Notes under the pieces: generated by a model | Database searches by the model: none | The model's input: only the letters and a program-made list of their open reading frames with translations | What the model was told of the DNA's origin: nothing | Part shown: positions 1-33,390 of the stretch, piece by piece | Position numbering within the stretch: the first letter of the stretch is position 1 | Layout: every line of letters begins with the position of its first letter | From: a virus | Direction: 5' to 3' (one strand) | IMG/VR virus record: IMGVR_UViG_3300046777_001036 | Location: 1-33,390 of that record | Length of the DNA: 33,390 nucleotides | Program-made: the position numbers and the translations under genes

Positions 1-21
1 GATTAAAAGAAAAAATTATTT

Positions 22-465
22 TTATTTACGAGGTGGCTTCTTAGATGCAATTTTCTTGGCTGTTTTTCCAACAAAAATAGCAGGCTGAGCCGTGGCCTTT
101 GTATATGCGCCAAAAGCCTTTCCAAGAATTTTTGCTATTTCAATATTTTCTTTACCTGCTTTTTTTAAGAATTTCTTAACATCTTCAGGTTTTGGCATAT
201 ATCTTTCTTTTAATGATGGCTGCGGTAACTTTGGAGTTGCGGGAACAGCAACTCTTTTACTGCCATACATACGAGTAGCACCCATCTTGTATGCAGGTGT
301 TGCCGTTCCGCTTTTGACCTTGGCGATAGCCTTTGTCATACCATCTTTTTTAATTTGGTCAATAGTTTTTTGTGATACTTTTGAAGCCTGTGCCTTACCA
401 CGTGCGCTAGCCTTAGCCTTAGCAGCAGGTGTCATAGGTTTTGGTGAATATGATGTTGATGCCAT
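22..465 (-). CDS. Lysine/alanine-rich basic protein, virion-module
   Basis: This 147-residue protein of unknown family is rich in Lys, Ala and Pro. Basic residues run along its whole length: AAKAKASARGKAQ near the N-terminus, KKFLKKAGKEN around residue 100 and TAKKIASKKPPRK at the C-terminus. No enzyme motif, membrane segment or signal peptide is visible. The middle has a short more ordered stretch (LKERYMPKPEDV, then a probable helix). It is the last gene of the terminase unit in this window, 39 bases after the previous gene. A weak AGGAAA precedes the ATG. By composition it resembles histone H1-like DNA-compacting proteins and belongs with the other basic proteins at 505-912 and 26007-27952. 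A DNA-binding or packaged role is inference from charge and location only. Confidence 0.75.
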   Translation of the reverse strand: MASTSYSPKPMTPAAKAKASARGKAQASKVSQKTIDQIKKDGMTKAIAKVKSGTATPAYKMGATRMYGSKRVAVPATPKLPQPSLKERYMPKPEDVKKFLKKAGKENIEIAKILGKAFGAYTKATAQPAIFVGKTAKKIASKKPPRK

Positions 466-504
466 TTTAGTTTCCTATTCATACAATTGATTATTAAAAT
501 TAAT

Positions 505-912
505 TTATCTATTTACGCGGTTTAAACCGCCTCCGCCACCAAAGCCACCACGCATACCGCGACCACCCTTAGGCTTTACTGGAACAGTTTTCTTTCGCGG
601 GCTAACAGATTTAGGAGCAGCAGCATCTGAAAGAGATTTATTTGTCCCACTCTTTTTTGCATCCTTAGCGTAGCGACTAATAAAAATATCATTAGCCTTC
701 ATTTCTTTACGCCCTGGCTTATCTTTTGTAAATCCACGTTGCTTTGCAGTTACTTTAACCGACTTTTTTTGAGAAGCAGACTTAACTGTTTTTTTGCTAG
801 ATTTTTGTGGCAATCCAATACCTTGTGTATTAGAATCAAAAGTTCTGCTTTTTTTAGAAACAATCTTTGATTCTTTAGCCGTAAGTCCAGAACGGTCACG
901 CCTTGCTGCCAT
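505..912 (-). CDS. Basic protein with Gly-rich C-terminal tail
   Basis: This is a 135-residue, strongly basic protein (many KK and KS pairs), read from the ATG at 912, which follows an AGGAATTAC ribosome site. A longer reading from 942 would overlap the terminase end and looks less likely. The last 20 residues are Gly/Arg-rich (GGRGMRGGFGGGGGLNRVNR). The same kind of tail ends the basic protein at 26684-27211 (GGGGRGGLNVNR), so the two probably share a C-terminal module. There are no catalytic motifs. It begins 8 bases after the terminase stop, so it is co-transcribed and may be translationally coupled. A structural, DNA-binding or head-associated role is inferred from charge and placement; no function is established. 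Confidence 0.75.
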   Translation of the reverse strand: MAARRDRSGLTAKESKIVSKKSRTFDSNTQGIGLPQKSSKKTVKSASQKKSVKVTAKQRGFTKDKPGRKEMKANDIFISRYAKDAKKSGTNKSLSDAAAPKSVSPRKKTVPVKPKGGRGMRGGFGGGGGLNRVNR

Positions 913-920
913 TGTAATTC

Positions 921-2807
921 CTATCCATATATTTCTTGCCACTGCTCTTGATAGGCAGCGTCGAGGTTAACTGATTGTCTCTTTGACAGTTGAGCACGTG
1001 TGGCCCAACGATTTTCTTTATATCGGTTGGTAAATGATGCAGCCTGCATAAGTTCTTGAACTCGCAAGACTGCAAACCATAGAGCCATAACACAGTCAGT
1101 CTTACCTCTAGTGTTAGGTTTCCATGTCATCAACTGCTGGATAAGGGCTTTAATACCTTCAGAGCCTTCGGTTGATGGGAATTCAATTGTGTTGTTATTC
1201 TGAAACTTACCTTCTCGGACTGTGCCAAAGAAGTTAGACATAGAAGCAACGCCAATGTTTGTGTCCCATTTGTTCTTGCCAGTAAAGTGTGGCTTTAAAT
1301 CACAGCCATACTGGGCAAGCCAGTTACGCAAATCATCATCTAGGGCATAACCTTTTTGGTGTGCGTTAATCTCAACGCGCAATTCATTAGGTTTATACTT
1401 TTGAACAAGTTCTTCAATGGTTGCACGAATCTTCTGCGGTGTAGGCTCTGACATATTAACAGCATCTAGGACATAGATACGGCTATCGGAGGTGTTGTAA
1501 CTAACGACAACAAAGGCTGAGTTGCCCGTCATAGCAGGGTCAAAGCCTATGATTGTATATCCGCGGACATCCATAGGGTGTCCTGCTGCTGAAGCCTTCA
1601 ATGGACCGCGCTTTCGCATGCCATTGATACAACCTTGTACCAGCGGTGCAGGGAATATAGAATCTTCTGCAATATCTTCCTGCTGGTAAACCAGCGCCCA
1701 GGTAGAGGCGGTAACTTCACCGCGACGTTTATTAAGGGCTGGTCCGTCCCACTTAGGATATAAACCACTTTCATTTGGCTCATCATCATCTCCATCCCAA
1801 GGGATGTCAGATTCAGGCCAGAGCGTTACCCAGTCTTTAGGCTTTTCCTTGTACTCCAATACCGCAGGCATTGCCATATAGGTAAAGGGGGACTTGCCGT
1901 TAGACCAATACTTCGGGTCACGTAATTCTTTATAGAAGTCGGTAGCAGCAATACGCGTACCTACAATCAGCAACTTGCCGTTCTTGCCCAGACGGGTGAT
2001 AACTTCCTTCTGCAGCCAGTTGATTTGCTTTTCATACTCATGGGCGTTAGCGGTTGTAATGCAGTCGTCTAGGATAATCAGGTCAGCACGAGCGCCGTAA
2101 ATCTGACCGCCCATACCAAGGGCTTGAATGGTTGGGTCTTTTTCGGATGAATCACGCGCATCGCCACCAAGGTAGACGGTATCAACTTTCCAGGTATCTG
2201 CGTCCTGCTTCCAGCCGCCTTCGGGACCAAAAGTATTTTGCATCTTGGCGTAGCGTGGATGGGACAACCTGTTCTTAACTGAGTATACAAACTCACGTGC
2301 TTTGTTCAACGTCTTAGAGACCACGATGATGCGGACGTTAGGGTTGATAGCGATGCGGTAGGTCGAATAGTTCACCGTGATAACGGTGGACTTGGCATGC
2401 TCAGGGGGTACATTGACCAGCATGCGGGTGGCATCCCCTGGGTCATAAGTCATAGCAGGGTGGAGCCAGGATGGGTCGCGCCCTTCAATCAAGTCAATCC
2501 AGTCCTGATGATGGGCAAATACTCTAGACCCTAGGTATAGTTCTGAGAACTGGGCAAAGGTAATCTCTTCCTTGGGGATACCAAGGGCTTTAAGGGAATT
2601 GGACTTGGCGTCTAGTTTAGCCTGCTCAAGTCGGCGGGCAAAGTCGGCATCTCGCATAATCCAAATGCGGGCAGTATCGGGCTTCTTGCCCACCTTGGCC
2701 ATGGCATTGGAAAGGCTCATCCCCTCGGAGACCATATCCAGCACCTGCTGTTTTTCGGCATTGGCCTTCATTGTCTTGGGGTTAGTTGCCCCCTTTTCGA
2801 ACGTCAT
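921..2807 (-). CDS. terL: Terminase large subunit (TerL)
   Basis: This is the packaging motor ATPase/nuclease, 628 residues. The ATPase domain has a Walker A variant PPEHAKST at about 134-141, a Walker B strand ADLIILDDC at 241-249 and a coupling-type motif IVGTRIAATDF at 281-291. The C-terminal RNase H-like nuclease shows GFDPAMTG at 421-428 (first acidic residue), LRVEINAHQKGY at 476-487 and DCVMALWFAVLR at 571-582. Residues about 18-62 (QQVLDMVSEGMSLSNAMAKV, then KKPDTARIWIMRD) read as a helix-turn-helix like those of small terminase subunits. No separate TerS is visible in the window, so DNA recognition may be built in. It reads leftward from the divergent control region with GGGGG five bases before its ATG, and is followed by two basic-protein genes. 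Confidence 0.96.
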   Translation of the reverse strand: MTFEKGATNPKTMKANAEKQQVLDMVSEGMSLSNAMAKVGKKPDTARIWIMRDADFARRLEQAKLDAKSNSLKALGIPKEEITFAQFSELYLGSRVFAHHQDWIDLIEGRDPSWLHPAMTYDPGDATRMLVNVPPEHAKSTVITVNYSTYRIAINPNVRIIVVSKTLNKAREFVYSVKNRLSHPRYAKMQNTFGPEGGWKQDADTWKVDTVYLGGDARDSSEKDPTIQALGMGGQIYGARADLIILDDCITTANAHEYEKQINWLQKEVITRLGKNGKLLIVGTRIAATDFYKELRDPKYWSNGKSPFTYMAMPAVLEYKEKPKDWVTLWPESDIPWDGDDDEPNESGLYPKWDGPALNKRRGEVTASTWALVYQQEDIAEDSIFPAPLVQGCINGMRKRGPLKASAAGHPMDVRGYTIIGFDPAMTGNSAFVVVSYNTSDSRIYVLDAVNMSEPTPQKIRATIEELVQKYKPNELRVEINAHQKGYALDDDLRNWLAQYGCDLKPHFTGKNKWDTNIGVASMSNFFGTVREGKFQNNNTIEFPSTEGSEGIKALIQQLMTWKPNTRGKTDCVMALWFAVLRVQELMQAASFTNRYKENRWATRAQLSKRQSVNLDAAYQEQWQEIYG

Positions 2808-2905
2808 CTAGCCCCCTAGGTTTGGACAGAATACACCTGCCTTGTAACAGTTATATACAGACTATTGTACAGAGTGAAGAAGGCTTCTAAAAAGACTTCT
2901 GAACT

Positions 2906-2911
2906 ATTATA
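2906..2911 (-). promoter_or_regulatory. Candidate -10 element for the terminase unit
   Basis: On the minus strand this reads TATAAT, a perfect sigma-70 -10 hexamer, about 95 bases upstream of the terminase ATG. The matching -35 position (ACGGAT) is poor, so activity would need an activator or an alternative sigma factor such as the one encoded at 12956-13603. This is a weak call from a single hexamer. Confidence 0.3.
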
Positions 2912-2957
2912 GTCTCTATATATACTTAATCCGTTCAAACAGGTCAAACGAACACTT

Positions 2958-2987
2958 TTGATAGAAATATTTTTAAAAACATATAAA
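2958..2987 (+). promoter_or_regulatory. Candidate plus-strand promoter (TTGATA - 18 bp - TATAAA)
   Basis: TTGATA at 2958-2963 and TATAAA at 2982-2987 each match the sigma-70 consensus at five of six positions, with an 18-base spacer that is almost pure A/T. Transcription would begin near 2994. It would run through the structured region 3046-3510 and on into the genes at 3531 and 4017, ending at the terminator at 4371-4414. It is flanked by the 13-bp repeats. It is the strongest promoter-like match I saw in this region, but there is no experimental support. Confidence 0.5.
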
Positions 2988-3031
2988 AGTCCTGTTCAGA
3001 CTGGGGGTACTATTGTACAGAAATATTTTTG

Positions 3032-3046
3032 GTAGAGATACTCTAC
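3032..3046. promoter_or_regulatory. Operator-like perfect dyad
   Basis: GTAGAG-ATA-CTCTAC is a perfect 6-bp inverted repeat with a 3-base centre. It lies between the predicted start site near 2994 and the structured region, and it abuts a TATAGT hexamer at 3047-3052. It could be a repressor site or a short RNA hairpin. The sequence alone cannot decide. Confidence 0.4.
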
Positions 3047-3510
3047 TATAGTCAGAAACAAATTAAACAATCTGGGGTCTAATAGACCCACAGACTGTTT
3101 AATGCTGACGCTCTATAGTACTGTAGTCTGGAGTGCTAGGCAGACAGCAGTCTAGGCGCAGTAAAAACATATCTGTATGCGCCCAGTTTAAATGCATATA
3201 TAGACTGCGATTGCCTAACTGACAGGCTACCCCATTACAGTTGGAGAAGTATCTCCAAACCTCTCAGCCTGCCGATGGTTGGGCTGGAACTATCTATCTA
3301 TCAGTCGCCTGCATGGTAGCATAGGCGTCAAATCGGCTATCTGCTCTACCTATTCGGCAGAGCAAAACAATAGCCGATTGCTCTCAGCGGGGAATACCCC
3401 GCATCTGCCGAGTCAGCATTTCATGCAGCCTCGCCCCGCATCCAGCCAAAGACTTGGCTGTCTGAATGACATCCCATGCTATCCATTCGGCAACTGACAG
3501 ATAGTCAGTG
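3046..3510 (+). ncRNA. Candidate large structured (ornate) noncoding RNA
   Basis: The stretch contains no convincing gene but an unusual density of helices. An 18-bp imperfect hairpin lies at 3062-3103. A nested stack follows at 3123-3230: GTAGTCTG/CAGGCTAC (one G-U), TAGGCA/TGCCTA, GCAGTCTA/TAGACTGC and GGCGCA/TGCGCC, in order from outside in. Next come TTGGAGA/TCTCCAA (3241-3258), CGCCT/AGGCG (3306-3327), AATCGGCTAT/ATAGCCGATT (3331-3379, with TGCTCT/AGAGCA inside), GCGGGG/CCCCGC (3387-3402), CAGCCAA/TTGGCTG (3443-3460) and ACTGAC/GTCAGT (3493-3509). The loop sequence TCGGCAGA (3354-3361) is perfectly complementary to TCTGCCGA (3404-3411), a potential pseudoknot. A possible closing helix joins 3046-3055 to 3494-3504. 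GOLLD/ROOL-like phage RNAs have this general style, but I cannot claim homology. Exact ends are uncertain. Confidence 0.65.
3062..3103. repeat. Long imperfect hairpin (18 bp stem)
   Basis: The stem is built from ATTAAACA/TGTTTAAT, TCTG/CAGA and GGGTCT/AGACCC, closed by a three-base AAT loop, with one mismatch (A3070/C3095) and one bulge (A3090). No T-run follows on the plus strand, so it is not a classic terminator. It is the first large element of the structured region. If transcribed from the promoter near 2958 it would begin about 65 bases into the RNA. Confidence 0.75.
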
Positions 3511-3530
3511 GATTAGTAAGGAGAGAAAAA

Positions 3531-3932
3531 ATGAACGAAGTACAATACACAGAAGGCGACTCACTCACAGTAAGCAACGTCTGCCCTGAATGTATCGCAC
3601 AAGAACAACTATGCACAGAGTGCGTAGAACTAGCAGACGCCCGACTCACCGACAGAGCGTATGAGTCGGCGTCTGAAGGGAACCTTATGTACAAGCATCA
3701 GTGGCTAATCACAACAGAACCAAGTGGCCATGACTGGACAGACCGAGATGGTGAGTTCAAGGAGCCAGTCGTATTCCTACAGGACGGAGGAGTGTATGAG
3801 GAACTATGGGAGTTGGACGACATGCGCCAGCGTGCACGAGAGACTGAGTGCCAATGGTGCCACATGCTGACCCTCAAAATGTACAACGACTGCCAATCAT
3901 GTGACAAACCACTAGAATCAAACGTAAGATAA
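3531..3932 (+). CDS. Cys-rich putative zinc-binding protein
   Basis: This 133-residue protein of unknown family has four CxxC pairs: CPEC and CTEC near residues 18-31, and CQWC and CQSC near 108-125. They suggest one or two treble-clef/zinc-ribbon sites at the two ends of the protein. The middle is acidic and aromatic (SGHDWTDRDGEF). There is no membrane segment. The ATG follows AAGGAGAG five to six bases upstream. It is the first gene after the structured RNA region and lies in the same predicted transcript. Its codons favour C-ending forms (AAC, GAC, ATC, TAC) more than genes further right, as does its neighbour at 4017. Function unknown. Confidence 0.8.
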   Translation: MNEVQYTEGDSLTVSNVCPECIAQEQLCTECVELADARLTDRAYESASEGNLMYKHQWLITTEPSGHDWTDRDGEFKEPVVFLQDGGVYEELWELDDMRQRARETECQWCHMLTLKMYNDCQSCDKPLESNVR

Positions 3933-3940
3933 CTAAGGCA

Positions 3941-3975
3941 GATAGACCCCCTGTCGCAAGCGGCAGGGGGCTATC
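3941..3975 (+). other. Strong intergenic hairpin without U-tract
   Basis: GATAG-A-CCCCCTGTCG, loop CAAG, CGGCAGGGGG-CTATC forms a 15-bp stem with one G-U pair and one bulge, directly after the stop of the Cys-rich gene. No T-run follows, so it is unlikely to be an efficient intrinsic terminator. It may act as an mRNA stabiliser, a processing site or an attenuator separating the expression of the two genes. Confidence 0.75.
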
Positions 3976-4016
3976 GGCCCAAAGCACGTAATCAACTAAC
4001 TAACAAGGAGAACATC

Positions 4017-4364
4017 ATGAAGAACGAAGTCACAGTAACAGGTACAATCAAGAACATCAAGACATACACCAATGACCGAGGCACAATGCTTACAGGTTGG
4101 TTTGACCAGCGCGACGTATCCCGTACATCAGACGGAACCGCAGACCGCACAGTGTATGTCGTAGGTATGAACATCGTAGCCCTAGACGACAGCACAGTTG
4201 GAGACATCATCGGTGCAAGCCGTGCAGGTACAGAAGTTACCTTGCCTATCACACTCACAGGACGAATGGTCACACGCTTTGACCGCCGTCCAGGAATCGC
4301 ACAGAAAGACCAGCGAGCACCACAGTTGCAGTTGGAAGTGCATGCAGTAGAGGTTCACGCGTAA
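4017..4364 (+). CDS. Putative OB-fold / SSB-like protein
   Basis: This 115-residue protein opens with EVTVTGTIKNIKTYTNDRG and continues with strands such as TVYVVGMNIVA, then EVTLPITLTGRM and QLQLEVHAVEVHA. That alternation of short strands resembles a single-stranded-DNA-binding OB fold, but no diagnostic signature is present and it lacks the acidic C-terminal tip of bacterial SSB. The start follows AAGGAG with good spacing. It shares the predicted promoter and terminator with the Cys-rich gene, and its codons are similarly C-ending. A role coating phage ssDNA would suit a phage that has primase and nucleases, but it is inference. An alternative is another nucleic-acid-binding OB protein. 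Confidence 0.6.
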   Translation: MKNEVTVTGTIKNIKTYTNDRGTMLTGWFDQRDVSRTSDGTADRTVYVVGMNIVALDDSTVGDIIGASRAGTEVTLPITLTGRMVTRFDRRPGIAQKDQRAPQLQLEVHAVEVHA

Positions 4365-4370
4365 AAAACA

Positions 4371-4414
4371 GGGAGGTGGGTGGCTAGCAATAGTCACTCA
4401 TCTCCCCTTTTTTT
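4371..4414 (+). terminator. Rho-independent terminator
   Basis: GGGAGGTGGGTG (4371-4382) pairs over 12 bases, with two G-U pairs, with CACTCATCTCCC (4395-4406) around a 12-base loop. It is followed by C and seven Ts. This closes the unit that starts near 2994 and makes 2958-4414 a self-contained transcription unit. Confidence 0.9.
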
Positions 4415-4487
4415 GTTCGCGGGGGCACCCGTATACGTACAGACATATGTGAGTCGAACAATTATATTATTACAAGGAGATTATATT

Positions 4488-4667
4488 ATGTACCTATCTA
4501 CAACTGAAGCAATATTTATGATTGTGTGTGGGCTTATAGTTGCAGGCATGATGGTGCTGCTATTCATTGCCAACTATAGCCTTTTAAAACAGAACAGATA
4601 CCTCAAAAGCAGACTGCAATCATGGCGCAAGTACTGTAACTCTAGACATACGGAGGTTCCTTTCTAA
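4488..4667 (+). CDS. Small single-span membrane protein
   Basis: This 59-residue protein is read from the ATG at 4488, which has AAGGAGA about eight bases upstream. A longer reading from 4380 runs back into the terminator and is rejected. Residues about 7-30 (AIFMIVCGLIVAGMMVLLFI) form one hydrophobic helix. The C-terminal half is basic (LKQNRYLKSRLQSWRKY), suggesting a cytoplasmic tail. Its stop overlaps the next start (TAATG), so the two are translationally coupled. It is the first gene after the terminator, so a new promoter should lie within 4415-4487; that AT-rich stretch has TATATT but no good -35. Function unknown. Confidence 0.7.
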   Translation: MYLSTTEAIFMIVCGLIVAGMMVLLFIANYSLLKQNRYLKSRLQSWRKYCNSRHTEVPF

Positions 4668-4945
4668 TGGGACACAACATGGCAGTAGCAATATCAAAGT
4701 TGGATATAGATTTAAAACAACAGATAGAGATACATTTAGTAAGTAACTTCTATCCACCTATCCCTAGATTCATGGCACAAACATGCGTTGATGCACTCAA
4801 TGCATATTGGGAAGAAGATACTGACCGCATAATTAATATGCCACATGGAGTATCATATAAAGGCTCGACTTCTGCGCCCGCGTGGGCTATCGTCGAGCAG
4901 CATAGACTATGGCCTTGGTTAGATGAGGAGGAAGACTATGAGTGA
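4667..4945 (+). CDS. Hypothetical actinophage protein
   Basis: This is a 92-residue acidic protein with no recognised domain. It contains a SNFYPPIPRFMAQTC segment at about 25-39 and an acidic C-terminus (WPWLDEEEDYE). A second in-frame ATG at 4679 is an alternative start, but GGAGGT about ten bases before 4667 and the TAATG coupling favour 4667. Its end overlaps the next small gene by eight bases. I recall short proteins of this look in other actinophages, without a known function. Confidence 0.65.
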   Translation: MGHNMAVAISKLDIDLKQQIEIHLVSNFYPPIPRFMAQTCVDALNAYWEEDTDRIINMPHGVSYKGSTSAPAWAIVEQHRLWPWLDEEEDYE

Positions 4946-5075
4946 ACCACGATGGCTTGAAGGTGACGACGTAGCACTTAAAGACGAATGTGAGTACTGC
5001 GGTAACTTTATATATGCATGTGAATGCAATGAGCCAGACCCAGACTATGCCCATGATACCCGCTTTGATGACTAG
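4938..5075 (+). CDS. Mini zinc-binding protein (45 aa)
   Basis: This 45-residue acidic protein starts at the ATG inside the end of the previous gene. It carries CEYCGN at 18-23 and CECN at 28-31, a compact CxxC...CxC arrangement that could bind one metal ion, and ends DTRFDD. The overlapping start and the tight spacing to the next gene (AGGAG, then ATG at 5084) support real translation within the operon. Function unknown. Confidence 0.6.
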   Translation: MSEPRWLEGDDVALKDECEYCGNFIYACECNEPDPDYAHDTRFDD

Positions 5076-5083
5076 GAGTAACC

Positions 5084-5530
5084 ATGAATCAGCAAGTACG
5101 CAAGGCCCAAGCAATAGCAATGACAGTCTTGCTGTCACTTGCAAGCATGATTGGCATACCACTTAAAGGATATATAAAGCAGGTACACCAAGAGTTACAG
5201 GAAAGTCCTACCTATATCCAAATCAAAACACCAATCTATTGGACAGCATACATGTCCAAGACATATGCCCGTGGATTTATAGCAATGGAGTATCCAACAT
5301 GGGGCAGAGCAGAATGGAAAGCACTGACTAAACTATGGGGTAAAGAGTCAGCATGGAATCATCTAGCAGATAACCCTGAGTCCAGTGCTTATGGCATAGC
5401 CCAAGTTCTCAACACCAAACCTGGTACTCCAGCCCCTCTCCAGATTGAGAAGGGGCTGTCGTATATAGAACACAGATATGGCAAGCCATCAGTGGCTTGG
5501 GCACATTGGAGAAAGCACGGTTGGTATTAA
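5084..5530 (+). CDS. Lytic transglycosylase-like protein with N-terminal membrane anchor
   Basis: This 148-residue protein has a hydrophobic segment at about 11-26 (IAMTVLLSLASMIGIP), a signal or anchor. It is followed by a region like SLT-type transglycosylase domains of actinobacterial proteins: LWGKESAWNHLADNPESSAY at 84-103 with candidate catalytic Glu88, then GIAQVLN, YIEHRYGKP at 127-135 and a terminal WRKHGWY. These match the family pattern (ESxWN, NPxSxAYG, YIxxRYGxP, HWxxxGWY) that I know from tape-measure and resuscitation-type proteins. It would cleave peptidoglycan outside the membrane. It lies among early genes rather than in the lysis or tail cassette, which is odd. Confidence 0.75.
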   Translation: MNQQVRKAQAIAMTVLLSLASMIGIPLKGYIKQVHQELQESPTYIQIKTPIYWTAYMSKTYARGFIAMEYPTWGRAEWKALTKLWGKESAWNHLADNPESSAYGIAQVLNTKPGTPAPLQIEKGLSYIEHRYGKPSVAWAHWRKHGWY

Positions 5531-5697
5531 TGAAATCATATTATATTATACAGTCAGAGATAGAAGTCGAAGCATCAGACGATGATACTGCTTTGGCTTT
5601 GCTGCAAGACACCATAGGATTCAGCGGATTCACAATGGTTCGCTGGATAGACACACGACTATCAGAGAGAGAGAATACAAATGGAACTAACAATTAA
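5530..5697 (+). CDS. Hypothetical small protein
   Basis: This 55-residue protein is read from the ATG at 5530, which overlaps the preceding stop (TAATG). An upstream start at 5497 would lie inside the transglycosylase gene and is less likely. It begins MKSYYIIQSEIEVEASDDD, then has an acidic stretch and WIDTRLSERE. The pattern of alternating hydrophobic residues suggests a small alpha/beta fold. Its end overlaps the next gene by 17 bases. No family recognised. Confidence 0.55.
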   Translation: MKSYYIIQSEIEVEASDDDTALALLQDTIGFSGFTMVRWIDTRLSERENTNGTNN

Positions 5698-6172
5698 AGA
5701 CCAACTAGTAGAGTTGGGCACACTAGAAGGCAATGAAGAAAGAGTAGTTCAGCGCGTCGGCGCTAAACTAGTCAGCGAGTTCTTCCTATCAGAAGCAGAT
5801 AAGCAGAACGAAGAAACAATTGCTAACGTATTGTATTACCTAACAGATATACAGGTACGTGACTATGCACTAGGATTACTAGACCCATCACAGCCAGATA
5901 GTTTCAGACCTGCACTATCAGTGCTACTTGAGGCAGCACCAACAGATACTGCATACATCAATGCACCAGCATGCTTGCTTGCTGCACTAGAGTATGAGCA
6001 GGACAACAAAGAAGATGCAATGATTACATTATCAAATGCTAGCGAAAACTATTCACTTGCAATGCTATTGCAACGTGTATTTGCAGCAGGTTGGCCAAAG
6101 GAAGCCTTCGGTAACATGCGTGCAGAACTACATCCTAAAGTAGTAGCAGGCATCTTTGGAGAGGATGAGTAA
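5681..6172 (+). CDS. DUF4192-like protein
   Basis: This 163-residue acidic, helical protein has IQVRDYALGLL at about 57-67, APACLLAALEYEQDNKEDA at about 95-113 and a C-terminal SLAMLLQRVFAAGWP block. This order resembles the end of DUF4192, a family of unknown function almost limited to Actinobacteria and their phages; full-length family members are usually longer. The start overlaps the previous gene by 17 bases. The match is from memory of the family pattern, so it is moderate. It supports an actinobacterial host. Confidence 0.65.
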   Translation: MELTIKDQLVELGTLEGNEERVVQRVGAKLVSEFFLSEADKQNEETIANVLYYLTDIQVRDYALGLLDPSQPDSFRPALSVLLEAAPTDTAYINAPACLLAALEYEQDNKEDAMITLSNASENYSLAMLLQRVFAAGWPKEAFGNMRAELHPKVVAGIFGEDE

Positions 6173-6174
6173 TC

Positions 6175-6528
6175 ATGGGTTTGGATATGTATCTATACCG
6201 CAAAGAAATAGAAGAGGTAGCCTATTGGCGCAAGGCTAATGCTATTCATCGTTGGTTTATGAAACTAACTGATATTGATGATTGCTCACCAGTACGTGTA
6301 GATAAGTCTGCACTTATTGAATTGCGTGATGATTGTCAGAAAGTATTAGATGAAGGTACAATAGGTACAGCAATGGAACTATTGCCACCAGCATCAGGAT
6401 TCTTTTTTGGAAGTACTGAAATAGATGAATGGTACTGGAGCGACATTAGAGAAACACTAACAAAACTAAATGAAATTATAGACAACAGCACAGATGACCA
6501 AGAGTTCGAATATCAAGCATCATGGTAA
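6175..6528 (+). CDS. Phage protein of the GLDMYLY type, unknown function
   Basis: This 117-residue protein begins MGLDMYLYRKEIEEVAYWRK and continues ANAIHRWF. That opening is recurrent in proteins of many phages, with no established function. The middle contains LLPPASGFFFGSTEIDEWYW, an aromatic loop, and the rest is helical and acidic. It sits two bases after the DUF4192-like gene and 12 bases before the DUF932 gene. Conserved Asp, Tyr and Trp residues could form a binding pocket, but no reaction can be assigned. Confidence 0.75.
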   Translation: MGLDMYLYRKEIEEVAYWRKANAIHRWFMKLTDIDDCSPVRVDKSALIELRDDCQKVLDEGTIGTAMELLPPASGFFFGSTEIDEWYWSDIRETLTKLNEIIDNSTDDQEFEYQASW

Positions 6529-6540
6529 AAGGAGAAGAGA

Positions 6541-7533
6541 ATGGCTAGAACAAACACATCATCATGGACACGTGGAGGTACAGCAGTAGAGGCTGGTTCT
6601 GCATCAGAGGCTGCTCGACAGGCTGGCCTTGACTGGACTGTTCAACTAACAGACATGCAAGCAACATACAAGCAGCCACTATCAAATGGTGATACATACA
6701 CACATAGAGTAGAAGTACCACGCAAGCAGGCAGTACTTAAGTTCATGCCAGGTTGCGACGTACCTGAATCTGTTATCGGTGTAGTCGGTGACAAGTACAA
6801 GGTAGTCCAAAACATGGAAGTATTTAGTGCGCTAGATAGCCTAGTTGATTCAGGTCAAGCACGATACACAGCAGCAGGTGAGTACAATAATGGTGCTAAC
6901 ATCTGGATGATTATGGAACTACCTGTTGGTGTAAATGTAGCCAACGACCCACATGCTGCGTTCTTGCTAGTGCAATCATCACATGATGGTTCATGTGCAG
7001 TACGCATCCGTCCTATCATTGAGCGTTTATTCTGCGCCAATCAAATCAACCGATTGATTACTGGCAAGAAGACAAACGACTACACCTATGTCATGAAGCA
7101 CACAACTAATTCTAAGTTGTCGCCTTCTGAGATTGGTAACATCATTCAGTTATCTTATGATTCTATCCAACAGTATGAATCAATTGCTAACACATTGATT
7201 ACACGTGGAGTAACCCATAGTCAAGCACGTGAATTCTTTAAGCATGTATGGCCACTACCATCTACAGTAGAAGGCAAGCCATATCACATGCTTACACAAG
7301 GTGAGCGTAGACAGCAGACCATTGCTATCACAGCACGCGATAGAGCATTCGATATCTATAGCGAGTCACCTACACAGGAAAACATTCGAGGCACTGCTTT
7401 CGGAATGTGGCAAGCAGTAGTAGAATATGCAGACCATCACGCTTCAGGTGGCTCCGAACGGCTCGCCGTTGCCACCCTCAGCGGACGCAATGACAAAGTA
7501 AAAGACAGGGCACTCGGCCTTGTTCTGGCGTAA
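6541..7533 (+). CDS. DUF932 phage/plasmid-like protein
   Basis: This 330-residue protein shows the family's typical order. An N-terminal region leads to VVGDKYKVVQNMEVFSALD at about 82-100, then IWMIMELPVGV, then SHDGSCAVRIRPIIERLFC at about 147-165 and ANQINRL, followed by a helical C-terminal half with ENIRGTAFGMWQAVVEYADH. Proteins of this DUF932/TIGR03299 kind are common on phages and plasmids. They are suspected to act in DNA replication or recombination, but no biochemical role is settled. AAGGAGAAGAG precedes the ATG. The last bases overlap the reading frame, though not the chosen start, of the next gene. Confidence 0.85.
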   Translation: MARTNTSSWTRGGTAVEAGSASEAARQAGLDWTVQLTDMQATYKQPLSNGDTYTHRVEVPRKQAVLKFMPGCDVPESVIGVVGDKYKVVQNMEVFSALDSLVDSGQARYTAAGEYNNGANIWMIMELPVGVNVANDPHAAFLLVQSSHDGSCAVRIRPIIERLFCANQINRLITGKKTNDYTYVMKHTTNSKLSPSEIGNIIQLSYDSIQQYESIANTLITRGVTHSQAREFFKHVWPLPSTVEGKPYHMLTQGERRQQTIAITARDRAFDIYSESPTQENIRGTAFGMWQAVVEYADHHASGGSERLAVATLSGRNDKVKDRALGLVLA

Positions 7534-7549
7534 AAGAAAAGAGAGAGAC

Positions 7550-7969
7550 ATGAATACAATCCAAGTTACAACAGATAATGGCGTAATCAACTATACTGAA
7601 TCTGAAGTCTTGCGCTTCATCGAGAAAGCAGGAGAGACAGATGCAGTACAACAAGTTGCAAACGAAACCAGAGCACGAGTCAGTTCGATTCGTAATACGG
7701 TACGTGACTTCTTCAGTGAACGTGAATGGGAAAGTCGTGAGACAACAGTCACTCTTGATGAAGTCAACGAGTTACTCAACAGTATCGGCTCACACTCAAT
7801 CCAAACCACATACTCAGGCAGCATTACAATCTCAGTTAGTTTCTCAGATTTAGATGCCGATGATGAGGACGATGCAATCAGTAAGATTCAAGATGAGATT
7901 ACTGTAGATTTATACAATGCGTCTATTCAAATTGATGACGTAAGCGTAGATGAGATTACTGAAGAGTAA
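7550..7969 (+). CDS. Hypothetical acidic protein
   Basis: This 139-residue protein is read from the ATG at 7550, just after a GAGAGAGA purine tract. A longer reading from 7520 is judged spurious. The N-terminal half is helical with basic patches (ARVSSIRNTVRDFFSERE). The C-terminal half alternates hydrophobic and polar residues (GSITISVSFSDLDADDEDD), suggesting a beta sheet followed by an acidic tail. No family recognised. The stop overlaps the next ATG (TAATGA), so the pair is coupled. Confidence 0.65.
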   Translation: MNTIQVTTDNGVINYTESEVLRFIEKAGETDAVQQVANETRARVSSIRNTVRDFFSEREWESRETTVTLDEVNELLNSIGSHSIQTTYSGSITISVSFSDLDADDEDDAISKIQDEITVDLYNASIQIDDVSVDEITEE

Positions 7970-8343
7970 TGAGTCAAGCATACGTCCCATATAATGGTAC
8001 TGCTGGCTGGTCAGGTACAGATACTAGTCGTGAACGAGCACTAATTAATTTACGTACTGGTAAGGAATATAACAACCAGCAAAAAGCGTTAGCACTATTA
8101 AAAATTGCTAACGTCAACGGCCTTACATGGAAAGAACTAGCAACTGAAACAGGCTGGCATCACGGCACTGCAAGTGGCGTGCTGTCAGTACTGCATCAGT
8201 CTGGTGCAATTGTGCGTCTATATCAGACACGCAATAGATGTAAGGTATACATCCATCAAGACTTTAAAGATGGTATGCTAGTAGAGAAGTACAAAAAGAG
8301 AGAGAAGTTTTGTCCACACTGTGGCAATGACATCAATGCATAG
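7969..8343 (+). CDS. Winged-helix protein with C-terminal zinc motif
   Basis: In this 124-residue protein, residues about 32-85 form a winged-helix pattern: NGLTWKELATETGWHHGTAS is the helix-turn-helix, and VLSVLHQSGAIVRLYQTRNR the second helix and wing. The tail has CPHCGND, half of a zinc site. Such small proteins are common in actinophage early regions and may regulate transcription or assist replication proteins. It is the last gene before an 86-base gap that contains a strong hairpin, so it may end a sub-operon. Confidence 0.7.
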   Translation: MSQAYVPYNGTAGWSGTDTSRERALINLRTGKEYNNQQKALALLKIANVNGLTWKELATETGWHHGTASGVLSVLHQSGAIVRLYQTRNRCKVYIHQDFKDGMLVEKYKKREKFCPHCGNDINA

Positions 8344-8365
8344 CCGTTCCTATGCTATGATGGTA

Positions 8366-8418
8366 AGACTAGTGGTAGGTGGGTTTGAACTCTCTCCTTG
8401 TCCCGCCTACCCTAGTCT
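8366..8418 (+). other. Two-part hairpin abutting the exonuclease gene's ribosome site
   Basis: AGACTAG (8366-8372) pairs with CTAGTCT (8412-8418), and inside it GTAGGTGGG (8375-8383) pairs with CCCGCCTAC (8402-8410, one G-U). Together this is a 16-bp stem around an 18-base pyrimidine-rich loop. AGGAG of the next gene begins two bases later, at 8420. It could be a leader structure that controls translation of the exonuclease, or an RNA processing site. No T-run follows, so termination is unlikely. Confidence 0.75.
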
Positions 8419-8429
8419 AAGGAGATAAT

Positions 8430-9203
8430 ATGGCAGAAGTAGAAGTACCTAGAGATAGGTACGGCAGACCTATGATTGTGCCACCAAAAGGTGGCAAGCC
8501 AGTACCGTATACAAGAACAACAACAGTTGCAGGTTCATTAGATGATGGCACTGCTCTTGTTGCATGGAAGTTACGCATGGCTGCAACTGGTTTAACATTA
8601 CGACCAGACCTTTTACTTGCTGCATCAGCAGCACGTGAAGACAAATTAGAGATGGACAAGTTAGTAGAAGATTCAATGGAAGCAGCGGGTGCTACCCGAC
8701 AGGCTACTATTGGTACTGCTATTCATGCTCTAACAGAAAAGTTAGATAGAGGCCAAGACCTTGGGCCTATCCCTGAAGATTATGTCGCAGACATACAGGC
8801 ATATGCTGAAGCAACCAAGAACTTTACTAACATACACATTGAACAATTCTGTGTATTGGATAAGTACAAGATAGCGGGAACTCCAGACAGAGTTGTTGAA
8901 TACAAAGGTGAGAAGTTTATCTCTGACCTTAAAACAGGTAGCATTAGTTATCCAAATAAGATTGCTATGCAACTATCAGTATATGCCAACGGCTTGCCGT
9001 ATGACCCTGCTACGGCAACCCGTGGCTCTTGGGGTGACGTGAATACAGAAAAAGGAATCATCGTTCATTTACCAGCAGGTAGTGGACAATGTACTCTTCA
9101 CTTTGTAGACTTAGTTCATGGTTGGAAGGGTATCCAACTAGCCATGAAAGTTCGCAAGCACCGAGACGCAAAGAAAATATCAACCCCATTTCAAGGAGAA
9201 TGA
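8430..9203 (+). CDS. PD-(D/E)XK exonuclease, RecB/Cas4-like
   Basis: This 257-residue nuclease has the RecB-type motif order: GTAIHALTEKLDRG with His99, GTPDRVVEY with Asp153, ISDLKTGS with Asp166 and Lys168, and the QLSVY motif at 181-185 (QxxxY). This set of residues binds metal and cuts DNA ends. No Cys cluster for an iron-sulfur site is visible, unlike true Cas4. It heads a block with a Cys/His protein, a RecA-fold ATPase and a resolvase-like nuclease, a typical actinophage recombination/replication set. The start is set by AGGAGATAAT before the ATG, right after the hairpin at 8366-8418. Single-strand resection for recombination-driven replication is the likely role. Confidence 0.85.
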   Translation: MAEVEVPRDRYGRPMIVPPKGGKPVPYTRTTTVAGSLDDGTALVAWKLRMAATGLTLRPDLLLAASAAREDKLEMDKLVEDSMEAAGATRQATIGTAIHALTEKLDRGQDLGPIPEDYVADIQAYAEATKNFTNIHIEQFCVLDKYKIAGTPDRVVEYKGEKFISDLKTGSISYPNKIAMQLSVYANGLPYDPATATRGSWGDVNTEKGIIVHLPAGSGQCTLHFVDLVHGWKGIQLAMKVRKHRDAKKISTPFQGE

Positions 9204-9667
9204 TGTCACACACAGAAGCACCAATCAGCATCACAGTTAAGTCAGCAGCAGGTTCACTAGTTACAGTTCGTGCTGCAACAGCAGAAGAACTTGACCAGAC
9301 AATTGCACTAACACTTGCATCACTTGCATCTGCTACAGAAGAACTCGAAAAAGCAGTGCGTGGCACTAGTTTTAGCGCACCTGCAGCAACACCAATGAAT
9401 CCAGTAGTTGGTTATGCAGCACAAGCACTCGGAGGTACAGTTGTATCTGAGTCATTTACACCAGCACCATCACCAGCAGGTGGTGGACAGCGCATGTGTC
9501 CACATGGAACTATGACTCGTATCCATGGTATGACTGGTAAGTTCGGCCCTTACAAGGGACACTTCTGCCCAGCAAAGCAAGGCGACCCAACCAAATGTGC
9601 TACACAATATGTCAAGGCTAACTCACCAGAGTTTGCAACATTCGTAGCCGACCAGACAAAGGCATAA
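9203..9667 (+). CDS. Hypothetical protein with C-terminal Cys/His zinc-like motif
   Basis: This 154-residue protein is read from the second of two adjacent ATGs (9200 and 9203), because AAGGAG is better spaced to it and it overlaps the previous stop. The N-terminal half has alternating strands and a helix (ELDQTIALTLASLASATEEL). A Pro/Ala/Ser linker follows, and the end carries RMCPHGTMTRIHGMTG, then GHFCPAKQGDPTKC: Cys, His and two more Cys that could bind zinc. I recall similar tails in actinophage proteins near exonucleases. Its place between exonuclease and helicase-like ATPase suggests DNA binding or recombination help. Function unproven. Confidence 0.7.
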   Translation: MSHTEAPISITVKSAAGSLVTVRAATAEELDQTIALTLASLASATEELEKAVRGTSFSAPAATPMNPVVGYAAQALGGTVVSESFTPAPSPAGGGQRMCPHGTMTRIHGMTGKFGPYKGHFCPAKQGDPTKCATQYVKANSPEFATFVADQTKA

Positions 9668-10483
9668 ATGAAAACACTACGTCGTAGCGTAGGCAAGGCA
9701 GAGGTTGGCGGAGAACCATTACCGCCACCTTTCCAAGCCTTCGCCCGTGAAGGAATCATATTACGACGTGCAGAAGTAACTGTAATTGCAGGCACTCCAG
9801 GTGCAGGCAAGTCCAGTATCGCATTACATATCGCAGCAAGACTAAAACAACCAACACTATATTTTTCTGCCGATACTAATGCACATACAATGGCTATGCG
9901 ATTACTTGCACTTCGTGCACGCATTCCACAACAACAAGCAGAACTAATGTTAAAGACACAGCCAGATACAGCAGAGTCAATCTTGCGTGAGTATGGAAAT
10001 ATGTATTGGTCATTTGAACCAAGCCCTACTCTTCGTGACTTAGATGAAGAAGTATCTGCATTCGAAACTATATGGGGTAGAAGCCCTACACTTATAGTTG
10101 TGGATAATCTTATGGACATTGCTATTGATGGACATGAAGAGTTTGCAGGTATGCGACAGGTAATGAAAGAACTTAAATACTTAGCCCGTGATACCAATGC
10201 AGCAGTACTAGTGTTACACCATACGCAGGAAGGTGCACCTGGCTATCCGTGCCAGCCGCGTTCTGCGCTGCAAGGCAAGGTCGCGCAGATTCCTGCTATG
10301 GTGCTAACTGTAGGACAGATGATGCAAGGATTAGATTCATATCTATGCGTTGCCCCTGTTAAGAACAGATATGGGAAAGCAGATGCAACAGGTAATACTT
10401 ACATTTCGTTATCATTTGAACCAGCATCAATGCATTTAGAAGATATAGTTCGAGACTATAGACAGGTAGAGATGACAGTATGA
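9668..10483 (+). CDS. RecA-fold helicase-like ATPase (DnaB/RepA type)
   Basis: This 271-residue P-loop ATPase has Walker A GTPGAGKSS at 42-50, a strand ending YFSADT at 65-70, Walker B TLIVVDNL at 141-148 and a sensor-like VLVLHHTQEG at 180-189, followed by a basic PVKNRYGK. The order matches the C-terminal motor of DnaB-family replicative helicases and RepA, without the N-terminal primase-binding domain. A separate primase is encoded just downstream at 10814-11663, so this is the likely replication helicase or a loader-type ATPase. It begins directly after the previous stop, and its last four bases overlap the next start (ATGA). Confidence 0.8.
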   Translation: MKTLRRSVGKAEVGGEPLPPPFQAFAREGIILRRAEVTVIAGTPGAGKSSIALHIAARLKQPTLYFSADTNAHTMAMRLLALRARIPQQQAELMLKTQPDTAESILREYGNMYWSFEPSPTLRDLDEEVSAFETIWGRSPTLIVVDNLMDIAIDGHEEFAGMRQVMKELKYLARDTNAAVLVLHHTQEGAPGYPCQPRSALQGKVAQIPAMVLTVGQMMQGLDSYLCVAPVKNRYGKADATGNTYISLSFEPASMHLEDIVRDYRQVEMTV

Positions 10484-10833
10484 GTAGTGCAGCCAAAGCC
10501 AAAGGCTCAGGAGCCGAACGTGATGTAGTTAAATACCTCAAAGAAAACGGCTTTCAGTATGCAGACAGGCGACTGGCTGGTGCTACTCTAGATAAAGGTG
10601 ATGTCTCAGGTATACCTGGAGTTACAATCGAAATAAAAAACCACGCGACAATGAAGTTGTCAGCGTGGGTAGAAGAGTTGATAGTCGAGATGGCTAACGA
10701 CAAAGCATGGACAGGCGTGGTGTGGCACAAGAGGAAGGGACGGGGAAGACCTGCCGATTGGTACTGCACCATGCCTGGCTATGTATGGTTGGACTTATTG
10801 AAGAGAGCAATTAATGGAGAAGCCAAGAATTGA
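10480..10833 (+). CDS. Holliday-junction-resolvase-like PD-(D/E)XK nuclease
   Basis: This 117-residue protein has the archaeal-Hjc-like signature: Glu13 in GAERDVVKYL, Asp41 in KGDVSGIPG and the E-x-K pair Glu51/Lys53 in TIEIKN. A basic stretch (WHKRKGRGRPADWY) follows, for DNA contact. The size fits small resolvases and VRR-NUC-like nucleases of actinophages. It would resolve or trim branched DNA produced during replication before packaging. It overlaps the helicase end by four bases and the primase start by 20 bases, so it sits firmly in the replication operon. Confidence 0.8.
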   Translation: MSSAAKAKGSGAERDVVKYLKENGFQYADRRLAGATLDKGDVSGIPGVTIEIKNHATMKLSAWVEELIVEMANDKAWTGVVWHKRKGRGRPADWYCTMPGYVWLDLLKRAINGEAKN

Positions 10834-11191
10834 AGAGTACCTAAACTATATAGGTGCAGAAATACCAGCAGTAAGTTCAGGCTGGCGTAAGATGAAGTGT
10901 TGTTTTCACATTGATACACATGCAAGTGCAGCAGTAAATTTTGATAAGAACGCCTTTGTCTGCCACGGGTGTGGTGTCAAAGGCGATACTTATTCCCTAA
11001 TTATGTACAAAGAAGGAGTAGACTTTAGTGAGGCTAAACAATTCGCAGAGAAGTTTCTTACTTCAGGCGACACAGAGATACGCAGCAGCAATAGAAAACG
11101 CGAGCGATTATCTGTCAAGCCGTCAACTCTCGGTAGACGAGGCAAAAGTCTTTCACTTGGGGGTGGTAGAAGACCCACTGCCAGGACATGA
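10814..11191 (+). CDS. DNA primase, N-terminal zinc-finger part (frame 1)
   Basis: This frame encodes the CHC2 zinc ribbon of a DnaG-type primase: KCCFHIDTHAS with Cys29 and His32, then FVCHGCGVKGD with Cys50 and Cys53. It runs on in frame until about EAKQFAEKFL (near 11056). After that the predicted protein turns into Arg/Ser/Gly-rich text typical of a wrong frame, ending at 11191. The rest of the primase lies in the +1 frame (11028-11663). The product is therefore either a primase made by +1 ribosomal frameshifting, or a two-protein primase. A sequencing error is possible but less likely, because split primase frames are known in actinophages. It overlaps the previous gene by 20 bases. Confidence 0.8.
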   Translation: MEKPRIEEYLNYIGAEIPAVSSGWRKMKCCFHIDTHASAAVNFDKNAFVCHGCGVKGDTYSLIMYKEGVDFSEAKQFAEKFLTSGDTEIRSSNRKRERLSVKPSTLGRRGKSLSLGGGRRPTART

Positions 11192-11663
11192 GCCATATAA
11201 AGGCAGGCTTGCTATCCCTTATATCACGCCATCAGGCGTGGTTGATATTAGATTCCGTGACTTAACAGGCACACACGATGCTAAGTATATGGGATTAGTT
11301 GGTGCTGAAACTACTATGTTTAATACTCAGGCAGTCTTTGCAGCAGATGATTATATCTGTGTGACTGAAGGTGAGTTCGATTGTATTATGATGAGCGTCA
11401 AGACCCAGCATCCAACAGTTGGTATTCCAGGTGCTAATAACTGGAAGAAACATTATGCTAAAATTCTAGATGACTTTGATGTTGTCGTTGTCTTAGCAGA
11501 CGGCGATGCCCCAGGGTTAGAGTTTGGCAAAAAGATTAGCCGTGAGTTGGGCAATGTTAACATCATCAGCATGCCCGATGGCGAGGATGTAAACTCTATG
11601 ATGATTAAGAATGGGAGTGAATGGCTTGACGAACGAATCAGAGAATGCGTTGCCGCTGGATGA
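11028..11663 (+). CDS. DNA primase, linker and Toprim catalytic part (+1 frame)
   Basis: The open frame begins at a GTG at 11028 with no good ribosome site, and meaningful protein starts around RYAAAIENASDYLSSRQL (from about 11090). Then come RLAIPYITPSGVVDIRFR, the Toprim glutamate motif VTEGEFD and the metal-binding VVVLADGDAPGLEFGKK, the catalytic core that makes RNA primers. The zinc-finger half is in the preceding frame. Joining both frames between about 11050 and 11080 gives one continuous primase of about 280 residues, short for DnaG and lacking a helicase-binding domain. Its end overlaps the next gene by 53 bases. Confidence 0.85.
   Translation: MRLNNSQRSFLLQATQRYAAAIENASDYLSSRQLSVDEAKVFHLGVVEDPLPGHEPYKGRLAIPYITPSGVVDIRFRDLTGTHDAKYMGLVGAETTMFNTQAVFAADDYICVTEGEFDCIMMSVKTQHPTVGIPGANNWKKHYAKILDDFDVVVVLADGDAPGLEFGKKISRELGNVNIISMPDGEDVNSMMIKNGSEWLDERIRECVAAG
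11051..11075 (+). promoter_or_regulatory. Candidate +1 frameshift window in primase
   Basis: Frame-1 codons here read AAG TTT CTT ACT TCA GGC GAC ACA. A tRNA-Phe on TTT (11054-11056) could re-pair with TTC one base on, and a tRNA-Leu on CTT could re-pair with TTA. Either slip enters the catalytic frame and yields a protein that reads EKFLLQATQRY. No stop codon or obvious stimulatory hairpin lies right after it, so the exact site is uncertain. Confidence 0.35.
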
Positions 11664-11940
11664 CAGATTTTGGGAGCATGTTAGCCACCTAGATTTTAAG
11701 GTAGGCATACAATTAGACGGTGGTAAGTACCTAAATATCATGCATGCCTTAGGAAGTATCTATGAGTTAATCAGAGATGGTGAAACAGAAGATGCCAAGT
11801 TCTTTATTACAGGACTGGCTGCAACTATGTTGGCAGCCAAGTATGGCAAGAGTCAAGATGTACTTAACGAAATGATTGTAAAGGTTCTCAATGAGAACAT
11901 GGATGAAGAACTAATGGAGATGCTCAATGAAAAACCGTGA
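11611..11940 (+). CDS. Hypothetical helical protein downstream of primase
   Basis: This is a protein of up to 109 residues. Three possible starts (ATG 11611, GTG 11617, TTG 11626) lie inside the primase end and none has a strong ribosome site, so the N-terminus is uncertain. Recognisable text starts at DDRFWEHVSHLDFKVGIQL. The remainder is helical (YLNIMHALGSIYELIRDGE, then LAATMLAAKYGKSQDVLNEM) and ends in an acidic NENMDEELMEML. No family recognised. The overlap with the primase and with the next gene (14 bases) places it in the replication operon. Confidence 0.65.
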   Translation: MGVNGLTNESENALPLDDRFWEHVSHLDFKVGIQLDGGKYLNIMHALGSIYELIRDGETEDAKFFITGLAATMLAAKYGKSQDVLNEMIVKVLNENMDEELMEMLNEKP

Positions 11941-12304
11941 AGATGCACATGGAATTGTATATGAATTACTAGAACTTTTATACAAAAAGCACGATGACTA
12001 TGGCCCTATGAATATAGCGGGAGCACCAGGTGGTGCTATGAATGGGCTGCGAGTCCGCATGTATGACAAATTGGCTAGGCTTAACAACCTAGTAGATACA
12101 GGCGACACGCCGAACTACGAATCAATTGAAGATACGTTACTTGACCTTGCAAATTATGCCATAATTGGTCTACTAGTCCAGCGTGGACAGTGGGAAGGTT
12201 TACCCAATTCAAATGGCGAAACAAAAAAGAGTAGTGGTACTAAGCGACATGCAGATTCCCTACCAGAACAATTCCATAATCCAGACAACCCTAGATTTTA
12301 TTAG
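11927..12304 (+). CDS. DUF1599 / MazG-like nucleotide-associated protein
   Basis: This 125-residue protein is all-alpha, with KKHDDYGPMNIAGAPGGAMN at about 20-39, then LRVRMYDKLARLNNLVDTGD and YESIEDTLLDLANYAIIGLL. This is the pattern of the DUF1599/Nmad1 group, relatives of MazG-type NTP pyrophosphohydrolases; the Glu and Asp residues in ESIEDTLLD would hold the metal. A role in trimming or modifying nucleotide pools is inferred from the family. The last 30 or so residues are Ser/Lys-rich and overlap the start of the phosphoesterase gene by 92 bases, a long overlap. Confidence 0.75.
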   Translation: MKNREDAHGIVYELLELLYKKHDDYGPMNIAGAPGGAMNGLRVRMYDKLARLNNLVDTGDTPNYESIEDTLLDLANYAIIGLLVQRGQWEGLPNSNGETKKSSGTKRHADSLPEQFHNPDNPRFY

Positions 12305-12959
12305 TGATTACAAACCAGATGAACTCTGGTGTGTCGGTGATGAACTAGATGCACCAGAACCTAGTCGTTGGAACAAAGGAATGGCTGGCGAATATGCTGG
12401 CACATTACAGCAAGGTATTGATGAGACAAAAGAAATCATCGGTGAATATCGAAAAGCATTAGGCAAGAAACCGTTTTATATTCAACGCAGTAACCATACA
12501 GACCGCATAGATACATACATCCGTAAGTATGCCCCAGCATTCAACTCTCTACGTTCACTAGAGGTTGAGGAATTGCTGGGGTATAACTCTTTAGGCGTAA
12601 CATATCTACACAAAATGCACGAATTGCTACCTGGTTGGGTAATGGCACATGGAGACGAAGGCAAGTTGTCCCAGACTCCAGGCTCAACTGCCCTGTCATT
12701 AGCCAAGCGATTAGGCAAGTCAGTAGTCTGTGGGCACACGCATCGCGTGGGCTTGCAACATGAAACAGTTGGCTTTTATGGTAAGACTTCAACTCTATTT
12801 GGTCTCGAAGTCGGGCATATGATGGATATGAAGCAGGCTACATACCTTAGTTCAGGCACAGCCAATTGGCAGCATGGCCTAGGAATCCTCGTCCAATCAA
12901 ATAATAAAGTAACTCCATATGCTGTGCCTATTGTTAATGGGGAGATTAATCTTCCGTGA
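12213..12959 (+). CDS. Calcineurin-like metallophosphoesterase
   Basis: This 248-residue protein is read from the ATG at 12213 (GGAAGG lies about 14 bases upstream); an upstream GTG at 12183 adds no family text. Motifs run in order: VVVLSDMQIPY (Asp12, with Gln14 where most relatives have His), VGDELDAPE (GDxxD), RSNHTDR (NH), VMAHGDEG (HGD) and VCGHTHRV (GHTH). These bind two metals for phosphodiester or phosphomonoester cleavage. The Asp-x-Gln variant recurs in actinophage relatives that I remember. It sits between the MazG-like and sigma-like genes and overlaps both (92 and 4 bases). The natural substrate is unknown; DNA ends or nucleotides are plausible. Confidence 0.88.
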   Translation: MAKQKRVVVLSDMQIPYQNNSIIQTTLDFISDYKPDELWCVGDELDAPEPSRWNKGMAGEYAGTLQQGIDETKEIIGEYRKALGKKPFYIQRSNHTDRIDTYIRKYAPAFNSLRSLEVEELLGYNSLGVTYLHKMHELLPGWVMAHGDEGKLSQTPGSTALSLAKRLGKSVVCGHTHRVGLQHETVGFYGKTSTLFGLEVGHMMDMKQATYLSSGTANWQHGLGILVQSNNKVTPYAVPIVNGEINLP

Positions 12960-13603
12960 ACTACCTTGAAGAGTATGGTGAGTTGGTTCAACAGTTGTCC
13001 GCCGAGTACGCTCGACGTTACAACATGATTGAACGAGATGATATTAGACAAGAGTTATGGCTATGGTTTGTTGCTCATCCACGTAAGTACAAAGAATGGT
13101 CAGACCTAGAGCAGAAAGATAGGGATAAGTTAATTGCTAAATCGCTACGTAATGCGGCTCTTAAATATTGCGAGAAAGAAAAAGCCCGCAAGTCTGGTTA
13201 CGATGCCAGTGACCTTTACTACTACGATGTCTCAGTTGTTGAAGCGTTCTTACCAAGCATCATTGCAGGCACATATGCAATCCCCGTTAGTATCCAAGAC
13301 CTCAACGCTAAGTTCGGGAGTGGTAGTCTTTCAGAAGGCAACAACTGGCTCACTCTTAGAAGCGATATTATGGGAGCATTTGAAAAACTATCAGATGCTA
13401 AACAGAATATACTCAGACTTCGCTTCAGCATAGACTCACCTGACTGGTCACTGCTAGCCAAAGATATGGACAGCACCCCAGATGGAGCACGCATGAAGGT
13501 GCAGCGTGCGATGAATTCGTTAGTTAAAAACCTAGGTGGATGGAGACCTTATCACGATGAAGACGTGGTTCAAGAAGAGTCACAAGAAGCCAACAGTAAC
13601 TGA
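12956..13603 (+). CDS. Sigma-factor-like protein
   Basis: This 215-residue protein starts at a GTG that overlaps the previous stop. Residues about 27-75 (ERDDIRQELWLWFVAHPRKY onward) resemble sigma region 2, with the usual DDIRQELWLWF helix. Residues about 140-192 (AFEKLSDAKQNILRLRFSID, then SLLAKDMDSTPDGARMKVQR) resemble region 4, the helix-turn-helix that reads the -35 box. The linker is long and the tail acidic. It could direct host RNA polymerase to phage late promoters, which would explain why the minus-strand control elements seen here lack a normal -35. Such proteins are usual in actinophage replication blocks. Confidence 0.75.
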   Translation: MNYLEEYGELVQQLSAEYARRYNMIERDDIRQELWLWFVAHPRKYKEWSDLEQKDRDKLIAKSLRNAALKYCEKEKARKSGYDASDLYYYDVSVVEAFLPSIIAGTYAIPVSIQDLNAKFGSGSLSEGNNWLTLRSDIMGAFEKLSDAKQNILRLRFSIDSPDWSLLAKDMDSTPDGARMKVQRAMNSLVKNLGGWRPYHDEDVVQEESQEANSN

Positions 13604-13772
13604 CCTAAGAGGCATACCTACATTTGCTTGCATATGTGGTTGCATGATGTTTGAAGTGACAGTAATGTGGGATGAGGACACTAGAGCAGTAGGCTGGTAT
13701 GACTTAGCCCAAAAGTGTAAAGAATGTGGTGCTATAAGCACCGCACCAACAGAGATAGATGGGTGTGAGTGA
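13557..13772 (+). CDS. Zinc-ribbon protein
   Basis: This 71-residue protein is read from the ATG at 13557, inside the end of the sigma-like gene; a start at 13536 is possible. It has FACICGCMMFEV at about 22-33 and QKCKECGAIS near 56-65, giving two Cys pairs of a zinc ribbon. A Trp-rich middle (VMWDEDTRAVGWYDL) lies between them. Small ribbons like this are frequent near phage sigma-like genes and may touch nucleic acid or RNA polymerase. Function unknown. It overlaps the next ATG by one base. Confidence 0.7.
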   Translation: MKTWFKKSHKKPTVTDLRGIPTFACICGCMMFEVTVMWDEDTRAVGWYDLAQKCKECGAISTAPTEIDGCE

Positions 13773-13933
13773 TGCCATTATATGACTTTAAGTGTCCAAC
13801 TTGTAATGAGGTAATAGAAACAAATGAAAACATACCACCAATTTGTTCTACGTGTAGTGGAACTATGCAGCGCATCTGGTCTGCTCCAGGCATTAAGTTT
13901 AATGCACCAGGGTTCTACTCAACAGGTGGATGA
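13772..13933 (+). CDS. FmdB-type zinc-ribbon regulatory protein
   Basis: This 53-residue protein begins MPLYDFKCPTCNEVIE, the typical FmdB/CxxC opening. A second Cys pair, CSTC, is at 25-28, and GTMQRIWSAPGIKFNAPGFY is the conserved tail of the family. The four Cys bind one zinc. FmdB-like ribbons are common in actinobacteria and actinophages, and their exact role is not known. The start overlaps the previous stop, and its own stop overlaps the next ATG by one base. Confidence 0.85.
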   Translation: MPLYDFKCPTCNEVIETNENIPPICSTCSGTMQRIWSAPGIKFNAPGFYSTGG

Positions 13934-14028
13934 TGGCAGGGAGCGAGAGCGAACTGGAGGAGAGAAATGATATTGACTATTGGATTGACTATTGGAATGA
14001 TTGGGCTGACAACTTTATAGGAGGTTGA
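13933..14028 (+). CDS. Mini-ORF with repeated DYW peptide
   Basis: This 31-residue acidic/aromatic peptide (MAGSESELEERN, then DIDYWIDYWNDWADNF and IGG) lies between FmdB and WhiB with stop/start overlap on the left and one spare base on the right. The DYW unit comes from a perfect 2 x 12-bp tandem repeat at 13972-13995. AGGTGG precedes its ATG by about three bases. Its end contains the AGGAGG ribosome site for WhiB, so its translation may control WhiB. It may be a real microprotein or only a leader. Confidence 0.5.
   Translation: MAGSESELEERNDIDYWIDYWNDWADNFIGG
13972..13995 (+). repeat. Perfect 12-bp tandem duplication
   Basis: ATTGACTATTGG occurs twice back to back, and the repeat continues as AATGATTGG in degenerate form. 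In frame it adds one more DYW unit to the mini-ORF at 13933-14028. Recent slippage is the likely origin. Confidence 0.9.
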
Positions 14029-14029
14029 T

Positions 14030-14302
14030 GTGGAAGATTTAAAGTGGATGGAAAGTGCAAACTGCGCCAGTACAGACACAGAATATTTCTTCACCCCAGG
14101 TGACTCAACTATGTATGAGAACCTGCCAATGGTAAAAAGAATTTGCTCGAACTGCTCAGTCTTTTCAGAGTGTAAAGAATATGCTCTGAAGTATCACGTG
14201 CTAGGCTGGTGGGCAAATACCTCTGAGAAGATTCGAAGAGAAGAAAGACGCAGACTTGGTATCACACCGATACCAATTGTTTCAGATGGAGTATACGAAT
14301 GA
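14030..14302 (+). CDS. whiB: WhiB-like iron-sulfur transcriptional regulator
   Basis: This 90-residue protein has the four WhiB cysteines: Cys12 in ESANCAS, then Cys39-xx-Cys42-x5-Cys48 in RICSNCSVFSECKEY, which hold a 4Fe-4S cluster. The usual beta-turn G-[VI]-W-G-G is here GWWANTS at about 58-64, followed by a basic helix (EKIRREERRRLGI) for DNA. WhiB proteins bind the principal sigma factor, and phage versions such as that of mycobacteriophage TM4 can block host WhiB. The family is essentially restricted to Actinobacteria and their phages, so it fixes the host phylum. The start is a GTG with AGGAGG five bases upstream. Confidence 0.93.
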   Translation: MEDLKWMESANCASTDTEYFFTPGDSTMYENLPMVKRICSNCSVFSECKEYALKYHVLGWWANTSEKIRREERRRLGITPIPIVSDGVYE

Positions 14303-14550
14303 TTGATTCAACAATTGTGCTTAGCATTATTCTTGCCTTAGCAATCTATGGCATTCTTAATACCTTAACCCAGTATCTATCTATCAAGTGGCTTTCATAC
14401 ACCACTCGAAAGAAACTAGAACAAGAGTATAGTTTTATGGATGGCTGGACATTAGACTGCGATGATGACTGTGAAGTCTGTGAAGAAGAAACCTTCAAAG
14501 CACCAGTTAAGAAAGCAGCACCAAAGAAAAAGACAGCAAGACGTAAGTAA
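14299..14550 (+). CDS. Membrane protein with acidic and lysine-rich tail
   Basis: In this 83-residue protein, residues about 4-30 (STIVLSIILALAIYGILNTL) form one membrane helix. A soluble region with CDDDCEVCEEE near 55-65 (a possible metal site) follows, and the end is basic (PVKKAAPKKKTARRK). Its ATG overlaps the WhiB stop (ATGA), so the two are coupled. It is the last plus-strand gene before the convergent terminators. The basic tail resembles those of the virion basic proteins. Function unknown. Confidence 0.7.
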   Translation: MIDSTIVLSIILALAIYGILNTLTQYLSIKWLSYTTRKKLEQEYSFMDGWTLDCDDDCEVCEEETFKAPVKKAAPKKKTARRK

Positions 14551-14551
14551 G

Positions 14552-14575
14552 TTTCAGGGTCTTGCTCCCCTGAAA
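14552..14575 (+). other. Hairpin after last plus-strand gene
   Basis: TTTCAGGG (14552-14559) and CCCTGAAA (14568-14575) form a perfect 8-bp stem around an 8-base loop, directly after the stop codon at 14550. No T-run follows. It may protect the 3' end of the early mRNA or slow polymerase before the true terminator. Confidence 0.7.
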
Positions 14576-14609
14576 AACGCCGTTACCGCGGGATATAAAT
14601 GACGAAAGA

Positions 14610-14650
14610 CCCCCACCTGGTAGGTTAAAGTACCAGAGTGGGGGCTTTTG
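14610..14650 (+). terminator. Rho-independent terminator closing the early operon
   Basis: CCCCCAC-CTGGTA, loop GGTTAAAG, TACCAG-A-GTGGGGG forms a 13-bp stem with a single bulged A, followed by CTTTTG. On the minus strand the stem is followed by TCTTTCGTC, a weaker T-tract, so it may also stop late transcription coming from the right. Confidence 0.9.
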
Positions 14651-14659
14651 TGTCTCTAC

Positions 14660-14675
14660 GGGGCTACTAGGCCCC
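14660..14675 (-). other. Short GC hairpin at the end of the late operon
   Basis: GGGGC and GCCCC form a 5-bp stem around TACTAG. It lies just past the stop of the last minus-strand gene (14694), between it and the large terminator stem. It has no T-run, so it may be a 3'-end stabiliser rather than a terminator. Confidence 0.45.
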
Positions 14676-14693
14676 TAAAACAGGGTGTTAAGA

Positions 14694-14885
14694 CTAGGCT
14701 TTGCGTCCAAATTCAGGCGCTGACTTGTCTAGAGCCTTCATAATTGGGCCTATAAGACCTGCAAGGAAGGCAGATGCCAGAACCTTTGGGTCATGCTGAC
14801 CTGCCATGTAAAGAGCAACGACTGAGGCTGCTGCTGCACGTAGGTATGAGAGTCCAATTTGCTTTGCTTTTTCTTTGTCAAACAT
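14694..14885 (-). CDS. Putative holin / small membrane protein (63 aa)
   Basis: This 63-residue protein has a hydrophobic core at about 13-29 (YLRAAAASVVALYMAGQ) and a second at about 35-49 (VLASAFLAGLIGPIM), with charged ends (MFDKEKAK, KSAPEFGRKA). Two weakly hydrophobic spans next to an endolysin gene are typical of actinophage holins. It is the last gene of the late operon, nine bases after the endolysin stop, with AGGAGGACAC before its ATG (a strong ribosome site). Other holin candidates in the cassette are at 15673-15915 and 15918-16085, so the true holin is not certain. Confidence 0.65.
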   Translation of the reverse strand: MFDKEKAKQIGLSYLRAAAASVVALYMAGQHDPKVLASAFLAGLIGPIMKALDKSAPEFGRKA

Positions 14886-14894
14886 GTGTCCTCC

Positions 14895-15404
14895 TTAGGA
14901 CTTAAATACTGGCTTGCCAAAGCCAACGATATAAACTGGCAGTGACTTCTTTAGTGCTGGTCCATTCTTAGGCTTATATGCACGTATCTTTCTGCATACC
15001 TGACCACCATTGCGCTGGTCGCCCTTCTTATCTGGGCTTGTGTTGCCCTCAATGCAGGTTACAGTTCCGTCTCCGTTATCTTTAACCACGATTCCAACAT
15101 GACTAATGCGGTCCACACCATCGTTGGGAAAATCAAAGAAAACAATATCCCCAGGTAGTGGAGTTGCTTCATTTACTTTTTCCCACTGCCCTTTCTTAAT
15201 GAACGCCTGAGCGCCCGCAACCGTGCTGACCACATTAGGAATCTTAAGTCCCACTTCATTTGCACACCAATTCACGAATGAGCCACACCAAGGTAGGAAG
15301 TTAGCCTTAGTGAAAGCGCCATACTTTGTCTCGTTATCCTTAGGTCCCTCGATGACTCCGAGTTCTCCTCTTGCTACTTCAATAAAATCACTACGCTGAC
15401 CCAT
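14895..15404 (-). CDS. CHAP-domain endolysin
   Basis: In this 169-residue peptidoglycan hydrolase the CHAP fold spans nearly the whole protein. The catalytic Cys40 lies in NFLPWCGSFVNW, the general base His102 in RISHVGIVVKDN, and the polar partner is around Glu119/Asn121 in CIEGNTS. The family cleaves the peptide stem or cross-bridge, or acts as an amidase. No separate cell-wall-binding domain or signal peptide is visible, so export would need a holin. It starts one base before the upstream stop and is followed by the 63-residue putative holin. Its compact size is common for small actinophages. Confidence 0.88.
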   Translation of the reverse strand: MGQRSDFIEVARGELGVIEGPKDNETKYGAFTKANFLPWCGSFVNWCANEVGLKIPNVVSTVAGAQAFIKKGQWEKVNEATPLPGDIVFFDFPNDGVDRISHVGIVVKDNGDGTVTCIEGNTSPDKKGDQRNGGQVCRKIRAYKPKNGPALKKSLPVYIVGFGKPVFKS

Positions 15405-15673
15405 TACTTAATCCTCTTTCTTCCCGTAGTACCTGGTTTGACACGCTTGACTTGTGTATAATCAACTGTAGTTCCAGATGAATATGTAATCTTTTTACCA
15501 ACATTTGAGTTACCACCTGCTGCTTTATTTGCAGCGGCTTTGGCTGGTGTTAGTACAGTTTTATACTTGCGTGGACCAGTATTGGAAACTTTAACACCCA
15601 TAGTGTCACGCTTTGGTAATTTAACTGCTTTTTTTACCTGTGAATAATCTACTACTGCTGGTTTTCTAGCCAT
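15404..15673 (-). CDS. Basic protein with duplicated VDYxQVK motif
   Basis: This is an 89-residue, strongly basic protein. A short motif occurs near each end: VVDYSQVKKAVK at about 7-18 and TVDYTQVKRVKPG near 69-81. The centre is Ala/Lys-rich (TPAKAAANKAAGGNSNVGKK). There is no membrane span or catalytic motif. It sits between the putative holin and the endolysin, with overlapping start/stop on both sides. Its composition matches the basic proteins near the capsid genes, so it may be another DNA- or wall-binding protein. Function unknown. Confidence 0.65.
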   Translation of the reverse strand: MARKPAVVDYSQVKKAVKLPKRDTMGVKVSNTGPRKYKTVLTPAKAAANKAAGGNSNVGKKITYSSGTTVDYTQVKRVKPGTTGRKRIK

Positions 15674-15915
15674 TATTCGTTCGCTTTCTTGTCCACCTTA
15701 GCAAAGGCTGCATTGATTTCTTCTGATGTCAGGCTTCCATCTGCTAGATAGAAACGAGCAAGTGCTTCAAGCACACGTGCTGCACCTAGTGCACCAGCAA
15801 GAGTTGCTGCCTGCCATACTTCGATGCCAACCAATGAGCCAGCACCAATTACACCAAGAGATTCTGCTGCGATTACAGCAAAGATTCTCATCATTACATT
15901 CTTAAATGTATCCAT
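15673..15915 (-). CDS. Putative holin with EF-hand-like tail
   Basis: This protein is 80 residues if read from the ATG at 15915, which is better spaced from AAAGGA than the ATG at 15921. Two hydrophobic helices are present (IFAVIAAESLGVIGAGSLVG and ATLAGALGAARVLEALA). An acidic tail follows, FYLADGSLTSEEINAAFAKV, which resembles an EF-hand-like loop. This plan is common among actinophage small membrane proteins annotated as holins. It lies upstream of the endolysin and overlaps the 55-residue membrane gene before it. Confidence 0.65.
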   Translation of the reverse strand: MDTFKNVMMRIFAVIAAESLGVIGAGSLVGIEVWQAATLAGALGAARVLEALARFYLADGSLTSEEINAAFAKVDKKANE

Positions 15916-15917
15916 AG

Positions 15918-16085
15918 TCATTCCTTTGGGTTCCGTAGTCTAAATGTTAAAACGTGGGCAGCAAAAGTAATTACTATAAAGTAACCAACAACTGACTTGG
16001 CTGAACCGTCTAGTACTACCCATGCAATAAACATTCCTAAGAATGTCCACAACTGATTGGCTAAATCTGACAAGAAATTCTTCAA
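15918..16085 (-). CDS. Small two-span membrane protein, TTG start
   Basis: This 55-residue protein is easily missed because it starts at TTG (16085), with AGGAGAAAACC in front. It reads MKNFLSDLANQLW, then two hydrophobic segments (TFLGMFIAWVVLDG and VVGYFIVITFAAHVL) and a basic end FRLRNPKE. It fills an otherwise empty 160-base gap and overlaps both neighbours by a few bases, which supports coding. By size and topology it is a holin or antiholin candidate. No family recognised. Confidence 0.7.
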   Translation of the reverse strand: MKNFLSDLANQLWTFLGMFIAWVVLDGSAKSVVGYFIVITFAAHVLTFRLRNPKE

Positions 16086-17383
16086 GGTTTTCTCCTATAG
16101 GCGGCTGCTCCAGCGGCGGCTGCCGCTGATTGTGTTGCTATGCCCCCTGCGATAATGGCTGATACCACTACCTTTTCAGATTCTTCTCTTTCTTCTTCGG
16201 TCATATCTGCACCGACTGACCCTAGCGCAGCCAAGGCTGCGGCTGGGTCTGTAAATAATTCTGCTAATAATTCTGTAGGATTAGATAGCAACACGACTGC
16301 TGCTGCCTCTTCCTCTGTCAGGATTACCCCGTTATCTAGTGTTACCATTGGCTCACTAACGATAGGAGCAACTGGTGAAACTTCAGATACAACGATTGGT
16401 TGCGGTTCTTGAACAGGCTGAGGTTGAGACACAGGTGACTCTTCGCTCGGTTCCTGAACAATTTCCTCAACTGGAATCTCATTTATTTCTTCTTCTTCTG
16501 GACGTTCAGAAGGTTGCTCGACAGGCAAAGGCTCTTCAGGAACTGGTACTGTCTCTTCCAAAGGCTCCTCAATCACCTCTTCGTCAACAGGCTCAGGCTC
16601 AGGTAAAGTCTCAGGCTCAGGTTCAGGCTGAGGTTCAGGCTCTGGTTGAGGCTGAGGAGCAGGTTGAGGTTCTGGAACCACAACGGGTTCAGGACGAACA
16701 GGTTCAGGAGTAGGCAATGGCTGAGTGGGAACCTCTGTTGTGGTTGTTGATGTTTCTGACTGGTTGGTTTGTGTGCTGGATTCAGATGTCGAAGTCTGAG
16801 TCTCGGAAGGTTGAGACACTACAGTCTCTGAATCGCTCACTACTTGAGAAGTTTCAGTCTCAACCGTCAAAGTCTGAGTATCTGACACACTTGCAGTTGG
16901 AGAATCAACAGTTGAAGTTTGAGTATCGGCAACTACAGTCTGGGTATCAGAACTTACTGTTTGAGTATCAGAAGATACAGTCGAAGTATCGCCAGTTACA
17001 GTTGAAGTCTCCCCAGAAACAACAGTTTGAGTCTCCGAAGGACTGGAGATAACTGGAACTACGCCATTGTAGTAACCAGTAGTACTATCAGAAAGATTAT
17101 CACTAACGTAAACATTGAATCCTGATGGTGCATATCCGCCCTCACAAAATAATCTAGGAATGTAACCTCTTCCTTCGAAGAATTGGTTGCTATTATCCCA
17201 TCCAATTTGATACGTCTGCTGAGTTCCATCTTGCTTGGCGCAAGTTACATCTGCATAGGCTGTTGCTGCATTGGCTTGGGGATAAAATATAAATGTAGTT
17301 CCAATTAATATAAGTAATACTGCTAACTTACTTGATTTCTCTTTCGCAAAGTAAGAGGTAAATCTGGTCAACGCGTTGTTCAA
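16082..17383 (-). CDS. Sec-secreted, C-terminally anchored Pro/Glu-rich surface protein
   Basis: In this 433-residue protein the N-terminus is a signal peptide: basic residues, the core LAVLLILIGTTFIFYP at about 20-35, and a likely cut after Ala39 in QANAATAYADV. A small domain with two Cys (DVTCAKQDG, RLFCEGGYA) covers about 40-115. Then come Ser/Thr repeats built on DTQTVSS (about 120-215), a Pro/Glu-rich rod (about 215-335), a helical part (LTEEEAAAVVLLSNP) and a final hydrophobic segment (VVVSAIIAGGIATQ onward) ending in YRRKP, like a membrane anchor. It starts at TTG and overlaps the previous gene by 56 bases. Sitting in the lysis cassette, it may span the cell wall during lysis or alter the host surface. 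This is inference. Confidence 0.75.
   Translation of the reverse strand: MNNALTRFTSYFAKEKSSKLAVLLILIGTTFIFYPQANAATAYADVTCAKQDGTQQTYQIGWDNSNQFFEGRGYIPRLFCEGGYAPSGFNVYVSDNLSDSTTGYYNGVVPVISSPSETQTVVSGETSTVTGDTSTVSSDTQTVSSDTQTVVADTQTSTVDSPTASVSDTQTLTVETETSQVVSDSETVVSQPSETQTSTSESSTQTNQSETSTTTTEVPTQPLPTPEPVRPEPVVVPEPQPAPQPQPEPEPQPEPEPETLPEPEPVDEEVIEEPLEETVPVPEEPLPVEQPSERPEEEEINEIPVEEIVQEPSEESPVSQPQPVQEPQPIVVSEVSPVAPIVSEPMVTLDNGVILTEEEAAAVVLLSNPTELLAELFTDPAAALAALGSVGADMTEEEREESEKVVVSAIIAGGIATQSAAAAAGAAAYRRKP
16590..16715 (-). repeat. PEPQP-type codon repeat
   Basis: On the plus strand, GGTTCAGGCTC- and GGCTGAGG-like units of 6 to 12 bases recur in degenerate form. They encode the Pro/Glu/Gln rod (PEPQPAPQPQPEPEPQ and neighbours) of the surface protein at 16082-17383. 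The repeat is coding, and its length may vary between relatives by slippage. Confidence 0.8.
16860..17040 (-). repeat. DTQTV-type codon repeat
   Basis: Units of roughly 21 bases, containing GTCTGAGTATC-like text on the plus strand, repeat at least six times. They encode S-x-x-T-Q-T-V units of the surface protein at 16082-17383. Copies are imperfect. Thr/Ser-rich repeats like this are typical of exposed, possibly glycosylated surface stalks. Confidence 0.75.
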
Positions 17384-17552
17384 CTCGGTCCAATCGTTCG
17401 GTGTTGATATTAACTGCGTCCCTCATGCTGCTGCCTGAATTAGGCTTTAGTTCACTTAAGTAATGCTTGACTAGCCAGCGAATTGCACTGGTAAATCCAA
17501 CAAGTAAGGTCATAATGGCTACAGCAAAGCCTGCCCATTCTGCTGCGCTCAT
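17328..17552 (-). CDS. Membrane protein with C-terminal coiled coil
   Basis: In this 74-residue protein, residues about 6-27 (WAGFAVAIMTLLVGFTSAIR) are a membrane span. A basic turn follows (RWLVKHYLSELKP), and then a heptad-rich helix (AVNINTERLDRVEQRVDQIY). This plan recurs in actinophage genes at the tail-lysis border and is sometimes called a holin or DUF2746-like. It overlaps the tail gene's stop by one base at its start and the secreted-protein gene by 56 bases at its end. Confidence 0.65.
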   Translation of the reverse strand: MSAAEWAGFAVAIMTLLVGFTSAIRWLVKHYLSELKPNSGSSMRDAVNINTERLDRVEQRVDQIYLLLCEREIK

Positions 17553-19795
17553 TACACCGTCCTTACTGTAATATCAATAACTCCACCATAACCAGAAAAT
17601 GCTCCAGATGGTGGCGTTAGGCGAGTAAAAGAAGTTCTTTCAATCTGAACCTGACGTAACTCTTGTGTATTTAAATCCTGCCATAACACAATATCTCCAG
17701 AACTTTCTAGTTCTTCCAGTTGAATCATGCGCTCATAGGCTCTGCCTTTGTAACCAACTACAACACCATTGCGGTCTGTTTCGGTATCAAAGTTATAGAC
17801 AGGATATGTAATCAAACGCTGACGAGGCGTAGCAATAGTAGCCTTAACCTGATAACCCTTAAATACTGGGCCACGTGAAGGCACAAGTGAGTCGCGTGTA
17901 AATACAAACTTGTATGCTACATATTCACGAGCAGCATTTGGCTGGTTAGTTCCTACTTCAATAGAAGGTACAACTGAATCATATGAAATATGCTCATACT
18001 CTGTACCATCCATATCAACAGTATCTAGTGTTAAGATTCCATATCTAAAGTCGCCACGTCCAACAAGACGTTTAAAGTTCTTAGGCTCTAGTGTTCCATA
18101 ACGAATGTTACCTGTTGTCAGATAACCAGTTGTTATTAAATTAGACTCTGCTTCAATATAAATAGCACCAGGAGACTGAACTTTTGCTACAGTACTAGAT
18201 ACTGCAGTAGAAGCAACATCTGCCCCAGCAAGGGCATAGGTAAATGTAGTTGTAGAAGGAACTCCCGTTACAGTAAATGGACCAGGAGTTGGTGCTTCAC
18301 CACTGTTAAATACAGAACTAGATACGGCCGCAACACCTTCAATCCAAACAGAATCACCTTGAGCCAAACCATGAGCAGTAGATGTAGTAAGAGTTACTAC
18401 ACCGCTTGCCTTGGCTTTGTTAGTAACAAGGGTTCCTTTAGTTAAGGCTTGCGAAGTAAAGGCTAAGCGATTTGTGCTATTAATAAAAGCACAGGCTGTT
18501 GTCTGACGACCAGTTACTCCTGAGTAATATACATCGTTAGCGTGTGCAAAACGAAGTGGTTCTATTTCATTGCTAAGGTCAATACGAATTGTACCTGGCT
18601 CACCATCTACACCAGTTGCACACCATACATAATGGTCACGGGCAGCAAAGTCATAGCAAGGCTGGTTTGTTTCTACAATAAGTGGACCATAAGTTATAGA
18701 ACCATCTTGGTCTGAAACAGATGCAACTCGAACACCCTTATCGGTTCCAATAACCATGTAGCCAAGATAGTAATAAATCTTATGGACTATCTCACCTACT
18801 GGCAACTCTGCTGCAACAACAGCAGATGTAAGAGTAGGCATAGCACCAGCAGTGCTAAGAGTAAACTTTTGAATAGTAGACTGAATACCATTGTAGCCAG
18901 CAATATAAATTGCTGGGCCAGATGCTGTAATAGATGTATAGACATGTGAAGCAGATGGATGTGTATACAAAACTGGTGGCATTGCAACTGCTGAGCCAGC
19001 AAATTCATATACCTTGTTATCTGCACACATAACAATACGCTCTTTAACGTATTCCATAATTGCGTTAGAAATTGTTCCAATCTCATCAAAGATTGGTAGA
19101 CCTACTGGTGTGGTTGAGTCTAAAGTAAGCGCTTTTTTGTAGACTTCTTTTTTAGTTGCTGAGTTTGTAATCCAGTATGCATTTGTTCCGTCATCACAAA
19201 TAGCATATACGGGAGAATTTGTACCAGCATTGTAGTTAACAAAATGTGTTTCATTACCATTGATGTCAATTTTATCTACGTCATATTCATCGTGTAGCAA
19301 TACACCCTTTGTGCCATTCCACTCAATAGAACGCAAAGATTGAAATGGACGCTTGTTAGAGCGCAAGTCGCCAGTTGTAATATGTCCAGGTACTGATGCT
19401 TTAAGCATAGTTACTTGACCTTTAGTCCAGACATCTACACCTTTGCTATCAGCAAAGCGGTAGTGTCCTGACTCATCATTGGTCATTGGGTCATAAAATG
19501 TAATACCTGAACCGCTATGAAAAGACATTTGTGAGCGCAGCCACCAACCAGTTAGCGACTGCTCACCTGGTTCTGCACCATTGTCAAACTGGTCCTTACG
19601 AAAAGGTGCAGTCTCACGGGTTGCAGGATTTCTATCACCAATAGCAGCAATAAAAGGCATGCCAGCAATAGCCATATCATAAGATATATTTGTGTTTTGC
19701 CATACTGCATCAGTAGATACAATACCAATATCGGCAAATGCACGTGCAATATCAAGTTCATTACCGCGACCTTCGGTAATATCTCTGCCAGCCAA
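17552..19795 (-). CDS. Large tail/nozzle protein, beta-propeller-like
   Basis: This 747-residue protein has an N-terminal segment followed by many repeated strand pairs of the type GTNAYWITNSATKKEVYKKA, MVIGTDKGVRVASVSDQDG and HYVWCATGVDGEPGTIRIDL. These suggest a propeller such as those in nozzle or tail-hub proteins of short-tailed phages. Residues about 465-545 (VVTLTTSTAHGLAQGDSVWI, later STTTFTYALAG) look like an inserted FCCH/Ig-like domain found in virion proteins. The C-terminus, with ERMIQLEELESSGDIVLWQD, is conserved-looking. It sits between the receptor-binding genes and the lysis cassette. Function by context: tail tube or nozzle, or a distal tail structural protein. Confidence 0.75.
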   Translation of the reverse strand: MAGRDITEGRGNELDIARAFADIGIVSTDAVWQNTNISYDMAIAGMPFIAAIGDRNPATRETAPFRKDQFDNGAEPGEQSLTGWWLRSQMSFHSGSGITFYDPMTNDESGHYRFADSKGVDVWTKGQVTMLKASVPGHITTGDLRSNKRPFQSLRSIEWNGTKGVLLHDEYDVDKIDINGNETHFVNYNAGTNSPVYAICDDGTNAYWITNSATKKEVYKKALTLDSTTPVGLPIFDEIGTISNAIMEYVKERIVMCADNKVYEFAGSAVAMPPVLYTHPSASHVYTSITASGPAIYIAGYNGIQSTIQKFTLSTAGAMPTLTSAVVAAELPVGEIVHKIYYYLGYMVIGTDKGVRVASVSDQDGSITYGPLIVETNQPCYDFAARDHYVWCATGVDGEPGTIRIDLSNEIEPLRFAHANDVYYSGVTGRQTTACAFINSTNRLAFTSQALTKGTLVTNKAKASGVVTLTTSTAHGLAQGDSVWIEGVAAVSSSVFNSGEAPTPGPFTVTGVPSTTTFTYALAGADVASTAVSSTVAKVQSPGAIYIEAESNLITTGYLTTGNIRYGTLEPKNFKRLVGRGDFRYGILTLDTVDMDGTEYEHISYDSVVPSIEVGTNQPNAAREYVAYKFVFTRDSLVPSRGPVFKGYQVKATIATPRQRLITYPVYNFDTETDRNGVVVGYKGRAYERMIQLEELESSGDIVLWQDLNTQELRQVQIERTSFTRLTPPSGAFSGYGGVIDITVRTV

Positions 19796-19862
19796 GGCAT
19801 ACCTCCACCACTAGAAAAAATTAGTTGAGCAGTTTTAATCCATACTCAGGGATAAGATTTAA

Positions 19863-20753
19863 TTAGAAGCGAAGAATGTAAACAACACCGTTGCCGCCTG
19901 AGCCACCTGTGTTAATACCTGCGGAGTGACCTCCGCCACCACCTGCGCCTAATCCGCCATCAAATCTATTTCCGCCTTCACTACCGCCTCTTCCTCCAAC
20001 TCCAAATGTTGTTCCACTTGTAATAAAGGAATATGGAGAAGTAATGCTGCCACCTGCTCCACCTGAACCATATGGGCTACCACTAGCAGAAGTATTACCA
20101 CCAGCAGAACCATTAGGAGTTCCTGCTGTTCCACCCGTAGCACTTCCACCATCGGCTCCACCTCCACCGCCTGTGCAAGTAAAACCAGCAAAAGTAGTAC
20201 TTGTACCAGCGGCTTTTATTCCACCACCAGTACCAACTGTAATTGGCATTGAACCAGTAAGAGCAACAATTCCAGACCTAAATCCTCCAGAACCTCCACC
20301 TGAACCACCACCATATTGCTGGTTAGAGTTACCTCCACCGCCTCCTCCACCAGCCATAATAAAGTATGCAAAACCAGATGGAGATGTTTGAGTGTATGTA
20401 GTATTTGCTGTAATAGTATCTAGTGTACCGCTAAATTGATTGGTTAATGCTGATGCTGTTTTTGTAATTGTTACAACAACATTTGAGCCAGTATTAGTCC
20501 ACAAGCGTATTCTATCTGCAGTAGACGCTAGATTAATTGAAACCGTTCCAGAAGCAGTTACACCAGATGTAATTACAGTTGATGTATTAGACATAAATTC
20601 AAAGTTAGTTATCGTAGCGGCAGCACAAGTAATTGTGTAAATGGCAGGGTCAAATGTTTTTCTTCCCTCATATACAACATTTGCAGAAACCGCTGTAAGT
20701 GCATCTGAATTAATAGAAGATGTTACTGGTGCTGGAAATACTGTTGTTGCCAT
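19863..20753 (-). CDS. Glycine-rich tail adhesin
   Basis: In this 296-residue protein the N-terminal half is Thr/Ala/Ser-rich beta structure (TSSINSDALTAVSANVVYEG, then TANTTYTQTSPSGFAYF). The second half is extremely Gly-rich (MAGGGGGGGNSNQQYGGGSG and further runs) and ends VVYILRF. Gly-rich domains of this kind form polyglycine-helix receptor-binding tips in some phage adhesins, such as gp38 of T-even phages. It is the last of three receptor-binding candidates in the array. Its start overlaps the stop of the 101-residue gene before it. It is probably the distal host-recognition protein. Confidence 0.75.
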   Translation of the reverse strand: MATTVFPAPVTSSINSDALTAVSANVVYEGRKTFDPAIYTITCAAATITNFEFMSNTSTVITSGVTASGTVSINLASTADRIRLWTNTGSNVVVTITKTASALTNQFSGTLDTITANTTYTQTSPSGFAYFIMAGGGGGGGNSNQQYGGGSGGGSGGFRSGIVALTGSMPITVGTGGGIKAAGTSTTFAGFTCTGGGGGADGGSATGGTAGTPNGSAGGNTSASGSPYGSGGAGGSITSPYSFITSGTTFGVGGRGGSEGGNRFDGGLGAGGGGGHSAGINTGGSGGNGVVYILRF

Positions 20754-21058
20754 TAGTTAATCTCCACTCCGCTAATGTGAAAGTTTACTGTTGTTGCAGA
20801 TGCTCCACCCTGAATTGTTTGAGTAGCATTAATTACTTGTTTAATATCAAAAGTAGCAATTGAATCAGCCGCAATAGCAGTTGTATCAGCAAGTTTTACG
20901 CCGTTAAGTGCTAAGTCAAATGTTGCTGCAGTTGCTGCTGTATTTACTACTACAATGTTAGTCACTACTGTTGTTGTAGCAGATGGAACTGTGTATAGAG
21001 TTGTTGTTAGAGTTGTTGTTGCGGCTCCTCTAAAAAGAGCCTTTGATGTTGTAGCCAT
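20753..21058 (-). CDS. Small tail structural protein
   Basis: In this 101-residue protein, TTLYTVPSATTTVVTNIVVV at about 20-39 and ADSIATFDIKQVINATQTIQ at about 62-81, with the end TVNFHISGVEIN, form a beta-sandwich pattern. I know this from small proteins in phage tail-fibre regions. There are no enzyme motifs. It overlaps the small acidic gene upstream by one base and the Gly-rich adhesin downstream by one base. It may be a fibre head or adaptor subunit. Confidence 0.7.
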   Translation of the reverse strand: MATTSKALFRGAATTTLTTTLYTVPSATTTVVTNIVVVNTAATAATFDLALNGVKLADTTAIAADSIATFDIKQVINATQTIQGGASATTVNFHISGVEIN

Positions 21059-21207
21059 TAGTTACTACCTTCTTTATTGTCGATTAGTGTTTGTATTTTT
21101 TCAGATTGAATTCTATCTGCTTCAAGTTGGTCTAACTCCGCTTGGGTCATATCACGTTCTGTAATTGTTGGAGGTTCCGTTGTGTAATCAATTGTAGTAA
21201 TTTTCAT
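21058..21207 (-). CDS. Small acidic tail-fibre partner (49 aa)
   Basis: This 49-residue protein has AGGAGATAAT before its ATG (21207). It reads MKITTIDYTTEPPTITERDM, then TQAELDQLEADRIQSEKIQT, an acidic helix. It resembles the gene at 21770-21985 (ERDMTQAELDQLE compared with VREMTDAELVQYE), so the two are probably paralogues. Each follows a receptor-binding gene, which suits a fibre-assembly chaperone or an adaptor. Its stop overlaps the next ATG by one base. Confidence 0.7.
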   Translation of the reverse strand: MKITTIDYTTEPPTITERDMTQAELDQLEADRIQSEKIQTLIDNKEGSN

Positions 21208-21215
21208 ATTATCTC

Positions 21216-21770
21216 CTAGTTACGATATCCATAAACGCGAATAGTACCAGTCATTGTTTGACCAGAAATATAAACGGTAAATCCATCATACTGTGTGCTA
21301 TTATTTAGACCACCAGCGCTGCCTGATTGCTGGTCGACGTTGGTTCTTGTTGAATTGTGAAGTGTTGGTTGCGCAAGGCTAGGCCCAAAAATTTCTGACT
21401 TTGCAGAACCGATGGTTGTACCCATTTGAAAAGCATAGAGTCCGTCGGTAATGTTTGGATTGCTATTCCATCCACCGCCAGCGTTTTGATACCAGCCAGC
21501 ATTGTTATATCCAGACGTTGCATCCGTTCCAGATGCTCTTAGTCTTATATAACTCATAACGCTTCCAGATTGAACCATTGGAGAAAATACAATTACATAG
21601 TTATCGTATGTTGATGTAAAAACACCATTGACGCTTATAGAACTGCAAGCATTTATTGCAATTTTTCCAGCAGTATTTGATGCACTTGTTCCAGTAAAAG
21701 AAATAGAAGTAGGATTAATTAATGTCAACCCAGGACCTACAGCATTTGTGTATGCTTTTGTATTTGGCAT
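21216..21770 (-). CDS. Receptor-binding protein / short tail fibre
   Basis: In this 184-residue protein the region TSTYDNYVIVFSPMVQSGSV at about 52-71, followed by IRLRASGTD, and the terminal MTGTIRVYGYRN, match in layout the C-terminal half of the protein at 21987-22871 (TAYKSIKIIVSNLRNN, then YQARLNGDSG, ending GTIYVYGVN). The two therefore carry related receptor-binding domains. The N-terminus is short, so it probably attaches through another fibre. Stop/start overlap links it to the acidic partner genes on both sides. Confidence 0.75.
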   Translation of the reverse strand: MPNTKAYTNAVGPGLTLINPTSISFTGTSASNTAGKIAINACSSISVNGVFTSTYDNYVIVFSPMVQSGSVMSYIRLRASGTDATSGYNNAGWYQNAGGGWNSNPNITDGLYAFQMGTTIGSAKSEIFGPSLAQPTLHNSTRTNVDQQSGSAGGLNNSTQYDGFTVYISGQTMTGTIRVYGYRN

Positions 21771-21985
21771 TAGTTCCCTCCAAGGAGTAGTGCTGCTTCT
21801 TCTGCTGTTAGACCAAGACGGTCAAGGATTGCTTGACGCTGGGCTTTCTTTTCTAACAATGCTTCTTCACGTGCTATTGCTTCATTTTTATCTAATTCAT
21901 ACTGAACAAGTTCTGCGTCTGTCATTTCACGAACAATCATTTCACCTGTTGTAATATTATGGTCTGCAATTTTTGGTCTGCTCAT
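21770..21985 (-). CDS. Acidic tail-fibre partner (71 aa), chaperone-like
   Basis: This 71-residue protein is read from the ATG at 21985 (GGAG nine bases upstream), immediately after the preceding stop; a longer reading from 22039 would overlap that gene. It has MSRPKIADHNITTGEMIVRE, then MTDAELVQYELDKNEAIARE and a helical end LTAEEAALLLGGN. It resembles the 49-residue gene at 21058-21207. Small acidic helical proteins next to fibres often help fibre folding. Function is inferred from context. Confidence 0.65.
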   Translation of the reverse strand: MSRPKIADHNITTGEMIVREMTDAELVQYELDKNEAIAREEALLEKKAQRQAILDRLGLTAEEAALLLGGN

Positions 21986-21986
21986 A

Positions 21987-22871
21987 TTAGTTAACTCCAT
22001 AAACGTAAATAGTTCCTGCCGCAAAATTTGAATCAGCAATCAAACTAAAGGATGTTACTGCCGCACTTGCATTGTAAACAAAAATACCCTCAGTAAATGT
22101 AAAGGTATCGTTGTTTGTTGAATCATCGTGATTAAGTGATGAATACTGTACAATGCACTGTCCTGCAGCATTATAATTATAAAGGTCAAATACTCCGTAA
22201 CCTTGACGAGACCAATCTGTTTGATTTGAATTTCGATTACCTAGAATAATAGTATTTCGTTTGGCAACCGCTCCATCATATCCAGCCCAATATTGACCTG
22301 AATAAGCCTGGATATAATTTGTACCACTATCTCCATTAAGTCTTGCCTGATAAGTGACACCACCATTATTTCTTAAATTTGAAACAATAATCTTGATTGA
22401 TTTGTAGGCTGTAGAAATTCCACTTACCGTTTGCACTGTTGTTCCACTGTTAGTTGTTGTTGTTGAAAGTAATGTCATTCCTTGGCCAATAGGAGCAAAT
22501 GCTGCGTTAGCCTGAGCCTGTGTGTAAGTATTGGCTACGCTAAATGAGTTGACAGTCCATACAGTTACAACATCTCCAGCAGTAAGGGCTGTAAGCCCTG
22601 TAATAGATGTACCATTAGTTGCTATGTAGTCATCACCTCGGTCAAGAAGCACACCATTAAGGTATACAAGTTCTTGTCCTACGGTATAGGCGAGTGTTCC
22701 ATATCCTGTGTCACCTGTGCCAGATACAGATGTTTCTCCACCTGATGCTGTCTTAACCCAGGTGCTAATAGAAGATGATGTTGCATTAGCGCCAGGAGCA
22801 CCAGGAGCACCTGCAGCACCATCACCAGCAACTGTTACCCAGTTGGTTCCATCATATACTTTAACTGGCAT
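21987..22871 (-). CDS. Receptor-binding tail fibre with collagen-like stem
   Basis: This 294-residue protein begins MPVKVYDGTNWVTVAGDG, then has a short collagen-like AAGAPGAPGA. Beta-rich stem segments follow (TVGQELVYLNGVLLDRGDDY, a motif common in phage fibre proteins). The C-terminal head is YKSIKIIVSNLRNNGG onward, ending TIYVYGVN and related to that at 21216-21770. It follows the long repeat fibre by one base and may be carried on it. It probably binds the host surface. The similar heads in neighbouring genes suggest duplication and divergence of receptor specificity. Confidence 0.8.
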   Translation of the reverse strand: MPVKVYDGTNWVTVAGDGAAGAPGAPGANATSSSISTWVKTASGGETSVSGTGDTGYGTLAYTVGQELVYLNGVLLDRGDDYIATNGTSITGLTALTAGDVVTVWTVNSFSVANTYTQAQANAAFAPIGQGMTLLSTTTTNSGTTVQTVSGISTAYKSIKIIVSNLRNNGGVTYQARLNGDSGTNYIQAYSGQYWAGYDGAVAKRNTIILGNRNSNQTDWSRQGYGVFDLYNYNAAGQCIVQYSSLNHDDSTNNDTFTFTEGIFVYNASAAVTSFSLIADSNFAAGTIYVYGVN

Positions 22872-22872
22872 A

Positions 22873-25074
22873 TTAGTACGCTCCCATAATTGTCATAGTG
22901 GTTAAGTCTGCACCAGCACTTGCTGTTGCATCCACCCATACGTCTCCTGCTGTAGGAGATGATGGTGTAGTAGTTCCTGTGTAGATTCGCTTACCAGTGC
23001 TTGCACCCGTTGGCGTTAGTGGCTGAACCTTAATTGTTCCTGCAGTACCAGTGTCAGTACCCATACCAACAAAGTCAACATAATCATAAGTGACGGCAAC
23101 TCCGCCTTCAATCTTAACCTGTGAACCAGCCTGAATGGCTCCCCAAGAAGATGTAGTTCCATCTGTAGTTAAATACTTGCCTGAGTTTCCAGTCTGGCTG
23201 GGCACTACATACTGAGTTGAGTCAGTAGCAACCAGAGTTTTGCTGCTTGGAATTGTCGTACCGTTAATAGATGTGGCTGTGGCTACTCCAAGAACAGGGG
23301 TAATAAGTGTTGGAGTGTTGTCCATCACGAACTTGCTGCCAGTACCAGTCTGTGAGGCAACAGATGTAACGTTGCCAACAGAAGTGATAGGACCAGTCAG
23401 GTTGCTAGGAGCAAGGACTGCTGTATCAATATAGTTCTTGGTTGCTGCATCCTGTGCGTTAGTTGGGTCACCAAGACCTGTAATTTTATTGGTTCCCATT
23501 GCAATAGCGCCAGTCATAGTGCCACCTGCAAGAGGTAACTTGTTAGCAGCATTTGCTACTGTTGCGTATGTTGATGAAAGGCTTACTGCGCCAGTCATAC
23601 CATCTACTGATAGAACTGAATCTGTTGGAGTAAGAAGTTCTTGCCAGTTTGCAAGTGTTGATGCTCCAGCAACGCGTAGAATAAACGACTTATTTAGGTC
23701 CGTGCGAACTGCAACATCGCCGATTTGAGCGGTTAGTGCAAGCATTGCAGCCTCGGATGCAACTACAAATGTATCTGTAATAGTTACATCTGGAATCTGA
23801 GCAGTTGTTAACTTGCCATCTGAACCAAGAGAAGCAACTCCATTTGCTGCACCCTTTTGTGTCAAAGGAATCATTAAGTCTGCATAGGCTTTGGTTGCAA
23901 CGTCTTGCGCTGATGTTGGGTCCAATACATTTGTAATCTTCTGGCTGTTCATAGAGAATGAACCAGTAGGCGCTGCAAGGTCTGTTACCTTAGAGGTACG
24001 AACTTGTGTATCAAAATCTGAAATAGTTGAAGCAGTTTGTGTACCAGTGTGATTAGCACGAGCCAGTGGGTCGGTTGCTAATTTGCTTAATGCAATGGCT
24101 GCTGATGCGTTAATGTCTGCGTTAACAATAGAGTTAGTAAGAGTTAACTTACCATATGCAATTTGAGCAGATGTATTTACATCGGCGTTAACAATTGTTC
24201 CATCTAAAATCTTGGCAGAAGTTACAGCACCATCGGCTAGGTCGCCAGCAACAATTGTGCCATCTAGAATTTTAGCGGATGTAATAGCACCGTCAGCAAT
24301 ATCTCCAGCCACAATAGTGCCATCGGCAATTTTTGCTGAGGTAATGGCTGAGTCTGCTATCTTGGCGGTAGTAACTGCAAGGTTAGCAATTTCTGAAGTT
24401 CCAACTGCATCAGTAGCAATCTTGTCTGATGTAACAGCATCTGCTGCAATACGAGAGTTAGTAACTGCAGACTCTTCAATCTTAGCAGTAGTTACATTAG
24501 CATTAGCAATCTTTGCGGTTGTAATAGCAGAGTCTGCAATGTCACCTGTAGCAATAGTTCCGTCTGCAATCTTAGCAGATGTAATCGCACTATCGGCAAT
24601 CTTTGCTGTAGTTACATTAGCGTCTGTAATCTTGGCTGTTGTCACAGCATTAGTTGCAAGCATTTGAGTTGATACATTGCCAGTACCAGTTGATAGGGTT
24701 ACGTTAGCAAGAGTCAAGCCATGTGCTGTAGTTGTATTTTCAATGTGGTCATTGGCTTCTTGATAGTCACGACCAATAGCCATGTGGCGAACCTCAGCAC
24801 CCGCTGAGTGAGCCTGAGCAACAGAACCATTAATGTTGCGAACAATTGCTAGTGTGTTACCAGATACTGGGTTGGTACTAGCAGAATAAACGTCTACAAT
24901 TTCTTCAAGGGCTGTGTCTGGGTCAATGACTACTGTGTATGTTTGACCAGCAGTCATTGTAATACCACCCATAAGGGCTGGTGCAGATACAACAGTAATA
25001 GAACTGCTGCCAGAAGTTATAGCACTAGTTAGCGTTGTCTTCTGTGAACGCGATGAATATTTTCTAACTGGCAT
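22873..25074 (-). CDS. Long tail fibre built of short repeats
   Basis: In this 733-residue protein, residues 1-115 form a beta-rich base (TSAITSGSSSITVVSAPALM). About 115-320 is a run of approximately ten- and five-residue units such as TTAKIADSAITSAKIADGTI, predicted to form a regular trimeric beta or spiral rod. The C-terminal half has fibre motifs (NQKITNVLDPTSAQDVATKA and the similar GTNKITGLGDPTNAQDAATK), peptidase-like linkers and an end that reads SPTAGDVWVDATASAGADL. It is the first fibre gene after the neck gene and probably forms the stem on which the smaller receptor-binding proteins act. Its repeats make length variation likely. Confidence 0.85.
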   Translation of the reverse strand: MPVRKYSSRSQKTTLTSAITSGSSSITVVSAPALMGGITMTAGQTYTVVIDPDTALEEIVDVYSASTNPVSGNTLAIVRNINGSVAQAHSAGAEVRHMAIGRDYQEANDHIENTTTAHGLTLANVTLSTGTGNVSTQMLATNAVTTAKITDANVTTAKIADSAITSAKIADGTIATGDIADSAITTAKIANANVTTAKIEESAVTNSRIAADAVTSDKIATDAVGTSEIANLAVTTAKIADSAITSAKIADGTIVAGDIADGAITSAKILDGTIVAGDLADGAVTSAKILDGTIVNADVNTSAQIAYGKLTLTNSIVNADINASAAIALSKLATDPLARANHTGTQTASTISDFDTQVRTSKVTDLAAPTGSFSMNSQKITNVLDPTSAQDVATKAYADLMIPLTQKGAANGVASLGSDGKLTTAQIPDVTITDTFVVASEAAMLALTAQIGDVAVRTDLNKSFILRVAGASTLANWQELLTPTDSVLSVDGMTGAVSLSSTYATVANAANKLPLAGGTMTGAIAMGTNKITGLGDPTNAQDAATKNYIDTAVLAPSNLTGPITSVGNVTSVASQTGTGSKFVMDNTPTLITPVLGVATATSINGTTIPSSKTLVATDSTQYVVPSQTGNSGKYLTTDGTTSSWGAIQAGSQVKIEGGVAVTYDYVDFVGMGTDTGTAGTIKVQPLTPTGASTGKRIYTGTTTPSSPTAGDVWVDATASAGADLTTMTIMGAY
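24180..24660 (-). repeat. Degenerate tandem repeat in the long tail fibre
   Basis: Units of about 15 and 30 bases built on (plus strand) ATCTTNGCNGNNGTNAC- and GTNCCATCNGCAAT-like text repeat at least fifteen times. They encode (V/I)TTAKIADxAI and AKIADGTIVAGD units of the fibre. They are coding repeats, not CRISPR: the units have no unique spacers and keep the reading frame. Confidence 0.85.
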
Positions 25075-25083
25075 TTATGGTTC

Positions 25084-26007
25084 CTATCGGCTGTAACGAA
25101 TACGTGGGGGATATTGCTGTTGTTGTGCTTGTACTTCTTCTGCAAGACGTGAAGCATAAAGTTTGTATAGTTCTTTTGTTGCTGTGCTGCTAGCACCAAA
25201 TGGACGCTTGCTATCAAGTTCGTCAGCCTGTGGGCTAGTAATTGTGTTACGTGCTGGGTCAAGGAATGATAGAAGGCGATACGCAGCACCAAGTACTACT
25301 ACATCTCTAACAGACTCAGGTAGTCCAGTTTGTGTAGAAAATGAATCTTCTGATGTAGTACTAAGAGTTGCTGGTGCTGTTGCATAAGTTACATTTACTT
25401 TGCGACCAGTCATAATACGAGCATCGTTGATTGTAATTGTTTGTGCTCCAGCACCCCATGTAGCCACATCTGGAGAACTATCCCATGTCCATTTAGTAAT
25501 TGGAATCCAACGCTTGTTAGCACCAGTATCCTGCCAAGACATGCGAAGAATATTTTGAATGTTTAAGTTTGTAAATGCATATCCATCAACTGTTGAGTTG
25601 TATGTAAATGAAGTGTTCTTTGCAGCAAAAATGCTAGAGCCAATAGCGCGGATTGTATCCTGAATTGCACGCTTAACAGATGAGCGTGGGAATGTAGGCT
25701 TAATAACTACACGTGCACCAGCAACGTGTGTTGCTGCTGTGGTTCCCATAAAGCCACGACCATATGGTGGCACAGTAGCATTTCGTGAAATGCGGTCATA
25801 CTCGCTGACCCAGATTAACTCATTGTCAATTTCTACAACGCCTTCACCAACCTGGTCTGCTGCCAAAGAAAATACTGTAGGGGCAGCAAGTGTAGATGTA
25901 GTCGTAGTAATAGCAGATGTAAGGTGGGTAGTCTGGTCTTGCTGCAGAGTATAGCCAGCAAGGTTCATTGCTACCTCATTGGCTAAATCGTCTAACGTAA
26001 CTGTCAC
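25084..26007 (-). CDS. Head-to-tail connector / neck protein
   Basis: This is a 307-residue protein. The N-terminus, TVTLDDLANEVAMNLAGYTL, and a beta domain with GEGVVEIDNELIWVSEYDRI and GRGFMGTTAATHVAGARVVI (a domain often found in phage virion proteins) lead to helical parts KRAIQDTIRAIGSSIF and VRDVVVLGAAYRLLSFLDPA. The C-terminal region, KELYKLYASRLAEEVQAQQQ, has the helix bundle seen in phage head-completion adaptors. It lies between the basic-protein genes and the fibre, and its gene order suits a connector of a short-tailed phage. No exact family is assigned. Confidence 0.65.
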   Translation of the reverse strand: MTVTLDDLANEVAMNLAGYTLQQDQTTHLTSAITTTTSTLAAPTVFSLAADQVGEGVVEIDNELIWVSEYDRISRNATVPPYGRGFMGTTAATHVAGARVVIKPTFPRSSVKRAIQDTIRAIGSSIFAAKNTSFTYNSTVDGYAFTNLNIQNILRMSWQDTGANKRWIPITKWTWDSSPDVATWGAGAQTITINDARIMTGRKVNVTYATAPATLSTTSEDSFSTQTGLPESVRDVVVLGAAYRLLSFLDPARNTITSPQADELDSKRPFGASSTATKELYKLYASRLAEEVQAQQQQYPPRIRYSR

Positions 26008-26402
26008 TATCTATACCTCGCCGTTTTCTTTGCTATGGTCTTTGGCTGTTTTACAAACTGCTTGCCCTTGGCAGTACCAGCCCGCTTTGCGGCGCTGGTT
26101 TTGGCGTACTCAGAGGCCGATAGAGCCTTGATTGCCTTTTTGGGTAGGTAACGCTCACCAGTAGCCTTAGGCCCCTGTGTACTAGGCTTTCCTGACTTAG
26201 TAGTCCACTTTTCTTTAGTCCATTTGGATAGGGACTTTTGAGCAGTAGTCTTACTGCCAGAGTAGCCACCGCCTGCCTTTTTGTAAGCCTGTGCTAGTAA
26301 CTGCGCCTTACGTGCAGACCACTGACCAGGCTTACCGCCTTTAGAGCCAGACATAATCTGATTCTTAAGTCGTTCTCTAAGTGCAGACTTTGTGTAAGCC
26401 AT
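26007..26402 (-). CDS. Basic protein, DUF5872-like
   Basis: In this 131-residue protein (ATG at 26402, chosen over a GTG at 26411 because it follows the upstream stop closely), GGKPGQWSARKAQLLAQAYK at about 21-40, SLSKWTKEKWTTKSGKP at about 58-74 and ERYLPKKAIKALSASEYAKT at about 84-103 match the order that I remember for DUF5872. That is a basic family of unknown function seen in aquatic phages and large algal viruses. The whole protein is Lys/Arg-rich and the end (TIAKKTARYR) is basic. A DNA-binding role in or near the particle is plausible but unproven. Confidence 0.7.
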   Translation of the reverse strand: MAYTKSALRERLKNQIMSGSKGGKPGQWSARKAQLLAQAYKKAGGGYSGSKTTAQKSLSKWTKEKWTTKSGKPSTQGPKATGERYLPKKAIKALSASEYAKTSAAKRAGTAKGKQFVKQPKTIAKKTARYR

Positions 26403-26404
26403 TG

Positions 26405-26683
26405 TTACCACTTCACCTTATCTGCCCAGTATGCTGCGCTTAACTTTCCTTTAGAAATATTTTTAGCATGGCGAGCCTTAAAAGACTCACGACGCTTTCG
26501 GTATGAAGCAGACTCCCCCGATTTCTTGGGGGAGCCGCTTACACCTTGTTGACCAAAGCGAATAGTTCTAACCGTAGTACCAACCTTAGCCACAACTACG
26601 TGTGACTTTTTTGGATGATTAGGTGTACGCTTTGGTTTATTAAAACCAGATACTCCTGCTCGCTTTAGTCTTGGGTCTGTCAT
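26405..26683 (-). CDS. Small basic aquatic-phage protein
   Basis: This is a 92-residue, strongly basic protein (MTDPRLKRAGVSGFNKPKRT, then HPKKSHVVVAKVGTTVRTIR, FGQQGVSG, SFKARHAKNISKGKLSAAYW, ADKVKW). This exact style of protein recurs in marine cyanophages and pelagiphages in my memory, possibly the DUF5754 group, with unknown function. The high conservation of short motifs such as ARHAKNI argues for a real functional fold rather than an unstructured basic tail. It lies among five other basic genes with almost no gaps. Confidence 0.75.
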   Translation of the reverse strand: MTDPRLKRAGVSGFNKPKRTPNHPKKSHVVVAKVGTTVRTIRFGQQGVSGSPKKSGESASYRKRRESFKARHAKNISKGKLSAAYWADKVKW

Positions 26684-27211
26684 TTAACGATTTACATTCA
26701 ATCCGCCACGGCCACCGCCACCAAAAATTCCGCCACCGCGACCACCGCGACCAACAAAAATGCGGCGCTTTGGTGTTGACTTCTTTGGTGCTGGTGCTGA
26801 CTTCTTAGGTGCTATCTTTTGAGAAGGCTTCTTACCTGATTGAATGCTTTGCATAGCCTTCTTTGTCTTGGCTTTTCCTTCGTCACTCTGATAGCCATAT
26901 TTCTTAAAACGCTGTTCATCCATCCAAGACAATGCATCTCTGCGTGGTGTCTTGTATTTTTCTGGAACAGAAGATGGGAACTTAGGACCCTTTGGAACAG
27001 CAGAATTCTTAGCAGAACCTGAATTCATTCCCTTTGCCTTGCCCTTTTTCATAAAAGTTTCGCTCTTAGTAATAGGCTTAACTGTAGTACCAGAACCTGT
27101 TGCCTTAGGAGCATTAGGGTTTCTTACTACTGACTTACGCATAGGCTTTTTTACTTTTGTAATTTGTACTACTGGTCTAGGCTTTTTTGCCCCTGGCTTC
27201 TTTTCTGCCAT
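26684..27211 (-). CDS. Long basic protein with Gly-rich tail
   Basis: This 175-residue Lys/Pro/Ser-rich protein (KKPGAKKPRPVVQITKVKKP, later APKKSAPAPKKSTPKRRIFV) ends in a Gly/Arg tail GRGGRGGGIFGGGGRGGLNV plus NR. That ending is shared with the protein at 505-912. A slightly more ordered middle holds DALSWMDEQRFKKYGYQSD. Such a composition suits binding to DNA or to acidic head proteins. It is one base from its upstream neighbour. Function unknown. Confidence 0.7.
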   Translation of the reverse strand: MAEKKPGAKKPRPVVQITKVKKPMRKSVVRNPNAPKATGSGTTVKPITKSETFMKKGKAKGMNSGSAKNSAVPKGPKFPSSVPEKYKTPRRDALSWMDEQRFKKYGYQSDEGKAKTKKAMQSIQSGKKPSQKIAPKKSAPAPKKSTPKRRIFVGRGGRGGGIFGGGGRGGLNVNR

Positions 27212-27212
27212 T

Positions 27213-27770
27213 TTACTTACCCTTCTTATATTTCTTGATAGTGTTTTTATCGTTATAGCCCTTGATGATTACATCAGCATCAGATGGACGAGTAAGTCCT
27301 GGCTTAATTTTCATTGGTGGGCGCTTGCCTTGCTTTAGGTAATCGTTAAGTGTTGGCTTTTTTGCTTTTGCTTTAGGAGTTGCTGTACCAGGAGATTTTC
27401 TTTTTGGACCTGGAGCAATCTTTGGAGTAGCACCAGTAGCACTGCGTTTAGGCATAGGAACTGGTGTAGCCTTACGTCCACCTATTAAAGGCAAATTTCT
27501 TTTAGGCATAGGTACTGGTGTACCAGGAATTTGACGTCTACGTACAGCATCTTGAGTCTTCTTGCCAGAACTTATTGACTTAGATGGAAGTGGTTTCTTT
27601 TTTGCACTCTTTAACATTTTGTCAGCAAGTACTTTAGATGAAGTGCTTGAATACATTTCTGCAATTTTTGTTTTTACAGAAGGGTCTGTTTTTGCCAAAA
27701 CCTTTTTAGCCCCCGTAACCCTTTTAGCATAAACTTTTGGGTCTACAGGCTTTCCATTAATTTTTGGCAT
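27213..27770 (-). CDS. Basic Pro/Lys-rich protein with TPVPMPKR repeats
   Basis: In this 185-residue protein the N-terminal third (PVDPKVYAKRVTGAKKVLAK, then KIAEMYSSTSSKVLADKMLK) may be helical. The middle repeats TPVPMPKR (about residues 84-91 and 102-109). The end is basic (KIKPGLTRPSDADVIIKGYN, then KKYKKGK). It looks largely unstructured and positively charged. Start and stop overlap or abut the flanking basic genes, so they form one translation unit. No family recognised. Confidence 0.7.
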   Translation of the reverse strand: MPKINGKPVDPKVYAKRVTGAKKVLAKTDPSVKTKIAEMYSSTSSKVLADKMLKSAKKKPLPSKSISSGKKTQDAVRRRQIPGTPVPMPKRNLPLIGGRKATPVPMPKRSATGATPKIAPGPKRKSPGTATPKAKAKKPTLNDYLKQGKRPPMKIKPGLTRPSDADVIIKGYNDKNTIKKYKKGK

Positions 27771-27952
27771 TATTTTTTCTTACCCATCTTCTTAGGCATA
27801 GCCTTCTTAGCAGACTTCTTTACAGCCTTCTTCTTTTTCTTTGCGCCCATTTTCATGGCCTTGTCTTCCATACCTTCAGCCTTGGCATACATCTTTGCCG
27901 CCTTAATACCTGCTGGTGTGTATGGGAACTTCTTGTTTCCAAACATTGGCAT
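27770..27952 (-). CDS. Very lysine-rich 60-aa protein
   Basis: Of 60 residues, 21 are lysine. It reads MPMFGNKKFPYTPAGIKAAK, then MYAKAEGMEDKAMKMGAKKK and ends in KK pairs. Proteins opening with GNKKFPYTPAG and ending in polylysine occur in many aquatic phage genomes in my memory, with unknown role. The composition is like that of a protamine or histone H1 tail. It sits in the head-gene region and could neutralise DNA in the capsid, but this is inference. Confidence 0.75.
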   Translation of the reverse strand: MPMFGNKKFPYTPAGIKAAKMYAKAEGMEDKAMKMGAKKKKKAVKKSAKKAMPKKMGKKK

Positions 27953-28395
27953 TATATTGCTCCTACTTCCGTAAGTGATTTAACTGATTTTTTGTTAATT
28001 GATTGCGCCGTTGTTGCTGCAGTATCTGCGTCAAATGGTTTACCCATTACGTCAGAGGCTTCTACCGCAGCCTTAATATGCGCCATGCTGGTTCCAGCAG
28101 GTTGAATACCTTGAGCACGTGCTGCTCTATAAGCATCCAATTCACCATGCCACTTTTTATTACTCATTGCTTTCTGAGAATTAGCATCGCCAGTATTGAG
28201 TTCAAGTGTTCTTACTTTACAACCAAAACAATCATCATCACAGCCAGTGTGGTCAATATCAATATCTTCTTCATCTTTAAATGGAACTGGTGATGTTAGT
28301 CCACATAACAAGCAGTCATACTCTGTCACCCTAAAGTTATGGGCTTCATCAAAGCCCCACTCTTTTACCCTACTAATATGATTGCAATGTGTCAT
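27952..28395 (-). CDS. Cys-rich virion-module protein
   Basis: In this 147-residue protein the N-terminal half has CNH near the start, CLLCG at about 29-33 and CDDDCFGCKVRTLEL at about 52-66, a set of Cys that could bind zinc. The second half is helical and includes WHGELDAYRAARAQGIQPAG at about 82-101, a pattern common in actinophage proteins near capsid genes (CxGCKxRT, then AYRxxRxxGxQP). Function is unknown in all of them that I know. It overlaps the upstream gene by four bases. Confidence 0.7.
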   Translation of the reverse strand: MTHCNHISRVKEWGFDEAHNFRVTEYDCLLCGLTSPVPFKDEEDIDIDHTGCDDDCFGCKVRTLELNTGDANSQKAMSNKKWHGELDAYRAARAQGIQPAGTSMAHIKAAVEASDVMGKPFDADTAATTAQSINKKSVKSLTEVGAI

Positions 28396-28646
28396 ACCGT
28401 CTCCACTGTATATCCTGCTGCCTCTAGGCTAGCCTTTTCTTCTGCTGTAACCTCATAGGAGTATCCGCCAATATATGCAATATCTGCATCTGCTACTTCT
28501 TCTGCAGATGGATAGCGAACTTGATAATAAGTACTACCAGTTTTTAAAACTGTTATACCTTTTGGGATTTTAATTCTAGAAAATAATGGGTGGCCATCGC
28601 TTTCCATCTCTTCTAGAATTGTTGGTGTAGTAAATCTAAATGCCAT
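28392..28646 (-). CDS. Small protein after the capsid gene
   Basis: This 84-residue protein is read from the ATG at 28646, which has GGAGG nearby; an upstream start at 28682 would run into the hairpin. It reads MAFRFTTPTILEEMESDGHP, then KGITVLKTGSTYYQVRYPSA and ends in an acidic helix (EEKASLEAAGYTVETV). It is a compact alpha/beta protein, possibly a capsid decoration or head-assembly protein by position. No family recognised. Confidence 0.65.
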   Translation of the reverse strand: MAFRFTTPTILEEMESDGHPLFSRIKIPKGITVLKTGSTYYQVRYPSAEEVADADIAYIGGYSYEVTAEEKASLEAAGYTVETV

Positions 28647-28669
28647 TTTTCCTCCAATAGGTTTACTCC

Positions 28670-28697
28670 AGTGCAGGTACATTTCTGTACCTGCACT
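28670..28697 (-). other. Perfect 12-bp hairpin after the capsid gene
   Basis: AGTGCAGGTACA and TGTACCTGCACT pair without a mismatch around a four-base loop (TTTC on plus). The hairpin lies 16 bases past the capsid stop and just before the ribosome site of the next gene. On the mRNA strand no U-run follows, so it is probably not a full terminator. It may protect the capsid message from 3' decay or partially terminate, raising capsid output over downstream genes. Confidence 0.8.
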
Positions 28698-28713
28698 AGC
28701 GTCAAACTACTGA

Positions 28714-29715
28714 TTAAGCGTTTGGACGACCTGATGCTGCTGTCTCGATACGAACCAATGCTGGTGTACGATAGAGTGACCAGTTGATAATTCCGTACCA
28801 ACCGACTGGGTTGAAACGGTTGAAGCGGTCCTGGACCACTCCGATTTCCATGCCTGGTTCCTTCCATACAGCCTCAGCAAGAGCCTGTGCACCAACAACA
28901 TATGTGTTGTAAACACGTGTCTGAGTTGTTGAAGAGCCAGTACCTGACTGTGAGTTTGTAGCGTTTGCTGTCTCAATGAAGCGAACGCCTTCCCATGAAC
29001 CTGTCTCTCCGCCGTAAAGTGGAGCAGCGTTCTGGTACTCATGTGGTGTACGCCATACGTTGTTACCTGTCTCGGTGCGGAGGTCAACAGAAACTTCTGG
29101 GTGAATGTATGCAACAAACATTCCAGCGCCCTTTGTCTGAACTCCAGTAGCACGCATCTTTGTAACTGCGGTACGGATAGCAGCAGACTTCATTGTGTCT
29201 GCTGGTGCAATTGTGTTCTTAGCAGCAACTGTTCCAACGCCTTCGTAGACGTTTGAAACTGCTCCTGAACCACCTGCAACGCGAACGATGTTCGCACCTG
29301 CATCCAACTTAGCAACGATTGCGTTGTCAAGTGTCTTGGTCATGTTGAAGCCAACTGCGTTTGCAACCCATGGGTCAATGTTTGCAATTGACATTAGGTT
29401 AATCTTCTTGACTGGAAGCACTGAACGTCCGAGTTCAAGTTGTGCTACGTCAATGTATGTTGTTGCTGGAATTGCAACTGAATCTGGGTCAACAGTCTCT
29501 GTGAGTGTTGCTCCTGCTACAGTTGTATCAGCAATATCGGTGTTGAACTGGAAACGGATTGAGGAACCGTTGTGTGTAAGTGAGCCGACCTTCTTGTCAG
29601 CAATCTCACGAAACTTTGGCAATACACGGAGGTTGGTTTCAATCAACTTGTCGTATGCTAGAGTTACAAGGTTAGTTCCGTATCCAGTGGTCGTAGTTGT
29701 AAAGACATCTGCCAT
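28714..29715 (-). CDS. Major capsid protein, N4-gp56 family
   Basis: This is a 333-residue protein. It opens MADVFTTTTTGYGTNLVTLA, then KLIETNLRVLPKFREIADKK at about 28-47 and TLTETVDPDSVAIPATTYID. The C-terminal half has MFVAYIHPEVSVDLRTETGN at about 205-224 and GETGSWEGVRFIETANATN at about 243-261, the hallmark block of N4-gp56-type capsid proteins. The HK97-like fold is expected. The scaffold gene is just upstream and a stable hairpin just downstream, as usual for a very highly expressed gene. The family occurs in short-tailed and other phages. The length is somewhat short for the family. Confidence 0.9.
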   Translation of the reverse strand: MADVFTTTTTGYGTNLVTLAYDKLIETNLRVLPKFREIADKKVGSLTHNGSSIRFQFNTDIADTTVAGATLTETVDPDSVAIPATTYIDVAQLELGRSVLPVKKINLMSIANIDPWVANAVGFNMTKTLDNAIVAKLDAGANIVRVAGGSGAVSNVYEGVGTVAAKNTIAPADTMKSAAIRTAVTKMRATGVQTKGAGMFVAYIHPEVSVDLRTETGNNVWRTPHEYQNAAPLYGGETGSWEGVRFIETANATNSQSGTGSSTTQTRVYNTYVVGAQALAEAVWKEPGMEIGVVQDRFNRFNPVGWYGIINWSLYRTPALVRIETAASGRPNA

Positions 29716-29736
29716 TTGGCGATACCTCTTTCTAGA

Positions 29737-30228
29737 TTATTGCATCTTATTTGAGATGCTTTGGATGATGGACAGTAATTCTTCTTCAGAGTTTCCGTTA
29801 TAGTTTTGTAACATATCAACATATTCATCTGAAACGTCGGGAGTCGCAGCAAATTGGGTAGCACCATCTTGGCGAGTAAACTCGCTAATGTTTGGCTTTT
29901 CCTGCTTTTGCTCTGGTTCGGTATATCCGACAATATCTCCATTTTCACGAAGCCAGTTTGCAACTGCGTCTTCGCTGACTTCATCTAAATCCTTAAGGAT
30001 TAGACGGGCAGCCTTGGAGTTGACTCCCTTGGATTCTAGGACTGACTTGACTGTAGACTCACGCTGTTGGCGTTCGAACATTTCCAACTTTTCAGTAAGT
30101 TCTTTGATACGCTTTTCATCAGCACGCTTAGCCTTTCGAAGTTCTTTAATTCCGTTCGATTCGGCCATGCCTGCCTCGTCATACATATCGAGGTCATCGT
30201 CATTATCCCAGTTGTTGTTGTTGCTCAT
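29737..30228 (-). CDS. Capsid scaffolding protein
   Basis: This 163-residue acidic protein has an Asn/Asp-rich start (MSNNNNWDNDDDLDMYDEAG) and a long coiled-coil helix KELRKAKRADEKRIKELTEK at about 29-48, continuing LEMFERQQRE. A helical centre holds SKAARLILKDLDEVSEDAVA, and the acidic, glutamine-rich rest ends LLSIIQSISNKMQ. Charged helix plus position directly before the major capsid gene is typical of tailed-phage scaffolding proteins, which guide capsid assembly and leave before packaging. It is 21 bases from the capsid gene. Confidence 0.8.
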   Translation of the reverse strand: MSNNNNWDNDDDLDMYDEAGMAESNGIKELRKAKRADEKRIKELTEKLEMFERQQRESTVKSVLESKGVNSKAARLILKDLDEVSEDAVANWLRENGDIVGYTEPEQKQEKPNISEFTRQDGATQFAATPDVSDEYVDMLQNYNGNSEEELLSIIQSISNKMQ

Positions 30229-30317
30229 AGCAACCTCACCCTTCTATTGTAGTTAGTTTCGCAGACCGCAGTTACAGTTCGGGGAAACTGGCTGGCTTCT
30301 ACTCCTAGTCTTATACG

Positions 30318-30345
30318 CCTGGTGGGGCTAGTCGGTCCACCTAGG
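30318..30345 (-). other. Hairpin between head genes
   Basis: CCTGGTGG pairs with CCACC-T-AGG with one bulged T, directly after the stop of the gene at 30351. The 122-base gap to the scaffold gene also shows TATAAG on the minus strand near 30310 without a clear -35. This gap may hold a late promoter for the capsid genes or a partial stop. The evidence is weak. Confidence 0.35.
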
Positions 30346-30350
30346 GATTC

Positions 30351-31766
30351 TTAGAATTGGCCTGTATTACCTACTGGTCTACCTGAACGCATACGTCCAG
30401 ATGAACCAGAGAATGTAGCCACTTCGCGCTCAGCAAGTTGCTGACGCTTGCGCTTAGCAGAGGCTGTGCCTTGGAAGACTTCCTGTTCTGCTGTTGCTTG
30501 TGTGTACTGGTCTCCATAAATCTGACCAAGTTTAGTTGCAGTTGGCAATACTTCGCCAATAGCCTCGTATCCTGTACGAGCCTGCTCTTTAGTTACACCA
30601 AACTGCGCTAGTGCTGTAGCAGCATCTAGGCTGGTTGCAAGGTTTTGTCCCTTGGCTGCTGCACCAATTTCTGCAGCAGTTACTTTTTCTTGCAACTTAG
30701 GAAGGTTTGCTTCTGGATTTAAGAAGTAAGAGATAAGGTCTTCATCCTTAATACCAAAGAATGTATTAAAGGTACTCTTTGTAGTCTTGTCGGCATTCTT
30801 AACACGACTTACTACAGTATCAACTCTGTCTTTAAATTCAATTGCATCTACGTCGCCAGCAATAAGATTAGCCATAGCAGTTTGACGTGTTTCCTTATCT
30901 TTACCCAACTCATTTGGAACACCAAAAGCCTTTAGTGTTTTCATGTATGAGTTTTCAAGTTCAAGGTATTCTGCTTCAGATAGTACATTAAGCCCATCCT
31001 TACGGCGGGCTTCATTGCCAGCAAATCGCTTCTGGTAGATAGGTTCTTTGCGGATTTCAAGAGCAGCCTGCTGAGAACCCAAGCCTCTATCCATATAACC
31101 TTGAATAATCTTTGCAAAGTCTCCGATACCATTATCTTCTAGCGTCCTGGTAAGGATTGCATAAGCATCTTCATCTACTGTTAGGCGATAGTTTCGACCA
31201 GAACTAACTAAAGTTTTTTTAGTACCATCTGAATAGATACCAATTTTATTACCATAATCATCAGTAATTGTATCTACAAGTGTTGGTGTTTTATCGTCAC
31301 CATCATCAACTGTTGTTTTTGTTTTAGCAACTGGGGTAGAACCATCTTGTGCTATGCCATTAGCATCAACATCTACTGGACCTGATGCAGTCTCAACTGT
31401 TCCAGCCTTTGTCCATGTTCCACCAGTTGAAGTTCCTGCTCCAGGTAGCGGTGCATTAACACCAGCAATTACGCCAGAAGCAAGACCACCTAGTGGTCCT
31501 AAATTTAAATAATCATTTGCTGTTTTGCTTGCAGACTGAACAGTTGTAGCAACTGGACCAACAAAACCTTTTTGCCCAGCCTGCACCGCTGGCTGTGGAA
31601 TAGTAACAGTAGGCTTAAAGTTTGAAACTGCACCAGATGTTGGCGCACTTGTCTTTTTAGGCTTTGCTGCAGACTGCATTGCAGGTGGCATTGTAGGTAC
31701 AGATGAGGTAGGTTTTGGAGCGGGTACTCTTGGTGTATTGTCAACACCAGCAACAGGTATTCTCAT
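30351..31766 (-). CDS. Putative internal virion / head-associated protein
   Basis: In this 471-residue protein the first about 140 residues are Pro/Ala/Thr-rich and probably flexible (RVPAPKPTSSVPTMPPAMQS). A small beta part follows (DDYGNKIGIYSDGTKKTLVS). The long helical body has YAILTRTLEDNGIGDFAKII, EIRKEPIYQKRFAGNEARRK, and later ATALAQFGVTKEQARTGYEA and KRKRQQLAEREVATFSGSSG, ending in VGNTGQF. Similar C-terminal endings occur in my memory near portal genes of aquatic phages. Lying upstream of scaffold and capsid, it could be a portal-associated or ejected protein. No enzyme motif. Confidence 0.6.
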   Translation of the reverse strand: MRIPVAGVDNTPRVPAPKPTSSVPTMPPAMQSAAKPKKTSAPTSGAVSNFKPTVTIPQPAVQAGQKGFVGPVATTVQSASKTANDYLNLGPLGGLASGVIAGVNAPLPGAGTSTGGTWTKAGTVETASGPVDVDANGIAQDGSTPVAKTKTTVDDGDDKTPTLVDTITDDYGNKIGIYSDGTKKTLVSSGRNYRLTVDEDAYAILTRTLEDNGIGDFAKIIQGYMDRGLGSQQAALEIRKEPIYQKRFAGNEARRKDGLNVLSEAEYLELENSYMKTLKAFGVPNELGKDKETRQTAMANLIAGDVDAIEFKDRVDTVVSRVKNADKTTKSTFNTFFGIKDEDLISYFLNPEANLPKLQEKVTAAEIGAAAKGQNLATSLDAATALAQFGVTKEQARTGYEAIGEVLPTATKLGQIYGDQYTQATAEQEVFQGTASAKRKRQQLAEREVATFSGSSGRMRSGRPVGNTGQF

Positions 31767-32965
31767 TATCCTATCAATCCGAATGTCTTAAGGATTTCAT
31801 TGGCATATCCTGCCGCTTCTTCCTTAGCACCCTTTGTCTTTAGCCACTGCGGTTTTGTCTTTGGGTTTGTACGTAAATATTGTTGGTAATCACTAATTGT
31901 CATAACGCCATCTTTGCCGTCATTCTTTAGTGCTGCTTGAATATCTTCATCAAATACGCTTACTGCGTTATCTGGCATCTCAAGAATCTGTCCCTTATAG
32001 TATGCAAACTGGCTAGCAATATCTGAAATCTTTACACCTTGGTCAATCAACGGTGCTAACTTGCCATAGAATGCTTTAGACATTTCCTTAATGGCAGTCT
32101 TTTCTGTATCAAGTTTTCCAGTTGTTAACGACCCACCTGGCTTTAGACCAGATACAACTCTATCCAATGCCTGCTTTGTATCTAACTTAATTCCATAATC
32201 TGCAGCATAAGCCTTTAGTTCAGATACATCCTGTGCAATTTTGCCATTACCCTTGGTAATATCTTCAATTGCAGTACCTTTAACGACAGGTGCTAGAACT
32301 GATGCACGGATACGGTAATAGTCTGTGGTATCAAGACGTTCTCCAGTTTCTACAACTTTACCGCCAGATACCTTACTAGTACGAACAGCCTTCTTTTCTT
32401 CGGTATTAACCTTATTGTAGTAGTCAGTCTTTTCTGCTTCTGTTGCTTTACGACCAAGGTATTCTACAAAGAACTCATCAATATCCTGATTGGCTTCCAT
32501 ACGGGTAGTAAGAGAAATACCAGAATCTGGACTACCTGATGCACCAGCCATAGCAACACGCTTATTTAACCAACTACCAAATGATTGTGTAATTGGTGTA
32601 GCCATATCGGTATAGTTTGTTACAAACTCTACGCTGATATTGCGTGCAGCATCAATAATTGCTCGGTTTAAAGCAGTAGCATCTTTAAATTTAAATTCTG
32701 TTTCATTCATAAAGTTGGCTTTGTATAGCCGTTGACGAAGTGATTCAATACCAGCAGCACCGCCTGCGTCAGTTATATATTTCTGACGAACCTGGTCTGC
32801 ATCAAGAACTTGGTAATCTCCTTTAGAATCAACAAAAAGAAATCTTTCACCAAGACCCGTTTCATTAAGAATCCACTGATTACCATTTTGAGTAACTTTA
32901 TATCTTGCGTCAGTTCCACCAAAATCTTCGGCCATATCCTTTAACGTCTGTGTATTGTCAGCCAT
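31766..32965 (-). CDS. Putative internal virion protein
   Basis: This 399-residue protein is mostly helical. Notable parts are GLGERFLFVDSKGDYQVLDA at about 37-56, DEFFVEYLGRKATEAEKTDY at about 168-187 (resembling the end of the neighbouring internal protein) and YYRIRASVLAPVVKGTAIED near 222-241. There is no membrane span or catalytic signature. It is linked by single-base overlap to both neighbours, so all three large proteins upstream of the scaffold are co-expressed. It is probably a head-internal or ejection protein. An alternative is a minor structural protein near the portal. Confidence 0.55.
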   Translation of the reverse strand: MADNTQTLKDMAEDFGGTDARYKVTQNGNQWILNETGLGERFLFVDSKGDYQVLDADQVRQKYITDAGGAAGIESLRQRLYKANFMNETEFKFKDATALNRAIIDAARNISVEFVTNYTDMATPITQSFGSWLNKRVAMAGASGSPDSGISLTTRMEANQDIDEFFVEYLGRKATEAEKTDYYNKVNTEEKKAVRTSKVSGGKVVETGERLDTTDYYRIRASVLAPVVKGTAIEDITKGNGKIAQDVSELKAYAADYGIKLDTKQALDRVVSGLKPGGSLTTGKLDTEKTAIKEMSKAFYGKLAPLIDQGVKISDIASQFAYYKGQILEMPDNAVSVFDEDIQAALKNDGKDGVMTISDYQQYLRTNPKTKPQWLKTKGAKEEAAGYANEILKTFGLIG

Positions 32966-33390
32966 TAGTTGCCTCCGATTGAGTAGGTATCACGTGAGTA
33001 GAATTTTAGGATTGATGAGAAGATAGCCCTGTTCGCTTCACGAACTGCTGGGTCTACCTTTGTTAATGTTTCAAGAACCTGCTCAATTGCTTCACGCTTT
33101 GCACGCTTAGCATCTACAAAGTTCCATATAAGTCTCATCTCTGGGTCAGTAGAGAAAGAAATATATTCTCGAATCATTTTTGAAGCAGTTGCCATTCTCT
33201 TTCTAGTTGCAGCCTCAATAGGTGCATCTGGATTCAAAAGCATTTGCTCTACAGAACTAAAGAGTTTTTCTTCTGTTGCTACCTCAAAGCCACCTGTCTG
33301 AAGTGCTAAATTAAGCAATGGATTGGCATTCTTAATAGCGGCTCTGGCTGCAGTTGCACGATTAATAATTGTTCGACGGGCTGGAATGCT
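32965..33390 (-). CDS. Partial virion-module protein, cut by the right edge
   Basis: The frame is open to the end of the window, so the N-terminus is missing. 141 residues are visible, with 24 of them before the internal TTG at 33318 that could be mistaken for a start. The visible part is helical and basic: PARRTIINRATAARAAIKNA, then EKLFSSVEQMLLNPDAPIEA, TRKRMATASKMIREYISFST and a conserved-looking end LKFYSRDTYSIGGN. It is followed directly by the 399-residue gene. The portal or another head protein should lie further upstream, outside the window. Function unknown. Confidence 0.7.
   Translation of the reverse strand, partial: SIPARRTIINRATAARAAIKNANPLLNLALQTGGFEVATEEKLFSSVEQMLLNPDAPIEAATRKRMATASKMIREYISFSTDPEMRLIWNFVDAKRAKREAIEQVLETLTKVDPAVREANRAIFSSILKFYSRDTYSIGGN

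Follow-up and report, generated by a model that had tools for sequence, protein, structure and literature searches.

The window analysed here is the whole of a virus contig (G000) of 33,390 bp. It contains a gap between two divergent genes, terL on the minus strand and an early gene on the plus strand, and this gap holds the structured region whose parts are collected in Table 1. The plus-strand genes of this genome are early and replication genes (helicase, primase, sigma factor), while the structural genes (capsid, tail) lie on the minus strand. The early-gene family keeps eight invariant cysteines in CxxC-like pairs, and searches of Pfam, PHROGs and PDB yielded no relatives of the protein. 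By TerL the nearest catalogued phages are the Planktophila phages E7 and F5 (61% identity), of which E7 is a cultured phage (PMC10202952), followed by Streptomyces phages at about 43% identity; no DNA match to the gap was found among catalogued phages. An earlier, sequence-only reading had taken the region to be free of genes, and indeed none is annotated there: a plus-strand open reading frame of 72 aa (3279-3497) had no evident counterpart at the same place when the ORF lists of the relatives were compared.

Table 1. Features of the terL-early gene interval (window coordinates)
Feature	Position	Strand	Basis
terL, large terminase subunit	921-2807	-	PHROG 38 match
Conserved RNA-terL spacer carrying repeats and promoter-like motifs	2808-3045		putative promoter function
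Whole structured noncoding RNA, approximate extent	3052-3514	-	z -12.3, relatives, terminator-like hairpin
Terminator-like hairpin (3062-3103) and U-rich tail (3053-3061)	3053-3103	-	hairpin scan, RNAalifold
3' helix stack, variable among relatives	3123-3230	-	single-sequence fold; weak support across relatives
Helix P1, 3474-3486 with 3313-3325	3313-3486	-	fold and compensatory changes
Multi-branched core, closed by GUCA/UGAC (3467-3470 with 3327-3330)	3327-3470	-	model alignment, covariation
Helix P5, 3370-3379 with 3331-3340	3331-3379	-	99.6% of cells paired
Helix P5b, GAAUA loop	3342-3364	-	98.8% of cells paired; changes on both sides in 8/9 pairs
Helix P4	3387-3402	-	changes on both sides in 4/7 pairs
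Helix P3, GC-U..A-GA internal loop (GGCUUUAGAC type in relatives)	3407-3435	-	alignment, covariation
Helix P2	3439-3464	-	changes on both sides in 8/8 pairs
5' hairpin P0 (ACTGAC/GTCAGT)	3493-3509	-	MFE fold; variants in relatives
Divergent early gene, 133 aa, cysteine pairs	3531-3932	+	no family or structure match

The dense helices noticed in that reading within 3046-3510 are far beyond chance. RNAfold gave -181.9 kcal/mol (z = -7.80) for the plus strand and -214.1 kcal/mol (z = -12.34) for the minus strand, and on either strand none of 100 dinucleotide-shuffled controls was as stable. Scanned in 150-nt windows, the fold signal peaked between about 2960 and 3529, weaker dips appeared at about 3560-3770 and 3860-4070, and the neighbouring genes mostly stayed near zero. 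Most gaps of the relatives likewise folded better than their shuffles.

Relatives were collected by protein searches (28, 80 and 80 phage loci) and by pattern searches (43 more). In the first protein-search set, terL was found upstream of the divergent gene in 24 loci besides the window, the gap measuring between 583 and 1,971 bp; the remaining four loci were fragments that start inside the gap. Strong DNA conservation was concentrated in the terL-side 240 bp of the gap, and the structured part proved to be a mosaic in which hairpins are inserted, lost and moved among relatives. Recognisable relatives were found for window positions 3290-3530. Eight core sequences aligned by MAFFT from sequence alone served to build a covariance model, R1, of the minus-strand core 3311-3486. 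At E < 1e-3 this model located the domain in 20 of 100 sources (the 8 model sequences counted in); with the cut-off at E < 1e-7, 38 of the 47 loci from the pattern searches contained it, some of these contigs being shared with the earlier set. All strong matches lay on the strand of terL; terL was downstream and an early-gene homologue divergent wherever these were recovered, some contigs being too short to include both genes. A strict descriptor of the domain matched 19 of 102 gaps on the strand of terL, two or three of these relying on a chance GTTA partner, compared with none on the other strand and 1 of 306 shuffles. A shortened form of about 66 nt occurs in relatives such as L025, L046, L056 and L099, and in many relatives the modules are arranged differently and the core is absent. 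Pattern matches in bacterial genomes (L234-L237) were set aside, as no terL or early-gene homologue adjoined them; L235 gave one partial R1 match of 12.9 bits and the other three none. In six loci (L020, L024, L049, L051, L054 and L055) a conserved stretch, GCACCGTAGGAGGACGAGC, absent from the window, follows 3' of the core and carries a ribosome-binding-site-like AGGAGG on the RNA strand. In two others, a tRNA gene on the strand of terL lies between the RNA region and terL: tRNA-Arg(acg) at L043:2501-2573 (-) and tRNA-Trp(cca) at L140:3346-3417 (+).

The core relatives share one layout on the minus strand, in which P1 leads to the GUCA/UGAC junction and then to P2, P3, P4 and an AAUC..GAUU helix, P5, capped by P5b; the unpaired junction bases are conserved across relatives. 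In an alignment of 40 distinct sequences fitted to the model (A5), 95.2% of cells were standard pairs and 31 of 43 pairs showed changes on both sides (204 such cells), values none of which was reached in any of 500 shuffles, which take no account of phylogeny. When partners were slid as a control, the paired share fell to 28-38%. Compensatory changes were already visible in the sequence-only MAFFT alignment of the eight, and P1, which lies outside the model, covaries independently (ATAGCAT/ATGCTA, TAAACCAT/ATGGTTTA, TACGCCAT/ATGGCGTA and ATACTCC/GGAGTAT). The compensatory change that the helices of the earlier reading called for in related phages is thus extensive, and the 10-bp helix singled out there is real: it covaries and is identical to P5.

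The tertiary and closing contacts proposed in the same reading fared less well. Of 40 relatives, just 6 have the 8-bp pseudoknot (3354-3361 with 3404-3411) complete; in the others it is broken without compensation, and it competes with P3 and P5b, both of which covary. A long-range pairing of 3270-3278 with 3483-3492 competes with 5' closing helices kept in relatives; by eye, its 5' partner was not seen in L005, which does have 3270-3278. A closing helix, 3046-3055 with 3494-3504, was kept in no relative inspected, again by eye. The stack at 3123-3230 had a mixed outcome: it folds in the single sequence and its inner stem shows a matched change in L005 (GGCGCA/TGCGCC to GGCTCAGT/ACTGAGCC), but most of it is missing from the RNAalifold prediction for 12 relatives. 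At the 5' side, P0 has an alternative, an outer closing helix formed by 3489-3504 and 3294-3309, and differing yet complementary versions of this region were seen by eye in L017, L043, L048, L054 and others.

A G-C or A-U pair remains a pair on the complement, where most helices therefore look alike; the strand was read from wobble pairs, G.U pairs of a minus-strand RNA appearing as mismatches in the plus-strand fold. Read on the minus strand, A5 contained 58 G.U cells against 5 A.C cells. Since the model could favour this result, we added a stem search without strand preference. Restricted to stems with 10 or more Watson-Crick pairs, this search counted 38 cases of A.C on the plus strand (G.U on the minus strand) and 11 of G.T on the plus strand (p = 7e-5); the corresponding figures in coding controls were 11 and 15. 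RNAalifold on 12 aligned relatives gave a GU:AC ratio of 19:1 over all predicted pairs. Judged by the excess of G.U in A5 and the agreement of the alignment-free stem test, the RNA is encoded on the minus strand, that of terL and the structural genes. The plus-strand RNA of the earlier reading is ruled out by the same statistics (58:5 and 38:11).

These data also bear on a DNA-level origin of the hairpins. A replication origin, recombination hot spot or cruciform-rich spacer would fit a hairpin-rich, fast-evolving gap between divergent operons and the repeats and palindromes of the spacer, but strand-specific G.U tolerance and conserved unpaired junction bases point to RNA, and we regard such an element as very improbable.

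The 3' end of the RNA was set by the terminator-like hairpin, an 18-bp stem on the minus strand followed by TTTGTTTCT and located about 250 nt before terL; the 5' boundary is provisional. This hairpin also appears in the RNAalifold prediction for the 12 aligned relatives, and some of its pairs have changed on both sides. In this part of the gaps, terminator-like sites numbered 44 on the strand of terL versus 21 on the other, while shuffles gave 7 and 5; a strict terminator scan was positive for only 38 of the 101 loci. The hairpin points to a separate transcript some 450-460 nt long. The spacer, which is conserved and promoter-like, separates it from terL and is probably a regulatory region, with a putative promoter function. 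Within it, CTGTACAATAGT recurs, GTAGAGATACTCTAC forms a palindrome and GTTC..GAAC an inverted repeat. On the opposite side, P0 adjoins the ribosome-binding site of the early gene. The promoter placed just upstream by the sequence-only reading did not stand, as no sigma-70-type promoter lies there on the plus strand, and a search for a sigma-70 promoter serving the minus-strand RNA found none. With the RNA reaching up to the early gene's ribosome-binding site and no promoter detected in between, transcription might begin within the gene itself. A TGTGTAT motif within that gene was considered as the RNA promoter and rejected, being explicable by conserved Tyr-Thr codons.

Scanning the window and 20 related loci against all Rfam 15 families turned up one tRNA but no other match; a faint hit to freshwater-2 (17.9 of 49.9 bits) was attributed to chance. 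With neither GOLLD nor ROOL matched, the earlier judgement that no known class can be named holds, and a search of one literature collection found no paper describing this RNA. GOLLD is a large ornate phage RNA, often near tRNAs, with one conserved and one variable part, and forms an RNA-only 14-mer cage; ROOL, likewise large and ornate, occurs in phages and prophages, frequently close to tRNA islands, and forms an RNA-only nanocage (PMC12286853). That study compares GOLLD, ROOL and OLE, whose functions are poorly characterised (PMC12286853). Like GOLLD, the present RNA is large, ornate and composed of a conserved and a variable part. It differs in lying beside terL, with the conserved core in its 5' half, and at Rfam thresholds neither its sequence nor the GOLLD model gives a match. 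It resembles ROOL in being large and ornate but not in matching its Rfam model, and its modules are exchanged whereas ROOL is one intertwined fold. The tRNA genes of L043 and L140 near the RNA region echo the tRNA neighbourhoods reported for GOLLD and ROOL (PMC12286853).

The best reading is that this large ornate phage noncoding RNA, modular and fast-evolving, forms a class of its own, comparable to GOLLD and ROOL and a member of neither. The sequence-only reading had already suggested a large, ornate, unnamed phage RNA, maybe of a new class; its fold and covariation are borne out, while its strand, pseudoknot, closing pairings and promoter had to be given up. We consider it probable that the locus encodes a stand-alone minus-strand noncoding RNA of about 450-460 nt with its own terminator, forming a folded object in the manner of GOLLD or ROOL. 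Such an RNA would be transcribed separately and end at its terminator some 250 nt before terL. It would fold into a conserved multi-branched core (P1, the GUCA/UGAC junction and P2-P5b) joined to exchangeable hairpin modules, and would most likely act during infection as a folded object, be it a scaffold, an RNA-protein particle or an RNA-only assembly. The analysis establishes the structure, its strand, the conservation of the core and the place in the genome; separate transcription, termination at the hairpin, timing and molecular role are inferred. The bias of terminator-like hairpins to the strand of terL, the promoter-like spacer between hairpin and terL, and the tRNA genes between RNA region and terL in two relatives argue for a stand-alone RNA. 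Against it stand the failure to find a promoter, the 5' side abutting the early gene's ribosome-binding site, the restriction of strict terminator sites to 38/101 loci and the many relatives without the core. More tentatively, the class may characterise a lineage including phages of Planktophila (Nanopelagicales), in which an RNA upstream of terL, built of a core and swappable modules, might form a higher-order RNA or RNA-protein object for late infection or DNA packaging.

The main rival would assign the RNA to the late operon as a giant 5' leader, in which RNA and hairpin would act as an attenuator or put-like antitermination element deciding read-on into terL and the structural genes. Put and antitermination leaders are structured RNAs upstream of phage operons, on the same strand, and here too the RNA lies on the strand of terL at a conserved position, with a terminator-like hairpin shortly before that gene. 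A conserved promoter-like spacer, however, separates the hairpin from terL, and unlike put leaders the RNA is much larger and followed by its own terminator-like hairpin; to our knowledge, known attenuators and put elements are smaller and less modular. A leader function thus appears rather unlikely. Less probable still is an antisense regulator that would overlap or face the early transcript and control its translation or stability: the RNA region abuts the ribosome-binding site and a start inside the gene is conceivable, but antisense action does not require a conserved multi-branched fold, and the covariation backs structure within the RNA itself. Its position beside terL also recalls the phi29 pRNA, which is tied to DNA packaging, but a packaging-motor part of that kind is highly unlikely given the lack of an Rfam pRNA match, the much larger size, the different fold, and a TerL matching a large terminase family, whereas the phi29 packaging ATPase is of a different type.

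Large ornate RNAs of bacteria and phages fall into few known classes, and the RNA reported here, not described before, shows a rapid natural module exchange that provides a ready-made structure-function series. Planktophila is an abundant freshwater host, and the cultured relatives E7 and F5 could make the RNA testable. In phage E7 (L190) the gap before terL, about 780 nt long, shows some structure and contains two terminator-like sites; since R1 gave no match there, the case for E7 consists of position, fold score and terminator-like sites. If E7 carries the RNA, the function of a large phage RNA could be tested directly in that host. Finally, a smaller second structured spot was observed after the early gene, at 3860-4070 (plus strand, z about -3 to -4), where a hairpin, CCCCCTGTCGCAAGCGGCAGGGGG, is possibly a terminator.
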